The notes under the pieces are model-generated. The model searched no databases, was not told the origin of the DNA, and saw nothing but the letters and a program-made list of their open reading frames with translations. Shown here one piece after another: positions 1-62,908 of a DNA stretch of 62,908 nucleotides; position 1 is the first letter of the stretch, and each line of letters begins with the position of its first letter. The translations under genes and the position numbers were made by a program. The DNA comes from Caldifarciminota bacterium (lineage in GTDB: Bacteria > Hydrothermota > UBA3072), in the NCBI GenBank assembly GCA_016930175.1, contig JAFGHJ010000021.1, forward strand, positions 1 through 62,908. Direction: 5' to 3'.

Positions 1-1
1 A

Positions 2-85
2 GCCATGGAGAAAGAACTTCGTTTCGCGGTGAGAGAAGGCGGAAGAACTGTCGGTGCCGGTGTCGTAACAGCAATCGAGGAGTAA
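2..85 (+). CDS. tuf: Elongation factor Tu, C-terminal end (partial)
   Basis: The first 27 complete codons encode the end of EF-Tu, including LRFAVREGGRTVGAG, the conserved domain III signature just before the C-terminus, and finish ITAIEE-like (VTAIEE) with a TAA. EF-Tu is the GTPase that delivers aminoacyl-tRNA to the ribosome. The rest of the gene lies upstream of the window. Its stop codon directly abuts the rpsJ ATG, so the str and S10 operons are joined here. The call is secure although only the tail is visible. Confidence 0.95.
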   Translation, partial: AMEKELRFAVREGGRTVGAGVVTAIEE

Positions 86-394
86 ATGGCAACCAAACAC
101 ATTAGAATAAGGATGAAATCTTACGATCACAAAATACTTGATGACTCTGTAGAAGAAATTGTGGAAGTTGCCGAGAGAACGGGAGCGGAAGTGTCGGGGC
201 CTGTGCCATTGCCGACAAAAAGAAGGATTTATACGGTTCTTCGTTCGCCTCATGTGGATAAAAAATCAAGAGAGCAGTTCGAAATAAGGATTCATAATAG
301 GCTAATCGATTTAAATAAACCTTCCCATCAGACAATGGAAGCTTTAACAAAAATGGATTTGCCTGCCAGAGTAGAAGTTGAAATAAAATACTAG
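86..394 (+). CDS. rpsJ: 30S ribosomal protein S10
   Basis: The 102-residue product has the S10 landmarks: [14 protein letters not shown] at the N-terminus, the loop [19 protein letters not shown], then [18 protein letters not shown]10 sits in the 30S head and doubles as NusE in antitermination. Length is normal. The ATG follows the tuf stop with no gap, implying translational coupling. rplC starts 15 nt downstream after a good ribosome-binding site. Confidence 0.98.
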
Positions 395-409
395 AAAAGG
401 GGTTAGGAG

Positions 410-1507
410 ATGCTTATTGGTCGAAAGTTGGGAATGACAAGAGTTTTTACCGAAAGCGGAGAAAATATTCCGGTTACCGTTATAAAAGCATCTCCATGTT
501 TTATTATAGACAGAAGGACAGAAGAAAGGGATGGCTATACGGCTTATGTCATGGGATTTGGCGAGAAAAAGGAAAAACGGGTTAAAAAGCCCGTTTTAGG
601 TTTATGCAAAAAGGCAGGAGTTCCCCCGGTTGAGGTTATAAGGGAGTTTAGAGTCAAAGATACTTCCGTTTTTGATATCGGAGAGAAAGTTCCTGTTTCT
701 GTTTTGCAAAAAGGAGATAAGATTAACGTTGTAGGGTGGAGCAAGGGCAGAGGTTTCCAGGGTGTTGTTAAAAGATGGGGGTTCAAAGGAGGACCCGGTT
801 CACACGGGTCAACTTTTCATAGAGCTCCCGGTTCGGCAGGAGCCGGAACTTTTCCCGGTAGGGTACTGAAAGGTAAAAAGTTACCCGGTAGAATGGGTAA
901 TGATAGAGTAACTGCTAAGAATCTTGAGGTTGTTACTCTAGACGAAGAGAATGGTCTTATAGCAGTGAAAGGTGCTGTACCTGGGTTTAGAAATGGAATT
1001 CTTCTTATTAAAATCGGACATGATGTAGATATTTCTGCCAGGAAAGAGTTAGCTAAAGAGACGGCGGAAAAAAGAAAGGCTGAAGCCTCAAAAGAGAAAG
1101 CGGAAGAAGCTACTCCCGAGCTGAAGGAAAAAGTAGATGAAACGGCTGAAGAGAAAGAGAAAAGTACGACTGATAAAAAAGAGAAGAAGATAAAAGATAA
1201 GACCGAAAAAACAAAGAAGCAAGAAGAAAAAGAAGAACAAGCGGAAGAAAAAACTGAAGAAGCAACGGCGGAAGGGAAGACGAAAGCAGCCCTTGATGGA
1301 AAGGAAGAAGTAAAGAAAACAAAGACCGAGACTCAAAAAGCGGAAAAGAAAGAAGAAAAAACAGTAGCGAAAGAAGAAAAGACAGAAGCAAACGTAAGTA
1401 AGAGTGAAGCGGAAGTAGAGAAAGCAGAAGATGAAAGTAAGAAGGTTGACGATAATAAAGAGAATTTAAAAAAAGAAGATCAAAACGAAAAGAAAGGCAA
1501 TAGTTAA
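410..1507 (+). CDS. rplC: 50S ribosomal protein L3 with long charged C-terminal extension
   Basis: Residues 1-206 are a complete bacterial L3: MLIGRKLGMTRVF start, WSKGRGFQGVVKRW and the GGPGSHGSTFHR region that reaches towards the peptidyl-transferase centre. Normal L3 stops near residue 210. Here the frame continues for about 155 residues made almost only of Lys, Glu, Ala, Thr and Asp, with no hydrophobic core, so it is predicted disordered or helical and highly charged. Start is ATG with AGGAGA upstream. The L3 call is certain; the role of the tail is unknown. rplD follows 3 nt after the stop, so the tail is in frame and not an annotation artefact. Confidence 0.97.
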   Translation: MLIGRKLGMTRVFTESGENIPVTVIKASPCFIIDRRTEERDGYTAYVMGFGEKKEKRVKKPVLGLCKKAGVPPVEVIREFRVKDTSVFDIGEKVPVSVLQKGDKINVVGWSKGRGFQGVVKRWGFKGGPGSHGSTFHRAPGSAGAGTFPGRVLKGKKLPGRMGNDRVTAKNLEVVTLDEENGLIAVKGAVPGFRNGILLIKIGHDVDISARKELAKETAEKRKAEASKEKAEEATPELKEKVDETAEEKEKSTTDKKEKKIKDKTEKTKKQEEKEEQAEEKTEEATAEGKTKAALDGKEEVKKTKTETQKAEKKEEKTVAKEEKTEANVSKSEAEVEKAEDESKKVDDNKENLKKEDQNEKKGNS

Positions 1508-1510
1508 AAA

Positions 1511-2140
1511 ATGGCAGTTAAGGTTAAATGTTACAATAATTCCGGTAAAGAAGATGGAACTATTAGTTTAGCCGGAGATCTTTTTGAATCAAAGTTCGAC
1601 GAGAACTCCTTATATTATTCCGTAGTAGATCATCTTCATCAGAAAAGACAAAATACAAGTAAGACGAAAACTAAAGGTGAAGTTGCCGGAAGCGGGAAAA
1701 AACCATGGAGGCAGAAAGGTACGGGTAGAGCTCGTGTAGGGACAAGAAGGACTCCTCTTTGGATTGGTGGAGGTGTTGTCTTTGGTCCGAAAAGGACGGA
1801 ATATAATTTTAAAGTAAACAGAAAAGTAAAAAGAAAAGCACTTAATACGGCGATTTCCAAAAGAGTATCAGATGGTCGTTTTATAGTAATTAATAAAAAG
1901 AAATTCGATGCACCTTCTACAAAGACTGTAGCAAAGGTGCTTAAATCAATAGGTATTTATGGTGGTAAGGTTTTGATTCTAGATGACGGAAGTGATAAGA
2001 ATTTTTATAGATCATGTAGAAATATATCGGGATTACAGGTTATTCCGGCAAAACATGTTAATGCTTATCAGGTTGTGAATAATGATTGGTTGGTAGTTGT
2101 AAAAGAAGCTGTTGGTACATTGCTTGAGGTTTTTAAATAA
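1511..2140 (+). CDS. rplD: 50S ribosomal protein L4
   Basis: The 209-aa protein has the L4 extended loop ([18 protein letters not shown], then [13 protein letters not shown]) that lines the exit tunnel, followed by the globular core. In some bacteria L4 also autoregulates the S10 operon; nothing in the leader here tests that because the operon promoter is outside the window. The stop TAATG overlaps the start of rplW by one base. Confidence 0.98.
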
Positions 2141-2424
2141 TGGATTCACGTGATATTGTTATAAGACCGATTATAACTGAAAGAGGTACCGACTCTATGG
2201 CTATCAGCAGATATACTTTCGAAGTTTCTGTAGGAGCCAACAAGCATCAGATAAAAAAAGCGGTTGAAGACCTTTTTAAAGTTCATGTGTTGGATGTAAA
2301 TACGATGATTGTTAAAGGTAAATTTAGAGGTATGGGAAGATTGAAGGGAAAAAGAAGAAATTGGAAAAAAGCGGTTGTTTCTCTTCGTGAAGGGGATTCT
2401 ATACCGTTGTTCGAGGGAACATAA
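2140..2424 (+). CDS. rplW: 50S ribosomal protein L23
   Basis: The 94-aa product has DIVIRPIITERG at the N-terminus, NKHQIKKAVEDLF and VNTMIVKGK in the middle, and a basic loop (GKRRNWKKAVV), all typical of L23. L23 sits at the tunnel exit and docks trigger factor and SRP. Its ATG overlaps the rplD stop and rplB begins immediately after its own stop. Confidence 0.98.
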   Translation: MDSRDIVIRPIITERGTDSMAISRYTFEVSVGANKHQIKKAVEDLFKVHVLDVNTMIVKGKFRGMGRLKGKRRNWKKAVVSLREGDSIPLFEGT

Positions 2425-3264
2425 ATGGGAACAAGAAAGAGTCGTCCTGTAACTCCTAGTAGTCGATATTATTGGCCTGCGGATTTCTCTGAGATTACCA
2501 GGAAGAAAAGCAATAAGAGTTTAACCAGGAACCTTCCCGGCAAAGGGGGCAGGAATTCTGAAGGCAGAATAACTGCCGAGCATAGAGGTGGGAGGGTTAG
2601 ACGTAAGTACAGAATTGTGGATTTGAAGAGGAATAAAGTTGGAATGAAGGGAAGGATAGATTCTGTCGAATATGATCCCAATAGAACTGCTAGAATCGCT
2701 CTTGTTATATACGAAGACGGAGAAAAAAGATATATTATTTCACCTGATGGTATGAAAGTCGGAGATATTATACAAGCAGGGCCAGGTTCGCCAATATCTA
2801 TCGGAAACTCTCTTCCTCTTTCGGAAATACCTCCCGGTACTTTTATACATAATATTGAGCTTGAGCCTGGTAGGGGTGGAATGTTGGTAAGGGGTGCCGG
2901 TACAGGTGCTCAGATTCTTGCAATAGAGGGTAAGCATGCTCATGTTAGATTGCCTTCAGGAGAAGTTAGGTTGATACTTTCTTCTTGCAGCGCTACGATT
3001 GGGCGGGTTGGCAATGTTTCTCATGACGCTATTTCGTATGGTAAGGCCGGAAGAAGAAGATGGAAGGGGAGAAGACCCAGGGTTCGCGGGGTTGCCATGA
3101 ATCCGGTAGATCATCCTCTTGGGGGTGGTGAGGGAAGGTCGTCGGGAGGACGGCATCCTGTTTCCAGAACCGGTGTTCCGGCTAAAGGATACAGAACCAG
3201 GAATCCTAAGAAACAAACTTCTAAATATATAATTAAAAGAAGAAAAGTGAGAAGGAGAAAGTAG
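2425..3264 (+). CDS. rplB: 50S ribosomal protein L2
   Basis: The 279-aa protein has the full L2 architecture: N-terminal [20 protein letters not shown], the OB-fold and SH3-like core, and the C-terminal [20 protein letters not shown] loop carrying the conserved peptidyl-transferase-centre histidine (NPVDH). The second histidine of the common DHPHGGG form is Leu here, a variation seen in many bacteria. Start abuts the rplW stop. Confidence 0.98.
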
Positions 3265-3267
3265 AGC

Positions 3268-3525
3268 ATGGCTGAGAAATATGTAGATGAGAAATTATTA
3301 AATAAGATAAAAAAATGGAAGGAAGGCGATCCGCCTATAAAAACATATAAGCGTAGTTCAACAATTATAGAGGATTTAGTAGGTCATACAATTTCTGTTC
3401 ATAATGGTAAAGATTTTATTTCGGTCTATGTAAGACCCGAAATGATAGGTCATAAACTTGGTGAGTTTGCTCCTACCAGAAAGTTTATTAAGCACGGTGG
3501 GCAAAAAGAAGCAGTGGTCGGTTAG
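3268..3525 (+). CDS. rpsS: 30S ribosomal protein S19
   Basis: The 85-aa product contains [38 protein letters not shown] and a terminal HGGQKE, the signatures of S19, which contacts 16S rRNA in the head together with S13. The chosen ATG at 3268 is 3 nt after the rplB stop. Length is slightly short but within the family's range. Confidence 0.97.
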
Positions 3526-3534
3526 AGGTATATT

Positions 3535-3885
3535 ATGCAAGGCAAGGCAGTACAAAAAAATATACGAATATCACCGCGGAAAGGTAGGAGAATTATTCCT
3601 CATATTGAAGGAAAATCAGTTGTTGAAGCAAAAACACTACTTGATTTTTTACCACATAAGGCAGCTAGAATTCTCAAAAAATGTGTTCATACTGCAGCTA
3701 GCAACTGTATTGATAAAGCTGGTGAAATGGATTTAAAGGAAGAAGATTTATATGTCAAATCAGTTAGAATTGACGAAGGGCAGAAGTTTAAAAGATTCAG
3801 ACCTATGTCTTTCGGCCGGGCCGGTCTTATTAGAAAAAGAACGTCTCATATAACGGTAGTAGTTGATAAACGAGGAGAGAAATAA
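3535..3885 (+). CDS. rplV: 50S ribosomal protein L22
   Basis: The 116-aa protein reads NIRISPRKGRRIIPHIEGKSV, AARILKKCVHTAASNC and ends with RPMSFGRAGLIRKRTSHI, matching the L22 core and the tunnel beta-hairpin. GAGGT lies a few bases before the ATG. The TAATG stop overlaps the rpsC start. Confidence 0.97.
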   Translation: MQGKAVQKNIRISPRKGRRIIPHIEGKSVVEAKTLLDFLPHKAARILKKCVHTAASNCIDKAGEMDLKEEDLYVKSVRIDEGQKFKRFRPMSFGRAGLIRKRTSHITVVVDKRGEK

Positions 3886-4502
3886 TGGGTCAAAAGACAC
3901 ATCCAATAGGGTTTAGAGTAGGGGTAAATAAGGACTGGAAGTCAAGATGGTTTTTTGGCAAGAAGTTTTCCGGACCTTTACAAGAAGATATTAATATAAG
4001 AAAATATTTGAACTCTGAATTTAAGGATGCCTGGATAGCGGGGATAGAAGTGGAGAGGACAGCTGAAACAGTAAGAGTCATAATTGAGACGGCAAGGCCG
4101 GGTATGGTAATAGGTAAAGGTGGAGAAGAAGTCAAAAGAATCCGGGGTAAGTTGAATGAAATATTAAATAAAAATGTTTATCTTGATATCAAGGAATGTA
4201 AAATGCCTGAGCTGGATGCTTCACTTGTTGCGCAGTCGGTAGCCAGGCAAATCGAGAGGAGAGTTTTGCAGAGAAGAGCGATGAAAAGAGTTGTTGAAGA
4301 AGCCATTAAAATGGGCGCAGCTGGTATAAGAGTTCAATGTAAGGGAAGACTCGGAGGTGCTGAGATAGCAAGAAAAGAATGGTATCTTGAAGGGAGAGTC
4401 CCTCTTCATACAATAAAAGCTAATATTGATTATGCCCATGAAACAGCAAATACCAAATCAGGAACTATAGGTGTTAAGGTTTGGATTAACAGGGATTTTT
4501 AA
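3885..4502 (+). CDS. rpsC: 30S ribosomal protein S3
   Basis: The 205-aa product starts [14 protein letters not shown], has the type II KH motif [15 protein letters not shown] near residues 72-86 and the C-terminal [13 protein letters not shown] domain. S3 lies at the mRNA entry channel. Length fits the family. Its start overlaps the rplV stop by one base. Confidence 0.98.
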
Positions 4503-4507
4503 TAATT

Positions 4508-4924
4508 ATGTTGATGCCAAAAAGAGTTAAGCATAGAAAAAGACAGAGAGGAAATCTAAAAGGTAAGGCAACTGCATCTATCCGTTTAGATTTTGGGGAT
4601 TTTGGTCTCAGGGCAGTTGAGTCAGGTTGGATTTCTGCTCACCAGATAGAAGCAATGAGAGTTACTGTAGCTCATTATTTAAAAAGAGCGGGTAAGTTAT
4701 GGATAAGAGTTTTTCCTGATAAACCTGTGACTCAGAAGCCTGCAGAAACACGTATGGGAAAAGGCAAAGGAGAGCCTGTTTCTTGGGTCGCGCCCTGCCG
4801 AAAAGGACGTATTATTATAGAATTGGAAGGCGTTACTGAAGAAGAGGCACGAGAAGCTTTGAGAAGAGCAAGTTCGAAATTATCTATTAAAACCAGATTC
4901 ATAAAGAGAGAAGGAGTTATGTAA
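4508..4924 (+). CDS. rplP: 50S ribosomal protein L16
   Basis: The 138-aa product begins [19 protein letters not shown], as L16 usually does, which supports the ATG at 4508 over the in-frame ATG at 4514. [26 protein letters not shown] is the conserved loop near the A-site tRNA. The stop overlaps the start of rpmC by one base. Confidence 0.98.
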
Positions 4925-5133
4925 TGCAAGCAAAAGAGCTTCGAGAAATGACTGATGCGGAACTGAATTCATTGATGCATGACTTAAAGGAGGAGTTGTT
5001 TACCTTGCGTTTTGAAAAAGCAAGAGGAAAACTGAATAATCCTTCTCGCTTCAAACACATAAGAAGGGAAATAGCAAGACTTGAAACGGTTTTTAATGAA
5101 AAGGAGAGACAAAGTGGCTTGGAAGGTGGGTAG
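4924..5133 (+). CDS. rpmC: 50S ribosomal protein L29
   Basis: The 69-aa two-helix protein starts [14 protein letters not shown] and contains [20 protein letters not shown], the L29 pattern. L29 lies beside L23 at the tunnel exit. Its 3' end overlaps the start of rpsQ by 20 nt. Confidence 0.97.
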
Positions 5134-5362
5134 AGTTGTTTCGGTTGCTCCGTCAAAGACAGTAGTTGTTTTGGTGGAGAGAAGAGTTCAGCATCCGGTT
5201 TATAAGAAATATATTAGAAAGAGGAAAAAGTTTTACGCTCATGACGAAAACGAAAAAGCTTCTTTAGGAGATTTAATTCGTATAGTTTCGACTCGTCCCC
5301 TTTCAAAACTTAAAAGATGGAGAGTTGATAAAATTATCGAGGCAGCAGAGGTAAAAAAGTGA
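5114..5362 (+). CDS. rpsQ: 30S ribosomal protein S17
   Basis: The 82-aa OB-fold protein contains [39 protein letters not shown] and [19 protein letters not shown] chose the GTG at 5114: it has AAGGAG seven bases upstream and gives the canonical S17 length, whereas the frame opening at 5081 would add 11 residues inside rpmC. rplN starts at the overlapping GTGA. Confidence 0.95.
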
Positions 5363-5727
5363 TTCAGCTGGAAACAAAGTTGAAAATAGTAGATAATACA
5401 GGTGGAAAAGAAGCTTCTTGTATCAAAGTTTTAGGAGGTTCAGGTAGAAGATATGCGACATTGGGTGATATTATAGTTGTCAGTGTTACTAAAGCTACGC
5501 CGAGGTCTTCTGTTGAAAAAGGTTCTGTTCATAAAGCTGTTATAGTTCGTACAAAAAAAGAAAGAAAAAGAGACGATGGTACTGCTGTAAGATTTGATGA
5601 TAACGCATGTGTTTTACTTGATGCGAATAAGGAACCGGTTGGTACCAGAATTTTTGGCCCCGTTGGTGAAGAATTAAGGGATATGGGCTTTATGAGATTG
5701 ATTTCGCTTGCTGCGGAGGTGCAATAA
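5359..5727 (+). CDS. rplN: 50S ribosomal protein L14
   Basis: The 122-aa protein begins [19 protein letters not shown] from a GTG within the GTGA overlap with rps[22 protein letters not shown] and the terminal [13 protein letters not shown] are standard for L14, which lies at the subunit interface near L19. The next gene overlaps by one base (TAATG). Confidence 0.98.
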
Positions 5728-6044
5728 TGAAGATAAAAAAGGGAGACGTGGTTTTAGTAATTTCGGGTAACTACAAAGGTAAGAAGGGGAAAGTTAGGGA
5801 AGTAATAACTGAGGATTATAAACTTGTTGTTGAAGGGATAAACTTGAGAAAATTTCATAGAAAACCCAGAAAAACCGGAGAACCCGGTGGAATTTTAGAA
5901 AAGGAACTTCCTATTTCTATTTCTAAAGTGAAATTGGTATGTCCCTCTTGCGGTGAGCCTACGCGGGTCGGTTTTATGTTTCTTGAAAATAAGAAAAAGG
6001 TTCGTTATTGCAAGAAATGTAATGAGATAGCTGACAAGGTATAA
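5727..6044 (+). CDS. rplX: 50S ribosomal protein L24
   Basis: The 105-aa product has the N-terminal KOW motif ([20 protein letters not shown]) followed by [15 protein letters not shown]. The C-terminal part CPSCG-CKKC forms the zinc-ribbon-like CxxC pair found in many bacterial L24 proteins. L24 initiates 50S assembly. Confidence 0.98.
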
Positions 6045-6046
6045 AA

Positions 6047-6601
6047 ATGAAAAATAAGCCAAGATTGCAAAAATATTATCAGGAAGAAATTAATAAAGGA
6101 CTTCAGGAAAAATACGGGAATTGCATGAGAGTTCCCAGATTGCAAAAGATTGTCGTCAATTGCGGTTTAGGTAAATCCGCAAAGGATCGCAGCGTATTTG
6201 ATTCTGCTGTTGAAAGTTTAAAAGAAATAACAGGGCAGAAACCTATAACTACCCGCGCCAAAAAATCTATTTCTACTTTCTTTTTAAGGAAAGGTGATCC
6301 CGTGGGTTTGAAAGTCACTTTGAGAAAACAGCGAATGTTTGAATTTTTGGATAGACTTGTAAATGTTGCGATTCCGAGGATTCGTGATTTCAGGGGCTTG
6401 GATCCCGATTCTTTTGATGGCAGGGGGAATTATACTCTTGGTATTTCGGAACAGTTTATTTTTCCTGAGATTGATTACGATAAAGTTAAAGAGGTGATAG
6501 GTATGGATATTACTATAATTACAACAGCCGAAACTGATGAAGAGGCGTTGGAACTGCTTAAAAGGTTTGGGCTGCCATTTACACTTAAGAAGGGAGCATA
6601 A
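6047..6601 (+). CDS. rplE: 50S ribosomal protein L5
   Basis: The 184-aa protein has [39 protein letters not shown] and [20 protein letters not shown], the conserved 5S rRNA- and P-site tRNA-contacting segments of L5. Length is normal. The stop overlaps the rpsN start by one base. Confidence 0.98.
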
Positions 6602-6786
6602 TGGCCAGGAAAGCATTAATTGAAAAGGTTAAGAAAACTCCTAAATACTCGACTCGCAAGGTTAATAGATGTTTCAGATGCGGAAGAAGACGTGCTTATA
6701 TGCGTGATTTCGGATTATGTCGTTTGTGTTTTAGAGAGCTTGCTCTTAAGGGAGAAATTCCCGGCATTAAAAAAGCTTCCTGGTAG
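6601..6786 (+). CDS. rpsN: 30S ribosomal protein S14, zinc-binding type Z
   Basis: The 61-aa product is the short S14 form with two CxxC knuckles (CFRCGRRR and CRLCFRE) that bind zinc, and the C-terminal [11 protein letters not shown]. The four-cysteine form contrasts with the roughly 100-aa zinc-free S14 of Enterobacteria. L24, S4 and L36 of this operon also keep their zinc ligands. Confidence 0.98.
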
Positions 6787-6798
6787 GAGGTTGTTTTG

Positions 6799-7188
6799 TT
6801 GACAGATCCGATTGCTGATATGATTACACGCATTAGAAACGCAGTTTCTGCAGGACATAGACATGTTGAAGTTCCTGCTTCAAATATGGCGAAAGAGATA
6901 ACGAGAGTGCTTTTAGAAGAAGGATATATTGGTAATTTTGAGTTTATTGAGGAAGGTAATCAAGGGGTGGTAAGAATTACGCTTAAATATATAAAGGATG
7001 AATCCCCGATTCATGAAATCAAGAGAATTTCCAAACCTTCCAGAAGAATTTATGTTGGAAAAAAAGAAATTCCTCTGGTTAAGAGAGGTTACGGAATTTC
7101 TATTCTGTCTACTTCTAAAGGTATAACAAGCGACGCTGAGGCCAGAGCCGAGGGCGTCGGCGGTGAGCTTTTACTGCAAGTTTGGTAA
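6799..7188 (+). CDS. rpsH: 30S ribosomal protein S8
   Basis: The protein begins (M)TDPIADMITRIRNAV and contains YISKPSRRIYVG-like (RISKPSRRIYVG) and GISILSTSKGI, the S8 signatures. Two adjacent TTG codons (6796 and 6799) could start it; 6799 gives the canonical MTDPIAD start and lies 8 nt after AGGAGG at 6785-6790, so I prefer it. S8 binds 16S rRNA helix 21. Confidence 0.95.
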   Translation: MTDPIADMITRIRNAVSAGHRHVEVPASNMAKEITRVLLEEGYIGNFEFIEEGNQGVVRITLKYIKDESPIHEIKRISKPSRRIYVGKKEIPLVKRGYGISILSTSKGITSDAEARAEGVGGELLLQVW

Positions 7189-7197
7189 GGAGGATTA

Positions 7198-7731
7198 ATG
7201 TCTAGAGTTGGAAAGCAACCAATTTCTGTTCCTGAAGGTGTAGATATTAGAATAGATGATAGAAAAGTAAATGTAAAAGGCAAAAAGGGAGAGTTGGAAA
7301 CAATTATTCCCCGGGGAATTAGTGTAAAGATAAATGACGGTAAGATTTTCGTGTCGGTAGAGAGTGGGGCAAAGGAGAGTAATTCTTCCTGGGGTCTGGC
7401 TCGTTCTTTGTTAAATAATATGGTTATAGGTGTGACAAAAGGTTTTACTAAAACACTTGAGATTCGAGGCAGAGAGTACCGCATGAATTTGAAAGGTAAA
7501 GATTTGGAACTCGACCTTGGATATTCGCACCCGATAAAAGTTACACCAAAAAGAGGAATCGAATTCAAGGTAGAAGAAACTAAGCTGACAGTTATTGGCA
7601 TTGATAAAGCTTTGGTAGGAGAGCAGGCGGCTGAGATTAAAGCTTTACGGCCTGCTGAAGTTTATAAAGGCAAAGGAATAAGATATGATGGTGAATACAT
7701 TATTCATAAAGAAGGTAAGAGAGGCTTATAG
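7198..7731 (+). CDS. rplF: 50S ribosomal protein L6
   Basis: The 177-aa product has MSRVGKQPISVPEGV, the duplicated L6 fold and the C-terminal LRPAEVYKGKGIRYDGE motif near the sarcin-ricin loop. AAGGAGGA precedes the ATG. Its TAG shares a base with the GTG start of rplR. Confidence 0.98.
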   Translation: MSRVGKQPISVPEGVDIRIDDRKVNVKGKKGELETIIPRGISVKINDGKIFVSVESGAKESNSSWGLARSLLNNMVIGVTKGFTKTLEIRGREYRMNLKGKDLELDLGYSHPIKVTPKRGIEFKVEETKLTVIGIDKALVGEQAAEIKALRPAEVYKGKGIRYDGEYIIHKEGKRGL

Positions 7732-8099
7732 TGGGTGAGTTTGAAAGAAGTAAAATTAGAAGGTTAAAGAGAAAAATGAGGACGCGGAGTAAGGTTTTCG
7801 GAAATTCCGAAAGACCCCGTTTGTCAGTTACAAGGACAAATAAACATGTTTACGCTCAAATAATTGATGATTTAAAAGAGTGTACCTTAGTACAGGCGAG
7901 TACGCTGGATAAAGAATTACGCAGTAAAATAAAAGGTAAGACATTAAAAGAGAGATCGAAAGAAGTTGGACTGTATTTGGCTGAAAGATGTAAAAAAAAG
8001 AAGATTGATAAGATAGCTTTCGACAAAGGTAGATTTTATTATCATGGTTGTATTAAGAACCTGGCAGACGGTGCGAGAGAAGGAGGTTTAAAATTTTAA
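7731..8099 (+). CDS. rplR: 50S ribosomal protein L18
   Basis: The 122-aa protein has RPRLSVTRTNKHVYAQIIDD, a 5S rRNA-binding basic N-terminus and the diagnostic C-terminus GCIKNLADGAREGGLKF. It starts at a GTG overlapping the rplF stop by one base. Confidence 0.97.
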   Translation: MGEFERSKIRRLKRKMRTRSKVFGNSERPRLSVTRTNKHVYAQIIDDLKECTLVQASTLDKELRSKIKGKTLKERSKEVGLYLAERCKKKKIDKIAFDKGRFYYHGCIKNLADGAREGGLKF

Positions 8100-8119
8100 G
8101 CGGATTTACAAAGTCTCGA

Positions 8120-8656
8120 ATGAAAGTAGACCCAAGGGATTATGAACTCGAGGAGAAAGTTGTACACATTGGCCGTATTTCTAAAGTGGTGAAAGGCGGA
8201 AAGAAATTTCGATATTCTGCATGGGTCGTGGTAGGTGATCGACAGGGCGTTGTTGGATACGGTCATGGTAAAGCTGATGAAGTACCCGCAGCGATTCAAA
8301 AGGCAGTAAAGGGTGCCAGAGGTCGATTGATTAGGGTTCCGATTGTTGGAACTTCAGTGCCTTATTTGATAACTGCGAAATATAAATCAGCCGAAGTTAT
8401 GATTAAGCCTGCTGCTCCGGGAACTGGTATTATTGCTAATGACAAATTGAGAGCAATATTTGAACTTGGCGGATATAATGATGTTCTTACTAAGTGTTTT
8501 GGTTCTAAGAATCCTTTTAATAATATTATTGCAGCTTATAATGGTTTGTTGTCAATGCGAACTCCCGAAGAATTTGCCGAACTTAGAGGCAAAGCAGTCG
8601 AGGAAATTTTAAAGAAAAGACGGAAGACGGGTGAAGAGAAAGATGCTTCGGATTAA
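8120..8656 (+). CDS. rpsE: 30S ribosomal protein S5
   Basis: The 178-aa product contains ELEEKVVHIGRISKVVKGGK and the S5 dsRNA-binding fold (VVVGDRQGVVGYGHGKADEV), then VPIVGTSVPYLI and GTGIIANDKLRAIFELGG. The ATG at 8120 gives the usual S5 N-terminus, but no clear ribosome-binding site lies just upstream. The AGGAGG at 8081-8086 encodes the rplR C-terminus and would fit only an ATT start at 8093. Translation is probably coupled to rplR. Confidence 0.96.
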   Translation: MKVDPRDYELEEKVVHIGRISKVVKGGKKFRYSAWVVVGDRQGVVGYGHGKADEVPAAIQKAVKGARGRLIRVPIVGTSVPYLITAKYKSAEVMIKPAAPGTGIIANDKLRAIFELGGYNDVLTKCFGSKNPFNNIIAAYNGLLSMRTPEEFAELRGKAVEEILKKRRKTGEEKDASD

Positions 8657-8825
8657 ACAGATAAGAAGTGGTATTGGATGCGAGAAAAGGCAGAAAAGAA
8701 CATTAAAAGCTCTTGGATTAAAAAAGTTAGGCGATTTTGTCATCCATGAGGATAATGCTGTTATTAGAGGGATGATAAAGAGAGTATCTCAACTCGTGGA
8801 AACGGAGGAAGTTAGTGGGAATTGA
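8643..8825 (+). CDS. rpmD: 50S ribosomal protein L30
   Basis: The small product MLRIKQIRSGIGCEKRQKRT with LGLKKLGDFVIHED is L30 (60 aa from the ATG at 8643). A GTG at 8631 in the same frame would add four residues; the ATG gives the family's usual length and is preferred. It overlaps the end of rpsE by 14 nt and the start of rplO by 11 nt. Confidence 0.95.
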   Translation: MLRIKQIRSGIGCEKRQKRTLKALGLKKLGDFVIHEDNAVIRGMIKRVSQLVETEEVSGN

Positions 8826-9261
8826 ATTAAGTAAACTTAAACCACCTAAAGGTAGTCGGAAAAGTAAGAAAAGAGTTGGTCGGGGCCCCGGTTCCGGTAT
8901 GGGGACTTATTCTACACGTGGTTTAAAAGGACAAAATGCCCGGAGTGGAGGTGGAGTCAGAGAAGGTTTTGAGGGTGGCCAGACACCTCTTATAAAAAGA
9001 ATACCTAAAAAGGGTTTTAATAGAATAAGAAGTTATAAGATATCGATTATTAATATAAAAGACCTTAGCAGATTTAAGAAAGGAGAAGAAATAACCGTTG
9101 AGAAGCTAAAAAAGTTTGCTCTTGCCGGAAAAAAAGATAAAATTAAAATTCTTGGTTACGGTGATATTGATAAAAATTTAAAAGTACATGCTCATGAGTT
9201 TTCAAAATCTGCTAAAGAAAAGATTGAAAAAGCGGGAGGAGAGGTAGTAAAGGATGCTTGA
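8815..9261 (+). CDS. rplO: 50S ribosomal protein L15
   Basis: The 148-aa protein has the Gly/Arg-rich L15 N-terminus (KRVGRGPGSGMGTYSTRG) followed by GGQTPLIKRIPKKGFNR and a folded C-terminal domain. It starts at GTG inside rpmD and its last codons overlap the start of secY by 8 nt. Confidence 0.97.
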   Translation: MGIELSKLKPPKGSRKSKKRVGRGPGSGMGTYSTRGLKGQNARSGGGVREGFEGGQTPLIKRIPKKGFNRIRSYKISIINIKDLSRFKKGEEITVEKLKKFALAGKKDKIKILGYGDIDKNLKVHAHEFSKSAKEKIEKAGGEVVKDA

Positions 9262-10561
9262 TGCTTTTAGGAATCTCTGGAAAGTTGGAGATATAAGAAA
9301 AAGAATACTTATTACACTGCTTATGCTGGCTGTATACCGATTAGGTAGTCATATCCCGGCACCTGGAGTTAATATAGCGGTACTTACTGCTTATTTTGAT
9401 AGAGTGCGGGGTTCTGTACTGGGCCTTTTTGATCTATTTGTGGGTGGAAACTTAAGCAGAGCCACAGTATTTGCTCTCGGTATCATGCCTTATATAAGTG
9501 CTTCAATTATACTTCAGATTTTAGGCGCTACAATTCCTTATTACCAGAGATTATCGAAGGAAGGAGAAGAGGGGAGACGTAAAATGACTCAACATATAAG
9601 GTATCTTACAGTAGGTATCGCGATTATTCATTCTTCCTCATTTTCTATCTTTTTGCAAAATCTTTCCGTTAGTGGGATTCCTGTTTTACCGAACCCCACT
9701 CTTTTTGTTAAATTTTCGATAATTGTTACAATGACGGCAGGTACTATTTTCCTTATGTGGCTTGGAGAGTTGATAACTGAGAATGGAATAGGTAATGGGG
9801 TTTCGCTTCTTATTATGATGAGTATTCTTGCGAGAATACCGACAGAGATGCTGCAATTATGGCAGATGTTGGTGGCAGGAACAGTAAGTTGGATACTTGG
9901 ATTCGGTTTTGCCGTATTTGCCGTTTTAGTGGTTGCCGCAGTAGTTCTGGTTACACAGGCTCAAAGAAGGATACCCGTTCAGTATGCAAAGAGAGTCAAA
10001 GGCAGAAAGGTTTACGGCGGACAATCTACTCATTTACCGCTTAATGTTAATACCGCAGGCGTTATTCCCATTATATTCGCTCAATCGGCTCTGATGATTG
10101 TTCCAACTTTTGCCGGGTTCTTTAAGGGAAAAGCTTGGGCAGATTGGATTGTTAATATCCTTTCTCCGAGCGGGTTCCTGTATAATTCTTTATTTGTCAT
10201 TTTGATAATAATGTTCGCGTATGTTTATACTGCTATTGTGATAAATCCTCAGGACCTTGCAGCAAATCTGAAAAAATATGGAGGTTTTATACCGGGGATC
10301 AGACCGGGAAGGAATACTGCTGAGTATATTGATAAGACAATTGCTAGAATAACATTCCCCGGCGCGACCTTTTTTGGAATTATTGCCGTTCTTCCTGTAA
10401 TTTTAACAACGAAATTTAGATTACCTTTTTATTTCGGAGGGACTTCAATTATTATTATAGTGGGAGTTGCTCTGGATACTGCCAGACAACTAGAGTCGCA
10501 ACTCCTTATGAGACATTATGATGGTTTTATGCGGAAAGGCAGAATTCGAGGGAGAAGATAA
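9254..10561 (+). CDS. secY: Protein translocase subunit SecY
   Basis: SecY forms the Sec protein-conducting channel with SecE and SecG. The 435-aa product has ten predicted membrane segments, the plug region after TM1 (GLFDLFVGGNLSRATVFALG), IMPYISASIILQIL and the cytoplasmic loop RRIPVQYAKRVKGRKVYGG, plus PGIRPGRNTAEYI. Length is normal. It lies between rplO and adk as in most spc operons, with adk starting at the next base. Confidence 0.98.
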   Translation: MLDAFRNLWKVGDIRKRILITLLMLAVYRLGSHIPAPGVNIAVLTAYFDRVRGSVLGLFDLFVGGNLSRATVFALGIMPYISASIILQILGATIPYYQRLSKEGEEGRRKMTQHIRYLTVGIAIIHSSSFSIFLQNLSVSGIPVLPNPTLFVKFSIIVTMTAGTIFLMWLGELITENGIGNGVSLLIMMSILARIPTEMLQLWQMLVAGTVSWILGFGFAVFAVLVVAAVVLVTQAQRRIPVQYAKRVKGRKVYGGQSTHLPLNVNTAGVIPIIFAQSALMIVPTFAGFFKGKAWADWIVNILSPSGFLYNSLFVILIIMFAYVYTAIVINPQDLAANLKKYGGFIPGIRPGRNTAEYIDKTIARITFPGATFFGIIAVLPVILTTKFRLPFYFGGTSIIIIVGVALDTARQLESQLLMRHYDGFMRKGRIRGRR

Positions 10562-11212
10562 ATGATAAGGTTAGTTTTTCTTGGGCCTCCAGGAGTTGGT
10601 AAAGGTACGCATGCCGGTCTTCTGGCTAAAAGTTTAAAAATAACACATTATTCAACCGGAGATATATTCAGAGAGATATTAAAAGAGTCTTCTCCTTTGA
10701 GTGAAAAACTTGATAAGTATGTCAATTCGGGAAAGCTTGTCCCCGATGAAATAGTTTTTGAAACTGTTAGAGAGGTACTTTCAAATGAGGAAAATGAAAA
10801 CGGATGGTTGTTGGATGGTTATCCTCGAAATAAGAATCAGGCTGAATTATTGGACAATTTTTTATTAAGTAGGGACGAAGAATTAGATTATGCCGTTTAT
10901 CTTTACGCTTCTACGGAAGTACTTGTAAAGCGTTTGACTAACAGAAGAGTATGTTCTGATTGTGGAGCTATTTATAATCTGGTTAATAATCCTCCAGGAA
11001 AAAAGGGTATATGTGATAAATGCGGTGGGATTTTAATTCAGAGGGAAGATGACAAGAGTGAAACTATAAAGAAAAGAATATCAATATTTGAAAGAGAATT
11101 TGAACCCTTAAAAGAGTATTATGATGATGCAGGTATACTTGTTAAGATTTCTGCCGAGGGTGATTTGGAGCGTATTGCAGGCAGGATTAAAGAAGGGTTG
11201 AAAATTGGCTAA
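10562..11212 (+). CDS. adk: Adenylate kinase
   Basis: This enzyme interconverts ATP+AMP and 2 ADP. The 216-aa product shows the P-loop GPPGVGKGTHAG, the AMP-binding YSTGDIFRE and LDGYPRNKNQAE, and a long LID domain with a four-cysteine zinc site (CSDCG at about 131 and CDKCG at about 151). infA starts 8 nt inside its end. Methionine aminopeptidase (map), often between adk and infA, is absent here. Confidence 0.97.
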   Translation: MIRLVFLGPPGVGKGTHAGLLAKSLKITHYSTGDIFREILKESSPLSEKLDKYVNSGKLVPDEIVFETVREVLSNEENENGWLLDGYPRNKNQAELLDNFLLSRDEELDYAVYLYASTEVLVKRLTNRRVCSDCGAIYNLVNNPPGKKGICDKCGGILIQREDDKSETIKKRISIFEREFEPLKEYYDDAGILVKISAEGDLERIAGRIKEGLKIG

Positions 11213-11429
11213 AAAGGATATAGTAAAAGTAAAAGGCGAAGTGGTTGAAAAATTACCCGATTCTAAATTTAGAGTGAAACTTGATCTGGATAATCAGCCT
11301 ATTATACTTGCTTATTTATCGGGTAAGATGAAAATGAATTATATAAAGATCGACATTGGCGACATTGTGGATGTTGAGCTTTCTCCTTATGACCTTACTA
11401 AAGGTAGGGTTGTTTATAGAGAGTCATAG
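11205..11429 (+). CDS. infA: Translation initiation factor IF-1
   Basis: The 74-aa OB-fold protein contains VKGEVVEKLPDSKFRVKLD, AYLSGKMKMNYIKIDIGD and VELSPYDLTKGRVVYRES, the IF-1 pattern. It occupies the ribosomal A site at initiation. Start is a TTG giving MAKKDIVKVKG, overlapping the end of adk. Confidence 0.97.
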   Translation: MAKKDIVKVKGEVVEKLPDSKFRVKLDLDNQPIILAYLSGKMKMNYIKIDIGDIVDVELSPYDLTKGRVVYRES

Positions 11430-11438
11430 GAGGTATAG

Positions 11439-11552
11439 ATGAAGGTTAGAGCATCGGTTAAAAAGTTATGTAAGGAGTGCAAAATAGTAAGACGTAAAGG
11501 TAGAATTTATGTGGTTTGTAAAAATCCTAAACATAAACAGCGACAGGGGTAG
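11439..11552 (+). CDS. rpmJ: 50S ribosomal protein L36
   Basis: A 37-codon gene sits between infA and rpsM. It encodes [19 protein letters not shown] and continues [17 protein letters not shown]. Three cysteines and one histidine (C-x2-C, C-x4-H) are the zinc ligands of the C+ form of L36. AGGAGGT at 11428-11434 precedes the ATG. Position and sequence are both diagnostic. Confidence 0.97.
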
Positions 11553-11562
11553 GAGGTAATAT

Positions 11563-11946
11563 ATGCCGCGAGTGGCCGGAGTTGACTTACCTGCTGAGAA
11601 GCCTGTTCAAATTGGCTTGACAGCGATTTTTGGAATCGGTAGGCGTACTGCCCTCAAGATTCTTGAAAGTGTTGATATTGAAAAAGGTAAAAGAGTTAAG
11701 GATCTGACAAACGAGGAAGTTGATAAAATCAGGCATTTAATTGAAGGTGAATACAAGATAGAAGGTGAATTGAAATCCGAAATCAGGCAGAACATAAATC
11801 GTTTGAAGGATATTAAATGTTATCGTGGAATAAGACATAAAAAGGGTTTGCCAGTACGGGGTCAGCGCACAAGGACCAACGCAAGGACAAGAAAAGGTCC
11901 GAGAAAAGGAGCTGTTGCCCTTAAGAAGAGAGAGATTAAAAAGTGA
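11563..11946 (+). CDS. rpsM: 30S ribosomal protein S13
   Basis: The 127-aa product begins [20 protein letters not shown], has [11 protein letters not shown] and ends [18 protein letters not shown] followed by [10 protein letters not shown], the S13 signature contacting P-site tRNA and the B1 bridge. TAGGAGG lies before the ATG. Confidence 0.98.
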
Positions 11947-11955
11947 GGGGGATCA

Positions 11956-12351
11956 GTGGCTAAAAAGAAAGCAAAGGACACGGGAAAGAAGAGAAAACTA
12001 AAAGCACCGGAATCAGGTATTGTTCATATACATTCTACGTTCAATAATACCCTGGTTACCATAACTGATAAACAGGGTAATACAATAGTCTGGACATCTG
12101 CGGGCAGCATTGGTTATAAGGGTACGCGTAAGGGAACGCCATATGCTGCTACTAAAGCGGCAGAGACGGCTGTTCGTAAAGCCATCGAAGCGGGTATGCG
12201 AAATGCCGAAGTGTGGGTTAACGGGCCCGGGAGAGGAAGAGAATCTGCAATCAGGACTGTGCAATCGGCAGGAATGAATGTGATTGCAATTAAAGATGTT
12301 ACCCCACTCCCCCATAATGGATGCAGACCCCCAAAGAAAAGGCGGTTGTAA
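11956..12351 (+). CDS. rpsK: 30S ribosomal protein S11
   Basis: The 131-aa protein starts at GTG ([13 protein letters not shown]) and contains [18 protein letters not shown], the conserved [20 protein letters not shown], and [16 protein letters not shown]11 forms the 30S platform. The next gene starts at the base after its stop. Confidence 0.98.
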
Positions 12352-12978
12352 ATGGGTAGATATACTGGTCCAAAGTGCCGAAAATGTAGAAGATTTGCGA
12401 TGAAGCTTTATTTGAAAGGAGATAGATGCTATTCGGAGAAGTGTCCTCTTGGGGAAGAATATATAAAGCCCCCAGGTGAACCATCAAAGAGGTGGCGTTC
12501 AAGAGAATCTTCTTACGGATTGCAACTTCGTGAGAAGCAAAGAGTTAAATGTATTTATGACCTTCGCGAAAGACAGTTCAAGAATCTATTTAACAAAGCA
12601 ACCAAGATAAAGGGTGTAACAGGCGAAGAGCTTTTAAAACTGTTGGAAAAAAGATTGGATAATGTTGTTTATCGTTTGGGTTTTGCTATGTCAAGAAGGC
12701 AGGCCAGGCAGGTTGTTCGACACAATTATATAAAAGTTAATGGTGAAAAAGTTGATATTCCTTCATACCAGGTTTCTGTTGGTGATGTTATTTCGATTAG
12801 CGAAAAGGGTAAGGGTGTGCCTATTTTTGTGGAGGCTCTTGCTCATGAGATTGAAGCTAAAGAGTGGTTATCTGTCAACAGAAAAAAAATGGAGGGAAAG
12901 GTGTTGGCGGATCCTGGCAGGGCAGATGTGGAATATCCTATTAAGGAAAATTTAATCGTTGAGTTGTATTCTAAGTAA
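12352..12978 (+). CDS. rpsD: 30S ribosomal protein S4
   Basis: The 208-aa product has MGRYTGPKCRKCRRFAMKLY with further cysteines at CYSEKC, the four-cysteine zinc form, then the S4 RNA-binding domain (RLDNVVYRLGFAMSRRQARQ, VNGEKVDIPSYQVSVGD). S4 nucleates 16S assembly and may autoregulate the alpha operon; no leader-specific structure was recognised. Confidence 0.98.
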   Translation: MGRYTGPKCRKCRRFAMKLYLKGDRCYSEKCPLGEEYIKPPGEPSKRWRSRESSYGLQLREKQRVKCIYDLRERQFKNLFNKATKIKGVTGEELLKLLEKRLDNVVYRLGFAMSRRQARQVVRHNYIKVNGEKVDIPSYQVSVGDVISISEKGKGVPIFVEALAHEIEAKEWLSVNRKKMEGKVLADPGRADVEYPIKENLIVELYSK

Positions 12979-12992
12979 TGGGGAGGTAAAAG

Positions 12993-13961
12993 TTGAGAAT
13001 TAGATCCTTGGTTATGCCGGAAAAAGTTTCTGTGATTGAAAAGAATGAAACATATGGTAAGTTTTCTTTGTCTCCTTTGGAAAGAGGATATGGTATTGCA
13101 ATAGGACACGTGCTACGGAGAATGTTGATTTCTTCAATTCAGGGTGCAGCGATAACAGCAGTTAAGATAGAGGACGTGATGCACGAGTTCTCAACAATTG
13201 AAAATGTTAAAGAGGATGTTGCCCAGATTATTTTAAATTTGAAAAAAGTGCGTTTTAGATATAACAGCGAGGAACTTCCTCAGTACGTTATTCTTGAGGG
13301 TAAAGGTCCTGGAGAGGTTAAAGCCTCTGATATAAAATTGACTCCTGGTTTGGAAATGAGTACTCCTGATCAGGTAATAGCGACTTTGGAAGATGGTGCT
13401 GAAATAAAGGCTACATTAAGAGTAGATGTTGGTAAAGGATTTAAACCAAAAGAGTATTTTGTGGATCCCGATATGCCTGAAGGCACGATATTCATAGATA
13501 CGAATTTTTCTCCTGTTAGGAGAGTTAAGTATATGGTAAATAATGTAAGGGTAGGACAGAGAACAGATTTTGAAGAATTAATTATGGAAGTTTGGACGGA
13601 TGGCTCTATTTATCCTAACGAGGCTTTAAATCTTTCTTCAAAGATAATAAAAAATCATATTGAACTGTTTATAGAAGAAGATATATTTGAAGAAGAAGAG
13701 GAAGGTGGAACGACTGAGAAAGAAGAGATGAGGAGAGCCTTGGAATTACCTGTGGAAGAGTTGGGGATGGGCAACAGAGTAAGTAATGTTTTAAAGAATA
13801 AGAATATTAACAAATTGAAAGATATTGTGAAGTATTCAGAGGAAGAGATGCTTAATTTTCCGAACTTTGGTAAAGTTTCATTAAGAGAAGTAAAAGATAG
13901 ATTGGCTGAGTATAATCTAACATTGAATATGGATTTAAAGCATTTGGAGAAAGAAGCATGA
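12993..13961 (+). CDS. rpoA: DNA-directed RNA polymerase subunit alpha
   Basis: The 322-aa protein has the N-terminal assembly domain (FSLSPLERGYGIAIGHVLRR, VKEDVAQIILNLKKVR) and a C-terminal alphaCTD with two helix-hairpin-helix-like segments (LELPVEELGMGNRVSNVL, LNFPNFGKVSLREVKDRL). An acidic linker (EEDIFEEEEEGG) joins them. Start is TTG with GGGGAGG upstream. It overlaps rplQ by 4 nt. Confidence 0.98.
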   Translation: MRIRSLVMPEKVSVIEKNETYGKFSLSPLERGYGIAIGHVLRRMLISSIQGAAITAVKIEDVMHEFSTIENVKEDVAQIILNLKKVRFRYNSEELPQYVILEGKGPGEVKASDIKLTPGLEMSTPDQVIATLEDGAEIKATLRVDVGKGFKPKEYFVDPDMPEGTIFIDTNFSPVRRVKYMVNNVRVGQRTDFEELIMEVWTDGSIYPNEALNLSSKIIKNHIELFIEEDIFEEEEEGGTTEKEEMRRALELPVEELGMGNRVSNVLKNKNINKLKDIVKYSEEEMLNFPNFGKVSLREVKDRLAEYNLTLNMDLKHLEKEA

Positions 13962-14311
13962 GACATGGAAATAAAGTAATAAAATTAGGAAGAACAAAAT
14001 CTCATAGGAAAGCGACTCTAAATAACCTTTTCTGTGCCCTTATATTGAACGAGTCTATAAAAACAACAAAAGGGAAAGCCAGGGCGCTGAAGAGATTTGT
14101 TGATAAAGAAATAGCTCGAGCTATAAAAGGGGATCTGAATACAAGAAGAAAACTTAAGAGCGAGTTGGGTTCGAGTAAGGCGTATTATAAATTATTTGAG
14201 ACTATAGTTCCGCAGTGCAAGGATAGGAGTGGAGGATACGTTCGTGTCGTTGACCTTTCTACGGGAAGAAGAGGGGATGGTACTGTAGAAAGTATAGTAG
14301 AGTTTGTATAA
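13958..14311 (+). CDS. rplQ: 50S ribosomal protein L17
   Basis: The 117-aa product starts MRHGNKVIKLGRTKSHRKAT and contains LCALILNESIKTTKGKARAL, typical of L17, which usually ends the alpha operon. Here the coding strand continues into a further gene only 9 nt later. Confidence 0.97.
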   Translation: MRHGNKVIKLGRTKSHRKATLNNLFCALILNESIKTTKGKARALKRFVDKEIARAIKGDLNTRRKLKSELGSSKAYYKLFETIVPQCKDRSGGYVRVVDLSTGRRGDGTVESIVEFV

Positions 14312-14320
14312 GTCTAGACT

Positions 14321-16531
14321 GTGTTAGATGAGAAGATTTCTTCTTTAGAAAGAAAAGCGGAAGAAGAATCAAATTACGCCGAAAGTCTTAGAAGAAGTTT
14401 TGGCAGGAAATCTTATTTTAATTTATTAAAAGATTGTTTACTTGGTCTTTTTACTCCTTCCGAGATCGATTTTTTAGGTAGTTGTGATTCATTAACTTAT
14501 ATCGTTTTTTCTGAAAAAATTCAGTCCGAATTGAAAAAAGGTTTAAAATCAATGAAATCTTTCCTGTCAGAGGGAGAGAAAAAGTATCTAACGGTCCAAT
14601 TGGACGAATTTATCCAAACTCTGAATAAAATCTTTGATGAAGGTGTTAAAACCGGTATTTCTCCTGTCTTGATTGAATTTGCTCTAAAAAGGTGGTTAAA
14701 GATTCAGATGCCTTCAAATAGTGCTATCCCGATTCACAAAAAAGTTGGTCTCTCGTTGCAATTTTTCAGCAAACGAGAGCTTCGCAAAAAAGCCTCAAGA
14801 AGCAATATTGTTCGTTTTACGGAAAAATCGCTTTTGTTACCAGTGTCGTTATCTGAAATAAAAATAGAAGATCTTTCGGATTTTATAGAGGCTGGTGATT
14901 TCTTCTGCGATGTTGCCAAGATATTCGCTGATTGTTTTATTAATCCCATCAAAATTGAAGTTCAGCGTGTAGATTATACAGACATAAAAGAAAGAATGAA
15001 ATCTACACAGGATTTGATCAAGGAAAATGCTTCCAAGAAATTGAAGGAGATTTTTGAAGAAGTAAACGATTTAAGTGTTAAAGAAATCCAACAGTATCTA
15101 AATGAAATAGTAAAGTATATAAATAGCGGAGAAGCTAAGGTAAGAGCTTTGAATGCTCAACTTTTACGGGCTAAGAATTTAACGGAAATCGAGGAAAAAG
15201 TAAGTGTTCCCGGCATTCTTAGATTTTTTGATCCGAATCTGGGTGAGAAGATAAGAAAGAACATAAATAGAGCGACAGTGGGATTAAACGAGAATCTAAG
15301 CAGTGCGCCCGACTCTTTTTTATCGCGCAGTCTGTTGGGTAAAAAGACAGATTTTGATAGTATTATAGATTGGTTCATTAAAACTTATGATCAGGTGTTT
15401 TTGCCAACTATCGGAGAACTCATTTTTGAAGAAATGGTCAAAATATTTCCCGAAACCGAGAATGATTCTTTAGAAGAAGCCCACTGGATAGGTCTTCTTG
15501 CTCGAAAGAGCGATCAGCCAGCTGTGTATTTTATTCCTGAAATTGAGAGAAAACTCTCGAGGTCGGAAAGTATAGTTAAAGATTGTTTGAAGACCGTTTC
15601 AGTAATGGTATACGATATCAGAGGTTCTTCTATAATGGGTGATAAATTATTAAATGCTGAGATGGAAGATCAAATACGAAACGAATTTCAGTTAGCATTA
15701 TTGAAGGCGGTAGAAGATACAAATGGTTTCTTCGTGAAAGATACTGGAGATGGAGGGATTGTTTTATTTTCAGAGGAAAGCAGTGATTTCAATTTAATGC
15801 AGATTTCGAAGTCGGGAAATGATAAGGAAAAGTCAGAAGTTGATAGAATTGAGCTGAAAGCTTCTCTTGATGCGGCGAGTCGGGCTATTAGATGCGCCAG
15901 GAATATGCTCGAGTACTCAGAAAGATTTGTCAGGAAAAATCTAAACAGGTACCAGGAATGGTTTAGGGATTTTGATGTTAAAGGTATAGATTTTGGAGGG
16001 ATTACTTATGAGCGATTACCTCCTGAGTATAGAAAGATATTTCAGATAGGTATAGGGATCGCTTCAGGAAAACCTGGAGAAGACGTTTATTTGGGGAAAA
16101 ATGTACTGGGGCGGTTTGATCTTACGGGGAATCTTATTCGCAGAGCCAATATGTATTCTACAGTTCATCACCCAGACCGGTCGGTTATACTTATAGGTGC
16201 TTCTACAATGTTTAGTTTCTTACTCAACGTTGGTTCTTTTGAGTCGGTAGGGAATGAAGAAAAAATTGAAAAGTCTTCTTATCTTTCCCTGCAGAAGAAA
16301 CTAATTGAGGAGGTTATTCGATGGGTGAAAGGTCTCTCTGGTAATTACGTTATAAGTGATCACAAAGTTTCCTTACAAAGAATAGATTATTTGCTGGATG
16401 GTATAGGTCAAAAAGAAAAAATAGAAGTTTCCGAAGAGTCCGTAAGTGTTGAGAAAGGAGTTAGCTTTTTTGATGGTAAAGTGAGGGAAGAAAGAGTGCT
16501 TTATGAAGTCATCCCGGAGAATAGGAGGTAA
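14321..16531 (+). CDS. Large protein with C-terminal class III nucleotidyl-cyclase-like domain
   Basis: The 736-aa protein has a helical, Lys/Glu-rich N-terminal part (1-420) that I do not recognise. A cyclase-like domain follows at about 425-625: MVYDIRGSSIMGDK carries the first metal aspartate, FVKDTGDGGIVLF the second, and IGIGIASGKPGEDVYLG the next core strand. In GNLIRRANMYS the usual Asn and Arg transition-state residues (canonical VNxAxR) appear replaced, so catalysis is doubtful. No membrane segment or signal peptide is seen. The GTG start at 14321 lacks a clear ribosome-binding site. It lies 9 nt after rplQ and 2 nt before valS, so it is probably co-transcribed with ribosomal genes. 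A nucleotide-sensing or degenerate cyclase role is inference. Confidence 0.75.
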   Translation: MLDEKISSLERKAEEESNYAESLRRSFGRKSYFNLLKDCLLGLFTPSEIDFLGSCDSLTYIVFSEKIQSELKKGLKSMKSFLSEGEKKYLTVQLDEFIQTLNKIFDEGVKTGISPVLIEFALKRWLKIQMPSNSAIPIHKKVGLSLQFFSKRELRKKASRSNIVRFTEKSLLLPVSLSEIKIEDLSDFIEAGDFFCDVAKIFADCFINPIKIEVQRVDYTDIKERMKSTQDLIKENASKKLKEIFEEVNDLSVKEIQQYLNEIVKYINSGEAKVRALNAQLLRAKNLTEIEEKVSVPGILRFFDPNLGEKIRKNINRATVGLNENLSSAPDSFLSRSLLGKKTDFDSIIDWFIKTYDQVFLPTIGELIFEEMVKIFPETENDSLEEAHWIGLLARKSDQPAVYFIPEIERKLSRSESIVKDCLKTVSVMVYDIRGSSIMGDKLLNAEMEDQIRNEFQLALLKAVEDTNGFFVKDTGDGGIVLFSEESSDFNLMQISKSGNDKEKSEVDRIELKASLDAASRAIRCARNMLEYSERFVRKNLNRYQEWFRDFDVKGIDFGGITYERLPPEYRKIFQIGIGIASGKPGEDVYLGKNVLGRFDLTGNLIRRANMYSTVHHPDRSVILIGASTMFSFLLNVGSFESVGNEEKIEKSSYLSLQKKLIEEVIRWVKGLSGNYVISDHKVSLQRIDYLLDGIGQKEKIEVSEESVSVEKGVSFFDGKVREERVLYEVIPENRR

Positions 16532-16533
16532 TT

Positions 16534-19149
16534 TTGGAACTTCCTAAGAGGTATACTCCGGGTCCAATCGAGGAAAAATGGAGAAGAAAATGGGAAGAGT
16601 CCGGAACTTTTGTAGCAAATTCCGAGACCGAAAAGCCTATTTATATAATTTTGCTTCCTCCGCCTAACGTTACTGGAATTTTGCACCTAGGGCATGTACT
16701 TAACATGACAATACAGGATATTTTTATACGTATTCATAAAATGCAAGGGTTCGAAGTCTTATGGCTCCCGGGAACAGATCACGCTGGAATAGCTACTCAG
16801 AATGTTGTAGAAAGAAAATTAGCTAAAGAAGGACTCACCAGATTCGATCTGGGCAGGGAGAAATTTGTCGAAGAAGTCTGGAAATGGAAGGATGACTATC
16901 ATCAGAGGATTGTCTCACAAATGAAAGTTCTTGGTCTTGGTTGTGATTGGAGTAGAGAAACGTTCACTTTAGATGAGGATTTTTACGGAGCCGTTGAAGA
17001 GGCTTTTGTGAGATTATACGAAAAAGGTTATATTTATAGAGATGAGTATATAGTTAATTACTGCCCCCGTTGTGAAACAGTTATTTCGAATGAAGAGGTT
17101 GAAAGTAAGGAAGTAAAAGGGTCGCTTTATTACATTGATTATCCTTTACAAGAAGGTGGAAGATTACAGGTGGCAACGACTCGCCCGGAGACAATGTTAG
17201 GAGATACAGCTGTAGCAGTTCATCCTGATGATGAAAGGTATGAAAGTTTTATTGGAAAGAAAGTGATTCTACCTTTGATGGACAGGGAAATCCCTGTAAT
17301 TTCCGATGATAAAGTTGAAAAAGATTTTGGCACGGGAGTTGTTAAAATAACACCAGCCCATGATCCGGACGATTTCGACATAGGTGGAAGGCATGATCTC
17401 CCATCAATAAATATTTTCGATAGTAAAGGAAATATCAATGATAATGGCGGCAGATATAAAGGAATGGAGCGCTATAAGGCGAGAGAGAAAGTAATAGAAG
17501 ATCTAAAAAGCAAGGGGCTTTTGAAAAAAGTTGAGGATCACTTGCATTCTGTGGGACATTGTGTGCGTTGCAATACGGTTCTCGAGCCTTACATATCTAA
17601 ACAGTGGTTTGTTAAAATGGATGAGATGGCAAAGAAGGCAAAGAAGGCTGCTGGGGAAGGAGAGGTGAAGTTTTATCTTCCCAGATGGGAAAAAGTTTAT
17701 AATCATTGGCTTAGTAATATTCGTCCCTGGGTAATCTCAAGACAGCTTTGGTGGGGACATCGGATGCCTGTTTATTATTGTGAGGATTGCCAGGAAGTCA
17801 TGGTAAGTCGAGAGGTTCCTTCAGAGTGTTCTAAATGTGGAAGTAAAGATATTCATCAGGAAGAAGACGTTCTTGACACCTGGTTTTCTTCCTGGTTGTG
17901 GCCTTTTGCTCCGTTTGGCTGGCCAAATAAGAATAAAGAATTAGAAGTATTTTTCCCTTCTACAACATTAGTTACAGCATGGGATATAATCTTTTTATGG
18001 GTTGCGCGGATGATTATGGCTTCTCTTGAATTTATGGGAGAAGTCCCTTTCAGTAAAGTATATTTTACCGGTATGATTCGTGATTCCCGCCGCAGAGCTT
18101 TTTCTAAATCTTTAGGAAATTCTCCGGATCCACTTGATTTAATTGCAAATTATGGAGCTGATGCTCTTCGTATAGGAATCCTGCGCATTACACCTGAGGG
18201 TAAAGATGTAATATATAAAGAAGATAGTATTGAGCAGGGAAGAAATTTTCTCAATAAAATATGGAATGTTACTCGCTTTTTGATGATGAATTGCGAGGCA
18301 AACGATGTGGGAAGTGTCGAGGGTATTCGTCTTACTAAAATGGATGAATGGATTATATCGAGGGTTATGGGACTTCTTAGAGATATTGAAGAGCAGGTTG
18401 ATTCTTTTAAAATAAGTGAAGCAAGTAGGTTGCTATCTTCACATTTCTGGGATGAGTTTTGTGATTGGTACCTGGAAATGATAAAACCGCGTATCTACTC
18501 AGGTGATAAAGATGAAAGGAGAAATGCCGTTTCAGTTGCCCTTTGGGCTTTCGAACGATATCTCAAACTTATGCATCCTTTTATTCCTCATATAACTGAG
18601 GAAATTTATGAGATGCTGCCTTATACGACCGATATGATTATCAACTCAAAATGGCCGTTTTATGATGAACACTACAGAAATTTAGAATTGGAAGAAGAAA
18701 TGGAGTTATTACGTAATTTCGTTGCCAATATACGGAATATCAGAGGAGAGTTCAATCTGCCTCCGGATTTGAAGCTAAAAATCATTATTAATTGTGAAGA
18801 TAATATTCTGGATTTAATTAAGGGTCAGACCGAATGGATATTCCGCCTTGGAGGAATTGAAGAGCTTAAAGCTGGGAAAAAAGTTGCTAATGCTGCTTTT
18901 TTCCATCTAAAAGGTATAGATGTATATGTTCCTCTTGAAGGAATAATCGATATTGATAAAGAGAAGGAAAGATTGAAAAAAGAAATTAAGGAACTTAAAG
19001 GTTTTATAGAAAGAACAGAAAAACAACTTTCTCGAAAAGATTTCTTAGATAAAGCACCGGCGGAAATTGTGGAACAAGTTAGAGAAAAAAAAGAAAGACT
19101 TGGCAATAAATACAATAAATTAGTCGAGAATCTCAAACGTATTTCTTAA
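16534..19149 (+). CDS. valS: Valine--tRNA ligase
   Basis: The enzyme charges tRNA-Val. The 871-aa product has the class Ia HIGH motif (PPPNVTGILHLGHVL, near residue 45), the CP1 editing domain (TTRPETMLGDTAVAVHPDD), the tRNA-anticodon domain and the C-terminal coiled-coil arm typical of ValRS. The KMSKS loop reads RRAFSKSLGNSPDPLD, so Lys-Met of KMSKS is replaced by Ala-Phe; the catalytic second lysine is kept. Start is TTG with AGGAGG just upstream. It follows the cyclase-like gene with a 2-nt gap and ends the long plus-strand run. Confidence 0.97.
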   Translation: MELPKRYTPGPIEEKWRRKWEESGTFVANSETEKPIYIILLPPPNVTGILHLGHVLNMTIQDIFIRIHKMQGFEVLWLPGTDHAGIATQNVVERKLAKEGLTRFDLGREKFVEEVWKWKDDYHQRIVSQMKVLGLGCDWSRETFTLDEDFYGAVEEAFVRLYEKGYIYRDEYIVNYCPRCETVISNEEVESKEVKGSLYYIDYPLQEGGRLQVATTRPETMLGDTAVAVHPDDERYESFIGKKVILPLMDREIPVISDDKVEKDFGTGVVKITPAHDPDDFDIGGRHDLPSINIFDSKGNINDNGGRYKGMERYKAREKVIEDLKSKGLLKKVEDHLHSVGHCVRCNTVLEPYISKQWFVKMDEMAKKAKKAAGEGEVKFYLPRWEKVYNHWLSNIRPWVISRQLWWGHRMPVYYCEDCQEVMVSREVPSECSKCGSKDIHQEEDVLDTWFSSWLWPFAPFGWPNKNKELEVFFPSTTLVTAWDIIFLWVARMIMASLEFMGEVPFSKVYFTGMIRDSRRRAFSKSLGNSPDPLDLIANYGADALRIGILRITPEGKDVIYKEDSIEQGRNFLNKIWNVTRFLMMNCEANDVGSVEGIRLTKMDEWIISRVMGLLRDIEEQVDSFKISEASRLLSSHFWDEFCDWYLEMIKPRIYSGDKDERRNAVSVALWAFERYLKLMHPFIPHITEEIYEMLPYTTDMIINSKWPFYDEHYRNLELEEEMELLRNFVANIRNIRGEFNLPPDLKLKIIINCEDNILDLIKGQTEWIFRLGGIEELKAGKKVANAAFFHLKGIDVYVPLEGIIDIDKEKERLKKEIKELKGFIERTEKQLSRKDFLDKAPAEIVEQVREKKERLGNKYNKLVENLKRIS

Positions 19150-19611
19150 AGAGTATTGAACCACAAAGTACACGAAGATTTTTCTACTTCCCAACCCCCC
19201 TTTTTTAACAACAAATAGCACAAATTACACAAATAAATTAATGATAGTTATTTCTTAGCAAAAAACAGAAATTTTTTGTTTTTATTCGTGCTATTTGTGT
19301 AATTCGTTGTTTCTCTTTTTTGGAGGGGTTGGGGGTTTAAAAAAACAAAATATAATTCTTTGTTGTTTCTTCGTCTCTTTGTGGCAATTTCATTGCTTGT
19401 AAAATATTGTTTGCCAACGGAAAAAGTTGGCTTTATGCAAAAAAATCGCATTTTGCGAGGCATTTTGCAAATTAATAGTCTGTTAATCAACCACTTATCT
19501 TATGGAATGAAAATTGTACGTTTATTGAATAGCTCTTTGGCAATTTAGCGGTAGGTGGTTATTGGTTATTAATGAAATGCCTGAATTAATAACTTTTAGA
19601 GGGAGGTGATA
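19150..19611 (+). other. Intergenic region with inverted word repeats and conserved upstream block
   Basis: No gene is seen. Copies of the ACCAC/CACxAA word repeat lie at 19159-19178 and 19207-19236, with an inverted copy at 19281-19312, so the last two could fold on each other. From about 19445 to 19565 the sequence resembles the region upstream of the paralogous gene at 56832-57386 (minus strand): CGCATTTTGCGA, TTTTGCAAA and CTCTTTGGCAATTTAGC have clear counterparts there. That block may be a shared regulatory leader. No convincing sigma70 promoter was found. Confidence 0.5.
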
Positions 19612-20151
19612 ATGAGAAAATTAATTCTCTTGATTTTAGTTTTGCCTGTTATACTTTTTGCTCAGGCTTCCGATTCTTCTACTGCTATTCTAACTTTTAT
19701 AATTCCTTCTGGTGTTGGGATAGTTGTAAATAACGATGCCGAGTGGGATTTTGGAAATATAACGTTCAATCCGAGCAATCCCGTTTACCCTCCTGCTGTT
19801 TATCCGCAGCAATATTATCCGACAACCCCATCTGCGTCTCCCTATCAGCAATTAGAATATATGGTAGCTGGTTCCGGAACTGGAAGTCCTGTTGATTGGG
19901 TTCTTACGGTTTACGGAAGCGCAGATCCTGGAAGCGGTATTCTACTTTCAGACATAGAGCATAGTCCTGCCGGAATTGATTCATGGGATGCGTTTAACAC
20001 ATCAGCCGCACCTGATACTCTCGCGAGCGGAAGCGGTAATACTGGAGGATGGCAGTCCCTCAATCAGGATTATAGAGTGACTTTAGACGGTGACGAAGAA
20101 CAGACTGCCGGTGTGAGCTGTATCTTAACATATACTATTCAGACTGATTAA
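19612..20151 (+). CDS. Secreted pilin-like protein, paralogue of the 53.1 and 56.8 kb genes
   Basis: The 179-aa product starts with a clean signal peptide (MRKLILLILVLPVILFAQ). The mature part is beta-rich, with WDF near residue 47, a Pro/Tyr-rich segment, GSADPGSGILLSDIEH, GGWQSLNQDYRVTLDGDE and a terminal strand ILTYTIQTD. Two genes at 53098-53655 and 56832-57386 share the same landmarks in the same order, so this is a small paralogous family. GGGAGGTGAT precedes the ATG at 19612, preferred over a GTG at 19606. A strong terminator follows. Those paralogues lie beside chaperone- and usher-like genes, so a fibre or surface subunit is inferred. I do not recognise a named family. Confidence 0.75.
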   Translation: MRKLILLILVLPVILFAQASDSSTAILTFIIPSGVGIVVNNDAEWDFGNITFNPSNPVYPPAVYPQQYYPTTPSASPYQQLEYMVAGSGTGSPVDWVLTVYGSADPGSGILLSDIEHSPAGIDSWDAFNTSAAPDTLASGSGNTGGWQSLNQDYRVTLDGDEEQTAGVSCILTYTIQTD

Positions 20152-20180
20152 CCTATAACCATCGAGTCTGCTTGTAAAGA

Positions 20181-20208
20181 AAAAGGGCGTTATTTAACGC
20201 CCTTTTTT
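20181..20208 (+). terminator. Rho-independent terminator
   Basis: The inverted repeat AAGGGCGTTA-TTTAACGCCC is followed by six T on the plus strand, directly after the pilin-like gene. With an A-run on its other side it may also act on the converging minus-strand gene. Confidence 0.85.
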
Positions 20209-20295
20209 GTTTTTGCGATAGACTTTTTATCGTAAGTTTATCCTTATTTCGTACACAAATCTTCCTTACCTTGCCATGCAAGGTGGAGAGGTACT

Positions 20296-21210
20296 TTACT
20301 TATTAATACAGATAGTTTTACCTTTTGCTTCTCCTGTTATGGTAGCAACTCTACTTATATAAACGCCAGCAGGTAAATCCAAAGGAATGCTGTAGGTTCC
20401 GGCAGGCTGCATGCCAACAGGTATTTCTAATTGCTTTCGACCGGTTAGATCGAAGACCTGTACGATTACCGGTGCACTGGAGCTAATAGCATATTCCACG
20501 CAATTAATCGAACCCTTGGAAACGCTAACTCCGTTACCCAGTTCCGGTATTTTAATTCCTGACTGTCCGGCGGTGTCGCAGTATTTACTGGGTACTCTTC
20601 CTTTTGAGCTGATAGCGTCAACGTACAGTGTACAAGCTGGCGGATTCACCTCTGGGTTTGTATGTATTTCGAAATCGCTTTGTATGATTCCAGTCGTGAT
20701 CTCTAAATCATCCGAAATACCATCTTTTAATTCATTCCACCTACCAAAATGTAAATTTCGGGGGTAGTAAGTCGTATGTCCATCATGTGCCCAATCCTGG
20801 TTTCTTACGAAGATAAAGATACTATCGATTGGGGCGTTCCAGGGAATATAAACATAATAATACATCGTATCTCTATTTTCTACGCCGATCAAAAAAGATG
20901 TATCCCGGTTCTCAGGCTGAGAACCTATGACCGCGTTCTTAGCCATGATATTCCACCTTGTACCTTCATGAGTCATACACATCTGGATCGAATGAGTACC
21001 ATGCCACCATTTTTTACCCTCAACAATTGAAAAATCTTCCGGTCGGCTGTCTCTATAGCCTGTTATAAAGGGTTCCATACCTTCATAAACTGTTGAGGGA
21101 AGAACACTATCAGCGTACTCATAGGGTTCGAAACTAAACGCATCTTTCGCCTGTGTATTAAGAGATAAGACAAAAATAAGGATGAACAAAAATGCTAATA
21201 ACTTTTTCAA
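20296..21210 (-). CDS. Secreted protein with type IX secretion C-terminal sorting domain
   Basis: The 304-aa product has a signal peptide (MKKLLAFLFILIFVLSLNTQA), a central beta-rich domain of unknown function (residues 25-215) and a C-terminal beta-sandwich ending VQVFDLTGRKQLEIPVG, PAGTYSIPLDLPAGVYISRV and GKTICINK. That ending matches the T9SS sorting domain pattern (V-x-L-x-D-x-x-G-R, AGxY, GxYxxRV) of FCB bacteria. I chose TTG at 21210 because GGAGGT lies just upstream and the signal peptide starts there; the frame is open to 21252. A sigma70 promoter lies at 21328-21356. It converges on the pilin-like gene. Confidence 0.75.
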   Translation of the reverse strand: MKKLLAFLFILIFVLSLNTQAKDAFSFEPYEYADSVLPSTVYEGMEPFITGYRDSRPEDFSIVEGKKWWHGTHSIQMCMTHEGTRWNIMAKNAVIGSQPENRDTSFLIGVENRDTMYYYVYIPWNAPIDSIFIFVRNQDWAHDGHTTYYPRNLHFGRWNELKDGISDDLEITTGIIQSDFEIHTNPEVNPPACTLYVDAISSKGRVPSKYCDTAGQSGIKIPELGNGVSVSKGSINCVEYAISSSAPVIVQVFDLTGRKQLEIPVGMQPAGTYSIPLDLPAGVYISRVATITGEAKGKTICINK

Positions 21211-21327
21211 CTTTACCTCCTTTACGTTTAACCTAAACTTAAATTCGGACACTTTCTTCTAATTTCTTACTCTTTTGGCTTGTTATCGTAACGAAATTAA
21301 TCAACAAGCCTTTACGTCTTATTGTTT

Positions 21328-21356
21328 ATTATATAAATACCTTGATGGTTTGTCAA
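21328..21356 (-). promoter_or_regulatory. Sigma70-type promoter for the T9SS cargo gene
   Basis: On the minus strand TTGACA (21351-21356) and TATAAT (21328-21333) are both consensus, with a 17-nt spacer. The leader to the TTG start at 21210 would be about 110 nt. Confidence 0.7.
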
Positions 21357-21487
21357 GAGTTGAATGGCTAATTATTTGTACTCTTTTACCTTACCATCGA
21401 GTCAGAAAAACGCTTATCCAGAATGATAATTCTAAGACGTTAAAACTTAGATTATATATCGCGCCACTAATTTACGAGAAGCTACAA

Positions 21488-22477
21488 TTATTTAACGAAT
21501 TGTTTTATTTCATTTCTGACTATTGCTGAAATGTTATAGTCTTTTTTCAAAGAGCTTAAAACCAGAGGAAATCTTTCTTTTAATATCAGAATATTAACCT
21601 GCGAATACTTTTTACCCGCGATTATTGTCGGTTCATCAGCGCATAATTTTTCCGTAATCAGGTAATTCCTGACTTTTTCTATGTTGTTATTGTTGACGTT
21701 AAACTTGACGTCGAAATATCTCCTTGCCGTTACTGCGCCGTATAACTGCTGATATATATCTTCTGCTTTTTTCTTCTTCCATTCGTCGCAAGTAGGACCA
21801 CCGTACAGACCGGCGCTAGAATGCATGATTTCTTCAATTTCTTTCAAGCCATATTCTTTTAGTGTTTTTCCGCTTTGTGCGTTATCTACTATAATATCCG
21901 CTCCTTTCGCTATATAACCTTCTGTTACTCCATCTGAACTTATAATTTGAACCTTCTCATTCTCTCCTTCTATAAGCCCCCTGATCTGGACCAGGGGATT
22001 TTTTGCTCCATAATTCGAAATGTAGGCTTCATTTTTCACTATAAAATCTTTTGTAATATTAATATATTCGGTAAAACATAGAATTGGTTTTTTTCTTTTT
22101 TTATTAAAGAGATCTCCGAAAGATTCGAAAGGAAGATTATTAGGAATAGCTGCAACAATTCTTGTCTTTCCGTATTCCAGATCACCTATTTTGAAAATAT
22201 TATTTTTGGAATTGGCTATACTCTCTTCCGTAACCCAATCATCGCCGACTATCGCAATATCTAAAAAGCCCTTATTGAGTTCGACCGGGGCGCTCTGAGG
22301 TCTGACAAGATAAACTTCAATTTCCGGGTCGTTTAAAATTTTTAATTTTCTGTCGGATTCATCTCCCGGATCGTATCCCCTTATATCGTAACCGGAATCG
22401 ATTAGCAATTGGTACGTATTTCCTCTATCCCTGCTATTTAGACTGCCTTTTGGAAGTCCTAATTTAATTGTATTCAT
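21488..22477 (-). CDS. hisG: ATP phosphoribosyltransferase (HisG, long form)
   Basis: HisG condenses ATP with PRPP, the first step of histidine synthesis. The 329-aa product begins MNTIKLGLPKGSLNS, and has DIAIVGDDWVTEE and the PRPP-binding region IISSDGVTEGYIAKGADIIV. The C-terminal extension (after about 255) resembles the regulatory ACT-like domain of the long form. The sequence is divergent. A TTG six bases earlier (22483) could also start it; it lies just 6 nt below the -10 box, so either a very short leader or leaderless translation is implied. hisF lies 3.4 kb away in the same orientation, but no other his genes are near. Confidence 0.85.
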   Translation of the reverse strand: MNTIKLGLPKGSLNSRDRGNTYQLLIDSGYDIRGYDPGDESDRKLKILNDPEIEVYLVRPQSAPVELNKGFLDIAIVGDDWVTEESIANSKNNIFKIGDLEYGKTRIVAAIPNNLPFESFGDLFNKKRKKPILCFTEYINITKDFIVKNEAYISNYGAKNPLVQIRGLIEGENEKVQIISSDGVTEGYIAKGADIIVDNAQSGKTLKEYGLKEIEEIMHSSAGLYGGPTCDEWKKKKAEDIYQQLYGAVTARRYFDVKFNVNNNNIEKVRNYLITEKLCADEPTIIAGKKYSQVNILILKERFPLVLSSLKKDYNISAIVRNEIKQFVK

Positions 22478-22489
22478 TTCCAAGCCAAA

Positions 22490-22517
22490 AATATAGTCGC
22501 CTTTATTCCTTTGTCAA
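22490..22517 (-). promoter_or_regulatory. Sigma70-type promoter for hisG
   Basis: Minus-strand TTGACA (22512-22517), a 16-nt spacer and TATATT (22490-22495). The -10 box ends 12 nt before the hisG ATG and 6 nt before the alternative TTG, so the transcript has almost no leader. Confidence 0.75.
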
Positions 22518-22698
22518 GCTTTTGCCCTGCCCACCCCCAAAAATTTATTATCACACGGAGACACAGAGAACCCGGAGGCCTACCACACCTACCTTTTTAT
22601 TTGTATTTACTAAAACCAAAACCACAACACCAAAATTAGCCGTTTATAACCACGTCTTGTGGCACATGCCCCATACCTAAAAAGTGAACATGCATCCA

Positions 22699-23002
22699 TT
22701 TCAATTTTAAATAAGCAAGGGCTAGCCGTTCTGAAGGACGTCGCGGAGTCCGAAGCGGGCACGGACTTAAACTTCAAAAGTGAGTAAGGAGTACTATTCA
22801 GGAAAATATCCCGGAGCTCGAACGGGCATGGTTTTTCGATTTCGAAGAAATCGAAAAGAGTGAGAGCTAAAGAGCAATTCTCTCGCTGGGAGAATTGACT
22901 CTGTTTTTCTCGAATAGTACTCCTTACGAATAAAACCGCGGGGGAAATTGACCGCGTTCCGGAGGAACGGTTAGCCCGACCATTTTATTCGATTAAACTG
23001 AA
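22699..23002 (+). ncRNA. Nested structured RNA (or palindromic element), two homologous units one inside the other
   Basis: An outer stem pairs GGGCTAGCCGTTC (22719-22731) with GAACGGTTAGCCC (22965-22977), and weaker pairing extends it to about 22699 and 23002. Inside lies a perfect 16-bp stem, GTAAGGAGTACTATTC (22784-22799) with 22912-22927. Each stem is followed by the same motif: GGAGTCCGAAGCGGGCACGG at 22745 and GGAGCTCGAACGGGCATGG at 22813. Each closing strand is preceded by GGGRGAAATTGAC-like sequence (22888-22900; about 22940-22952). The inner unit also has an 11-bp hairpin (22833-22857) and an 8-bp one (22875-22897). No open frame of note. Strand is uncertain; plus is shown because the downstream gene is plus. 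No known RNA family recognised. Confidence 0.6.
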
Positions 23003-23023
23003 ACGCTAAACTTAAAACAGCCC

Positions 23024-23051
23024 TTGATATTTTTATTAAATCATGTATTCT
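23024..23051 (+). promoter_or_regulatory. Sigma70-type promoter for the MBL-fold gene
   Basis: TTGATA (23024-23029), a 16-nt spacer and TATTCT (23046-23051), followed by a leader of about 28 nt with GAGGAGG before the GTG at 23086. It lies just outside the nested RNA element, so the gene need not depend on that element's transcript. Confidence 0.65.
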
Positions 23052-23085
23052 CCGTAAAGAGAATTGTATTATTGAGGAGGCCAAA

Positions 23086-24450
23086 GTGAAAATCGAATTT
23101 TACGGTGCAACTAAAGAGGTTACAGGAAGTAAATTTTTGCTAATCTCTGACGGCATAAAAATACTAGTTGAATGCGGTCTTTTCCAGGGAAGACGAAAGG
23201 AAACGGAACGGAAAAACAGAGAATTTATGTTCGATCTCAAAGATATTGATTACATGCTTCTTTCTCACGCGCACATTGACCATTCAGGTAATATACCAAA
23301 TCTGGTGAAGAATGGATTCTCGGAGGATATCTACACAACCCCAGCAACTATTGATCTCCTCAAATATCTGCTACTCGATTCGGCTTACATCCATGAAAGA
23401 GACGCCGAATATATTAATAAGAAAATAATGAAAAAAGGAGAAGACCCAATAGAACCTCTATATACTGTGGAGGATGCTAAAGAGTCACTTAACCTTTTTA
23501 AGCCCAAAGTTTACGAAAATAAGCATGAAAGAGGCATCAGCTTCGAGTTTCTGGATGCAGGTCATATATTGGGTTCCTCTGAAATTTTAATGGAATTAGA
23601 GGGTAAAAGAATTTTGTTTACCGGCGACCTCGGCAGAAGTAACCTTCCTATAATAAGAAACCCAAAAATCCCGGGGAAGGTAGACATTCTTATTATGGAG
23701 AGCACATACGGCAATAGATTGCATAGAGATATAGAAAATGCAAAAAAGGATCTTGAAGAAATTTTAAAAAGAGCTATGAGTAGAAAAGGTAAAGTTATAA
23801 TTCCTTCATTCGCATTGGAAAGAGCTCAGGAGGTAATTTATGCCATAAACTCATTAATCATAGATGGCAAAATACCTGAAACACCTATTTATGTCGACTC
23901 TCCTCTTACCGTTGAGATAACGAGTGTATTTATGAAGCATCCAGAATATTTTGACAAGGAAGCATATAAAATGCTCGCAGAAAATCATATTTTCAATTAC
24001 GGAAATATAAACTACATAAAGGATGTGGAAAAATCGAAAGCATTAAATAAAAAAGAAGGACCTCTTATTATAATATCTGCTTCGGGAATGTGTGAGCACG
24101 GGAGAATACTACATCATTTGAAGAACAATATTGAAGATGAGAGAAATATAATCCTCATTGTGGGTTATCAGGCAAAAAACACGCTTGGCCGGAAACTTGT
24201 CGAAAAACAGGAGGTAGTGAATATTTTCGGACAGCCTTATGAGAGAAAGGCAGAGATTGTTGTCCTTAATGAATTCAGCGCTCATGCTGATAGAAACGAC
24301 CTTATGTCTTTCGTGGAGAAAGTTTCTCCCGAGCGAATTTTCCTGGTTCACGGAGAAGAAGAGCAGATGGAGCCTCTTGGTGTGAGTTTAAAGGAAATGG
24401 GATATGGTGTTGAGATGCCTGAGGTACCGGGAACAAAGTACGAGATATGA
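23086..24450 (+). CDS. Metallo-beta-lactamase fold, beta-CASP RNA-processing-type hydrolase
   Basis: The 454-aa product has the MBL metal motif HAHIDHSG (about 61-68), a further histidine in DAGHILGSS, LFTGDLGRS, then the beta-CASP insert with SASGMCEHGRILHHL and the C-terminal RNA-specificity segment EFSAHADRNDL and VHGEEEQM. This is the CPSF73/Ysh1-like bacterial family, generally exo- or endoribonucleases of the cytoplasm. All expected metal ligands appear present. Start is GTG with GAGGAGG upstream. The substrate cannot be told from sequence. A single-gene unit with its own promoter, lying right beside the structured RNA candidate. Confidence 0.9.
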   Translation: MKIEFYGATKEVTGSKFLLISDGIKILVECGLFQGRRKETERKNREFMFDLKDIDYMLLSHAHIDHSGNIPNLVKNGFSEDIYTTPATIDLLKYLLLDSAYIHERDAEYINKKIMKKGEDPIEPLYTVEDAKESLNLFKPKVYENKHERGISFEFLDAGHILGSSEILMELEGKRILFTGDLGRSNLPIIRNPKIPGKVDILIMESTYGNRLHRDIENAKKDLEEILKRAMSRKGKVIIPSFALERAQEVIYAINSLIIDGKIPETPIYVDSPLTVEITSVFMKHPEYFDKEAYKMLAENHIFNYGNINYIKDVEKSKALNKKEGPLIIISASGMCEHGRILHHLKNNIEDERNIILIVGYQAKNTLGRKLVEKQEVVNIFGQPYERKAEIVVLNEFSAHADRNDLMSFVEKVSPERIFLVHGEEEQMEPLGVSLKEMGYGVEMPEVPGTKYEI

Positions 24451-24479
24451 GAAGTATTTATAGAATAAATTCCTAACCC

Positions 24480-24507
24480 TTGACATTTGATTAGATTTTT
24501 TTATATT
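24480..24507 (+). promoter_or_regulatory. Sigma70-type promoter for the DUF378 gene
   Basis: TTGACA (24480-24485), 16-nt spacer, TATATT (24502-24507). Near consensus. The leader is about 18 nt and contains AAAGGAGGT. Confidence 0.75.
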
Positions 24508-24531
24508 ATTAAAGGAAAAAGGAGGTGTAAT

Positions 24532-24732
24532 ATGAAAAAATTAAGTATTATCGACCTTATTGCCCTGATTCTATTGATCGTTGGCGGATTAAATTGGGGG
24601 CTTGCATTATTTAATATCAACTTAGTTCCACTTATATTCCGAGTCGACATATTAATAAAAATCGTATACGCGTTGGTGGGACTCTCCGCTATCTATATAT
24701 TGGTCATTATAGGAAAATTGGGTAAAAAATAG
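24532..24732 (+). CDS. DUF378 small membrane protein
   Basis: The 66-aa product MKKLSIIDLIALILLIVGGL with LNWGLALFNIN and two membrane helices matches the DUF378 family (NWGL signature), whose function is unknown. The ATG at 24532 is preceded by AAAGGAGGT at a good distance. An in-frame upstream ATG at 24487 overlaps the promoter and is rejected. A hairpin terminator follows directly, so it is monocistronic. Confidence 0.85.
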   Translation: MKKLSIIDLIALILLIVGGLNWGLALFNINLVPLIFRVDILIKIVYALVGLSAIYILVIIGKLGKK

Positions 24733-24754
24733 TAAGGAATTTGTTTCATATTAC

Positions 24755-24788
24755 AAAACGGGTAATTTCTGAATTACCCGTTTTTTTT
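24755..24788 (+). terminator. Rho-independent terminator
   Basis: AAAACGGGTAATTT-CTG-AATTACCCG followed by nine T. Ends the DUF378 transcript. Confidence 0.9.
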
Positions 24789-24790
24789 CT

Positions 24791-24927
24791 TACCGCAAAG
24801 ATGCAGAGCTCGCGGAAGAAAATTTTATTTAACCACGAAACACACGAAATACACTAAACCCACTACCCTATTAATATATGTTTAAAAAAATACACGAAAA
24901 AAATTTGTCATTGCGAGTTTTGAGATA
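24791..24927. repeat. Word repeats and partial TCATTGCGAG element
   Basis: CGCAAAGATGCAGAG near 24793 and AACCACGAAACACACGAAAT at 24831 belong to the dispersed ACCAC/CAC repeat family. GTCATTGCGAG at about 24907 matches the beginning of the element at 28983-29053, but the rest is missing here. Confidence 0.6.
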
Positions 24928-25695
24928 TTATTTTATTCGGAGAAGAATAGGAGCGTGGTCGGAACCATATACGTCCGAAAGAATGACCGACTTCTCAATT
25001 CTATCGATTAACCCCTCTGTAACAAAGAAATAATCTATCCTCCACCCGATATTTTTTTTTCTGGCATTGAACCTGTAAGTCCACCACGTATACATTCCGG
25101 TCGCGTCCGGATAAAAATGTCTGAATGTATCTATGTATCCTTTTTCTAAAAGTTTATCGAGCCATTTTCGTTCAATGGGAAGGAATCCGGAATACTTTTC
25201 ATTTTCTTTTGGGTTTGCAAGGTCTATCTCTCTATGGGCGGTGTTGAAGTCTCCTGTAATTATAAGCTCTTCGTCTTTACGTTTTAAACCTTCGCATAAA
25301 TCGAGAAAGGCATCGTAATAGTCGAGTTTGAATTGAAGACGTTCTTCACTGCTTTTTCCGTTCGGGAAATAAACGTTAAATAAATTGAAATCAGGGTATT
25401 TCAACCTGATGAGTCTTCCCTCGTTATCGAACTTTTCTATTCCGATTCCAAAACTAACATCTTCGCACTTTACTTTTGATATAGTAAGAACTCCACTGTA
25501 TCCTTTTCTTTCTGCGGAGTTCCAATAAGAATTATAGCCTTCGAGATTAAGAAATTCATCTGAATTTATCTGAGTTTTATCCGCTTTTATCTCCTGCAGG
25601 CAGAGAATGTCGGGTCTTAAATTTTCAAACCATTCGTTGAATCCTTTTTTCAAAATCGCACGAAGACCATTTACGTTAAAAGAAACAATATCCAT
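24928..25695 (-). CDS. xth: Exodeoxyribonuclease III (AP endonuclease)
   Basis: The 255-aa product is a complete EEP-fold exonuclease III: FNVNGLRAILKKGF, LCLQEIKAD with the metal glutamate, YSGVLTISK, VYFPNGK, ITGDFNTAHREIDLANP and the terminal IDYFFVTEG and YGSDHAPILL with the catalytic Asp-His pair. It cleaves DNA 5' of abasic sites in base-excision repair. The ATG at 25695 lies 7 nt below a possible -10 TACAAT with no clear -35, and no ribosome-binding site is seen. Confidence 0.95.
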   Translation of the reverse strand: MDIVSFNVNGLRAILKKGFNEWFENLRPDILCLQEIKADKTQINSDEFLNLEGYNSYWNSAERKGYSGVLTISKVKCEDVSFGIGIEKFDNEGRLIRLKYPDFNLFNVYFPNGKSSEERLQFKLDYYDAFLDLCEGLKRKDEELIITGDFNTAHREIDLANPKENEKYSGFLPIERKWLDKLLEKGYIDTFRHFYPDATGMYTWWTYRFNARKKNIGWRIDYFFVTEGLIDRIEKSVILSDVYGSDHAPILLRIK

Positions 25696-25777
25696 ATGTT
25701 ATATTGTATAACTAATACTTTTTTGTTTTTTTGAAATAAGTATATTAAAACCAACGAGACAGATTAGAACTTTGAAA

Positions 25778-25852
25778 GCCATTAGCTATTTGCTTTTCGC
25801 CTTTAGCTCTTTTTGTGGAAAGCTAAAAGCCAACAGCCAAAAGCGAAGAGCT
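25778..25852. repeat. Inverted repeat of degenerate GCTnTTGGCTTTT words
   Basis: The left arm (25778-25809, containing TTAGCTATTTGCTTTTCGCC) is mirrored by the right arm (25821-25852, AGCTAAAAGCCAACAGCCAA and following). The arms are imperfect and each is itself built from short similar words. It sits between xth and the hisF 3' end on the minus strand and may help terminate hisF. Confidence 0.6.
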
Positions 25853-25873
25853 TCTTTATTGTTTTTCCCATTT

Positions 25874-26638
25874 TTATAGTCTTACTTTAAGGCCTTTTTC
25901 TCTCAAATATTTTTTTACATCTTCGATGCTCAAAATACGGAAGTGAAAAACCGAAGCAGCTAAAAGAATGCTGGCTCCTCCTTCTACTATTCCCTGGTGA
26001 AAGTGTTCGAGAGTTCCCGCGCCTCCTGAAGCGATTACCGGCAGACTTACCGCGTCAGAAATTGCCCTTGTAAATTCTATATCATAACCTGACTTTGTTC
26101 CGTCTCCATCCATACTTGTGGGCAGAATTATTCCTGCACCCAGTTCTTCACACTGTTTAGCCCAAAACGCAGCATCTTTTCCTACGGGTTTTGTGCCTCC
26201 CGCAACTACCACCTCAAATCCCGAAGGCATCTCGTTGTTTCTTCTACCGTCAATTGCTATCGTTATCTTTTCTGAACCGAAAGCAGAAACAGCATCACCG
26301 ATTAAATCCGGATTTTTCACTGCTGCACTATTCATAGAAATCTTGTCCGCGCCGGCGGAAATAACCAGTTCTATATCTTCCAGAGTGGAAATTCCACCTC
26401 CGACGGTAAGTGGAATATCAATAACCGAAGAGACGTTTTTAACCCATTCCAGACGCGTTTTTCTGTTCTCCAGCGTTGCAGCTATATCCAGCATGGCGAG
26501 CTCATCAGCGCCTTCTTTCTGGTAAAATGCAGCATTCTCTACCGGGTCCCCTGCTTCTTTCAAATCAACAAAATGAACACCTTTAACAACCCGACCTTCT
26601 TTCATATCTAAACACGGCATAATTCTTATTTCATTCAT
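25874..26638 (-). CDS. hisF: Imidazole glycerol phosphate synthase, cyclase subunit HisF
   Basis: HisF closes the imidazole ring, making IGP and AICAR with ammonia from HisH. The 254-aa TIM barrel has the catalytic D11 (MPCLD) and D130 (IAIDGRR) exactly where expected, plus LTVGGGI and VIASGGAG phosphate-binding loops. GAAGGAG precedes the ATG, with a promoter at 26694-26721. HisH is not in the window. Confidence 0.97.
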   Translation of the reverse strand: MNEIRIMPCLDMKEGRVVKGVHFVDLKEAGDPVENAAFYQKEGADELAMLDIAATLENRKTRLEWVKNVSSVIDIPLTVGGGISTLEDIELVISAGADKISMNSAAVKNPDLIGDAVSAFGSEKITIAIDGRRNNEMPSGFEVVVAGGTKPVGKDAAFWAKQCEELGAGIILPTSMDGDGTKSGYDIEFTRAISDAVSLPVIASGGAGTLEHFHQGIVEGGASILLAASVFHFRILSIEDVKKYLREKGLKVRL

Positions 26639-26693
26639 TTTTGCTCCTTCTCTATCTTTAAAAATTGTTTCTCCTCAAAAATGCTTCAAGACA

Positions 26694-26721
26694 ATTTTAT
26701 TAAACTATAATGATATGTCAA
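26694..26721 (-). promoter_or_regulatory. Sigma70-type promoter for hisF
   Basis: Minus-strand TTGACA (26716-26721), 16-nt spacer, TAAAAT (26694-26699). Leader about 50 nt. Confidence 0.7.
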
Positions 26722-26738
26722 GCTTCATGTTTGATTTT

Positions 26739-26810
26739 GTTGATCTGTTAGTGTATAGGTCTGTTAATCTTTTTTTACAATCCAACTCACCGACGGACTA
26801 ACCGACCAAC
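26739..26810. repeat. Inverted repeat of GTTnGTCnGTTAGT words
   Basis: Left arm GTTGATCTGTTAGTGTATAG (from 26739) and right arm, whose reverse complement reads GTTGGTCGGTTAGTCCGTCG, are imperfect inverted copies separated by about 10 nt. The divergent promoters of hisF and the cyclase gene lie on either side. Confidence 0.65.
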
Positions 26811-26825
26811 AATTCAAATTTACCC

Positions 26826-26854
26826 TTGACTTTATTACCTTTTATTTGTAATTA
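26826..26854 (+). promoter_or_regulatory. Sigma70-type promoter for the CHASE2 cyclase
   Basis: TTGACT (26826-26831) and TAATTA (26849-26854) with a 17-nt spacer (or GTAATT with 16). Only six bases separate the -10 box from the ATG at 26861, so transcription probably starts at or next to the initiation codon. Confidence 0.65.
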
Positions 26855-26860
26855 TTTCCT

Positions 26861-28831
26861 ATGAAAAAGAATACAACATTAATTTTACTCGGTTTTGCGA
26901 TCGTAATTATTCTATTTGTGTTGATGGAATTCCGTCCCCAAATTTATATGCCCCTTGAGAGATTTCTTTATGACAGGAGAGAATTCTTTGAAATAGATCT
27001 TAGTAGGGAAAGAAAAGAAATAAATATCGTAGATATTGATGAAAAAAGTGTTGAAGAGCTAGGCAGATATCACGACTGGCCAAGATATTACTTTGGGAGA
27101 GCAATAAATGTTATTTCCGCACAGAGACCTTACGTGATTGGGCTGGACGTAATATTTTCAGTACCAGATTCTTTAAACGATTTTGCGGAAGCACTATATA
27201 TGCATCGTTTAAAAGATGAGTTCAAATCACTATTTTCGTCCGATGATTCTGTAGAGACAGAAGAAAAACTCAAAGCCTTTCTTTCCTTTTTTTCCTTTGA
27301 TTCATACGTTGCGCAATCGCTAAACAATGCAGGAAAGGTAGTTCTTGCTTCCTACTTGAATACAGACAGTACCAGAAAACCTCTGAGTGATTTGAGTGAA
27401 TATTACCTTGATAGAGTTAAAACCCCTATGAATCAGGAACTCTCTTTTGATGGAATAACTGCTCCCATTCCGGAATATTTAGAAGCTGGTGCCAGTATAG
27501 GATTGGTTAACGATGTTTTCGACCCTGACGGGATAAGAAGAAAAGATCCTCTGTTTTTTAATTACAAAGGTAGTACACTACCCTCTTTTTCTCTTGCGGT
27601 AGCCATGAAAGCAGTAAAAGATTGGGATTTTAGGGATGGGAAATTGCAAATTCTGGGCAGAGAAATTCCTCTTGAGGACAATGTTTATTTAAGAATAAAA
27701 TATCAGGGGGATGCAAAGACATTCCAATATGTTTCGTTCGTAGATGTGGTAAAGGGAAATATTCCTGATACTTTGTTTACAAAAAAAATAGTTTTATTCG
27801 GTTCTTCTCTTCCTGAGTTATACGATTATTCTCAAACCCCCTTTGGCGCTAAATTGCCGGGAGTAGAATGTCATGCTAACGTCATACATAATCTTTTATT
27901 TTCCAACCCCATAACTACTCCCCCTAAGTATATAGTAATTATGATATCAATCTTCTTGATTTTCCTTACATTGTTATTGGCAAACAAAACAGCTCCTTAC
28001 GTTTCACCCATAATTACTTTTATAATTATAATTGGATATCTGTTGTTTACAATTGTAATGTACATGAGTTATTTCGTTTCATACGAGATGTCTAGGCCGG
28101 TAATTGGCATTATGTTTGCCTTTTTTGCCGGACTGTCTTCCCGAATTTATTTTGGGGAAGAAGAGAAAAAATGGATCAAAGACTTGTTTTCAAGATATGT
28201 TTCAGAGGAAGTAGTGAAACAAATAATGGATTCTCCTCATTTAAGTCTTGAAGGTAAACGCCAGGATATTAGTGTCTTATTTTGCGATATCAGAGACTTT
28301 ACTCCGAGAGCTGAAAAAGAAGATCCGGAAAATATTGTAGCAATTCTCAACGCTTACTTTGAAGAAATGTCAGACATAATTTTCCAATTTGGTGGTATGG
28401 TAGATAAGTACCTTGGGGATGGAATCATGGCACTTTTTGGGGCGCCAATAAACCAACCAGGACATGCTGACAGAGCAGTTTCCTGTGCTATTGAAATGCA
28501 GAATCGTGTTCATTATTTAAACCAAAAGGAAATACTAAGAGGAAAACCCCATCTGGAGATCGGAATCGGTATAAGCTCTGGTGAAACGGTTATTGGTAAT
28601 GTGGGGTCTACAAACAGAATTGAATACACTGCTATAGGAGATCCGGTAAATACGTCTGCACGTATCGAACCTCTTAACAAAGAATATAAAACAAAAATAT
28701 TAATATCGGAAAGCACAAAAAATAAGCTTCAGGGAACTTATAAAATCCATTTTGTCGGGAAGATACAGCTTAAAGGTAAAAGTGAAACAACTGGTATATA
28801 TGCAATTACGTCCGATTTATCCTTATGGTAG
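26861..28831 (+). CDS. CHASE2-domain adenylate/guanylate cyclase
   Basis: The 656-aa protein has an N-terminal membrane helix (6-22), an extracytoplasmic CHASE2 sensor (about 25-345, with INIVDIDEKSVEELG), three membrane helices (about 350-430) and a C-terminal class III cyclase. Both metal aspartates are present (FCDIRDFT near 475 and YLGDGIMALFG near 520). IEYTAIGDPVNTSARIE keeps the substrate Asp and the catalytic Asn and Arg, so it should make cAMP (or cGMP). No ribosome-binding site is seen; see the promoter entry. The FecR-domain gene downstream commonly accompanies CHASE2 cyclases, suggesting a joint envelope-signalling unit. Confidence 0.92.
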   Translation: MKKNTTLILLGFAIVIILFVLMEFRPQIYMPLERFLYDRREFFEIDLSRERKEINIVDIDEKSVEELGRYHDWPRYYFGRAINVISAQRPYVIGLDVIFSVPDSLNDFAEALYMHRLKDEFKSLFSSDDSVETEEKLKAFLSFFSFDSYVAQSLNNAGKVVLASYLNTDSTRKPLSDLSEYYLDRVKTPMNQELSFDGITAPIPEYLEAGASIGLVNDVFDPDGIRRKDPLFFNYKGSTLPSFSLAVAMKAVKDWDFRDGKLQILGREIPLEDNVYLRIKYQGDAKTFQYVSFVDVVKGNIPDTLFTKKIVLFGSSLPELYDYSQTPFGAKLPGVECHANVIHNLLFSNPITTPPKYIVIMISIFLIFLTLLLANKTAPYVSPIITFIIIIGYLLFTIVMYMSYFVSYEMSRPVIGIMFAFFAGLSSRIYFGEEEKKWIKDLFSRYVSEEVVKQIMDSPHLSLEGKRQDISVLFCDIRDFTPRAEKEDPENIVAILNAYFEEMSDIIFQFGGMVDKYLGDGIMALFGAPINQPGHADRAVSCAIEMQNRVHYLNQKEILRGKPHLEIGIGISSGETVIGNVGSTNRIEYTAIGDPVNTSARIEPLNKEYKTKILISESTKNKLQGTYKIHFVGKIQLKGKSETTGIYAITSDLSLW

Positions 28832-29134
28832 ACATAATTAAACCACAGATTACACAGATTAACGCAAGATTCTTTTATTTACTTTTTAAACCACGAAACA
28901 CACTAAACCCCACTACCCTTAATTTTTTTTCAAAAAAACACACGAAAAATAAGGGTACCATTCAACACAATGTTGTTAATTTTGTCATTGCGAGTTTGGC
29001 TGCTTGCCTGGCTTGCGCGAAGCAATCTCAATAACTATACTGAGATTATGACAAATCTTCAGGTTTTCGATGGGAAAAAAATATTTACGGAACTTATTAT
29101 TTGATAGTTTATCTAAAATAAAAAAGGAGAAGTT
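28832..29134. repeat. Intergenic region: word repeats and TCATTGCGAG-type hairpin element
   Basis: AAACCACAGATTACACAGAT (28840) and AAACCACGAAACACACTAAA (28888) belong to the dispersed ACCAC repeat. At 28983-29053 a separate element opens with TGTCATTGCGAG, contains GCGCGAAGCAATCTCA and closes with TGAGATTATGACA; TGTCAT/ATGACA and AATCTCA/TGAGATT pair. Elements beginning TCATTGCGAG and containing GAAGCAATCTC recur in many unrelated genomes, from general knowledge. No gene is seen. Confidence 0.6.
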
Positions 29135-30319
29135 ATGTTGTATTTAATTTTGGGAACGATTTTAAATTTTTATACAAATGATGTAGTGATTAAAAGAGCC
29201 GATAGTACAATTGTACCTACAATAGGTATGGTAATATTGGATAATGATACGATAATAGCAAACGATAGTTCTCAGGCGGAAATACTTTATCCCGACAGCA
29301 GCACTCTCTACTTAGACGAGAACTCACGAATTGTTGCCTCGGGTGTAGAAGAGAGATCTGTTTTTATTTCTGTTGGGCGAGTATGGGCTAAGATAAAAAA
29401 ATTGATGAAAGGCGAATCTTTTGAAGTAAAGAGCCCGCTCTCTATTTCCGGAGTACTTGGAACCGAATTTGAAGTCTCTTATGTTAACGATGAAACTGAA
29501 ATTAGAGTGGTGGAGGGCAAAGTTAACACGAAAGACGAACAAACAGGCAGGGAAGTAATTCTGGAAAGAGAAAAAATGGCTAAGATAAGAAGAAATCAGG
29601 AAATGGAAGTAAGAGAATTCAAATTAAAGGAATTGAAAAAGTGGCATGAATGGAAAAAAGGGCACCTGGAATTTTTGCTCAGAAAAATAGAGGAAGCTTT
29701 AAGCCAGGGAAGGCCGATGCAGGCCTCAAGATTAATTTCCCAGGGATATATTCTTGCCAGAAGATTAAATTTATATGATGAGTATGAGCATAAAATTGAA
29801 AAATTAAAGAAAGAATACGAAAATTTAAAAGAGGAACAAGGCATACTGGAAAAGAGAATTAAGGAAATCAATGTTTATTGTAACGCGGCTTCGCTGGACC
29901 TTAACAGGAAAGGACCGCAACTGATGGAATTAACAGCGAAAATAAATCGCCTGTCTATGCAGACAGCAGAATTGGAAGGTTATGTAAACAAGCAAAACGC
30001 ATTTATCGCTAAACAGCAATTGAGCTTTATTAATCGTCAAATCGATGAAATAGAGAGCCTGATAAAGAATATAAAGCCGCAAACCATATATGAATGGCAG
30101 CAAAGGTTAGATAACGATTATCAATTCCTGCGGAACGCTCTCAAAATGCCGGGTCTAGCTGCTGATAAAAGGAGTAAAGTGCAATATACATCTAAAAGAG
30201 TAGAAGAGTTAAGAGATAGAGTGCAAAGGATAAAGATTACCCTTGTAAAAGACATGAGCGCTTTCAAGAAAATAAAGCTTGATCTAGTAAAATTAAAAAT
30301 AGAGACTAATCAGAGGTAA
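29135..30319 (+). CDS. FecR-domain protein with long coiled coil
   Basis: The 394-aa product has a short hydrophobic N-terminus that may be a signal or anchor, a FecR-like beta domain (about 15-150; RVWAKIKKLMKGESFEVKSP, GVLGTEFEVSY, VVEGKV) and a heptad-rich helical C-terminal half (about 190-390). FecR domains outside iron-sensing operons are common in envelope proteins paired with CHASE2 cyclases. AAAGGAGA precedes the ATG. A weak hairpin with a T run (30356-30393) follows. Confidence 0.8.
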   Translation: MLYLILGTILNFYTNDVVIKRADSTIVPTIGMVILDNDTIIANDSSQAEILYPDSSTLYLDENSRIVASGVEERSVFISVGRVWAKIKKLMKGESFEVKSPLSISGVLGTEFEVSYVNDETEIRVVEGKVNTKDEQTGREVILEREKMAKIRRNQEMEVREFKLKELKKWHEWKKGHLEFLLRKIEEALSQGRPMQASRLISQGYILARRLNLYDEYEHKIEKLKKEYENLKEEQGILEKRIKEINVYCNAASLDLNRKGPQLMELTAKINRLSMQTAELEGYVNKQNAFIAKQQLSFINRQIDEIESLIKNIKPQTIYEWQQRLDNDYQFLRNALKMPGLAADKRSKVQYTSKRVEELRDRVQRIKITLVKDMSAFKKIKLDLVKLKIETNQR

Positions 30320-30355
30320 ACAACTTTTAGTATTTTTTAATAATATAAGAAAAGA

Positions 30356-30393
30356 AAAAATGCGCAAGTTTGATAGGCCTCACGCATTTTTTT
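30356..30393 (+). terminator. Probable terminator
   Basis: AAAAATGCG and CGCATTTTT arms enclose about 19 nt and are followed by a T run. It lies just after the FecR gene. The loop is long, so confidence is moderate. Confidence 0.5.
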
Positions 30394-30479
30394 ATTAGTT
30401 AAAACTTAACTTTTTCTTAAGTCCAATTAATATTATAATCCAGACATCAGTAAAATTAAGCCTAAAACAGGTTTTTTTC

Positions 30480-30908
30480 TCAAATTATTTCCCATTCTTC
30501 TATGTCTCCTTCAACTACCTTGAACAAAGGATGAGGTTCGAAATTTGTTTTCTTTTTTAACTCTTTATATCTTACGATGTCTCGCATTTTTAGTTTTTTG
30601 AGCAAATGATTTTTTTCATAATTTAATTGTCCGCTCTTTACATTCAATTTAAAAGGTTTGAAGTTCCATTTGATTTTGCCTTTGTTGAAATTATACCCTC
30701 TTTTAACCGATTCCTGATAGACGGTTGCCAGATATTGATTGATACTGTCAGATGGGTTCCTGGCTTTCTTGAACCGTTCAAGCTGAGGGTGATTTTTGTA
30801 TCCTTTTGTCTTTCCTTCAAGAACTTTTTTTGCCAGAAGAGTCTCTCTCCAGAGGGCGAGTAGCCCCTGGTTGTCCAGATACTTCGGATGCAGAGACCAG
30901 ATTCTCAT
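30480..30908 (-). CDS. Pyrimidine-dimer DNA glycosylase family protein
   Basis: The 142-aa product begins MRIWSLHPKYLDNQGLLALW and RETLLAKKVLEGKTKGYKNH, followed by PQLERF, the signature of the Pyr_excise (endonuclease V-like) family that excises UV-induced dimers; bacterial members are mostly uncharacterised. It ends a four-gene minus-strand cluster and starts 3 nt after the YjbQ stop. Confidence 0.85.
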   Translation of the reverse strand: MRIWSLHPKYLDNQGLLALWRETLLAKKVLEGKTKGYKNHPQLERFKKARNPSDSINQYLATVYQESVKRGYNFNKGKIKWNFKPFKLNVKSGQLNYEKNHLLKKLKMRDIVRYKELKKKTNFEPHPLFKVVEGDIEEWEII

Positions 30909-30911
30909 TTT

Positions 30912-31316
30912 TTACGCTTTTGAAACCGTTACCAGTATGTTTCTGCTGTTTCTTGGTCCGTCGAATTCGCAGAAAAAAATATTCTGCCATGTTGAGAGCC
31001 CTAATTTACCTTCGACTATAGGAATAGTTTCGCTTGGTCCGACAATACCGGCTTTTAAATGTGAATCTGCGTTTTCATCCTGGACATCATGTTTCCAGAT
31101 ACCTTGAGGGATTAATTTTCTTAATAAGTCAACGACATCCTGCTGAACACTTTCATCCCAGTTCTCCTGAATCATTATAGCAGAGGTTGCCCCTTGAGCG
31201 TAAACGTTTACAAACCCGGATTTTACCTTAGATTCATTAACGCACTCTGCCACCTGTTTGGTAATGTCGTATAATGCTTCTCTCCTATCTGTCGAAATTG
31301 TAATAACCTTCTGCAT
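30912..31316 (-). CDS. YjbQ/UPF0047 family protein
   Basis: The 134-aa product has GFVNVYAQGATSAIMIQEN, DSHLKAGIVGPSETIPI and LSTWQNIFFCEFDGPR, the conserved core of UPF0047. Family members have been linked to a side thiamin-phosphate synthase activity; the cellular role is unsettled. RBS is AAGGAAAAAGAG, weak. Confidence 0.9.
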   Translation of the reverse strand: MQKVITISTDRREALYDITKQVAECVNESKVKSGFVNVYAQGATSAIMIQENWDESVQQDVVDLLRKLIPQGIWKHDVQDENADSHLKAGIVGPSETIPIVEGKLGLSTWQNIFFCEFDGPRNSRNILVTVSKA

Positions 31317-31361
31317 CTCTTATTTCTCTTTTTCCTTGTTTCCTAACGCTTTTTTTGAATT

Positions 31362-31841
31362 TTAATCTTCTTTATCCCAGTAATGATGTACTTTTCCCTT
31401 CTTTATCCATTTCTCAAGCCCCATTGATTTTATCTCTTTTAGATTTTTAATTATAGCTTCATAGTGAAGGCCTTCCATGCCCGATTTAAGTTTTTCACAG
31501 TTTTTAAAATCGTCACACTCGTAACATGCAAAAAAACCCTTACTCTTGCAGCATTTCCTAATTTCACATTCTATATTATCGTCCGTTCTTTCCCTGCAAA
31601 TCATCGGACACCTTAGACTTGCCATAAAAACTATTTTATCAAAAATTTTATCATAGTCTTTGAGTTGTTCGGGAAAAATACATTTGGCTGACTTCTCGAA
31701 TTCATATTTCTCCAGTACTTTCTTAAACTCCCCGGCAGCATCAGCAATTACGCCGGTATGACCCAAACAATCACCGCAATAAACCCCACAATAGGCAAGT
31801 AAATCTTTTTTCATCTTCTTCACTTTAATTTTTTTAGCCAT
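31362..31841 (-). CDS. Cysteine-rich DUF3795 protein
   Basis: The 159-aa product has YCGVYCGDCLGHTG, a central CPMICRERTDDNIECEIRKC and CYECDDFKNCEKL, the pattern of DUF3795 (about a dozen cysteines, probably metal-binding). A lysine-rich N-terminus precedes it. Function unknown. It starts 14 nt after the stop of the acetyltransferase gene, so they are co-transcribed. Confidence 0.8.
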   Translation of the reverse strand: MAKKIKVKKMKKDLLAYCGVYCGDCLGHTGVIADAAGEFKKVLEKYEFEKSAKCIFPEQLKDYDKIFDKIVFMASLRCPMICRERTDDNIECEIRKCCKSKGFFACYECDDFKNCEKLKSGMEGLHYEAIIKNLKEIKSMGLEKWIKKGKVHHYWDKED

Positions 31842-31855
31842 TGAAATTCAAACTC

Positions 31856-32632
31856 CTACTTCTTAATTTTATTCATAATATTCATAAACCTTTTATTACT
31901 TATGGGATGGTCAGCAATAACTTGCCCTTCATATATAATACAGAATGTTCCGAATGGTCTAGGCGTGTTTTGTGCTTCTTTACAATTTTTCAAGTTAACT
32001 AGATTTACCTTTATGTCGAACTCTTTTTCTGCAGTTTCGACTATAGCTTTTACATTTTTTACAGAGTAAGGGCATTGGTCTGCTCTTATTATAGTCAAGC
32101 CTTTGCCATAGGAACTAAGCCTATTTTCCATTCCTTTTTTGAATTTGGGTGTTTCCGCTTTCTTATTAAATTTTTTCACTAATAGCTCAAAATCGGGCGG
32201 TGCTTTATCCGCAATCTCAAAGGAGTGCTTTAAGAAGAATTCATTTCCTGCCATAAATGGACCTTTACGGGTTACGACTGCGACTCCATACATATTCTCA
32301 TTTTTTGCGTCTTTAAAACATTCGTTTAATAACATTGAACCATATCCTTTATTCTTGTAAGCCTTTTTAAAACCTGAAAAAATACAATGGATAAACATGT
32401 AACCGTCTGCATCGACAGGTCTCCAGCAGTATTCCCCGGGGATGTATTCAATCATCCCCTGGTTTTTATCTTTGTCCGAATACAAAGTTTTTATTTTTAA
32501 ACCTTCGGTAAAACGTTTTTTTAGCCACTCAACTTTTTCCGGAAATCCGGGTGTATTTAGGTTCTTATACCCGCAAACTCCTAACTCAAGAATATTATCC
32601 GAATTTGTATCGATTATTTTTATTTCTTCCAA
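31856..32632 (-). CDS. YoaP-type GNAT acetyltransferase
   Basis: The 258-aa product has an N-terminal GNAT fold (FIHCIFSGFKKAYKNKGYGS matches the acetyl-CoA-binding motif; residues about 60-130) and a C-terminal YoaP-like domain with DQCPYSVKNVKAI and PFGTFCIIYEGQVIADHPIS, resembling a thioredoxin-like fold. Substrate unknown. Start is TTG, with GGGGGA upstream. It is the first gene of the minus-strand cluster and has its own promoter at 32671-32699. Confidence 0.8.
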   Translation of the reverse strand: MEEIKIIDTNSDNILELGVCGYKNLNTPGFPEKVEWLKKRFTEGLKIKTLYSDKDKNQGMIEYIPGEYCWRPVDADGYMFIHCIFSGFKKAYKNKGYGSMLLNECFKDAKNENMYGVAVVTRKGPFMAGNEFFLKHSFEIADKAPPDFELLVKKFNKKAETPKFKKGMENRLSSYGKGLTIIRADQCPYSVKNVKAIVETAEKEFDIKVNLVNLKNCKEAQNTPRPFGTFCIIYEGQVIADHPISNKRFMNIMNKIKK

Positions 32633-32670
32633 TTTAATTCCCCCTTTTTATGTTCTAAGTTTATCTTTTT

Positions 32671-32699
32671 ATTCTAAGCAATAATCGAAGGCATGTCAA
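32671..32699 (-). promoter_or_regulatory. Sigma70-type promoter for the YoaP-type operon
   Basis: Minus-strand TTGACA (32694-32699), 17-nt spacer, TAGAAT (32671-32676). Confidence 0.65.
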
Positions 32700-33089
32700 G
32701 CCACGTAAATGTTTTTCAAAAAATAAAAATCTTTGTGCTCTATGTGGCCTTTGTTTGAGATTGTTTTGGGATGGTTAAGTGGGTTTTAAACAGCAGAAAA
32801 TCTCTGTGTCCTCCGTGTGAGTGATTTAGTCGCAAGTCACTTGTCACTAGTCATTAGTCAAAAAAGCAAAACTATTTGTGCTATTCGTGTAATTTGTTGT
32901 TAATAAAATTGTTAGGATGTTAGAAAGTTAGGAGGTTAAAACAAAAAACATTTAGTGTATTTTGTGTGTTTCGTGGTTTAAAAAATCAACAAAAAATCTT
33001 GTGATAATATGCCTGCCCTGTAGGAAGGAACGACCGTTCAGGGTGTTCTCTGTGGTGAGAATGAGGGGAGTGGGGGGAAAGAAAATGTG

Positions 33090-33117
33090 TTGACAATATT
33101 TAATGATAAATTATAAT
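33090..33117 (+). promoter_or_regulatory. Consensus sigma70 promoter for the folB operon
   Basis: TTGACA (33090-33095), 16-nt spacer, TATAAT (33112-33117): both hexamers are perfect. The -10 box ends 7 nt before the folB ATG, so the mRNA is predicted to be leaderless. Confidence 0.8.
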
Positions 33118-33124
33118 CAAATAA

Positions 33125-33469
33125 ATGAAAAGCATAGGGCTTACAGGCGTAATTGTAAATAAAGTTTGCGGATTTGGTAAAGAAAGAGAAAAACCTCAAA
33201 AAATCTATATTGATGTCTCTCTCGAAACCGATTTCAAAGCTGTCGCGGAAGAAGATGACCCTTCCGCGGGAATCGATTTCAGGACTATTTATACTTTAAT
33301 AAGAAAAGGTTTGGAAGGTGAAATATACACTCTTGAAAAAGCGGCACTTTCGATCTTGAGACAATTAAAAGGTCTTGATAATGTCGGCAAAGTCGAAATC
33401 ACGGTTAAAAAAATTAATCCTACGTTTCAAGGTGAGGTAAAAAATTCCTGGGTTACAATTGAAGAATAA
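33125..33469 (+). CDS. folB: Dihydroneopterin aldolase
   Basis: FolB cleaves dihydroneopterin to 6-hydroxymethyl-dihydropterin in folate synthesis. The 114-aa product has IGLTGVIVNKVCGFGKERE, IDFRTIYTLIRKGLEGEIYT and the TLEKAALSIL segment of the family. It has no ribosome-binding site and starts 7 nt below a consensus promoter. folK follows 4 nt after its stop. Confidence 0.92.
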   Translation: MKSIGLTGVIVNKVCGFGKEREKPQKIYIDVSLETDFKAVAEEDDPSAGIDFRTIYTLIRKGLEGEIYTLEKAALSILRQLKGLDNVGKVEITVKKINPTFQGEVKNSWVTIEE

Positions 33470-33473
33470 TAAA

Positions 33474-33971
33474 ATGATTGAAGCATATCTTTCTCTTGGT
33501 TCAAACATGGGTGATAAAAAAAAGAATCTAATGAAGGCATTTATAAGGCTTTCGGAACTCGGAGAAGTCAAAGGCTCTCATGTATATAGAACAGAACCAT
33601 GGGGTAGGGAAGACATCCCGGAATTTTTAAATGCCTGTGTCTACATAAAGACCAGGTTGGATATAAAGAACCTCTTTCATGCCTTAAGTTCTATTGAAGC
33701 GGAAATGGGAAGAGAAAGGAAAGAGAAATGGGAAAAGAGAATTATAGACATTGATTTACTCCTGTCAGATCAGTTAATATTTAGAAGTCCGACGCTTACA
33801 ATACCCCACTCTTATCTTCAGATAAGAAACTTCTACCTCGAACCGCTTTCGGAAATAGCAAAAGAGGAAATAGAACCAATTAGTGGAGAGAAAATTAAAA
33901 CTCTGCTGGAGAGATGTCCGGATAAAAAAAGAGTATGGAAAACTGGGAATATATTGCGATTGAGGGCGTAA
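33474..33971 (+). CDS. folK: 2-amino-4-hydroxy-6-hydroxymethyldihydropteridine diphosphokinase
   Basis: HPPK transfers pyrophosphate to the folB product. The 165-aa protein has AYLSLGSNMGDKKKNL, YRTEPWGREDIPEFLNACV and the signature RIIDIDLLL with IPHSYL. I took the ATG at 33474, which begins MIEAYLSLGS; a TTG at 33459 overlaps folB. It overlaps the next gene by 37 nt. Confidence 0.95.
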   Translation: MIEAYLSLGSNMGDKKKNLMKAFIRLSELGEVKGSHVYRTEPWGREDIPEFLNACVYIKTRLDIKNLFHALSSIEAEMGRERKEKWEKRIIDIDLLLSDQLIFRSPTLTIPHSYLQIRNFYLEPLSEIAKEEIEPISGEKIKTLLERCPDKKRVWKTGNILRLRA

Positions 33972-34567
33972 TAGGTGTAGGAAAAACGACGCTGACAAAG
34001 TTCCTTTCCCAAGAGTACAAAGCAAAGGCAATACTCGAAGACATTGATGGAAATCCCTTTCTTCCTCAATTTTACGAGGATCCGGAAAGGTACGCTTTCC
34101 CTACGCAGATTTTTTTTCTTCTTTCCCGCTACAACGAACTTAGAAATTTAACGAATAGAGAACTTTTTACCAGAAAGATCATTTCCGATTATACTTTTGA
34201 TAAGGATAAGATATTCGCCTTCATAAATCTTGAGAAGAGAGAGAAAAGTCTATATGAGAAAATTTACAATCTTCTTGATAAAGATATCATAAAACCGAAT
34301 CTTGTAATATACCTTCAGGCGAGTCTTGATACTTTGATGGAAAGAATAAGAGGCAGAGGAAGAAGTTATGAGAGGAGAATAAAAGAGGATTATATTAAAC
34401 TCCTTATTCGTTCATACGATGAATATTTCTTTCATTTCCAGAAAAGCCCTGTATTGATTTTAAATTCCAATGAATTTGATTTCTTAAATGAACCCTCACA
34501 TCTTAATTTACTGAAAGAAGAAATCGCCTCGATAAAGACCGGAATAAACTATTTATCTATAGCCTGA
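33935..34567 (+). CDS. Deoxynucleoside kinase
   Basis: The 210-aa product has a P-loop (IEGVIGVGKTT), the DRY-like region (IISDYTFDKDKIFA) and the LID arginines (ERIRGRGRSYERRI) of the dNK/dGK family, which phosphorylates deoxynucleosides for salvage. Residues MERI-x-x-RGR support the assignment; specificity (dA, dG or dC) cannot be read. It is flanked by folK and panC with overlapping ends, a recurrent arrangement in bacteria. Confidence 0.9.
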   Translation: MENWEYIAIEGVIGVGKTTLTKFLSQEYKAKAILEDIDGNPFLPQFYEDPERYAFPTQIFFLLSRYNELRNLTNRELFTRKIISDYTFDKDKIFAFINLEKREKSLYEKIYNLLDKDIIKPNLVIYLQASLDTLMERIRGRGRSYERRIKEDYIKLLIRSYDEYFFHFQKSPVLILNSNEFDFLNEPSHLNLLKEEIASIKTGINYLSIA

Positions 34568-35412
34568 TGAAAATTTTCAGAACAATAGAAGAACAACAGA
34601 ATTATTCTAAAAACGAGAAGTGCGAGAACATTAAAATAGCTTTAGTGCCCACAATGGGATTTCTACACGAAGGTCATTTAAGCCTTATAGATAAAGCAAA
34701 AGAACATGCGGATAAAATAATCGTGTCAATTTTTGTTAACCCGACTCAATTTGGAGAAGGAGAGGATTACAAGGATTATCCAAGAGACGAAAGGAAAGAT
34801 TTGGAAGTCCTTAGAGAAAAAAATGTTGATGCGGTTTTTATACCCGAAGTATCTGAAATGTACCCTGAGGGTTTTAGAACTTTTTGTGAGGTCGGTGAGC
34901 TTTCGAATAAATACTGCGGAGAAAGCAGGCCGGCGCATTTTCGAGGAGTGACTACCGTGGTTTTGAAGTTGTTCAATATAACAAAACCGGATATCGCCGT
35001 TTTCGGAGAAAAAGATTATCAACAGTATATAATAATAAAAAAAATGACTGAGGATCTGAATTTGCCGATAGAAATTATCCCCTCCCCGATTATAAGAGAA
35101 GGAGACGGTCTGGCTCTTAGCTCGAGAAATATTTACCTGGAAAAGGAAGAAAGGATAGAAGCTACTGTTATTTATGAATCTCTGGTTATGGCGAGAAAAA
35201 TGATTGATGAAGGGGAATACGAAGTAAATTTATTAAAGGGAAAAATGAATGAATTGATAAAATCGAAAAAGCATGCGCGTATAGACTACATTGAATTTGT
35301 TGATTCCCGGACTCTGGAAAAAGTTGAAAAAGTAGAAAACCCGACCAGAATTCTGGTGGGGGTATGGATCGGTAAGGCTAGACTAATTGATAATATGGAA
35401 ATAAAACCATAG
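34567..35412 (+). CDS. panC: Pantothenate synthetase
   Basis: PanC joins pantoate and beta-alanine using ATP. The 281-aa product has VPTMGFLHEGHLSLIDKAK (HIGH-like), VSIFVNPTQFGEGEDYKDYP, FGEKDYQQYIIIKKM and EGDGLALSSRNIYL (KMSKS-like). All are intact. Its ATG overlaps the stop of the kinase gene. Other pantothenate genes are not in the window. Confidence 0.97.
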   Translation: MKIFRTIEEQQNYSKNEKCENIKIALVPTMGFLHEGHLSLIDKAKEHADKIIVSIFVNPTQFGEGEDYKDYPRDERKDLEVLREKNVDAVFIPEVSEMYPEGFRTFCEVGELSNKYCGESRPAHFRGVTTVVLKLFNITKPDIAVFGEKDYQQYIIIKKMTEDLNLPIEIIPSPIIREGDGLALSSRNIYLEKEERIEATVIYESLVMARKMIDEGEYEVNLLKGKMNELIKSKKHARIDYIEFVDSRTLEKVEKVENPTRILVGVWIGKARLIDNMEIKP

Positions 35413-35422
35413 CGGTGAGGTT

Positions 35423-36484
35423 ATGGCTACTTTAGAGAGAAAGATTCGTAGGGGACTAAAAATATTTATAGCTCTTGTCATTCTGACGATGTTAGCCCTG
35501 CTGATCTTTGCAGATCCGGATCCGGGAAAGAAGTTCAGTTTAAACATTATCCAAAAAATAACATATGCTTTTAAGCAAATGAATCTGTTCTATCTTATTT
35601 TTGCTTTGATTTTTTGGATTCTTTACACTACGCTTGATGCTTTTAGGGTTTTACTTTTATGTGAGGGTGTAACAGGGAAGTGGATAAGCATGAAAACCTG
35701 TTTTGAGGTTATTTTGACCGGAGCATTCCTTGCCGCAGTAACCCCTTTTCAAACAGGAGGTCTCCCTGTGCAATTGTATCTACTTAAAAGGGATGGAGTT
35801 TCTTACGGAAAAGGTACCCTTATTATTCTCCTTAGGGCTATTCTTTTTGCAATAATGATGCTTATACTCCTTCCTTTTATTTTTCCTATCCTTACAAAAG
35901 AATATGATGCGACTTCCATCAAAATATTGTTTAAATATAGTCTTATTGTTTACCCTATTATAGTATTAATTATAACAGTCGCACTTATTAAACCAAGTAT
36001 TATCAAACGTTTTATGTACAGATTAACATTAATAAAAGGCAGAAGAAATAAAGCGACAAAGTTAGTTTTCAGGATATTTAAAGAACTAAAGGAAATGAAG
36101 GATGGATTTTGGTACTTTGTAAAAAACAGGAAAACACTTTCCGTGATAAGCTTTTTTATGACTTTTCTAGCCTATATTCCGTTTTTCTTTATTGCTCCTC
36201 TGCTCCTTAAAGGAGTTGGACTGAACGTATCATTCGTAAAAATCGCTTTTCTTCAGTTAGTAGTGGTATTATTTACTTTCTTCTCTCCTACACCGGGAGC
36301 TACAGGTGTATGTGAAGGGGTTTTTGCAATAATGTTCAAGGACATAGTCAGAAGAAGCTTACTGGGCGTCTTTACTATATTGTGGAGGTTCTTTACCTTT
36401 TATCTTTCTGCTATTGTTGGTGGAATTATGACTTTGGATGTTTTGAAATTAGGAGATATAGAAATTGACGAAGAAGAAACTTAG
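35423..36484 (+). CDS. Flippase-like (lysylphosphatidylglycerol synthase TM-type) membrane protein 1
   Basis: The 353-aa protein has about eight membrane helices and the family markers GAFLAAVTPFQTGGLPVQLY (near residue 105), FFSPTPGATGVCEGVFA (near 290) and WRFFTFYLSAIVGG. It belongs to the UPF0104/LPG_synthase_TM group, proposed lipid or polyprenyl-glycan flippases; substrate unknown. GGTGAGG precedes the ATG. The second copy starts 20 nt inside its end. Confidence 0.85.
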   Translation: MATLERKIRRGLKIFIALVILTMLALLIFADPDPGKKFSLNIIQKITYAFKQMNLFYLIFALIFWILYTTLDAFRVLLLCEGVTGKWISMKTCFEVILTGAFLAAVTPFQTGGLPVQLYLLKRDGVSYGKGTLIILLRAILFAIMMLILLPFIFPILTKEYDATSIKILFKYSLIVYPIIVLIITVALIKPSIIKRFMYRLTLIKGRRNKATKLVFRIFKELKEMKDGFWYFVKNRKTLSVISFFMTFLAYIPFFFIAPLLLKGVGLNVSFVKIAFLQLVVVLFTFFSPTPGATGVCEGVFAIMFKDIVRRSLLGVFTILWRFFTFYLSAIVGGIMTLDVLKLGDIEIDEEET

Positions 36485-37424
36485 CAAAAAGAATCTGTGG
36501 AGAGGAATCAGATTATTTCTTTTCTTGTCTATTGCAGCTACCGCAATAATATTATTTTTGACAATAAGCGAAGAAACAATAAATCAGTTAAAGCTGATAT
36601 CTCCTTTATTTCTAATTCTAACTTTTTTCTCTACCACTTTTCGATTTATATTTGACGTGTGGAGACTCAGATATATTACGGGAGCTCTCGGAAAAGAGAT
36701 AACATGGAAAGGAGCTTTTTATTTTACAATGGGAGGTTTGGCTTTCGGAGCAGTTACCCCTATGCAGGTTGGAGGAATACCTTTTCAACTCTACGTCTGT
36801 AAAAAAGAAGGCATATTGATTCCAGAGGGAACTGCCGCAGTCTTTAGCCGCGGTCTTCTTTCCGCACTCGTTCTTCCGTTTCTCCTACCCTTTATTTACT
36901 ATTATAAGAAATATTTATCTTCAGGAATAATGAGCGCGATTGTCAAATATCTTATAGTATTTTACGGAATATTTGCTGTTATTTTTGTGCTTTTATTAAC
37001 TCAAACTCCCCGCTTAAAACGCAAATTTGGTGATAAAGTGAAAGGTATTATAATATTCAAACAAGTTTTTACCACGGAGTTTATGAGAAGAAAAACATTA
37101 TTCCTAAAGGCATATATTACAACTTTCTTCTCTTTGGGTTTCTATTTCCTGACAGCGCCTCTTTTAATCAAAGGATTGGGAATCAAGGCTCCATTTTTTG
37201 AGGCAACTATACTCCAGATAGTAATGACTTATGCGGTGAACTTCCTTCCTACTCCTGCTGCAAGCGGTCTTGCTGAAGGAGGGGCAATGGCTGTCTTCTA
37301 TCATTTAATGCCTACGTACATTTTAGGCGTTTATGTTATGTTGTGGAGATTCTTTACCAGTTACCTGGGAATAATCGTGGGGATAATATCCATATCCAAA
37401 TTTGTTACGGAAAAGGGAAAATAA
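36465..37424 (+). CDS. Flippase-like membrane protein 2, tandem paralogue
   Basis: The 319-aa protein repeats the family markers of its neighbour (GGLAFGAVTPMQVGGIPFQL, FLPTPAASGLAEGGAM, WRFFTSYLGIIVG). Start is TTG with AGGAGA eight bases upstream, inside the end of the first copy, so the two are translationally coupled. A tandem pair may act as a heteromeric carrier or on related substrates; this is inference. Confidence 0.85.
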   Translation: MTKKKLSKKNLWRGIRLFLFLSIAATAIILFLTISEETINQLKLISPLFLILTFFSTTFRFIFDVWRLRYITGALGKEITWKGAFYFTMGGLAFGAVTPMQVGGIPFQLYVCKKEGILIPEGTAAVFSRGLLSALVLPFLLPFIYYYKKYLSSGIMSAIVKYLIVFYGIFAVIFVLLLTQTPRLKRKFGDKVKGIIIFKQVFTTEFMRRKTLFLKAYITTFFSLGFYFLTAPLLIKGLGIKAPFFEATILQIVMTYAVNFLPTPAASGLAEGGAMAVFYHLMPTYILGVYVMLWRFFTSYLGIIVGIISISKFVTEKGK

Positions 37425-37661
37425 AAAAAAGAAACCACAGATTACGCAGATAAACACAAGATTTTTTTGTTGTTAAAAAACAAAAAGTATATCATGGTGG
37501 GTTGGGTAGATCCGTGTTCACCCGTGGCTAATTATTGGAAAAGCGGGGAGGGTAACAAAATATAAGAAATCTTGTGATAATCTTGTGAAATCTCGTGGTT
37601 TGAATTTGGTGGGTAGTGGGGTGGAACTTGACTTAGATTAAATCTTTTTTATATTAATGTT
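37425..37661. repeat. Word repeats upstream of polA
   Basis: AAACCACAGATTACGCAGAT (37431) opens a direct copy of the ACCAC word repeat; CCGTGTTCACCCGTGGCTAA (37512) and TCTTGTGAAATCTCGTGG (37572) are copies of the opposite orientation. The polA promoter is at the right edge. Confidence 0.6.
37628..37655 (+). promoter_or_regulatory. Sigma70-type promoter for polA
   Basis: TTGACT (37628-37633), 16-nt spacer, TATATT (37650-37655), with the polA ATG 6 nt further on. Predicted leaderless transcript. Confidence 0.75.
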
Positions 37662-40142
37662 ATGAAAAAATCGCTTTTGTTGATCGATGGATCATCCCTC
37701 GCTTACAGGGCTTATTACGCTTTTATCAAGAATCCTTTAAAAACATCAAAAGGTGAACCGACTTCAGCAATTTTTGGTTTTGCAAGGAGCCTGAAGAAAC
37801 TCTCTGAGGAACTGAATCCGGACTACGCTGCGGTTTGTTTCGACCTTCCCGGTCCGACTTTCAGAGACAAAAAATTTCAGGATTATAAAGCAAAAAGAAA
37901 AGAAACGCCTGAAGAACTTGTAAGGCAGCTTCCGCATATTAACAATTTATGTGAATCGGCAGGGTTTTCTGTCATTAGCAAGGAGGGATACGAAGCAGAC
38001 GATATAATAGCCACACTTGCGGAAGAAGCCGAAAAAGAAAACGTGCAAACTGTGATATTTACTCTGGACAAAGATTTGATGCAGCTTGTTTCAGATAATG
38101 TAAAAATACTAAACATGCATAAATCCGGAGTAGAATGGTACGATAAAGCTAAAGTTGAAGAAAAATTCGGAATCCCTCCGGAGAAAATAAATGACTTTCT
38201 TGCTCTGACAGGAGATTCGTCGGACAATATACCTGGGATCAAAGGAATCGGAAAGAAAACGGCAGCTACACTTTTAAAGGAATTTAATTCTCTTGAAAAT
38301 ATATTTTCGAATATTGAAGAAATTAAAAACACCGGTATAAGAGATAAGCTTATGGGTAAAGAGAAAGAAGCTGAGCAATGGAAAGACTTAACCCGGCTGG
38401 AAAAACATGTACCCATTAAAGAAGAGCTAACTGATCTTAAGTATAAAGGGTTGAATCCCAAGAATTTAAAAAATTTGCTGAAGTATTTCGAATTTTATTC
38501 ACTAATAGAAGAGTGGATTGGGAAAGAAGAAAAAGCTCAAGATTTCAATATAGTTAATTTAATCGAAGCTAAAGAAGGGCAGTCAATATTTGTATATTAC
38601 AACGAAAATAACTCTTTTTTCTCTGTGGAAAACGACGTTGAAGTTGTAGAGAAAGATAAACTCAGGTTAAGGCTTAATGATTTTGAAAAAAATTCTTTTG
38701 TTCTAGACGATGCTAAAAAATTTGCGCATTTAATCGGCTTTTATCCTAATAACAAAGTTTTTGACCTTTCTATTATGCATTATTTGCTTTATCCGAACAG
38801 GAAAAATCACTCTCTTTCGAGAATACTTCTGGAACAGGGAATTACTCCGGGTAAGCCCGAATCAATATCTGTTTCGATGAAGGTAGTTTATGAGAGGCTT
38901 CTTGAAGAATTGAAGAAAAATGATCTTTTAAAAGTTTATAACGAAATTGAAGAACCTCTGATTTCTATTCTTTACGAAATAGAAAATCATGGCTTGTTGA
39001 TTGACAAGGATTTATTAGGAGAATTAAAGGATTCTATAGAAAAAGAACTTGAAGCAATTGAAGAAAAAATATATAAACTTGCAGGCAGCAAGTTTAATTT
39101 ACGTTCCCCTAAACAGCTGAGCGAGATTTTATTCCTTAAACTTAAACTTCCTCCCGTTAAAAAAACAAAAACTGGTTTTTCGACTGATTTTGAAGTTCTC
39201 AAAGCGCTATCCGGAAAGCATCCTGTAATACCTGAATTAATTGATTTCAGAGAATCGGATAAACTTTTGGCCGCTTACGTGATTCCCCTAATAAATTGTA
39301 TAGATAAAGCGACCGGCAGAATACATCATGAATTCCAGCAGTCGGTTGCGGCGACCGGCAGACTAACAACTACGACGCCAAACCTTCAAACGCTTCCGAC
39401 AAGAACAGAAAAAGGTAGGAAAATCAGAGAATCGGTTATTGCCCCACAGTACAATCAAATTCTCTCCTGCGATTACTCACAGATCGAGCTTCGAATCCTT
39501 GCTTACATTTCAAACGATCAAAAATTAATAAATGATTTCGAAAATAACCTTGACATACATCTGCAGACTGCATGCCGGATTTTTGGTGTTGAAGCGGATG
39601 CTGTTACGCCGGAAATGAGAAGAAAAGCAAAAACCATGAATTTCGGTATCGTTTACGGAATAAGCCCATTTGGCCTTTCCAGGCAACTTGAAATAACAAA
39701 TACGGAAGCAAGCAGTATTATAGAAAAATATTACAATAATCATCCTGGAGTCGAGAGATGGCAAAAAGAAACTATTGAACACGCGATGAATTCGGGATTT
39801 GTTAAGACTATCTATGGAAGGAAAAGAATAATACCCGAGTTGAAAAGCCTACGGGAAATAGAGTACGGAAAAAGAATAGCGATAAATACACCCATACAGG
39901 GTAGTGCAGCTGATATAATAAAAAAAGCAATGATATTAGTAAGTAGGGCATTGAAGAATAAGATGTTAAAGACGAGAATGATACTTCAGATTCATGACGA
40001 ACTTCTATTTGAAGTACCTATAAACGAGAAACAAGAAGCAATAGACCTTATATTACCCGCCATGGAAAATGCCGGGGCGTTAGCTAAAATACCCCTAAAG
40101 GTAGATTATAATTTCGGTAAGAATTGGAATGAAGCACATTAA
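37662..40142 (+). CDS. polA: DNA polymerase I
   Basis: The 826-aa product has an N-terminal 5'-3' exonuclease (LLIDGSSLAYRAYYAF, YEADDIIATLAEEA, TGDSSDNIPGIKGIGKKTA; about 1-290), a degenerate central domain (about 300-440) without the DxE and YxxxD proofreading motifs, and a C-terminal family A polymerase: motif A CDYSQIELRILAY (near 604), motif B RRKAKTMNFGIVYGIS, motif C QIHDELLFE (near 776). It should replace RNA primers and fill repair gaps but not proofread. The ATG sits 6 nt below a -10 box with no ribosome-binding site. Confidence 0.97.
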   Translation: MKKSLLLIDGSSLAYRAYYAFIKNPLKTSKGEPTSAIFGFARSLKKLSEELNPDYAAVCFDLPGPTFRDKKFQDYKAKRKETPEELVRQLPHINNLCESAGFSVISKEGYEADDIIATLAEEAEKENVQTVIFTLDKDLMQLVSDNVKILNMHKSGVEWYDKAKVEEKFGIPPEKINDFLALTGDSSDNIPGIKGIGKKTAATLLKEFNSLENIFSNIEEIKNTGIRDKLMGKEKEAEQWKDLTRLEKHVPIKEELTDLKYKGLNPKNLKNLLKYFEFYSLIEEWIGKEEKAQDFNIVNLIEAKEGQSIFVYYNENNSFFSVENDVEVVEKDKLRLRLNDFEKNSFVLDDAKKFAHLIGFYPNNKVFDLSIMHYLLYPNRKNHSLSRILLEQGITPGKPESISVSMKVVYERLLEELKKNDLLKVYNEIEEPLISILYEIENHGLLIDKDLLGELKDSIEKELEAIEEKIYKLAGSKFNLRSPKQLSEILFLKLKLPPVKKTKTGFSTDFEVLKALSGKHPVIPELIDFRESDKLLAAYVIPLINCIDKATGRIHHEFQQSVAATGRLTTTTPNLQTLPTRTEKGRKIRESVIAPQYNQILSCDYSQIELRILAYISNDQKLINDFENNLDIHLQTACRIFGVEADAVTPEMRRKAKTMNFGIVYGISPFGLSRQLEITNTEASSIIEKYYNNHPGVERWQKETIEHAMNSGFVKTIYGRKRIIPELKSLREIEYGKRIAINTPIQGSAADIIKKAMILVSRALKNKMLKTRMILQIHDELLFEVPINEKQEAIDLILPAMENAGALAKIPLKVDYNFGKNWNEAH

Positions 40143-40397
40143 AAGATATGAACCGCAGAGGACACAGAGGAATAATTTTGTTGAAAAAGAAAAAGACACT
40201 GAGAACACAGAGAAGAAAAATAAAAACTCTGTGCTCTCTGTGTTAAAGAAATCCTATGGGTGCAGGGGTGGGCTCTGTGTTTTTTACTCATTTTGCTTTT
40301 TGATTTTTAATTATTTAATTTCCAATGGAGACAAAATTAGCAGTTTAAACGATAAATTTTTAAATATGTTGAATATATATAAAGGAGGTTTTCTTTA
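40143..40397. repeat. Word repeats between polA and cstA
   Basis: AACCGCAGAGGACACAGAGG (40150) and GACACTGAGAACACAGAGAA (40196) face the inverted copy AACTCTGTGCTCTCTGTGTT (40226), so they can fold back. An 89-codon open frame spans the region but its N-terminal half is repeat sequence, so it is not called as a gene. Confidence 0.6.
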
Positions 40398-42104
40398 ATG
40401 GATGTTATTCTACTAGTTATTGTTTGTTTTTTTAGTTTTTTTCTTGCCTATAAATTTTATGGAACTTTTATTGCAAAAAGGATATTTGCAGTAAGTGATG
40501 AAAGAAAAACACCCGCCAATGAATTTAAAGACGGGATCGATTATGTCCCCACAAGAAAAGAAATTATATTTGGGCACCATTTTGCCTCGATTGCAGGCAC
40601 GGGACCTATTGTTGGACCAGCGATCGGAATAATATGGGGATGGGTACCGGCGATAATATGGATTGTTTTGGGTACAATTACAATAGGAGCAGTACATGAC
40701 TTTGGCTCACTCATTCTTTCCATAAGAAATGAGGGCAAGTCTATTTCGGAGATAACCGGTAAGTATATAAATAAAAGAACTCAAATGGCCTTCTTTGCTA
40801 TTGTTTTTCTCGAACTTTTGATAGTAATTGCTATCTTTGGGCTTATAATGGCTATAATTTTTAGTATGTTCCCTGAATCGATTTTCCCAATGTGGTTTCA
40901 GATACCTATAGCAGTCTGGCTGGGATGGGTAATATACAAAAAAAATGGAAACTTAGCTCTGTTTTCCATAATAGCGGTTGCTCTTATGTATTTGACAATT
41001 GTGATAGGAGTAAAGCTGCCTATTACATTACCAGGAATCGGCTTTATCCCTGCAACTGGTGTGTGGACCATAATTCTGCTTATTTATGCTTATATGGCGT
41101 CTATGCTACCCGTAACAACTCTGCTCCAACCAAGAGATTATATAAATTCCCATCAGCTTATTGTTGCTCTTTTTCTTCTTTTCGTGGGAGTTTTTACCTC
41201 TGCTTTTAGAAGTGTAAATTTTCATATAGTAGCTCCTGCAATCAATTTTGCCCCAAAGGGGGCTCCGCCTGTAGTGCCTTTTATATTTATAACCATCGCT
41301 TGCGGAGCTGTCTCGGGGTTCCATTCCCTCGTTTCTTCCGGAACTTCAGCAAAACAGCTTGCCAGAGAAACAGATGGCCAGATGATTGGTTACGGAGCAA
41401 TGGTAATGGAGGCAATACTCGCCACGCTCGTTCTGATTGCAGTTGCTGCAGGTATAGGTATTGCATACGAGAGCGGTGACGGTAAACTCCTAACCGGCAT
41501 TCCTGCATGGACAGCTCATTACTCTTCCTGGGCAGCAGCAGAAGGACTTGGATCTAAAATTTCTGCCTTTGTAATCGGTGCTGCAAATATGATAACCTCA
41601 AGTGGGATACCTAAGAGTGTTGCAATAGCGATTATGGGTGTATTTGTGGTATCTTTCGCCGGGACGACCCTGGATACTGCGACAAGAATACAGAGATACG
41701 TTTTATCTGAATTATTCGGAAAGTTTAAAATCTTCCAAAACCGTCAATTTGCAACAGCCATTGCTGTAATAACAGCTGGACTTTTAGCTTTTGCGACAGG
41801 TGCAAGCGGAAAGGGAGCTTTGAAACTCTGGCCGATGTTCGGAGCAACAAACCAAACTCTTGCAGCACTTGCTCTTTTACTTATAACAATATGGTTAAAA
41901 AGAAAAGGTGGTATAAGATTTTTGGTTTCTGGAATACCCTGCGTTTTTATGGCACTTATAACGACATGGGCTCTTGTGATGAACCAGATAAGTTTTATTC
42001 ACGTTAAAGATCCTTTACTCTTGACTCTCAATATGATTATACTTTTTCTCAACCTCTGGATAATTGTCGAAGGTACGATAGTGGTTTTAAAAAAGGTAAA
42101 ATAA
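40398..42104 (+). CDS. cstA: Carbon starvation protein CstA family transporter
   Basis: The 568-aa protein has many membrane helices (about 16) and the CstA core: FKDGIDYVPTRKEIIFGHHF, ASIAGTGPIVGPAIG, HDFGSLILSIRNEGKSI, SGFHSLVSSGTSAKQLARE and FAGTTLDTATRIQRYVL. CstA proteins import peptides or pyruvate in the inner membrane. It is the shorter family form. TAAAGGAGG precedes the ATG. A bidirectional terminator follows. Confidence 0.93.
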   Translation: MDVILLVIVCFFSFFLAYKFYGTFIAKRIFAVSDERKTPANEFKDGIDYVPTRKEIIFGHHFASIAGTGPIVGPAIGIIWGWVPAIIWIVLGTITIGAVHDFGSLILSIRNEGKSISEITGKYINKRTQMAFFAIVFLELLIVIAIFGLIMAIIFSMFPESIFPMWFQIPIAVWLGWVIYKKNGNLALFSIIAVALMYLTIVIGVKLPITLPGIGFIPATGVWTIILLIYAYMASMLPVTTLLQPRDYINSHQLIVALFLLFVGVFTSAFRSVNFHIVAPAINFAPKGAPPVVPFIFITIACGAVSGFHSLVSSGTSAKQLARETDGQMIGYGAMVMEAILATLVLIAVAAGIGIAYESGDGKLLTGIPAWTAHYSSWAAAEGLGSKISAFVIGAANMITSSGIPKSVAIAIMGVFVVSFAGTTLDTATRIQRYVLSELFGKFKIFQNRQFATAIAVITAGLLAFATGASGKGALKLWPMFGATNQTLAALALLLITIWLKRKGGIRFLVSGIPCVFMALITTWALVMNQISFIHVKDPLLLTLNMIILFLNLWIIVEGTIVVLKKVK

Positions 42105-42140
42105 ACGGGTACTATAAAATATAAACTTTCTAACAAGAAA

Positions 42141-42167
42141 AAAGGCGGGAATATTCCCGCCTTTTTT
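42141..42167. terminator. Bidirectional Rho-independent terminator
   Basis: AAAGGCGGGAATATTCCCGC followed by CTTTTTT; an A-run lies on the other side. It is placed between two converging genes (cstA on plus, the C25 protease on minus) and can serve both. Confidence 0.9.
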
Positions 42168-42192
42168 GCATCTTTTATATGGGTTTTTCTTT

Positions 42193-45100
42193 CTATCGCA
42201 CAAATATCAACTTCTTCGTTACCATAAAGTCCTTATTGGTTTGCATTTTGTAAAAGTAGACTGCGTTTGCGACCTTTCTTCCGAATTTATTACTGCCGTC
42301 CCATTTTACTTCATGATAACCTGCTTCAACTTCTTTATCTACGAGAGTGACTACAATTCTTCCTAAACAATCGAAAACATTAATAGAAACCTTAGCAGGT
42401 TCGGGACATCCGTATCTTATTACAGTCTGCCGGCTGAATGGATTTGGATAGTTCTGTTTAACGAAAAAGACTTTCGGAATTTTGGATTCTTCGACTCCGC
42501 TGGCGTCAGCTACATGCAGGTGTGCGGGAATTCTTATCTCCGGATTGCTTGGGTCGTTATTTGATATAATAATGTTTGCATAGTAATTCCCAATTTCTAA
42601 GTCAGCCGCATCGAAGGTAACTTCCAGTCGGGTACTGTCGCCTGATAAAATAGTACCTTTAGTGGAGTCGACTAAAAGCCAGTCAGGAAATTCTTCTGTC
42701 GCGATTAAAATTTCATCCCACCAGGCTTCAGAACCTTCAGTAAAATTGTAAAGCTCAAGACGATCGAAATCTTCCGTAGCTGAGCCGTACCGGAAAGGAA
42801 TCCCGTTCTTTATCAGAACTTCATTGACATGGTAGTCAAAAGTCTTTGATACAAAATTAATATTTTTAAACTCTATATGATACCACGTCCTAGCTGTATA
42901 AGCGTATGTATCATCGCCTCCGACATCTGCATTAACATAAAAATATCCTTCACCTCTTGCGAAAAAGAAGATAAGGTCATCACCCGAACTACTTCGTAAG
43001 ACAAAATAAGCATCATGTGTTGTGGTGGATCCGGAACGAATATAAAAACTGATGTACCCCGGTTGAGTAGCGCCAAGTTCTTGATAAATACCATCATAAT
43101 GCGAGGAAACAGAATTGTATTCATGATAACTATAATCGGTTCTGTTTGCTGCCGTTGTATTTGTGACTTCTTTTATTCCGGAACCTCCGCCATCGAGCCA
43201 GCCGTTGAAGTCTCCGTCTTCAAAGTCGTCTTCAAATATCTTAAAGGAGGCAAAAGCACGTGGAATACTCGCCACGAAATTATTAGGGACACCGTCAGCC
43301 GTTTCCTCTGGCTTTAGAGGTTCTTCCGCGATTAAGAGAGATGAGCGTTTCGATAGTTTTTTATCTTTTATTGATTTCATCAAAAACGAATCCGTTTCCT
43401 CAATTGAAATATCGAAGTTCAGGTTACTCGTGCCTGTGTTGTAGATTGTTAATGAATGTTGAGATATCTCATCTATGAATAAGCTGTCGCTTAAGGAATC
43501 GGTAGAAATTGATATATCAGGAGGTTCCGCACATTCTCCTCGCAGGAATAATGTTACAGTTGGCTCATCCGGGTCGTTACAATAAATCCTTATAACTCTT
43601 ATGATCGTTCCCAGTGAAATGGGTGTAAATGTTATCGGAACTTCTTTAGATTCTCTGGGATTTAAGGTAAAGTTTGTAGTATCAATAATATAATTATAGT
43701 AATCGGTTTCAATATTGCTTATGGTTAGCGTATCGGTTCCTTTATTTGAAATAATTAAAGTATCGATAACAGAAGAACCAGCGAAAGCAATGCCGAAATC
43801 TAAAGTGTCTTCTGAAACATCTATATCAGGTGCACCGGTTACGTGTAGATGAGCAGGAACGATTAGTTCCGGTTCATCCGGATCGTTACTTGCGATAACG
43901 ATGTCCGAAAAGTAATCGCCGCCATAAAGACCGGTAGCATCGAAGGTAACTTCCACGCGTAGACTATCGCCCGCCGGAATAGTATCCGAGGTGGGATCGG
44001 CGGATAGCCAGGAAGGACTCGATAACCACTCAAAAGAATTTATTATCAACAATCTTACGTCAGAAGTTGTATCTACCCCCCAATCGCTTACGGCAGAAGT
44101 AAAAAATGGGAAGCTTATATCAACACGTCGACTATCTCCTACTTCGCCTGCAGCTATAAGCGGAGCTCTATCCAGGAATTCAGCCAACAGGGTTGCGCCA
44201 ACATTAACAGAAGCTCCGGAGTTCAATTTTGATTTTGAAATTACATAGTTTACACCCGCCATAATAGGATGTCCAGCTTCGTAGATGTTACCCATATAAT
44301 ATGAGGTTCCGCCGTTATAGCTATAGGGCGAAATCAGCCAGTAATTTTCTGTATCAAACCGACCCTTAACCATCCAATCTCCGCCGATTCCGTTTGCTGC
44401 AAAGGCGACAAAAACATTGCCTCCCCAGTCGATATAGTCCGCAATTAAATTCCCTATAGCATCTGCATTGTACCAGTAATTCCAACCGAAGACGCCAACT
44501 ACATCGTATATTTGCAGTTCAGATAGTGTGGGAGTAGAGGCATATCCGTTTATTGTCGCTACTTCCGCAAACCGTCCGGAGTTTATCAGATATTGAGCTA
44601 TGTTATCAAGATATTCCTCGCCATCCGATTCAGAACCAAGAATCGCTATTTTTGCTGTTCCTATTGCAGTGGGGGAATCATATAATCTAAAAGCACTTTT
44701 AGATAGATTCCCTGTGGCTATTTTTCCATCGATACTTCTTTGGGATCGTAAGTTACTTCTTACCTCTGCCCTTTGAGTAAATATCTTGCTAGAAGGTACT
44801 GAGGGTGGGGAATCCGCATTTTTCTCCGAAATACTTAAAATCAAATCGCTGAAACCTGTATTGTAAACAGTTAGAGTATGGTTTGATTTCTCTCCGGTGA
44901 ATAAGCTATCGTCTAAGCTTTCCGGCGAAACCGATATATCAGGCGGTTCTAAGCATCTACCTCGTAAATTAATTTCTATCGTTGGTTCGTCAGGATCATC
45001 GCAATCGATTGTCAATTTTCCTCTGATTAATCCTAATGAACTTGGAGTTAAGGTGATCACTACCGCTTGGTTTCCCTCGGGATCCAATGCAAAATTGGTA

Positions 45101-48100
45101 ACATCTACAGAGAAATCGGAATTGTCACTTGAGATGTCATTAACGGTCAGCGAATCTGTCCCAACATTTTCAATGATTAATGTATCAGTTGTAGAATAAC
45201 CAATGAAAACAATACCGTAGTCTAAGGTACTTTCTGAAACAGCTATATCAGGTGTACCGGTTACATGTAAATGTGCCGGGACATTAAGTTCTGTCACATC
45301 CGGGTCGTTACTGGTAACGATGATATCCGCAAAGTAATTTCCCCCATAGAGGTTGGTGGCATCAAAGGTTACTTCTATGAGAGCGCTATCAGCCGGTGAA
45401 ATTGTGCCCGAGATTGGATCAGCCGAAAGCCAGTTCATCGAAAGTAACGTGATTTCATTCTCTATAAGCTCTACAATATCAATTTTCCCATCGTGGTCAT
45501 CATCTGCGTTGAAGTTCATTGACTGGAAAGCATTGAACAGACAGTTCCATTTCTCGTTTAGTACTATCGCCCCGCTGTTAGGGTAGCCTTCGAGATAAGC
45601 CAGTTGAGTTGCGCCCGGAAGAACATCGACAATCTCTGCATCTCTGTTATACTGGTTGTCTGTCCAGTATAAACTATCTATATTATTTGGAACATTGAAA
45701 AGTATGTGTCCGCTGTTAACGGCATAAAAATTTAAAGGCGTTGTAAGATCCGAAATAAAACTGATACCTAAACTTGTAAGTAAAGAATGTGAGGAATAGC
45801 TATAAAGAGACCAATCGGCGTATATTAAAAGTCCGCCGTCTGCCTGATAGTCATCGAGCAAATCAAGTACTTCGTTTGAAGGTGCGTTGCCGTAGGAATT
45901 AACGATAACCAGTTCCCATTGGGTTCCACTGATGAGTTCCGTATGCAGTTCGTCCCAGGAAGTTACCAGTGTTCTGGGTAGGCCAAGGTTATCCAGAGCT
46001 GTGTCATAATAGTACAAACCCGGCCCCCTCTCCATAACGAGAATATGTTGCAATGCTGACGTAGGGATGCTACTTTCATAAATTCTCTTGGAAAATTGCA
46101 CTTCAACTACATCTTGAGTTTCTGAATTTTCCTCGGGTATTGCCTCTTTATTGCTTTCAAAATCGGTGACTTTAAAACTTATATTTTTAGACTTTGTTAT
46201 GGGTAGTAGTTCCTGAAACGATATATCGAAATCCAGATTACTCCCACCCGTATTGTAAATTTTTAAAGTATGGTTAGATATTTCACCCGTATATAAACTA
46301 TCTTCAAGAGAATCGGGAAAAACCGAGATATCCGGTGGTACTAAACCTTCACCTTGAAGAAAAACGGTTAATACAGGTTGGTCTATGTCATTACTCTCTA
46401 TATTAAGATTTCCGGTATAAACAGCTTCGGATACAGGGGCAAAGATAACTCTTACGTCTTTCGTTTCAGATGGCGATACTCTAAAGTTTGTGGTATCAAT
46501 AGAATAATACGTATTATCAACTGTAATATCGTCAACTACCAGTGTATCCCTGCCGAGATTGTTTACCTCTAATATCAGTGTGTCCGGAAAACCTATGTAC
46601 ACCGTGCCGAAATTTAAGGTATCAGCAGAAAGTGATATATTGGGTGTTGATATAGGTATAGAAAAGGAGCTTACCCAGGTAACATCGTTCTGATCTCTCG
46701 TAATAAGTTCAAAATTAATAATGTGGTTTGCAGGACATCCCGATGCTACTTCAAAATTGAAATTCTCTAAACACTCCGAGAGTGAATCAGATAAGATATC
46801 TCCAAATTCATCTATGGAGTCTGTAATGGTAACGTAAGAATCTGTAGTTCGGAGCACCCCTGTGATGTTATACGCGGTATCAAGACCAACATTATGAACC
46901 GTCAAGAACAACTCAATACTCTCTTCGGGATCAACATTGCCATCGCCATTTCCGGTTATCTCCGTCATTCTATACAGGTCAAAAATAACCCATGGACCGG
47001 AAGGAGAGATAACATCTACATTACCTTCATAGGGTATGTAGTTGTTTTTTGTTACCGTGCAGTACATTGTGCCAAGGGAGTTAGACGGGGGCACCAAAGT
47101 CAAGGTAATATTGCCGGAAGCGTCGGTATATCCTCTCTGGTAAACTTCTTCTTCTTTGTATAAGCATACAAAAGCTTCTTCTACGGGCGAACCTACTTCG
47201 GTAACATTCACATTAAAGGTGCTTGTCCCGACAGGTATTACAGGTCCGTGGCTGACCGTAAGCTCTCCCGGGGTATCTGTCCATAGAGGAAGTTCCGGGT
47301 CTCCGAATAGATTTAACTCATAAATACTCCACGGCCAATTTGAGGACCATGTCATTTCCGATACGAATGCATCTTTTGAAAAGGCGTGTGCTACACCCAG
47401 ATGATCATGGTAAAGGTAATTTTCCTTGAATATCTCATGGTAAAAACAGGTGTCTATATGCTCTGAAGGTCCCATGTTAGGAGGATTTCCCCAGCCGTAT
47501 CTTGAATTCATAATGGAATAACCGCCGCCCGAAGCGGGGGTTAAATAGTGTTCCGCAAAGCAGTCACCGTAGGGTACGAGGTCAAGCCCGCCGCACATAC
47601 AGCCTAAAGAATTATGAATACCGAGCAGTCCCTCATTATTGAGGGCATCTAAGTCATCGGAACCTAAATATTCGTCGGCATAATAAATATATATCCCGTA
47701 CTCGTTTCCATGCCCCACAAGATGAGCAAAGCCGAATCCTGATTTGACAGAGTCGACGAAGGCTTCGTGGGTAAGGTTTCCGTCTCTCTCGTACATTCTC
47801 GAAACCTGCCAATCTGAGGGGACGATATCTGCGATTGCTTCCTGTGATAATCTTTCATCGTATATATTCGGCCATAGATAAGCGGCGGGCAGAAGTATCT
47901 TTTTCTGATAACCGGAGGGCGGGTTTTTCTCATAAGAAAGAACTTTATTTACAAAGGTTTCTGCCTGGGCAACAGTCCGCACGGGAGCTCTTCCCACAAA
48001 TACATCCGAATAGAAGTCAACACCATCTGAAGATTCGCCATATATACCATCGCCGTCCGCGTTCCAGTCACCGTCGAGATCGGAAAAATAAAGATCAGAA

Positions 48101-49053
48101 GGAATTGTATCCTCGTCCGGATAATGTCCCACATACGACCTTTTATACCAGACATTTCTCCTTGGAACAATTTCTTCTCCCCATTCATAATCGCATTGTC
48201 CTCCGAGGAGAATCCATATGGTTCCCCAACTTGAATTTGCATCCTTAATAAAATTTCTTACTCTTTCCGCGTTATCCGCGCCCGTATAGTCAGAATATAT
48301 GGAATCGAGGGTTATAACTCTTGCGGGAAATCCTTTTTTAGTTTTCCAATCCGCAAGTTCCTGAAAAGCTGTTTGGAAGGAATCTGCTGTAATTATCACA
48401 TATTCAACTGAATCAGGAGATAAAGCAAGACTGCTTCTTAATCCGGTTATGGGTTCTAACATTCCGATGTCTTCAGGATTGAGTATTAATTTCTCGATTC
48501 TTTCTTTAAATATTTTGTTTTGTTTTTCTGTTTTGGTGATTAACGCCCTTAATTTTTCTTCGTATATAACTCTAAACTTTATTTTAGAATAAAAAATCAA
48601 TTTCTTATCGGCAGGGATGTATTGTATGGGATAAACTAATAAACTTGCGAGTTTATATCCACTCATTGAGCCGGTATGAACGGGTTGAATAACTTTCTCA
48701 GGGTAAGGAGTACTTTTGGCATAGATGTCCTCATCGGGCTTGACAAAAGGGAAAACCATGTCCTTTAAAAATGGTTGTGAGTTTTGAGTAGGATAAACCT
48801 CATATTCGCCGGCGACTTCCTCTTTATCGAAGGAAATTATCTCGACATCAGTAACTTCTGCGCCTTGAGGAATTAACAGCGAAAAGGATGCTTTAGGAAG
48901 ACATGGTGCTCCTAATTCTACTGTAGTTGAAATACAACCTTTAAGCAGAACAAAATCATATCCTTCTATTTTAGCAAAAGAAAGATCGTTTTTGTCGAAA
49001 AATACTTCCTTTTCAAGAATACCTGCAGATGCGATTAATGCAAAAAGTAACAT
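42193..49053 (-). CDS. Giant secreted C25 (gingipain-family) peptidase with triplicated modules and T9SS sorting domain
   Basis: The 2286-aa product has a gingipain-type propeptide (about 1-200) and a C25 catalytic domain (about 215-640) with His in HLVGHGNEYG (near 443) and Cys in NSLGCMCGG (near 485), followed by YGDCFAEHYL as in gingipains. Then a long array: three modules, each with an ASPM/HYDIN-like strand (LDFG...NxG), a PPDISxSxDSLxDSLxxxE linker, a different insert and a VPAHLHVTG Ig-like unit. The end (about 2194-2286) is a T9SS sorting domain (KQNYPNPFSRQTVIRY, WDGSNKFGRKVANAVYFYKM). The listed ATG gives a poor signal peptide; a better start is likely the ATA at 49089, after AAGGAGG. 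Confidence 0.9.
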   Translation of the reverse strand: MLLFALIASAGILEKEVFFDKNDLSFAKIEGYDFVLLKGCISTTVELGAPCLPKASFSLLIPQGAEVTDVEIISFDKEEVAGEYEVYPTQNSQPFLKDMVFPFVKPDEDIYAKSTPYPEKVIQPVHTGSMSGYKLASLLVYPIQYIPADKKLIFYSKIKFRVIYEEKLRALITKTEKQNKIFKERIEKLILNPEDIGMLEPITGLRSSLALSPDSVEYVIITADSFQTAFQELADWKTKKGFPARVITLDSIYSDYTGADNAERVRNFIKDANSSWGTIWILLGGQCDYEWGEEIVPRRNVWYKRSYVGHYPDEDTIPSDLYFSDLDGDWNADGDGIYGESSDGVDFYSDVFVGRAPVRTVAQAETFVNKVLSYEKNPPSGYQKKILLPAAYLWPNIYDERLSQEAIADIVPSDWQVSRMYERDGNLTHEAFVDSVKSGFGFAHLVGHGNEYGIYIYYADEYLGSDDLDALNNEGLLGIHNSLGCMCGGLDLVPYGDCFAEHYLTPASGGGYSIMNSRYGWGNPPNMGPSEHIDTCFYHEIFKENYLYHDHLGVAHAFSKDAFVSEMTWSSNWPWSIYELNLFGDPELPLWTDTPGELTVSHGPVIPVGTSTFNVNVTEVGSPVEEAFVCLYKEEEVYQRGYTDASGNITLTLVPPSNSLGTMYCTVTKNNYIPYEGNVDVISPSGPWVIFDLYRMTEITGNGDGNVDPEESIELFLTVHNVGLDTAYNITGVLRTTDSYVTITDSIDEFGDILSDSLSECLENFNFEVASGCPANHIINFELITRDQNDVTWVSSFSIPISTPNISLSADTLNFGTVYIGFPDTLILEVNNLGRDTLVVDDITVDNTYYSIDTTNFRVSPSETKDVRVIFAPVSEAVYTGNLNIESNDIDQPVLTVFLQGEGLVPPDISVFPDSLEDSLYTGEISNHTLKIYNTGGSNLDFDISFQELLPITKSKNISFKVTDFESNKEAIPEENSETQDVVEVQFSKRIYESSIPTSALQHILVMERGPGLYYYDTALDNLGLPRTLVTSWDELHTELISGTQWELVIVNSYGNAPSNEVLDLLDDYQADGGLLIYADWSLYSYSSHSLLTSLGISFISDLTTPLNFYAVNSGHILFNVPNNIDSLYWTDNQYNRDAEIVDVLPGATQLAYLEGYPNSGAIVLNEKWNCLFNAFQSMNFNADDDHDGKIDIVELIENEITLLSMNWLSADPISGTISPADSALIEVTFDATNLYGGNYFADIIVTSNDPDVTELNVPAHLHVTGTPDIAVSESTLDYGIVFIGYSTTDTLIIENVGTDSLTVNDISSDNSDFSVDVTNFALDPEGNQAVVITLTPSSLGLIRGKLTIDCDDPDEPTIEINLRGRCLEPPDISVSPESLDDSLFTGEKSNHTLTVYNTGFSDLILSISEKNADSPPSVPSSKIFTQRAEVRSNLRSQRSIDGKIATGNLSKSAFRLYDSPTAIGTAKIAILGSESDGEEYLDNIAQYLINSGRFAEVATINGYASTPTLSELQIYDVVGVFGWNYWYNADAIGNLIADYIDWGGNVFVAFAANGIGGDWMVKGRFDTENYWLISPYSYNGGTSYYMGNIYEAGHPIMAGVNYVISKSKLNSGASVNVGATLLAEFLDRAPLIAAGEVGDSRRVDISFPFFTSAVSDWGVDTTSDVRLLIINSFEWLSSPSWLSADPTSDTIPAGDSLRVEVTFDATGLYGGDYFSDIVIASNDPDEPELIVPAHLHVTGAPDIDVSEDTLDFGIAFAGSSVIDTLIISNKGTDTLTISNIETDYYNYIIDTTNFTLNPRESKEVPITFTPISLGTIIRVIRIYCNDPDEPTVTLFLRGECAEPPDISISTDSLSDSLFIDEISQHSLTIYNTGTSNLNFDISIEETDSFLMKSIKDKKLSKRSSLLIAEEPLKPEETADGVPNNFVASIPRAFASFKIFEDDFEDGDFNGWLDGGGSGIKEVTNTTAANRTDYSYHEYNSVSSHYDGIYQELGATQPGYISFYIRSGSTTTHDAYFVLRSSSGDDLIFFFARGEGYFYVNADVGGDDTYAYTARTWYHIEFKNINFVSKTFDYHVNEVLIKNGIPFRYGSATEDFDRLELYNFTEGSEAWWDEILIATEEFPDWLLVDSTKGTILSGDSTRLEVTFDAADLEIGNYYANIIISNNDPSNPEIRIPAHLHVADASGVEESKIPKVFFVKQNYPNPFSRQTVIRYGCPEPAKVSINVFDCLGRIVVTLVDKEVEAGYHEVKWDGSNKFGRKVANAVYFYKMQTNKDFMVTKKLIFVR

Positions 49054-49171
49054 ATAAAATGCTTTAAGAAATACCCTCTTAATGTCTATGTTAACCTCCT
49101 TAATAATACTAATTGCTGTTTTTTAACTGATTAGTTTAAAAATGGTTTAAATTTCAAGATATATGTAATAA

Positions 49172-49199
49172 ATTATAATTAGAAAACAGCAAAAGTCAA
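49172..49199 (-). promoter_or_regulatory. Sigma70-type promoter for the C25 peptidase
   Basis: Minus-strand TTGACT (49194-49199), 16-nt spacer, TATAAT (49172-49177). Leader of roughly 75-110 nt contains TTAAGGAGG at about 49095-49103. Confidence 0.75.
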
Positions 49200-49208
49200 G
49201 AATCGCTC

Positions 49209-49649
49209 TCAGTGTCCGTTACTGGTTTGGAACTTTTCTGTACCAATAGATTTTAAAGTTTTTATAATTTCTCTTTTTAACTTCTTTAAGTCTGAGTTCT
49301 TAAATAGATGAGAGGGGGCTCGGGAATCAGAAGCTCCAAAGTCTTTTACGTAATCGAGCTTTTTTGAAAGATAAATCGCTAATTTTTCCTCTTTGCCTGG
49401 TTCGGAACATTCTGCAAAAACCCATCCTATCGGTTTACAGTAAGGTATTATATAATCTATATGCCAATGTTTCTTTTCTATACTTCCTCTTTTCAAATTT
49501 TCCAGATGCCTTTTCAATCGTTGAAATCCACTCATCGCTGAACCCACATAGGCGTAATAAGCGGGCTTGAAAACAAATTGCCCGATTTTTCCGACATTAA
49601 TGTTTTTTCTCTTTTCTATTCCAAGTATCAAAACATAAATCCCTTTCAT
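49209..49649 (-). CDS. GIY-YIG-like DUF123 protein
   Basis: The 146-aa product from the ATG at 49649 has GIYVLILGI, GYYAYVGSA-like (PAYYAYVGSAMSGFQRLKRH) and KKHWHIDYIIPYCKPIG, the DUF123 family, related to GIY-YIG nucleases and possibly DNA repair. Upstream of this ATG the frame stays open to 49745 but reads through a word repeat, so the longer start is rejected. No ribosome-binding site or promoter was found. Confidence 0.8.
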   Translation of the reverse strand: MKGIYVLILGIEKRKNINVGKIGQFVFKPAYYAYVGSAMSGFQRLKRHLENLKRGSIEKKHWHIDYIIPYCKPIGWVFAECSEPGKEEKLAIYLSKKLDYVKDFGASDSRAPSHLFKNSDLKKLKREIIKTLKSIGTEKFQTSNGH

Positions 49650-49660
49650 TTTTTTAGCCA

Positions 49661-49832
49661 CAAAGACACCAAGGCACAAATAAAAAAGTATTGCTTTTAA
49701 CAAAAGCCTCCCACACCACCAAAAAACAAAAACAACGAATGTCACAAATAAGAATTATATTACTAAATCCTAATCCCAAAATCCTAAATCCTAAAATTGC
49801 CACAAAGATACCAAGACACTTAGTTTTAAATT
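49661..49832. repeat. Word repeats between the DUF123 gene and rsmA
   Basis: GCCACAAAGACACCAAGGCA (49658) and GCCACAAAGATACCAAGACA (49798) are nearly identical copies of the ACCAC family 140 nt apart. Between them TAAATCCTAATCCCAAAATC and TAAATCCTAAAATT (49763-49797) form a separate ATCCTAA word family. Confidence 0.65.
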
Positions 49833-50606
49833 TTATTGATTACTCTTACAACATTCCCGGTAGAGTTGGACAGCTTCATCTTTTGTAAGGGTTTCTGCTC
49901 TTCTTTTTAAGTCAATTGAGACCAGTTCTATATTATAATCGAAAAGATTATTCTTAAGTGTTTTTCTTTTATAACGAAAAATATCCTTCAGGAACTTTTC
50001 AAAAACTTCATTAACTTCAATTATAGGGTTTTTATTTATAATTCCCTTGATGACCGTTGAAAACACTTCTGGTTTTGGGAAAAAAGCTTCAGGCTTAATC
50101 TCAAATTCGCATCTGATATCATATAGAATATTAAATAATACGGTAAGCGACGAGTATGATTTACTTCTTGGTTCAGCCGTAAATCTTTCTGCAACTTCTT
50201 TCTGAAGTACAAAAATCCATTCTTTTATTTTATCCCTGTTGTCCTTGATTTTCTTTAGAATAGGTAAAGACATCGAAAAAGGAAGAGCACCTACCACGAC
50301 TTCGGGAGCAGAAGAATCTAAATGCATTTTAAGAAAATCTTCGCAAAGAACATTCACTCCCGAAGTTTTCAAATAAGAACAAAAATCGGGATCTATTTCC
50401 ACACCAATTACCTCAAAGCCCCTATTTTTAAGATACTTGGTTATAATACCAAGACCCGGTCCTATTTCGAGAATTCTTTTGCCATGAGTTAGTGATAGCA
50501 GATCCGCAAATTTTCTTCCGATATTTTCATCAAGTAGAAGGTTCTGTCCTCGAGCTTTGCTAAGATGTTTATCCCCTAAAATATTCTTTATTTCTTTTAC
50601 TGTCAT
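49833..50606 (-). CDS. rsmA: 16S rRNA (adenine(1518)-N6/adenine(1519)-N6)-dimethyltransferase
   Basis: RsmA (KsgA) dimethylates two adenines of helix 45. The 257-aa product has the start ARGQNLLLDENI, the SAM motif EIGPGLGIITKYL, the acidic EIDPDF and motif IV region VVVGALPFSMSLPIL. The catalytic loop is normally N-[LI]-P-[YF]; here it reads ALPF, with Ala in place of Asn. The C-terminal helical domain is present. It overlaps the upstream DUF4015 gene by 38 nt. Confidence 0.9.
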   Translation of the reverse strand: MTVKEIKNILGDKHLSKARGQNLLLDENIGRKFADLLSLTHGKRILEIGPGLGIITKYLKNRGFEVIGVEIDPDFCSYLKTSGVNVLCEDFLKMHLDSSAPEVVVGALPFSMSLPILKKIKDNRDKIKEWIFVLQKEVAERFTAEPRSKSYSSLTVLFNILYDIRCEFEIKPEAFFPKPEVFSTVIKGIINKNPIIEVNEVFEKFLKDIFRYKRKTLKNNLFDYNIELVSIDLKRRAETLTKDEAVQLYRECCKSNQ

Positions 50607-51606
50607 ATTGCAAACGATACATTAACTTTTTTTCGAAAAAATCAATATCAAACTCTATTAACTCTTCATAGCCTTTTGAGTAGTTTCCGCCCGCTTCCCA
50701 AAGTATAAATCCGTCGGATCGAGATTCGCAAGCAGCTTTTAACTGGTTTAGAACGTATTTGCTGCCGAGCCTTGATCTTTTCCATGAAAAAGCCTGAAGG
50801 TAAGGTACTATTTTAATGTCTTTCTCAGGCAGCCGCTCTTGAGCTTTTTTTATTGATTCATAAATTAACGAGTATGTTCTTGACTCTTTTGTGGAATTGT
50901 TCATGAAATCATCGTGAAAATGAGAGGGATATAACATCGGGTAAACCGCGTCAACCCTCTCCGCCATTTTCTCGAAATTTTGTCCTTCTTTTGACAGGGT
51001 TTTAGCCCATACTGTGTATCCGTAAAAGGTGAGAGAGATTCTCTTTTCGGGAGGTTTGACCTCGTTTACCATATCTAAAAATTCGACAATATTATTGAGT
51101 TTATTTTGCCAATTCTTATAAGGTTTATTCCCCGAGGGGTATCGTATATAATCGAACTGTACTTCATCGAAACCAAAATCAAAAGCTTTTTCCGTAATTT
51201 TTGTATTGTACTTCTTGACTTCGGAAAGAGAAGGGTCTACCCAGTACCCGCACTTCTCCTGAAACCAGATATTATCCGAAAAGTCCTTTAAGGCGAGTTT
51301 ACCGCCATTTTTAAGCGCAAGTGCTTCATCTTTAAAAACACACTGTCTGGCTATTAAATAGACTCCTTTCTTTTTAGCTTTATTAATAAAGTCTTTATAA
51401 ACAGAAAATAATATTATTCCTCTTTCATTTTTTATATCGAGGACAGCAGCATTTACTAGCCCCAGATCCACCATTTTGAAGAATTCGTCTACTTCAAGCT
51501 GCGAGTGAAAAACCCCGGGGGCAAGGTAGATACCTCTTGTAATGGGGCGTGCCTCAGAAAGTAAAGGAATATCTGCCGGTGAAAAGGCAAGTATAATAAA
51601 AAACAT
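50569..51606 (-). CDS. DUF4015 putative glycoside hydrolase
   Basis: The 345-aa product begins with a hydrophobic signal-like segment (FFIILAFSPADIPLL) and has the DUF4015 core of a TIM-barrel hydrolase: TRGIYLAPGV, VNAAVLDIKNERG, GYWVDPSLSEV, FGFDEVQFDYIRYPSG (acidic residues typical of the active strand) and VDAVYPMLYPSHFH. Substrate unknown. The ATG follows the DUF1015 stop without a gap. Confidence 0.85.
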   Translation of the reverse strand: MFFIILAFSPADIPLLSEARPITRGIYLAPGVFHSQLEVDEFFKMVDLGLVNAAVLDIKNERGIILFSVYKDFINKAKKKGVYLIARQCVFKDEALALKNGGKLALKDFSDNIWFQEKCGYWVDPSLSEVKKYNTKITEKAFDFGFDEVQFDYIRYPSGNKPYKNWQNKLNNIVEFLDMVNEVKPPEKRISLTFYGYTVWAKTLSKEGQNFEKMAERVDAVYPMLYPSHFHDDFMNNSTKESRTYSLIYESIKKAQERLPEKDIKIVPYLQAFSWKRSRLGSKYVLNQLKAACESRSDGFILWEAGGNYSKGYEELIEFDIDFFEKKLMYRLQYDSKRNKEYFRG

Positions 51607-52854
51607 CTATATCCTGTGAACAAACAGGCCTGATTTCAATTTAGGTTCGAACCAGGTCGATTTAGGGGGCATTTTATTGCCATCGTCAGATATCCTGATT
51701 AACTGTTCCATCTGAGTCGGATACATGGAAAAAGCCACCTTGAATTTACCTGAGTCAACGAGTCTTTCCAGTTCTTTTAGTCCTCTTATACCTCCAACGA
51801 AATCAATTCTATCGTCCTCTTTTGGGTTTTTTATTCCTAAAATAGGATCAAGAAGATTTTCCTGGAGAACCGAAACATCGAGCGAATAGTAGGGGTCATC
51901 GACCGGGAATGTTCCTTCCTTTGCTTTAAGATGGTACCATTTTCCGTCTATATACATACCAAAATTATGGAAGGTATCCGGGTCAAACTTTCCTTCGACG
52001 TTTTCTATGGTAAAAGATTCTCTAACTCTATTAAAAAATTCTTCCTTTGTTAAGGAATTAAGATCCCTTACCACTCTGTTATACGCCATTATCTTTAGTT
52101 CGGTATGCGGAAAAACAACGGCGAGAAAGTAATTGTACTCCTCATCACCGTTATGATCAGGATTGTTTTTCATTCTCTCTGCTCTTATATTTGAAGCCGA
52201 TTCACTTCGATGATGACCGTCAGCAATATACAAAGAATCGATTTGAGTCAAAACCTCCTGGATTTTACTTATCATATCGGCATTTCCGATTCTCCAGACG
52301 GTGTGGAAAACATTGTCTCCGGTTTTAAATTTGTAAAGCGGTTGATTCAATTTTACTTTATTGAAAATTTCGTATACTTCCTCTGTCTCTTTAGTATCAT
52401 AATAAGCGAGAAATATTGGTCCCGTATGAGCTCCAACAGTTCTTATATGTTTTGTCCTGTCGTCGACTTTAACTTTTCTTGTAGATTCATGTGTGCGGAT
52501 ATCTCCTTTGTCGTATTCATCTACTGAAGCAAGACATACCAGACCGGTCTGGCTGTGACCGTTTTCATCCTCTTCATAAAGGTAGAAAGAGGGTGTTTCT
52601 TCCTCGGTGAGATATTCCTCCTTTATCAACCATTCAAAATTTTCCTTGCTTTTTTTATAAACTTTATCATCGTAAATATCGACATCATCAGAAAAATCAA
52701 TCTCTGCGTTTACCACATGTAAAAAACACAGGGGATTTTTCTCTGCGAGAGCTTTTGCTTCTTCCCTTGAAAGCACATCGTAAGGAGGAGATGAAACTTT
52801 TTTTGCATACTCCACCTTTGGTCTTAAAGCTTTAAACGGTTTTAATAACGCCAA
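51607..52854 (-). CDS. DUF1015 family protein
   Basis: The 415-aa product starts LLKPFKALRPKVEYAKKVSS and PPYDVLSREEAKALAEKNPL, and has the conserved YIADGHHRSESA and PHTELKIMAYNRVV, the hallmarks of the widespread DUF1015 family, whose function I cannot state. Start is TTG with GAGGAGG upstream. A good promoter lies at 52903-52930. It heads an operon with the DUF4015 gene and rsmA. Confidence 0.9.
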   Translation of the reverse strand: MALLKPFKALRPKVEYAKKVSSPPYDVLSREEAKALAEKNPLCFLHVVNAEIDFSDDVDIYDDKVYKKSKENFEWLIKEEYLTEEETPSFYLYEEDENGHSQTGLVCLASVDEYDKGDIRTHESTRKVKVDDRTKHIRTVGAHTGPIFLAYYDTKETEEVYEIFNKVKLNQPLYKFKTGDNVFHTVWRIGNADMISKIQEVLTQIDSLYIADGHHRSESASNIRAERMKNNPDHNGDEEYNYFLAVVFPHTELKIMAYNRVVRDLNSLTKEEFFNRVRESFTIENVEGKFDPDTFHNFGMYIDGKWYHLKAKEGTFPVDDPYYSLDVSVLQENLLDPILGIKNPKEDDRIDFVGGIRGLKELERLVDSGKFKVAFSMYPTQMEQLIRISDDGNKMPPKSTWFEPKLKSGLFVHRI

Positions 52855-52902
52855 TAAAACCTCCTCTTACTTATATTTTTTATTTAAACTAAAAACTTTT
52901 AT

Positions 52903-52930
52903 ATTTTATTCGGATTCGCAAATATGTCAA
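52903..52930 (-). promoter_or_regulatory. Sigma70-type promoter for the DUF1015-rsmA operon
   Basis: Minus-strand TTGACA (52925-52930), 16-nt spacer, TAAAAT (52903-52908). Confidence 0.7.
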
Positions 52931-52949
52931 CAGGGTAAAAATTTAAGAA

Positions 52950-53097
52950 AATAAGAAACCACGAAACACACTAAATACACTAAAAACACAAACTTTTTAA
53001 ATTGTATTAAAAAAATACACGAAAAAGTGTAATTGGCTACTTATGGACAAGAATTTAAAATAATAAAAAAATCTCTGTGCTCTCTGTGGTAAAAAGA
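52950..53097. repeat. Word repeats
   Basis: AACCACGAAACACACTAAAT (52957) and following CACTAAAAACAC run direct, and ATCTCTGTGCTCTCTGTGGT (53071) runs inverted. No gene. Confidence 0.6.
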
Positions 53098-53655
53098 TTA
53101 CAGGATTTGTATCATGTAGGTTATCACAGTAGTCGAACCGCTTGTATAAGTCTCATCTCCGTCTAATCTTACTCTATAATCCTGATATAGGTTTGTCCAA
53201 CCTATATCACCACTTCCGCTTGCGATAACTTGAGGGACGGTGCTTAGAGAAGACCATGTTCCCGCTGCGCCGTCGCCGTAGTGAATATCGGTCAGCAGAA
53301 TACCGCAGGCAGGAGACGGATCTCCTGAGCCTGAAATAGTAACTTCCCAATTTCCTGTGGGCCAGAGGATTCCTCTGACCCTATATCTTATTCTCTGGTA
53401 GTATCTGGTATTGGGGCGGCTGGGTTCATAGTACTCCGGAAAAGAAATCGGGGGGAAAGGAGGATTGTTCGCGTTTCGGTCAATATCGGTGAAATCCCAC
53501 GTGATAGTATTGCTTTGTACATTAATCCAGACAATATCGATTATACCCATGGGTAAAGCTAAACTTGCGGTAGTTTTATCGACTCCCACTCCTGTCGAGG
53601 AAATACCTAAAACTATGATGGGTAAAAAGAAAAACAAAAAAGAATATTTTTTCAT
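53098..53655 (-). CDS. Secreted pilin-like protein (family of three)
   Basis: The 185-aa product has a signal peptide (MKKYSFLFFFLPIIVLGISS), then TWDFTDIDRN, PEYYEPSRPNTRYYQRIRYR, SGSGDPSPACGILLTDIHYG, WTNLYQDYRVRLDGDETYTS and the terminal strand VITYMIQIL. The same ordered landmarks occur in the genes at 19612 and 56832. GTGGAGGT precedes the ATG at 53655, which lies just inside the end of the barrel gene. It is last in the minus-strand operon. A fibre-subunit role is inferred from context. Confidence 0.75.
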   Translation of the reverse strand: MKKYSFLFFFLPIIVLGISSTGVGVDKTTASLALPMGIIDIVWINVQSNTITWDFTDIDRNANNPPFPPISFPEYYEPSRPNTRYYQRIRYRVRGILWPTGNWEVTISGSGDPSPACGILLTDIHYGDGAAGTWSSLSTVPQVIASGSGDIGWTNLYQDYRVRLDGDETYTSGSTTVITYMIQIL

Positions 53656-53671
53656 AGTTACCTCCACTATT

Positions 53672-55528
53672 TTAAAATTCTTTCCGTTCAATCTTCTTAA
53701 CCGGTTTTGCTATTCCGAAGATTATTCCTTCTTTTTTCATACCGCCGGTTAGTTGGACGTACAGAAAAAAGTCCTTCGGACTTAAGTCGTATCCCGGGGG
53801 AAAACGGGAAGCCTTGACAGTATAGTCTCCGGGGACGATGTTTTGGATTGAATATTCACCGAAAAAGTTCGTATAAGTATGTTTTGAATAATCACCCCGA
53901 ATTATGCTCACCTTAACATTCGGAACACCTTCTTCGCCATGGTCCCTTTTTAAATTATGATTTTTATCATAATATACAACTCCGGAGATTGAAGAAAGGC
54001 TGAAAACCGGAAAATTCAACGTCTTAAAATCAACAAAACCGGTTTTTATTTTCTTTTTCAGGCTATCCCTCCCCAAAAAAGCGGGCACCCCTTTTATTTC
54101 AAGTTCTACAGAATGTTCGCCCTTGGGAATAGGACCGATTCTGTATTCACCTATTCTGTTTACATCTATTTTTTTCTTCCCGTCTAAAATAATTTTTATA
54201 TCTTTTAAGGGCGGTTCTCCTTTTTGTTTCCTTCCGTCTCCATTCTCATCGTGCCACACTACTCCACTTATCGTGCCGAAACCGACTTTCTCAATGGAGC
54301 CTCTTTTGGTAAGCTCGATAGTATAAACCCTAGATGATTCTGTGGCAGTATTGCCTGAAATACCAAACCTGCTTGAAAAACCTCCTCTAGTATCGAAAGA
54401 AAGAGAGGCATTATAACTTAATTTTTCCTGTTCGGTCATATGTCGCAATCTGAAATCTCCGTGAATGGACGATCCCATTCGGAGAACAGTCCCGAGTGAA
54501 TACTCCCATCCGTAAATTCCCGACTTAGAAACCGCCGCCTCTAAAAGGTTCGAGTGTTGAAGATTGATAATTCCCTCCAATTCAAAGCTTTCATTTCTTC
54601 TGTTGTAATAACTGTTCTGGTATCTGAAACTCAGCCTTCCCTTATTGTAAAGGAAATAATATAAGCTCAGATAATTTCGGTATCCACTGTCTCTATCGCT
54701 GCCCCAATTTAAATTATTGGTGAAATTTACTGAAAGATTAAAAGGAAAGCGGTAAGAAAAACCATCGAGGACTTGATTTTGCAGGGGTCTGTCCAATCGT
54801 CCCGTCTGATAAAAGCCGGAAAAAACATTTAAGCCTATGGGGAACTTATACGATGGGTTTATACCCCAGTTAAACCTTCCATTTGTATATTCGATACCTT
54901 CCCGGGTGACAAAGCCGGAACTGTAAAATCTTAAGAAAGAACGAAGGTAAAGTGAACCCAGACCGTAAAAAAGTTCTTCATTAATAGCAAATCTCGGATT
55001 CTCCACATACCCTAAGTTTATATCGTTCGAAAGCTTTAGATTTCCCAAGTTGAAACTGAATTCGTCTCCCAATAATGTGGATGTTCTGTCTCTATCCCAT
55101 CTTGAATTAAGGGTAAACTTATGGTTGACGATGAAGAGTTCGATTTCTGAGAAAAAGTCATTTCTTTCAAAAGTAGGGAAGACCCGAGCCATCAAATCTC
55201 TCATCTTACCTGCTCTCACATTCAAACTAAAATTGCGGTAAGGGGAATTGTATCCGACTTCAACGCCTCTTAAGTAAGCCATGTCACCCAATACAACATG
55301 ATAAAGTTTATTATTTTCTCCGATTGAAAGGGAATCATAAATATATTGAAATCTCTTTACGCCAAAATCCTCTTTGTACTTCATAAACAGCACATCTGCT
55401 TTCCCGTAGACCCCACTGGTATTTATTAGGTAGTTGGTGACCGCGTACGAGGTTTCATCGTAATTATAAATACTATGATAAACATTTGTATAGTAATGAA
55501 AAGATAGGATAAATAAAATCATTATCAA
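53672..55528 (-). CDS. Outer-membrane beta-barrel protein with SdrD-like Ig domains (usher-like)
   Basis: About 618 aa. After a short hydrophobic start, residues 30-410 are amphipathic beta-strands with aromatic and Asn/Arg alternation (RGVEVGYNSPYRNFSLNVRA, LSLYYFLYNKGRLSFRYQNS), as in a large outer-membrane barrel. Two SdrD-B-like Ig domains follow: GVVWHDENGDGRKQKGEPPL (near 415) and GVVYYDKNHNLKRDHGEEGV (near 514), ending IQNIVPGDYTVKA. Ushers also combine a barrel with C-terminal Ig domains, but the canonical PapC N-terminal domain is not seen. TTG at 55528 abuts the upstream stop; an ATG at 55522 is an alternative. Confidence 0.7.
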   Translation of the reverse strand: MIMILFILSFHYYTNVYHSIYNYDETSYAVTNYLINTSGVYGKADVLFMKYKEDFGVKRFQYIYDSLSIGENNKLYHVVLGDMAYLRGVEVGYNSPYRNFSLNVRAGKMRDLMARVFPTFERNDFFSEIELFIVNHKFTLNSRWDRDRTSTLLGDEFSFNLGNLKLSNDINLGYVENPRFAINEELFYGLGSLYLRSFLRFYSSGFVTREGIEYTNGRFNWGINPSYKFPIGLNVFSGFYQTGRLDRPLQNQVLDGFSYRFPFNLSVNFTNNLNWGSDRDSGYRNYLSLYYFLYNKGRLSFRYQNSYYNRRNESFELEGIINLQHSNLLEAAVSKSGIYGWEYSLGTVLRMGSSIHGDFRLRHMTEQEKLSYNASLSFDTRGGFSSRFGISGNTATESSRVYTIELTKRGSIEKVGFGTISGVVWHDENGDGRKQKGEPPLKDIKIILDGKKKIDVNRIGEYRIGPIPKGEHSVELEIKGVPAFLGRDSLKKKIKTGFVDFKTLNFPVFSLSSISGVVYYDKNHNLKRDHGEEGVPNVKVSIIRGDYSKHTYTNFFGEYSIQNIVPGDYTVKASRFPPGYDLSPKDFFLYVQLTGGMKKEGIIFGIAKPVKKIERKEF

Positions 55529-56248
55529 TTAATCGATTTTTTTAATCCCTTCTAGTATCTTCTCCCCGTCGTAATCTACTCTTGCAACTATCTCATCACC
55601 TTTCTGGATTTTTATGTCGGCAAGTTCTAATTTATACTCTCTTAATCCACCCGGCAGTATAACAGAGCCGGCTACAGAATCTCTGTAAATTTCTTCAGAA
55701 CCTCTCATAAGCCAGTATTTTATGGATGGTCTTAACCATGTATTGCACTTATTCTCCACTTCTAAATTTAAGCCTCCGTCTTTCCCCAGCTTCATTCCCT
55801 CTATCTCTGCCTCTTTGAAGGTTGTTCCCGCTACCTCCAAATATGTAGATATCCCTACCCTCCCAGCCAGCTTTACCAGTGGGGTCCATTCTTCTTGCTC
55901 CGGCGGGTTACCTTCGAAAAGTATTACACTCCAGTATCCGCCTGCACTCTCTAGGGGTATATCAAAGGTGATTCTTACATCTTTCGTTTCGCCCGGACCA
56001 AGAATAAACTCCGCAGGATTGATTGTTATCCATTTGGAACATGAACCGTCTAAAGTACCTGCATCATGGTATTGTATATTTCCTCCCTCGTTCAGATCCC
56101 AATCTTTACTGTAAACCATAACGATTACTTCATTATAAGCGTCTCCATTTTTTACTGATAGTTCCCTTGTTACTACTCCTGGATGTGAACTAACCTCTAA
56201 CCGTAAGGGAGAAACGAGTAATGATACCGATATTAATAAATTTAACAT
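55529..56248 (-). CDS. Periplasmic two-Ig-domain chaperone-like protein
   Basis: The 239-aa product has a signal peptide (MLNLLISVSLLVSPLRLEV) and two Ig-like domains. The first has WITINPAEFILGPGETKDVR and DIPLESAGGYWSVILFEG, the pattern of PapD-type pilus chaperones and related WxL-binding proteins. The joining strand RVGISTYLEVAGT and a second domain (150-239) follow. The ATG at 56248 has AAGGAGG nine bases upstream and gives a clean signal peptide; the frame is open to 56323. A fimbrial chaperone role is inferred from fold and its barrel neighbour. Confidence 0.7.
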   Translation of the reverse strand: MLNLLISVSLLVSPLRLEVSSHPGVVTRELSVKNGDAYNEVIVMVYSKDWDLNEGGNIQYHDAGTLDGSCSKWITINPAEFILGPGETKDVRITFDIPLESAGGYWSVILFEGNPPEQEEWTPLVKLAGRVGISTYLEVAGTTFKEAEIEGMKLGKDGGLNLEVENKCNTWLRPSIKYWLMRGSEEIYRDSVAGSVILPGGLREYKLELADIKIQKGDEIVARVDYDGEKILEGIKKID

Positions 56249-56262
56249 TTGAAAAATCCTCC

Positions 56263-56703
56263 TTACTTTTTCATTAAAGTGAAATCTATATTTGTTAGGA
56301 AATCTCCGGCGCGATCCTCCCACTTCAAATCGAATCTCAAATCTATCAAGAAAGATTTTCCGTTCTCCTGTGTGGCGTTTCCTTCTAAAATCTTATCTTC
56401 TTCAATTCCGAAAGGGACCCATTCTCCGCCTTCGATTCTCCAGGCGAACCTATTAATAGGTATAATGCTTCCCTCTACAGATAAGAAATCTTCTTTTGCC
56501 GAACAGAGTAAAACCCAGTCGGTATTTGCGTGTATCGTTCCCCGGATGATTCCCGGTAATTCAATTGGAGAGGAATCGGCGTCAAGAAATCCAATATCTA
56601 TTCTTTTAGCCCTGATATCTATAGAAAGGACTTCCTGATTGAAAAAACCAACTTGCACGGAGGCATTCTGATCGGCAATTAAGAAAAGTAAAACCCATAT
56701 CAT
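56263..56703 (-). CDS. Small secreted protein, probable minor subunit
   Basis: The 146-aa product has a short hydrophobic leader (MIWVLLFLIADQNASV) and a beta-rich body: GIIRGTIHANTDWVLLCSAK, IPINRFAWRIEGGEWVPFG and SFLIDLRFDLKWEDRAGDFL, ending FTLMKK. The order of strands is reminiscent of pilin subunits, but I recognise no family. AAGGAGGT precedes the ATG; a promoter lies at 56724-56752. First gene after the terminator. Confidence 0.6.
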   Translation of the reverse strand: MIWVLLFLIADQNASVQVGFFNQEVLSIDIRAKRIDIGFLDADSSPIELPGIIRGTIHANTDWVLLCSAKEDFLSVEGSIIPINRFAWRIEGGEWVPFGIEEDKILEGNATQENGKSFLIDLRFDLKWEDRAGDFLTNIDFTLMKK

Positions 56704-56723
56704 TTTGAACCTCCTTTTTTGTA

Positions 56724-56752
56724 AATATAGAAATAAGACGATTCATTGTCAA
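56724..56752 (-). promoter_or_regulatory. Sigma70-type promoter for the chaperone-barrel operon
   Basis: Minus-strand TTGACA (56747-56752), 17-nt spacer, TATATT (56724-56729). With the terminator behind it, this separates the operon (56703 to 53098) from the upstream pilin-like gene. Confidence 0.7.
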
Positions 56753-56764
56753 GCCATTGTAAGG

Positions 56765-56803
56765 AAAGAGAAAGGGCGCTCTTGGAGCGCCCCCTTTCTC
56801 TTT
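56765..56803 (-). terminator. Strong hairpin terminator
   Basis: A 17-bp stem with a 2-nt bulge: GGGCGCTC/GAGCGCCC flanked by AAAGAGAAA/TTTCTCTTT, loop of three, followed on the minus strand by T-rich sequence. It lies just after the gene at 56832-57386. Confidence 0.85.
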
Positions 56804-56831
56804 AGCAGAACGTCGTTCTAAGTGGTTCTCA

Positions 56832-57386
56832 TTATAAGGTCTGGATGGTGTAGGTTATTGTGCAGTAAGAATCAGTAGTATAAGTCTCATCGCCTGTTAT
56901 GTTAACCTGATAATCTTGATACATCGTTGCCCATCCACCTGTATTTGCCGAGCCGGTTTGTATTGCAGCATCAGTTGTGGTGAAAGCCATCCATCCACTT
57001 GTTAAGTTTCCTGCACCATCGTCCTCTGCATATTCTATATCTCCAAGAAGAATTCCGCACGCGGGTGCCGGATCTGCATCGCCCGCGACTGTAACTTGCC
57101 AGCTTGAACTGTTTCCAAAGCCCCAGACCAGATAATCGATTGTTTGATGAGGACGGGCAGCAGGAGTGGTAGGTTCATAGTACTCAGGCAGAGAAAAAGG
57201 ATCAGGCGGGAAGCCAGCCATAGTAGAAAAGTCCCATTCTACGGGATCTGTACTAATTTCAATGCCAACAATCTCAGGTATTACAAAATGAAATTCTGCC
57301 GCTTCGCTGGCATCACCATCTGTATCAACTTCACCAAAAACAAAAACAGGTAAAACTAAAAGTGTTATAAATAAAAGTTTGCGCAT
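56832..57386 (-). CDS. Secreted pilin-like protein, probable major subunit
   Basis: The 184-aa product has a signal peptide (MRKLLFITLLVLPVFVFGEV), then VEWDFSTMAG, LPEYYEPTTPAARPHQTIDY, AGDADPAPACGILLGDIEYA, GGWATMYQDYQVNITGDETY and ends CTITYTIQTL. It is the closest relative, by eye, of the gene at 19612. It has its own strong terminator and a leader conserved with that gene, so it may be the abundant subunit. AAAGGAGGTTT precedes the ATG. Confidence 0.75.
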   Translation of the reverse strand: MRKLLFITLLVLPVFVFGEVDTDGDASEAAEFHFVIPEIVGIEISTDPVEWDFSTMAGFPPDPFSLPEYYEPTTPAARPHQTIDYLVWGFGNSSSWQVTVAGDADPAPACGILLGDIEYAEDDGAGNLTSGWMAFTTTDAAIQTGSANTGGWATMYQDYQVNITGDETYTTDSYCTITYTIQTL

Positions 57387-57901
57387 GATAAACCTCCTTT
57401 AAGGTTTAAACGTTTTTTTATTAACCACCATCCACCGTTTGCTAATTGTCAAAGAACTGTTTACATACTCTACAAATACTGTTCCAGAAAATAAGTCCTT
57501 GATTTAAAAGAACATAAAACATTCAGTATTTTGCAAACTGCAAGTTATTTTCGCAGAACGCAAAAATTTTCCTTTTGTAAAAAATTTATTACAAAGCGAT
57601 AATTGAACCACTGAGTGCACAGAGAAAAAAGAAAACACAGAGAGCACAGAGAAATGGGAGGCAGATTAACACATATATAAGGGGGGTGTATTTTTAAAAA
57701 TCCAAATCCTAAAGAAGTAATAATGCGATTGTTTTTTTTCTGTATTTATGGTATAGCAATTTTTAAAATTTAATTTGTATTTTTGTTTTTTAATTTTTGA
57801 TATTTAATTTATATTAATTAAGAGCGGGCAGGTAATACCTGCCCGTCTTGAGCCCTTGAAGCCTTGATTGCTTAAAAATTTATACCCTATAATCCTTATT
57901 T
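57387..57901 (-). other. Intergenic region: conserved leader, word repeats, palindrome
   Basis: From about 57425 to 57575 the minus strand resembles the leader of the 19612 gene (GCGTTCTGCGAAA, AGTTTGCAAAATA, TTCTTTGACAATTAGC, GGTGGTTAAT in the same order). AACCACTGAGTGCACAGAGA (57606) and CACAGAGAGCACAGAG (57634) are word repeats. At 57825-57845, CGGGCAGGTA and TACCTGCCCG form a 10-bp palindromic hairpin just after the SPFH gene, a probable terminator. Confidence 0.55.
57825..57845 (-). terminator. Probable terminator hairpin for the SPFH/NfeD pair
   Basis: Perfect 10-bp arms CGGGCAGGTA/TACCTGCCCG about 57 nt after the SPFH stop. The following minus-strand sequence is only moderately T-rich. 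Confidence 0.55.
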
Positions 57902-58804
57902 TTAGGCTGTTTCTTTTTCCTTCTTTTTTGTTGGTGTAACTTTCTCTTTTAGGAGTTCGGCGATTCCGCCGATGCTTCCGAGGACTCCGGAGGCTTCATA
58001 GGGAAGAAATACTTTTGAAGCCGTTCCGTTGGCTATTGATTGAAGAGCTTCAAGATACTTTATCGCTATAAGGTCGTTTGTGGGATTTCCCTTATGAATC
58101 GCGTTGTATACGCTCTGAATCGCGTCCGCTTCACCCTGCGCAATTGCAATCTTTTTGTATTTATCCGCATCCGCAACTTTTTTAATTGCTTCAGCCTGTC
58201 CTTCGGCTTTCAAAATAGCAGATTTTTTTGCTCCTTCAGCTTCAAGAATCATAGCTCTTCTATCTCTTTCTGCTTTCATCTGGCGGTGCATGGCTTCAGT
58301 AACATCCGATGGCGGTTCGATTCTTTGAAGCTCTACCCGCGTAACCTTTGTTCCCCATTTATCTGTAGCATCGTCGAGAATCTGTCTGAGTTTTGTGTTA
58401 ATTACCTCTCTCGAGGTAAGAGATTCATCGAGTGCCAGATCTCCAATCAGGTTTCTTAAATTTGTCTGAGCAAGCTTCGTGGCAGCAAGATAAAAATTAG
58501 CTACATTGTATGTAACTTTGACCGGATCTGTAACTTCATAATAAACCACCGCGTCCACATCGACAGCAACGTTATCTTTCGTGATAACTGCCTGCGGAGG
58601 GACATCTACAACCTGTTCGCGCATATCAACCTTCTGCATTTTTTCAACTATCGGGAAAATAATAGTAAGTCCGCTGTCAGCTGTTCGTTGATATTTTCCC
58701 AGACGCTCGATAAGACCTTTTTCCCATGGACGCACAATTTTTATACCTTTTGCTGCAATAATCAAAAGTACAACAGCTATAACAATAAGCGTAAAAGTAT
58801 TCAT
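57902..58804 (-). CDS. SPFH/Band 7 (stomatin-like) membrane protein
   Basis: The 300-aa protein has an N-terminal membrane anchor (4-22), the Band 7 domain ([59 protein letters not shown]) and an Ala/Glu-rich coiled coil ([20 protein letters not shown]), like QmcA and paraslipin. It forms oligomeric membrane scaffolds. AAGGAGG precedes the ATG. The NfeD partner ends 1 nt upstream, the standard pairing. Confidence 0.93.
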
Positions 58805-58805
58805 T

Positions 58806-59252
58806 TTATTTTACCTCCTTTTTATTTTTCACAACCACATGTGTTCCGTCAAGTCTAACAACGACAATCCTGCTTCCTTTTTTTATTATCTTTTCACTAT
58901 CGCTGTCTGCTCTCCATATCTCTTTGTCTATTCTAACACTTCCGGTATTTTCCGCATTATCAATCTCCTCAAGAACTATCCCTTCCTTACCGATAAAGCG
59001 GTCAGCTCCTATGCCCGGAGGCTGCTTTTTGCTGAATTTCTCTGCAAATCTTCTCGATGCGGCAAAAAGAATTCCCGAAACAACAACAAATGAAACCCAC
59101 TGCCATACGGCATTTAATCCTATCATTGCAAGTACTCCCGAAACTATAGCTCCGACGCCGAAACATGCGAGGAAGAACCCGGCCGTAAAAATTTCTCCGA
59201 TAATAAAAATAGCCGCAAAAATAAACCAGACTATATAAATTTTAAAATCCAT
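58806..59252 (-). CDS. NfeD-like membrane protein
   Basis: The 148-aa product has four predicted membrane helices (about 5-80) and a C-terminal OB-fold ([20 protein letters not shown], then [20 protein letters not shown]). This is the short NfeD1b form that partners SPFH proteins. AAGGAGG precedes the ATG. Confidence 0.9.
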
Positions 59253-59545
59253 ACACTGCCTCCTTTTATATAATAATATGCACTATTTCGAAATTTATTC
59301 AAGATTTTTTTATTAATTAGCCACGAAGGCACAAAGGCACGAAGAAAAGATATAATGTTGTTTAGACCCAAGTCCACAGCTTGCTTTAATTTCTTGTGAA
59401 GCTGTAGATATCGTAAAATTTTTAATTTTATAGTTTGCTTTAAATTTTGTGGAGATGGGAGGTGGTTTTAAAATAATTAAATGTAACTTGAGGTGAGGTG
59501 TGTTGGGCTTTGTGGCTTAGTGTCTTTGTGGCGATTATTTGTCCC
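59253..59545. repeat. Word repeats and spacer
   Basis: AGCCACGAAGGCACAAAGGC (59320) is a direct copy and GGCTTAGTGTCTTTGTGGCG (59515) an inverted copy of the ACCAC family, about 200 nt apart. The AT-rich sequence between contains no gene I can support. Confidence 0.6.
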
Positions 59546-61354
59546 TTAGTAAAAGATTATATAATAAGTTATAAAAAGACCTAAGAAAACGAAGAAGAAG
59601 CAAGTTCCCAGCTTTATTAATTTGACCTTGTCTTTCCAGAATTTATTTATAACAGAAGAACGCATGCCTTTGTACGTGGCAACAAACACAAGTAAGAGTG
59701 GAATAATAAACGCAATATTGTAGAAAATTAAATATAATATAGCTCTGATACGAAGTTCCGGGACCCTGCTCACGAAGATCAGTGTGGGCAGATAAATCTG
59801 ACCGGTACAAATAAATTCACTTACCGAGATGAAGAAACCGCTTACAGTTGCCGCGATAAATAAATTTTTCTTGCCCATTTTTTCTCTTATTACCGAATGA
59901 ATTTTTTTCTTGATAAATCTGGGAAGCTGCAGTTTAACCTCTCCTACTTCGTTTCTTTTTAACTTGATGTAATCATAAAAAGAAAGAACCCCAAACGATA
60001 TAGAAAGTAACGCCACGACCCCGAGAATAATCTTGCCTATAATATTTGTTATTTTTAAAATACCGACGAATTTAATAAGACCCAGTCCGATTAAAAAATA
60101 TACAAGGAATACCACAGCACTGTAAGTAATTCCAATTAATAGTGTTTCCTCTTCTTTTTTCCCTACTGTAGATAGGAAAGCTATAAGAAAAATTATTGTT
60201 GCAAAAGCACATGGGTTAACACCGTCTATTAAACCCGCCAATAAAATGGTGAAGACACCCATATTCTTAAATCTTTCTTTTATGCTTTCTTCTGATTTGT
60301 CTTTCAACTCGAAGATTTTCGTCCAGGGTATTTCAGAGCCTTTGTCTTTGTATTCAAGAATAAATTCCTTCAGGGGCTTCTCCACCAGATCTTCTCCGGT
60401 TGCGTAATCCTTTTCTATAAAAAGCATAGGAGTGGTTAATCTCTTATTCTCCGGAACATTAAAGACTTCGCAGAATGCTTCATTTATTTTTTTGTTTTCT
60501 CTGCTATCCATATCGTATTTTGTAATATCTAAATTCGAATAGATTCTCTCTAAGAAGGAAATCTCGTAATTTATTCTTTCGCAAACTCTGCATTTGTTAT
60601 CGTAGAAATAAGCGGCTTCTATTCTTTCTCCCGAACCAAGAGAGGAAGAGTTCCGGCTTTTTAGTTCCGGGAAATCACATCCCGAGTCTTTATATTCTGC
60701 AATTCGCACTTCGAGCCATTTTCTTATCTCGCCTGCGCCCCCGAGAATATAATTGCCTATGACTATAATCGGTATTTCATTATTTTTATCCTGATATTCT
60801 TCTTCTATTGAAACCAAATGCTCGTAGTTGGCAGGATCAGATATTTCAAAAGATTTTATTATCAAATTATATTTTTCTATAAGAGGAGGTAGTATTTTTT
60901 CCTCAATAAAGGAACAGTCTTCACAGTCTTTCGAATAGAAGAGGCAGATCCGTATAGGAGGAGTAGCTACCGGAGGTTTTATATTTGCTTTTAATGTGAG
61001 TTGAACCTTACTGTTTTCGGGGTCGTTCGTATGGATATATATGGTTTCGGTAACGCCGCCAATATAATTTTTAGAGTTAAAGGTAACCCGTATTTTTCCG
61101 GTACCGCGGGGAGGAACTAATCTGTTGGAGATATCCAGTTTTCCGCTAGCGCAGCCACAGGAAGACCTGACTTCGTTTACTTTCAAATCCTCATTGCCGA
61201 CATTTCTGAAAAGGAAATCCATCGTTCTACTTTCATTTTGTTCCATTGTCCCGAAATTAAGCAACTTGCTTTTAAACTGTATACGAGACTGGGCGCATAG
61301 GCTCGATAATATTAGATAAAAGATTATAACTTTTCCTCTGACCCCATTAATCAT
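59546..61354 (-). CDS. DUF1573 - thioredoxin-like x2 - CcdA/DsbD-type membrane fusion protein
   Basis: The 602-aa protein has a signal peptide, a DUF1573 Ig-like domain (about 28-125; FGTMEQNESRTMDFLFRNVG, SSCGCASG), two thioredoxin-like domains with CxxC sites (C144/C147 and C255/C258) and a C-terminal membrane domain (about 365-602, six helices) with GVNPCAFATIIFL (C382) and a second cysteine at C516 (FICTGQ). Those two match the redox cysteines of CcdA/DsbD membrane domains. The fusion should pass electrons from the cytoplasm to extracytoplasmic proteins. The ATG lies 7 nt below a -10 box with no ribosome-binding site. Confidence 0.82.
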   Translation of the reverse strand: MINGVRGKVIIFYLILSSLCAQSRIQFKSKLLNFGTMEQNESRTMDFLFRNVGNEDLKVNEVRSSCGCASGKLDISNRLVPPRGTGKIRVTFNSKNYIGGVTETIYIHTNDPENSKVQLTLKANIKPPVATPPIRICLFYSKDCEDCSFIEEKILPPLIEKYNLIIKSFEISDPANYEHLVSIEEEYQDKNNEIPIIVIGNYILGGAGEIRKWLEVRIAEYKDSGCDFPELKSRNSSSLGSGERIEAAYFYDNKCRVCERINYEISFLERIYSNLDITKYDMDSRENKKINEAFCEVFNVPENKRLTTPMLFIEKDYATGEDLVEKPLKEFILEYKDKGSEIPWTKIFELKDKSEESIKERFKNMGVFTILLAGLIDGVNPCAFATIIFLIAFLSTVGKKEEETLLIGITYSAVVFLVYFLIGLGLIKFVGILKITNIIGKIILGVVALLSISFGVLSFYDYIKLKRNEVGEVKLQLPRFIKKKIHSVIREKMGKKNLFIAATVSGFFISVSEFICTGQIYLPTLIFVSRVPELRIRAILYLIFYNIAFIIPLLLVFVATYKGMRSSVINKFWKDKVKLIKLGTCFFFVFLGLFITYYIIFY

Positions 61355-61361
61355 ACCGATA

Positions 61362-61389
61362 ATGATATATTTTTATCTCGTTAAGTCAA
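61362..61389 (-). promoter_or_regulatory. Sigma70-type promoter for the redox fusion gene
   Basis: Minus-strand TTGACT (61384-61389), 16-nt spacer, TATCAT (61362-61367); the ATG is 7 nt downstream. Confidence 0.7.
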
Positions 61390-61573
61390 GTCTCTTTTTG
61401 ACTAATTTTAGAGCTCAATCTCTTAAGAGAAAGGTAGAGAAAAAAGTTTTTATAAACAGTTAATTTTTTTCGGAAAAACCCTTATTTCAGAGCTACTTTA
61501 ATCATATAAGCATAAAATGACCGCGCAGTCAAAGTAATCCAATTACTTACCAGGAAATAAGGAAATACGTCTC

Positions 61574-61601
61574 TTGACTTTATACTAGAGAACCATATGT
61601 T
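61574..61601 (+). promoter_or_regulatory. Possible promoter of the xylanase gene
   Basis: TTGACT (61574-61579), 16-nt spacer, TATGTT (61596-61601). If used, the xylanase transcript has a leader of about 390 nt. Confidence 0.5.
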
Positions 61602-61996
61602 TAATATTAAAAAACATATATGTATTAGGATAATAATTGTATATAATTTTTGTTGCCTAACGTGTGAATTTAGATTTTGAGTGGGAATTTTGGATTTTTT
61701 ATTTGTTTTTTTATTAAAGATTGGGATTCGGTTTCGAGTGGTAAGTGGTAATCGCCCTGAGCTGAAATCCTAAATAGGGAGGTTAAAGGCTAAATGGAGC
61801 CGTTTGTTAATAAAGTAAAAACGGATTCGATTGTCGCCAAAATCCCTGTGTCGGATAAGAACAAGTTTGTTTGAGTTGCCCTTCCTTTCTACTTCGTTAT
61901 CGGAAGGGAAATCTTTATAAGGAAGAAAGGAGGGGTTTGGAAAAAAGTTTTTTTCGTAGTTTAAGTCAACAATCAAAATAAAATTAAGGAGTAGAT
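61602..61996 (+). other. Long leader region of the xylanase gene
   Basis: About 390 nt without an open frame of note. Possible hairpins: CCGTTT/AAACGG around 61800-61830, and CCCTTCC/GGAAGGG around 61878-61910. AAGGAG lies at 61986-61991 before the ATG. It could hold a regulatory RNA element, but I recognise no known riboswitch. The left part of the gap (61355-61573) holds the redox-fusion promoter and otherwise nothing recognisable. Confidence 0.4.
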
Positions 61997-62908
61997 ATGA
62001 ATTTTAAACGTTTAATGATAGTTTTTGGGGCGATGTGTTTGGCGGCAGTTATAGTTTTTTCCTGGGGTTGTCAAAATCAGCCCACTGCTCCCGAGGCAGC
62101 TGAAAATACACAGCAGCCGCTACCAGCCAGGCTGAGAGGATATTCGTCCGGCAGCTGCGGCAGCTACTGGTATACTCATTGGACTAATGGTGGATCAGCT
62201 AACTTTAACTGTAATGGAAGCAATGGTTTCAGTGTTAGTTTCAGCAATGCGAATTTTGTTACAGGTATAGGCTGGAGTTCCGGGGCATCTAGATCTATAA
62301 GCTGGTCAGGCAGCTGCAGCGGTTGTAGTTGGGGTCCCGGTGTCTATGGGTGGTCGAGAAGCCCGCTTATAGAATATTACATCGGTAAAAGCGGCGGTAG
62401 CAGCGCAGGCTCATATTCATGTAATGGAAGGTCGTACACCTTACAGATAGATAGAAGGTATGGGCAGCCTTCCATTGACGGTACTTCAGATTTCGACCAG
62501 TACAATTGTAGCGGAAGTCGTAGTAGTCCTGTAGATATGGGCTGCCACTTTAACGCATGGAGAAACATGGGAAAGGGAGGAGGCAGTCAGGACTACCAGG
62601 TAGTAATGGTAGAGGGTTGGAGTAACAATAGTGGAAGCGGTAATGTAACGCTCGGCAGCGGCGGCGGAAGCACAAGCACAACCACCACAACCAGCGGTGG
62701 CGGTGGCACAACCACTACGACCAGTGGTGGTGGCGGTGGCAGCATCCCAATCGTTGTAAGGGCGCGCAGCACAGACGGTCAAGGGAAAATCGATGTGAGG
62801 GTAGGCGGCAACACAATTACCACCTGGACATTGGGCACGGGCATGGCAAATTGGCAGACCAGCACCCAGTACAGTGGTGGTCTAACAGTGTGCTTTACCA
62901 ATGACGCC
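61997..62908 (+). CDS. GH11 endo-xylanase with CBM60-like module, probable lipoprotein (3' truncated by window)
   Basis: 304 codons are visible and the frame is open at the window end. Residues 1-25 are a signal ending FSWGC, a plausible but imperfect lipobox. Residues 48-220 are GH11: SPLIEYYIGKSGG with the nucleophile E126, QPSIDGTSDFDQY, HFNAWRNMG and DYQVVMVEGW with the acid/base E206. Extra cysteines suggest disulfides. A Thr/Gly linker (225-249) leads to VRARSTDGQGKIDVRVGG and FTNDA, matching CBM60/36 calcium-dependent xylan binders. The enzyme should hydrolyse xylan at the cell surface. Codons are richer in G and C (ggc, agc, acc) than in neighbours, which may indicate transfer. Confidence 0.9.
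   Translation, partial: MNFKRLMIVFGAMCLAAVIVFSWGCQNQPTAPEAAENTQQPLPARLRGYSSGSCGSYWYTHWTNGGSANFNCNGSNGFSVSFSNANFVTGIGWSSGASRSISWSGSCSGCSWGPGVYGWSRSPLIEYYIGKSGGSSAGSYSCNGRSYTLQIDRRYGQPSIDGTSDFDQYNCSGSRSSPVDMGCHFNAWRNMGKGGGSQDYQVVMVEGWSNNSGSGNVTLGSGGGSTSTTTTTSGGGGTTTTTSGGGGGSIPIVVRARSTDGQGKIDVRVGGNTITTWTLGTGMANWQTSTQYSGGLTVCFTNDA

Follow-up and report, generated by a model that had tools for sequence, protein, structure and literature searches.

What kind of element builds one hairpin inside another? The window analysed here, a 62,908-nt stretch of DNA from a Caldifarciminota bacterium, carries such an arrangement, which a first-pass annotation had read from the letters alone as a structured RNA unit nested within a homologous unit, as if one copy had inserted into another. 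Both stems lie where they had been placed. On the plus strand, GGGCTAGCCGTTC (22719–22731) pairs with GAACGGTTAGCCC (22965–22977) to form an outer stem of 13 bp with one G-U, and GTAAGGAGTACTATTC (22784–22799) pairs with GAATAGTACTCCTTAC (22912–22927) to form a perfect inner stem of 16 bp that extends to 23 nt at 91%. The internal motifs described for the two units are indeed common to both (CGGAGTCCGAAGCGGGCACGG versus CGGAGCTCGAACGGGCATGG and GGGGGAAATTGAC versus GGGAGAATTGAC); the looser likeness of the outer flanks (TTCAA...TAAG and CGAWTAAAAC) is also present, and the argument does not need it. When folded, as the annotation had proposed, the segment reaches -120.3 kcal/mol (z = -6.95), and none of 100 shuffled sequences is equally stable.

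A complete unit sits within a disrupted one

The inner unit is complete. It matches covariance model R1 over positions 22779–22929 (142.2 bits, E 1.9e-33), a score that is partly by construction since this unit is one of the ten R1 rows. Along the plus strand it comprises the P1 left arm (22784–22799), the P2 5′ strand with a conserved internal loop (CCCGGAGCTCGAACGGGCATGG, 22810–22831), the P3 hairpin (TTTTTCGATTTC-GAA-GAAATCGAAAA, 22832–22858), the P2 3′ strand region (GAGAGCTA, 22862–22869), whose NNNN/NNNN pairing covaries among copies, the P4 hairpin with a conserved bulged A at 22898 (22871–22902), and the P1 right arm (22912–22927). The outer unit, by contrast, is not intact. On the same strand it keeps its P1 left arm (22719–22731), the conserved P2a/linker motif CGCGGAGTCCGAAGCGGGCACGG (22742–22764), a leftover P4 3′ strand (GGGGGAAATTGAC, 22940–22952), and its P1 right arm (22965–22977), and it lacks the P3 hairpin, the P2 3′ strand, and the P4 5′ strand, where the inner unit sits. 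Judged by the dispersed homologues in the same genome and by the R1 score of the inner unit, the nested hairpin is far beyond chance.

An intrinsic terminator was rejected as a full account of the window copy, which is flanked by divergently oriented ORFs and whose sole terminator-like match is its own P4. Elsewhere in the window, an ORF at 30480–31316 resembles, by eye only, a pyrimidine dimer DNA glycosylase and adjoins a YjbQ-like ORF.

A four-helix core covaries across phyla

The core of the element spans ~105–120 nt. Its fold, on one strand, has four helices: P1 is the basal stem, P2 carries a 3-nt bulge and an adjoining GA/GA step, P3 is a hairpin, and P4 is a hairpin with a bulged A. 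Alignment A1, which contains the ten innermost units and is the source of R1, yields an RNAalifold consensus of 52 pairs, 31 of them with compensated double changes. In the joint alignment A4 (99 sequences from the same family and other phyla), 49 of the 52 base pairs change on both sides, 94.8% of cells are paired, and the covariation score is 0.760, compared to 0.187 (sd 0.006) when shuffled and at most 0.130 when slid. Because A4 was fitted to R1 and the P1 pairs are non-homologous between loci, the case for covariation stands on P2–P4, where nearly all pairs show double changes. At 19 unpaired positions, conservation reaches 90% or more, and the P2 flank (NNNC-GA-GC with GC-GA-GNNN) could form tandem G-A pairs. 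Homologues with covarying stems, on which the first reading depended, are present in the same genome, in the family, and in several other phyla.

The annotation had recognized no known family, and an Rfam 15 search, HEARO and retron models included, matched nothing. Credible matches, judged at the gathering score, were absent over the element from the window, L018, L003, L006, L043, L044, and L049, and likewise from L150, L173, L146, L137, and L119.

Some copies depart from this plan. A short variant of ~100–109 nt, which lacks P3 and the outer P2 and bears the mini-hairpin CTCGGAGGCCGAG, occurs at L077, L078, L079, L081, L084, L091, and L075 and suggests that the element can do without the P2/P3 arm. 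Another palindrome module, approximately CCCATGGAATAG...CTATTCCATGGG, lies in differing element loops (P2, P4, and between P2 and P4) at L006/L026, L012/L023, L003/L029, L045, L061, L082, and L090, and is a further hairpin landing in hairpin loops.

One defined strand folds

Among the non-Watson-Crick cells of A4, G-U outnumbers A-C by 191 to 59, and G-U exceeds A-C in 73 elements, with the opposite in 10. The ratio of G-U to A-C is 120:31 in the Stahlbacteria family and 176:47 outside it. One defined strand is therefore under selection to fold. Transcription-strand mutation bias was ruled out as the source of the G-U excess because the excess appears in all four gene-orientation classes. The structured-RNA claim of the annotation thus stands as regards a covarying folded unit, but RNA is not proven, because strand-specific folding of single-stranded DNA leaves the same signature. 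In some copies, the P4 loop is swapped for UUCG-type tetraloops, which are especially stable as RNA; these replacements lean toward RNA.

Relative to co-directional flanking genes, the folded strand is antisense in 47 cases and sense in 21 (p = 0.002; duplicates removed, mechanical ORFs), and this mostly antisense placement argues against a simple 3′-UTR role. In Patescibacteria and other hosts, the gene 3′ end found within 30 nt of a copy end belongs to the other strand in 20 cases and to the sense strand in 5.

Copies are dispersed and patchily distributed

BLAST of the 311-nt element against its own genome detected a set of diverged copies located on other contigs, and the covariance-model search for homologues that had been suggested found 16 full-length R1 copies there (G000). 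Five genomes of the same family (G001–G005) contain 2, 9, 1, 27, and 11 R1 matches, and 34 other genomes from the order, class, and phylum contain none. Where records with matching copies are named, they are MAGs of candidate division WOR-3/Candidatus Stahlbacteria. Scanning GTDB genomes with the pattern CTCGSARNNHGARCGGGCAYGG gave at least 107 stretches, where chance alone would give ~22 if base composition is taken as uniform, and R1 confirmed at least about 85 of these matches beyond the family. Among the matches listed, confirmed hosts include Patescibacteria (Jorgensen-, Wolfe-, Lipton-, Kaiser-, Magasanik-, Azam-, and Brennerbacteria), two ‘Deltaproteobacteria’ MAGs, Actinomycetota MAGs, Saganbacteria, and others, a taxonomic range that is a minimum. 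Thirteen of 145 sampled Patescibacteria genomes are element-positive, with up to 21 copies; copy numbers are lower bounds, with first-look filters applied and some subfamily II copies missed by R1. The genomes are mostly MAGs; contamination is an unlikely explanation of copies that occur in host genes and in many independent assemblies, and single cases may err.

With one core as the query, blastn found no match in a plasmid collection or in a phage collection, and R1 confirmed neither of two viral contigs that matched the pattern. A literature search, with most subscription journals outside it, found no published description of the family, which is apparently uncatalogued. In the window’s own genome, the RNase P RNA gene (RF00010, 155.6 bits) has one copy of the element ~80 nt away (L018:1-246 and 323-480).

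Units nest within units, and near-identical cores carry unrelated arms

Copies in the window’s own genome follow a grammar in which the left half consists of an arm, CGTCTCGGAG, NNNN, GAGCGGGCAYGG, and a hairpin, and the right half consists of GGGGAAATTGACCRCG and an arm. Among these loci the halves are stacked LLRR or deeper, with LLL at the L004 contig end, three left halves in L027, and three right halves in L003 and L019. On our reading, the 17 own-genome loci include about 13 with multiple layers, mostly two or three, while L011/L033, L018/L022, L035, and L036 have a single one. Some outer units may be decayed relics rather than functional layers.

The idea of a copy within a copy is borne out both by this recurrence and by nesting caught as a difference between orthologous loci. 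Two Patescibacteria genomes, G040 and G041, show about 97% identity at the loci they have in common and contain 23 and 22 R1 matches. At L211@856, the P3 hairpin CCCAGCCAGTCCATGGACTGGCTGGG of G040 corresponds to a whole second-subfamily unit with its own P1 in the G041 ortholog. The cores at L211@2526 and L242 are 97% identical, and their self-complementary arms are unrelated. In G041, the loci L247 and L229 hold a nested composite of some 245 nt at ~98% identity; the interior is near-identical, and the arms and flanking genes differ. Compensatory drift alone was rejected as the source of arm diversity because cores that are 97–98% identical bear unrelated arms. Other orthologous gene ends in G040 and G041 display wholly different hairpins, or a left half with a replaced right half, indicating that turnover is fast. 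The G040/G041 search found no clean empty site; each orthologous site in the comparison held some other hairpin or a unit with one half replaced, so that we infer the origin of the arms. Divergent doublets, 5–13 nt apart, occur at L137, L164, and L175.

The Patescibacteria genome that holds L247 also contains, at L246, L247, and L248, a further gene-end hairpin family (GAAATATCGCCTGTCTGAATCC...TTGAGTTCGATATTTCGTGGC) with an exchangeable inner hairpin. In two close species, one gene end carries different elements (L220:5994-6136 and L233:5782-6095), apparently with different stop codons (TGA versus TAA), as if insertion had replaced the stop.

Copies inside protein genes

In-frame copies are present in genes whose products were identified with Pfam as the NAD-dependent DNA ligase LigA (L187), TsaD (L105), an AIRS/FGAR-AT protein of the PurL type (L118, in reverse orientation), a penicillin-binding transpeptidase with PASTA (L158), and a Ser/Thr kinase (L184). 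The net insert amounts to 48 residues in LigA (query 104–159 opposite 8 residues of the solved homologue 2owo) and 53 residues in TsaD (query 232–289 opposite 5 residues of the solved homologue 6nak). The outer end of the TsaD right arm encodes SDI, a conserved part of SDIAASFQ, and the left arm carries the inverted complement of that stretch; over so few codons, this hints that native sequence can serve, inverted, as the source of an arm. In LigA, the two arms both look like additions. Twintrons, which are nested introns, and self-splicing were rejected: the copies are without visible splice motifs and mostly intergenic, and the intragenic ones keep the frame open.

Transposases and terminal repeats

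Neither an autonomous copy of the element nor a dedicated transposase was found. RAYT was rejected as the mobilizer: among the Patescibacteria sampled, PF01797 occurs in 5 of the 13 genomes with the element and in 9 of the 20 without it; no elements lie near the inspected RAYT genes, and the RAYT flanked by repeats that typifies REP systems was not seen. Many cores of the Stahlbacteria family lie inside MITE-like terminal inverted repeats (TIRs) of at least four unrelated kinds. A MITE of a DDE transposon would have TIRs and a target duplication at every copy; here TIRs of several unrelated kinds occur at many Stahlbacteria copies, and the Patescibacteria copies that were read show only locus-specific arms flanking the core, with no TIR seen. 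An autonomous IS with the same TIR was also rejected, there being no evident transposase ORF, by eye, at eight inspected TIR loci. A match to a transposon end had been named as evidence against the first reading; the core itself is not such an end, but a transposon link exists through the MITE-like repeats of Stahlbacteria. In Stahlbacteria genomes, TIRs surround the same core at the L070 flanks, L033, L060, L058, L064, and others, and L070 has a possible 19–20 bp target duplication (GATTTATCAAATTTTGGTA).

Proposed origin of the nested element

We propose that the nested hairpin of the window is one copy, two layers deep, of a REP/RPE-like mobile element that is dispersed and non-autonomous, a reading to which we give an even chance. 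Comparison of the copies at the sequence level shows a core with many copies per genome and a patchy spread over several phyla, near-identical cores (the nested composite included) at different loci in unrelated self-complementary arms of 15–20 nt, and nesting through hairpin replacement, along with in-frame intragenic copies. The core would move as a folded single strand, either RNA or ssDNA, and an enzyme supplied in trans would put it into hairpin-forming or gene-3′-end sites. The distal arms would derive from the target, either because a hairpin already existed there or because insertion produced an inverted copy, and further units would take the place of P3 alone or of the stretch from P3 to the P4 5′ strand. 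Nesting would follow because any hairpin in a unit is itself an acceptable insertion site. In the Stahlbacteria family, some cores would also be carried inside MITE-like elements. Possibly, and here we are more doubtful, the family represents a new mobile class, in which a strand-specifically folded RNA/ssDNA core has its own stem built by inverted target copying and each insertion hairpin receives the next, giving Russian-doll structures in distant phyla.

A purely DNA palindrome family of the REP/MITE type, served in trans by HUH or DDE transposases, overlaps with this proposal but excludes an RNA role, with folding relevant only to a single-stranded intermediate of transposition or to a cruciform. 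Divergent doublets spaced 5–13 nt apart, like REP dimers, and the several kinds of MITE-like TIR around Stahlbacteria cores speak for it, and G-T is tolerated in DNA hairpins too. We nevertheless find it rather unlikely given the absent RAYT association, the eight TIR loci without a transposase ORF evident by eye, and the UUCG-type P4 loops that lean to RNA.

Strong covariation, conserved unpaired nucleotides, and the G-U bias would also suit a host-encoded functional RNA, whether a cis-regulatory 3′-UTR element or a small RNA, that is duplicated per genome, with nesting as a by-product of gene conversion; the 20 copies ending within 30 nt of an other-strand gene 3′ end, versus 5 sense, point the same way. 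What makes such an RNA improbable is its patchiness (0–21 copies per genome within one phylum), the copies inside coding genes, the neighbouring genes without visible common function, a folded strand mostly antisense to co-directional flanking genes (47 versus 21), and the different hairpins that close relatives hold at one site. Replication template switching or palindrome correction could make or rewrite arms and copy hairpins between loci with no dedicated mobile element, in keeping with arms that are complementary yet unrelated among copies and with unit halves replaced between close relatives. However, the spreading sequence here is one particular ~110-nt core that keeps conserved nucleotides from phylum to phylum, rather than any hairpin at all, and its patchy cross-phylum presence implies transfer, so that this account has little to recommend it as a whole.

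The element adds a large, apparently undescribed structured-repeat family to Patescibacteria and WOR-3/Stahlbacteria, lineages short of genetic tools. The element offers a natural experiment on how complementary arms originate at insertion, and the usually essential genes ligA and tsaD carry in-frame inserts of about 48–53 residues net. Should the core move in the form of RNA, this would be a small RNA-centred mobile element without a recognized enzyme.

Comparison with known systems

HEARO/omega RNAs, retrons, and group II twintrons are structured RNAs tied to mobile elements. The element resembles them in its structure and its mobile-element link, and differs in having no Rfam match and no splice-site logic; no nuclease or reverse transcriptase was noticed in association with it. 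Like GTAG/CGTC REPs and REPINs, it forms dispersed palindromes near gene 3′ ends, often as divergent doublets, with G-T tolerated (PMC3733652, PMC3116915), and CGTC REPs have likewise been reported without a dedicated transposase (PMC3733652). REPs, however, are simple hairpins of 20–40 bp, those of the CGTC type having an 8–9 bp stem starting with AT and a CCA tail (PMC3733652), whereas the element folds into a branched structure of 105–190 nt, has variable arms, and holds copies nested in one another; its four-helix fold has only a partial CGTC-like tetramer before P2.

Mutual insertion has been reported for the pneumococcal BOX, RUP, and SPRITE repeats, which, like the element, are modular structured repeats that insert into each other; concentric layering of paired left and right halves around a shared conserved core is not described for them in the review passages considered (PMC10969869). 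The same review describes the Rickettsia palindromic elements (RPE), which the element resembles in being palindromic, about 100–190 nt long, multi-copy, and intergenic as well as in frame within unrelated protein genes (PMC10969869), in-frame insertion into protein-coding genes being found here too. Compared with RPE by description only, the element differs in its hosts, in its four-helix core that covaries across phyla, and in its self-nesting.

Follow-up and report, generated by a model that had tools for sequence, protein, structure and literature searches.

The locus described here shares features with several described systems. The chaperone-usher (CU) pathway, represented by FimC-FimD, by CfaA and EcpB-EcpC in the alternative clade and by the archaic CsuC-CsuD, has the same gene set in the same order, with small secreted subunits that end after their last strand, a two-Ig PapD-like chaperone, and a large outer-membrane barrel that is followed by two C-terminal beta-sandwich domains. 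In the WxL/WxLIP (DUF916-DUF3324) clusters of low-GC Gram-positives, a subunit gene adjoins a gene for WxLIP (WxL-interacting protein), which is homologous to our chaperone in both domains, and a published AF2 complex predicts that WxLIP lends a strand that completes the WxL sandwich (PMC10599100). The domains of SdrD/MSCRAMM B and the carboxypeptidase-regulatory-like domains are of the same kind as the two C-terminal domains of our barrel (PF17210), although in the barrel they follow a membrane domain and form no part of a cell-wall-anchored adhesin.

In contrast to the CU pathway, the barrel of this cassette lacks PF00577, the N-terminal domain and the plug, and its subunits are unrelated by profile to FimA-type pilins. 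In contrast to the WxL/WxLIP clusters, the cassette is found in a diderm host, includes an outer-membrane barrel, and shows no LPXTG protein. We read it, with a probability of about 0.6, as a builder of surface fibres that works by a chaperone-usher-like route, and not as a proven member of the CU family. No description of such a cassette was found in the literature searched, which is weak evidence of absence because subscription papers were mostly outside its coverage.

Gene organisation and distribution

The window is a stretch of 62,908 nucleotides from a hydrothermal WOR-3/Stahlbacteria genome, and five co-directional genes occupy positions 53098-57386, with the same place, strand and order as in the initial annotation (Table 1). 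A third pilin paralogue that had been overlooked, pilC, stands alone 33 kb from the cassette. Gene starts were corrected; an alternative chaperone start, GTG 56323, runs into the small gene, and the downstream ATG was used. Judging from the sequence, the terminator claimed behind the first gene is real. The promoter-like site that follows it matches 11 of 12 consensus positions, but promoter matches overall number 18 vs 13.5 in shuffled sequence, which is near the shuffled count. Signal peptides had been claimed for all five proteins. By eye, canonical signal peptides are present on all three pilins, whereas the small protein, the chaperone and the barrel of the window have short hydrophobic N-termini only; their orthologues, for example those at locus L020, carry canonical ones (also by eye).

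Table 1. Features of the cassette and the related stand-alone gene, with corrected start codons
Feature	Positions	Strand	Start	Length	Basis
pilA, secreted pilin-like subunit, gene 1, own terminator	56832..57386	-	ATG 57386	184 aa	family HMM 2.3e-64
Intrinsic terminator hairpin 3' of pilA	56771..56795	-			sequence; stem fold -28.5 kcal/mol, z -3.3
Promoter-like TTGACA-17-TATATT between terminator and small gene	56724..56752	-			consensus match only
Small subunit, divergent pilin paralogue	56263..56703	-	ATG 56703	146 aa	invariant W-x-L (W63, L65), C-terminal F-x-L strand
Two-Ig PapD/WxLIP-like periplasmic chaperone	55529..56248	-	ATG 56248	239 aa	profile and fold
Usher-like outer-membrane barrel	53672..55528	-	TTG 55528 or ATG 55522		~25 strands at residues 30-411, C-terminal domains ~418-610
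pilB, second cassette pilin paralogue	53098..53655	-	ATG 53655	185 aa	sequence, family HMM
pilC, stand-alone third pilin paralogue	19612..20151	+		179 aa	48% identity to pilA, family HMM

The gene set is a conserved cassette, beyond chance. The barrel is present in 29 of the 147 WOR-3 genomes, and the co-occurrence that had been proposed as a check was found in full, with chaperone and pilin accompanying it in 29/29 cases (Fisher p ~1e-27, calculated over genomes that are related and hence not independent). The order subunit(s)-chaperone-barrel is conserved in 25 loci, in which the chaperone gene lies directly upstream of the barrel gene, many with 4-bp overlaps. A scan of genome contigs with a profile of three close chaperone sequences named one relative, Ca. 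Stahlbacteria E29_bin14. The same chaperone family also occurs outside WOR-3, in Deinococcota and elsewhere, and there its partner barrels are larger. Subunit-chaperone-barrel neighbourhoods like those of WOR-3 were seen at loci L085-L104 and at L116/L117 on Deinococcus plasmids, where the proteins are annotated merely as hypothetical or carboxypeptidase-like regulatory. These non-WOR-3 barrels are ~800-1070 aa long, mostly with 130-400 additional residues ahead of the barrel, and the one at L085 is the only one as short in front as those of WOR-3.

Chaperone and subunits

The chaperone has two Ig domains and is PapD-like, but its nearest relative is WxLIP. Its fold matches FimC, CfaA, Caf1M and CsuC over both domains with Z scores of 12-14, and the best of these CU matches is the alternative-clade CfaA; however, WxLIP scores 17.1 vs 14.0 for the best CU chaperone. 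In profile comparisons, the match to E. coli CU chaperones was 91% (E 1.1e-6), where controls with reversed or shuffled sequence gave no more than 1.8%, and it rose to 95.6% (E 1.1e-8) with EcpB added; the full-length match to WxLIP was 96.8% (E 2.9e-10), covering both its DUF916 and DUF3324 domains. The second Ig domain alone matched WxLIP at 67% and CU chaperones at 2.6%. The PapD-like assignment of the initial annotation therefore stands as to fold and profile, but WxLIP is nearer than PapD by both measures. In the same comparison, CU chaperones and WxLIP failed to detect each other (0.3-0.7%). PapD_N was above cut-off in one cassette chaperone (G071), and PF06030 was above cut-off in two, both of them orthologues and not the window's own protein. 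The first domain also matches the ASH/HYDIN-like repeats of a neighbouring C25-type protein (~75%), and so it is not by itself specific to CU chaperones or WxLIP; the match over two domains is the discriminating feature. A viral structure search gave generic Ig matches only, and a single-protein phmmer search of the window chaperone against the PDB gave nothing useful. In the alignment, 29 of 36 chaperones have lysine or arginine opposite FimC Arg8, while FimC Lys112, the classical second anchor, is not conserved in the alignment. The protein ends in ILEGIKKID, and no hydrophobic tail, and hence no C-terminal transmembrane helix, is present in the alignment.

The second small secreted protein of the initial annotation is indeed encoded, but it is itself a divergent paralogue of the pilins, with WxL-like motifs, and the cassette has a single subunit family. 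In the family alignment the first motif is an invariant W-x-L, and the second, in the C-terminal strand, is F-x-L. This strand resembles the one that carries the second motif in WxL proteins, and the small subunit matched the small-WxL profile at 54% (E 1.3e-4), a distant similarity; PF13731 (WxL) was not detected by HMM in the 41 genomes tested. The expectation that the subunits lie outside known pilin families was borne out, as no family match was found. A FimA-type assignment of the pilins was considered and rejected (2% in profile comparison), and the small-subunit and pilin profiles gave chance matches only against the PDB.

In CU pathways the Ig fold of a subunit is incomplete until a donor strand fills it. 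In the cassette, the subunit chains stop right after the last strand. In the read-through model (pTM 0.46), the subunits fold confidently, and the tip of the chaperone's F1-G1 hairpin is disordered and lies outside the pilin. The predicted insertion of the G1 hairpin as a donor strand was thus not seen, and the confident folding suggests that a self-sufficient subunit fold is possible.

The outer-membrane barrel

The barrel model (pTM 0.53, with weak pLDDT at residues 320-400) has ~25 strands, where CU ushers have 24, and two SdrD/transthyretin-like C-terminal domains, arranged as in FimD. The two SdrD-B-like domains that had been proposed are supported by PF17210 (E 3e-17) and by an alignment of 101 residues with SdrD B at 31% identity. 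The C-terminus carries a conserved K-x-F. Foldseek matched the barrel to FimD (8e-13) and PapC (2.7e-8); the VIA alignment covers FimD 161-833, but VIA gives OprD-type porins the same Z as FimD. By sequence, the barrel scored no better than a reversed control as a classical usher, and that assignment was rejected. PF00577 was below cut-off in 147/147 WOR-3 genomes, with members also scanned singly and a positive E. coli control. With EcpC added, the profile match to usher CTD1-CTD2 was 74.9% (E 2.6e-5); profile similarity to ushers does not extend beyond these C-terminal domains, a fold that SdrD shares, and single-protein phmmer of the window barrel against the PDB found SdrD alone.

The model leaves just 29 residues ahead of the first strand of the barrel, consistent with the earlier remark that no PapC/FimD N-terminal domain, the part of CU ushers that binds chaperone-subunit complexes, is recognisable. 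The lack of a plug had been named beforehand as something that would refute the chaperone-usher-like reading. The model has none: the loop between strands 6 and 7 is 13-14 residues long, and no domain is inserted elsewhere.

Proposed assembly route and its alternatives

In the route we favour, pilA, pilB, probably pilC, and the small WxL-like protein would reach the periplasm via signal peptides, with pilA probably the major subunit and the small protein a minor or tip subunit. The chaperone would lend the F1-G1 hairpin strand of its first Ig domain to each subunit, as PapD-family chaperones do. The barrel would act as a minimal usher that lacks both plug and N-terminal domain, its C-terminal domains receiving chaperone-subunit complexes and its pore threading the growing chain outward, where N-terminal donor strands would join the subunits by donor-strand exchange into a fibre. 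The first cultured WOR-3 isolate, sy37, is a diderm in which pili were seen, their type not being given (PMC12285271); these could be type IV.

The closeness of the chaperone to WxLIP in fold, full-length profile and second domain, with PF06030 in two of its orthologues, would also suit a complex like the WxL complex of Gram-positives, but in a diderm cell. In it, the protein that resembles a chaperone would be a permanent structural partner keeping WxL-like proteins at the envelope, and the barrel with its SdrD-type domains an outer-membrane anchor, with no fibre. The invariant W-x-L and small-WxL match of the small subunit fit this arrangement, as do Gram-positive clusters in which a small WxL gene lies just upstream of WxLIP, as in the cassette. 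We nevertheless consider it unlikely: the chaperone has no C-terminal transmembrane helix, unlike WxLIP (PMC10599100), PF13731 was not found in the 41 genomes tested, a 25-strand barrel exceeds the needs of an anchor, and a polymer would better account for several pilin paralogues, of which one has a terminator to itself.

A true but very divergent CU system, of archaic or alternative type, in which the usher has lost both N-terminal domain and plug, seems less probable still. EcpC and EcpB raise the matches of the C-terminal domains and the chaperone, respectively, and CfaA is the best CU fold match, but the absence of PF00577, of barrel-level sequence homology and of both usher domains argues otherwise, as do subunits unlike FimA and a chaperone closer to WxLIP. 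The tie with OprD-type porins would allow the barrel to be a porin, or a pore for secretion, that has no connection with the subunits, with the chaperone guarding ordinary secreted beta-proteins. Strict co-occurrence and adjacency, two usher-like C-terminal domains and many more strands than porins have make this improbable.

If the cassette does build fibres, its usher would work with neither plug nor N-terminal domain and would help to define the minimum for passage of a fibre through the outer membrane. The cassette is possibly a bridge between CU pili and WxL systems. Its chaperone family matches both CU chaperones and WxLIP, which miss each other, and this makes a common origin of strand-lending assembly testable. 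Our tentative and broader suggestion is that WOR-3, Deinococcota and other diderms may share a pathway of donor-strand assembly that has so far gone unrecognised. In it, WxL-like subunits would be exported by a WxLIP/PapD-like chaperone together with an usher that has neither plug nor N-terminal domain, and CU pili and WxL complexes may derive from the same donor-strand system. The cassette occurs widely and carries no annotation, so several poorly studied phyla may have surface fibres that went unnoticed.

Gene layout and conservation of the cassette

The five minus-strand genes that the initial annotation had placed in a surface-fibre locus were present in that order, and a terminator followed by a promoter-like site was found after the first gene, as it had proposed; pilA could therefore be made in excess over the other cassette genes. 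A search of the genome with pilA returned two further pilins, pilB and a stand-alone copy. The small protein and chaperone of a second pair elsewhere in the genome were 58% and 67% identical to their cassette counterparts, and the next gene downstream of that pair encodes a lipoprotein-like 632-aa protein.

Features of the window and its genome
Feature	Position	Strand	Basis or remark
pilA, small, chaperone, barrel, pilB, in this order	57386-53098	minus	sequence reading
Hairpin terminator 3′ of pilA	56795-56771	minus	fold -28.5 kcal/mol, z -3.3
TTGACA-17-TATATT site, after pilA terminator		minus	consensus match
Stand-alone pilin copy	19612-20151	+	own-genome search with pilA
Second small and chaperone pair (L016)	other contig, G000:C17:5034-6270		no barrel adjoining
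Large C25-protease-like multidomain protein	42193-49053		T9SS-like sorting domain at end (by eye)
Second secreted protein	20296-21252		T9SS-like sorting domain at end (by eye)
Fusion of DUF1573 Ig domain, thioredoxin-like segments and multi-helix membrane domain	59546-61354		possible thiol redox carrier

The nearest relative that carries a name is Candidatus Stahlbacteria E29_bin14, of the WOR-3 phylum. The order subunit(s)-chaperone-barrel recurs in relatives, and the chaperone gene immediately precedes the barrel gene in 25 loci, commonly with a 4-bp overlap. A scan of 147 WOR-3 genomes (chaperone counted at E ≤ 1e-20) found the chaperone in 32, the barrel in 29 and the pilin in 31. All three were present in 29/29 barrel genomes (Fisher p ~1e-27, a value inflated by relatedness). 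Flanking genes vary between families, and the cassette is therefore the unit. Outside WOR-3, the chaperone family lies beside small beta proteins and beside barrels of 800-1070 aa with the same type of end domains; Deinococcus plasmids hold such loci, whose genes are annotated as hypothetical or carboxypeptidase-like.

Several variants were observed. In every cassette of one WOR-3 family (L020, L022, L024, L026, L076), the flanking genes resemble response regulators and histidine kinases (by eye), which suggests two-component control there. The nearest family member has a type IV pilin-like gene (GFTLIELMIIIVIIGILAA; L017 3665-4078) directly upstream of its cassette. Two WOR-3 loci are divergent: one (L079, G076) encodes a 1299-aa barrel-like protein and then a second chaperone, and in the other (L075, G137) what follows the chaperone is split into two genes. 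Proteins of ~512-601 aa with two tandem chaperone-like copies were found at L030 38-1573 and among chaperone-scan hits in G114, G115, G119, G120 and G123; these genomes gave no cassette barrel hit.

Subunits and chaperone

Pfam and NCBIfam gave no match for the cassette subunits, as expected from the claim that they match no familiar pilin family. The small secreted beta protein exists but is not a separate kind: its full-length profile matched the pilins (98.3%, E 2.2e-14; no control, whether reversed or one of 40 shuffled, exceeded 0.4%), and by sequence they are one subunit family. It has an invariant W-x-L (W63, L65), ends in a strand of the form G-x-Y-x-T-x-L-x-F-x-L, and gave a match to six lactic-acid-bacterial WxL-cluster proteins that spans the first through the last motif (54%, E 1.3e-4; ≤0.4% in the controls). 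Because the WxL domain PF13731 itself gave no match in it, this probable relatedness is graded as distant.

The chaperone profile matched the WxL-interacting protein of Gram-positive bacteria (WxLIP; 96.8%, E 2.9e-10, 232 columns) and the chaperone-usher (CU) chaperones of E. coli K-12 (91%; 95.6%, E 1.1e-8, with EcpB added), while WxLIP and the same CU set gave 0.3-0.7%. At the level of sequence, the chaperone thus bridges the two. Its first Ig domain (D1) matched both (93%) and also ASH-type repeats (75%); the second matched WxLIP at 67% and CU chaperones hardly at all (2.6%). Pfam and NCBIfam matches of the window chaperone were all sub-threshold; PapD_N exceeded its cut-off in one orthologue and WxLIP_PGBD in two, and the best PDB sequence match was EfmWxLIP1 (E 0.016). 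The model of the L020 relative (pLDDT >90 in most of the chain) aligned with WxLIP bound to WxL (9i25) at Z 17.1 and, over both domains, with CfaA, FimC, Caf1M, CsuC and PapD at Z 12-14, in agreement with the proposed two-Ig PapD-like chaperone. The residue aligned to FimC Arg8 is basic in 29 of 36 members and the position of Lys112 is not; archaic CU chaperones likewise lack the classical residue pair (PMC4654587). Separately, a gene with 72% identity to the WxLIP of E. faecium occurs in a plasmid record labelled Klebsiella pneumoniae (CP069367.1 101821-102474); contamination or mis-assembly is a possible reason.

The outer-membrane barrel

Pfam and NCBIfam matched only SdrD_B/carboxypeptidase-regulatory domains in the barrel protein, and its barrel part was not detectably usher-like in profile comparison. 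Its C-terminal domains matched usher CTD1-CTD2 (74.9%, E 2.6e-5; reversed control 0.7%). The tail is conserved and basic in most members, of the form K-P-(I/V)-(R/K)-K-K-x-F (window 53672-53700 and orthologues), and ends in K-x-F with Phe618 invariant. An AF2 model (window protein plus 28 sequences; pLDDT 79, pTM 0.53) predicts ~25 strands over residues 30-411, followed by two beta-sandwich domains. Foldseek placed FimD structures (8e-13) just under SdrD, with PapC at 2.7e-8. VIA aligned the model with the FimD translocation domain at Z 15.4 over 305 residues (5.8 A), a score that porins equalled; longer VIA rows cover FimD 161-833, the barrel and both C-terminal domains, with large rmsd. In FimD and PapC, the usher plug sits between strands 6 and 7; the model has there a 13-14-residue loop beside a conserved Asn, and only a signal-like segment, with no N-terminal domain, before the first strand. 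The annotated Ig domains and missing PapC/FimD N-terminal domain were thus borne out, but the initial annotation had also held that a barrel predicted without a plug would speak against fibre assembly, and this model is plug-less.

Classification and proposed strand lending

The small protein, pilin and chaperone share one reading frame in three relatives, and their read-through translation was therefore modelled as a single chain. Each domain folds well, but the chain as a whole has a pTM of 0.46 and the tip of the D1 F1-G1 hairpin (463-475) is predicted to be disordered, not inserted into the pilin. In published AF2 models of WxLIP, a hairpin of this kind that is disordered on its own becomes ordered in the WxL gap and completes the sandwich (PMC10599100, a paper that makes no reference to chaperones, donor strands or ushers). 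Because of these models, we propose by analogy that the chaperone would lend its F1-G1 strand to the subunit.

Inner and outer membranes as well as visible pili are described for sy37, the WOR-3 isolate that was cultured first (PMC12285271); those pili could also be of type IV. Unlike a CU pathway, the cassette has a barrel with no usher family match, N-terminal domain or plug, and it is therefore kept out of that class; unlike a WxL cluster, it has no WxL family match and no membrane helix at the chaperone C-terminus, and it is kept out of that class for this reason. The most likely role of the cassette is CU-like assembly of a surface fibre, and it is best described as sitting between the CU pathway and the WxL cluster.
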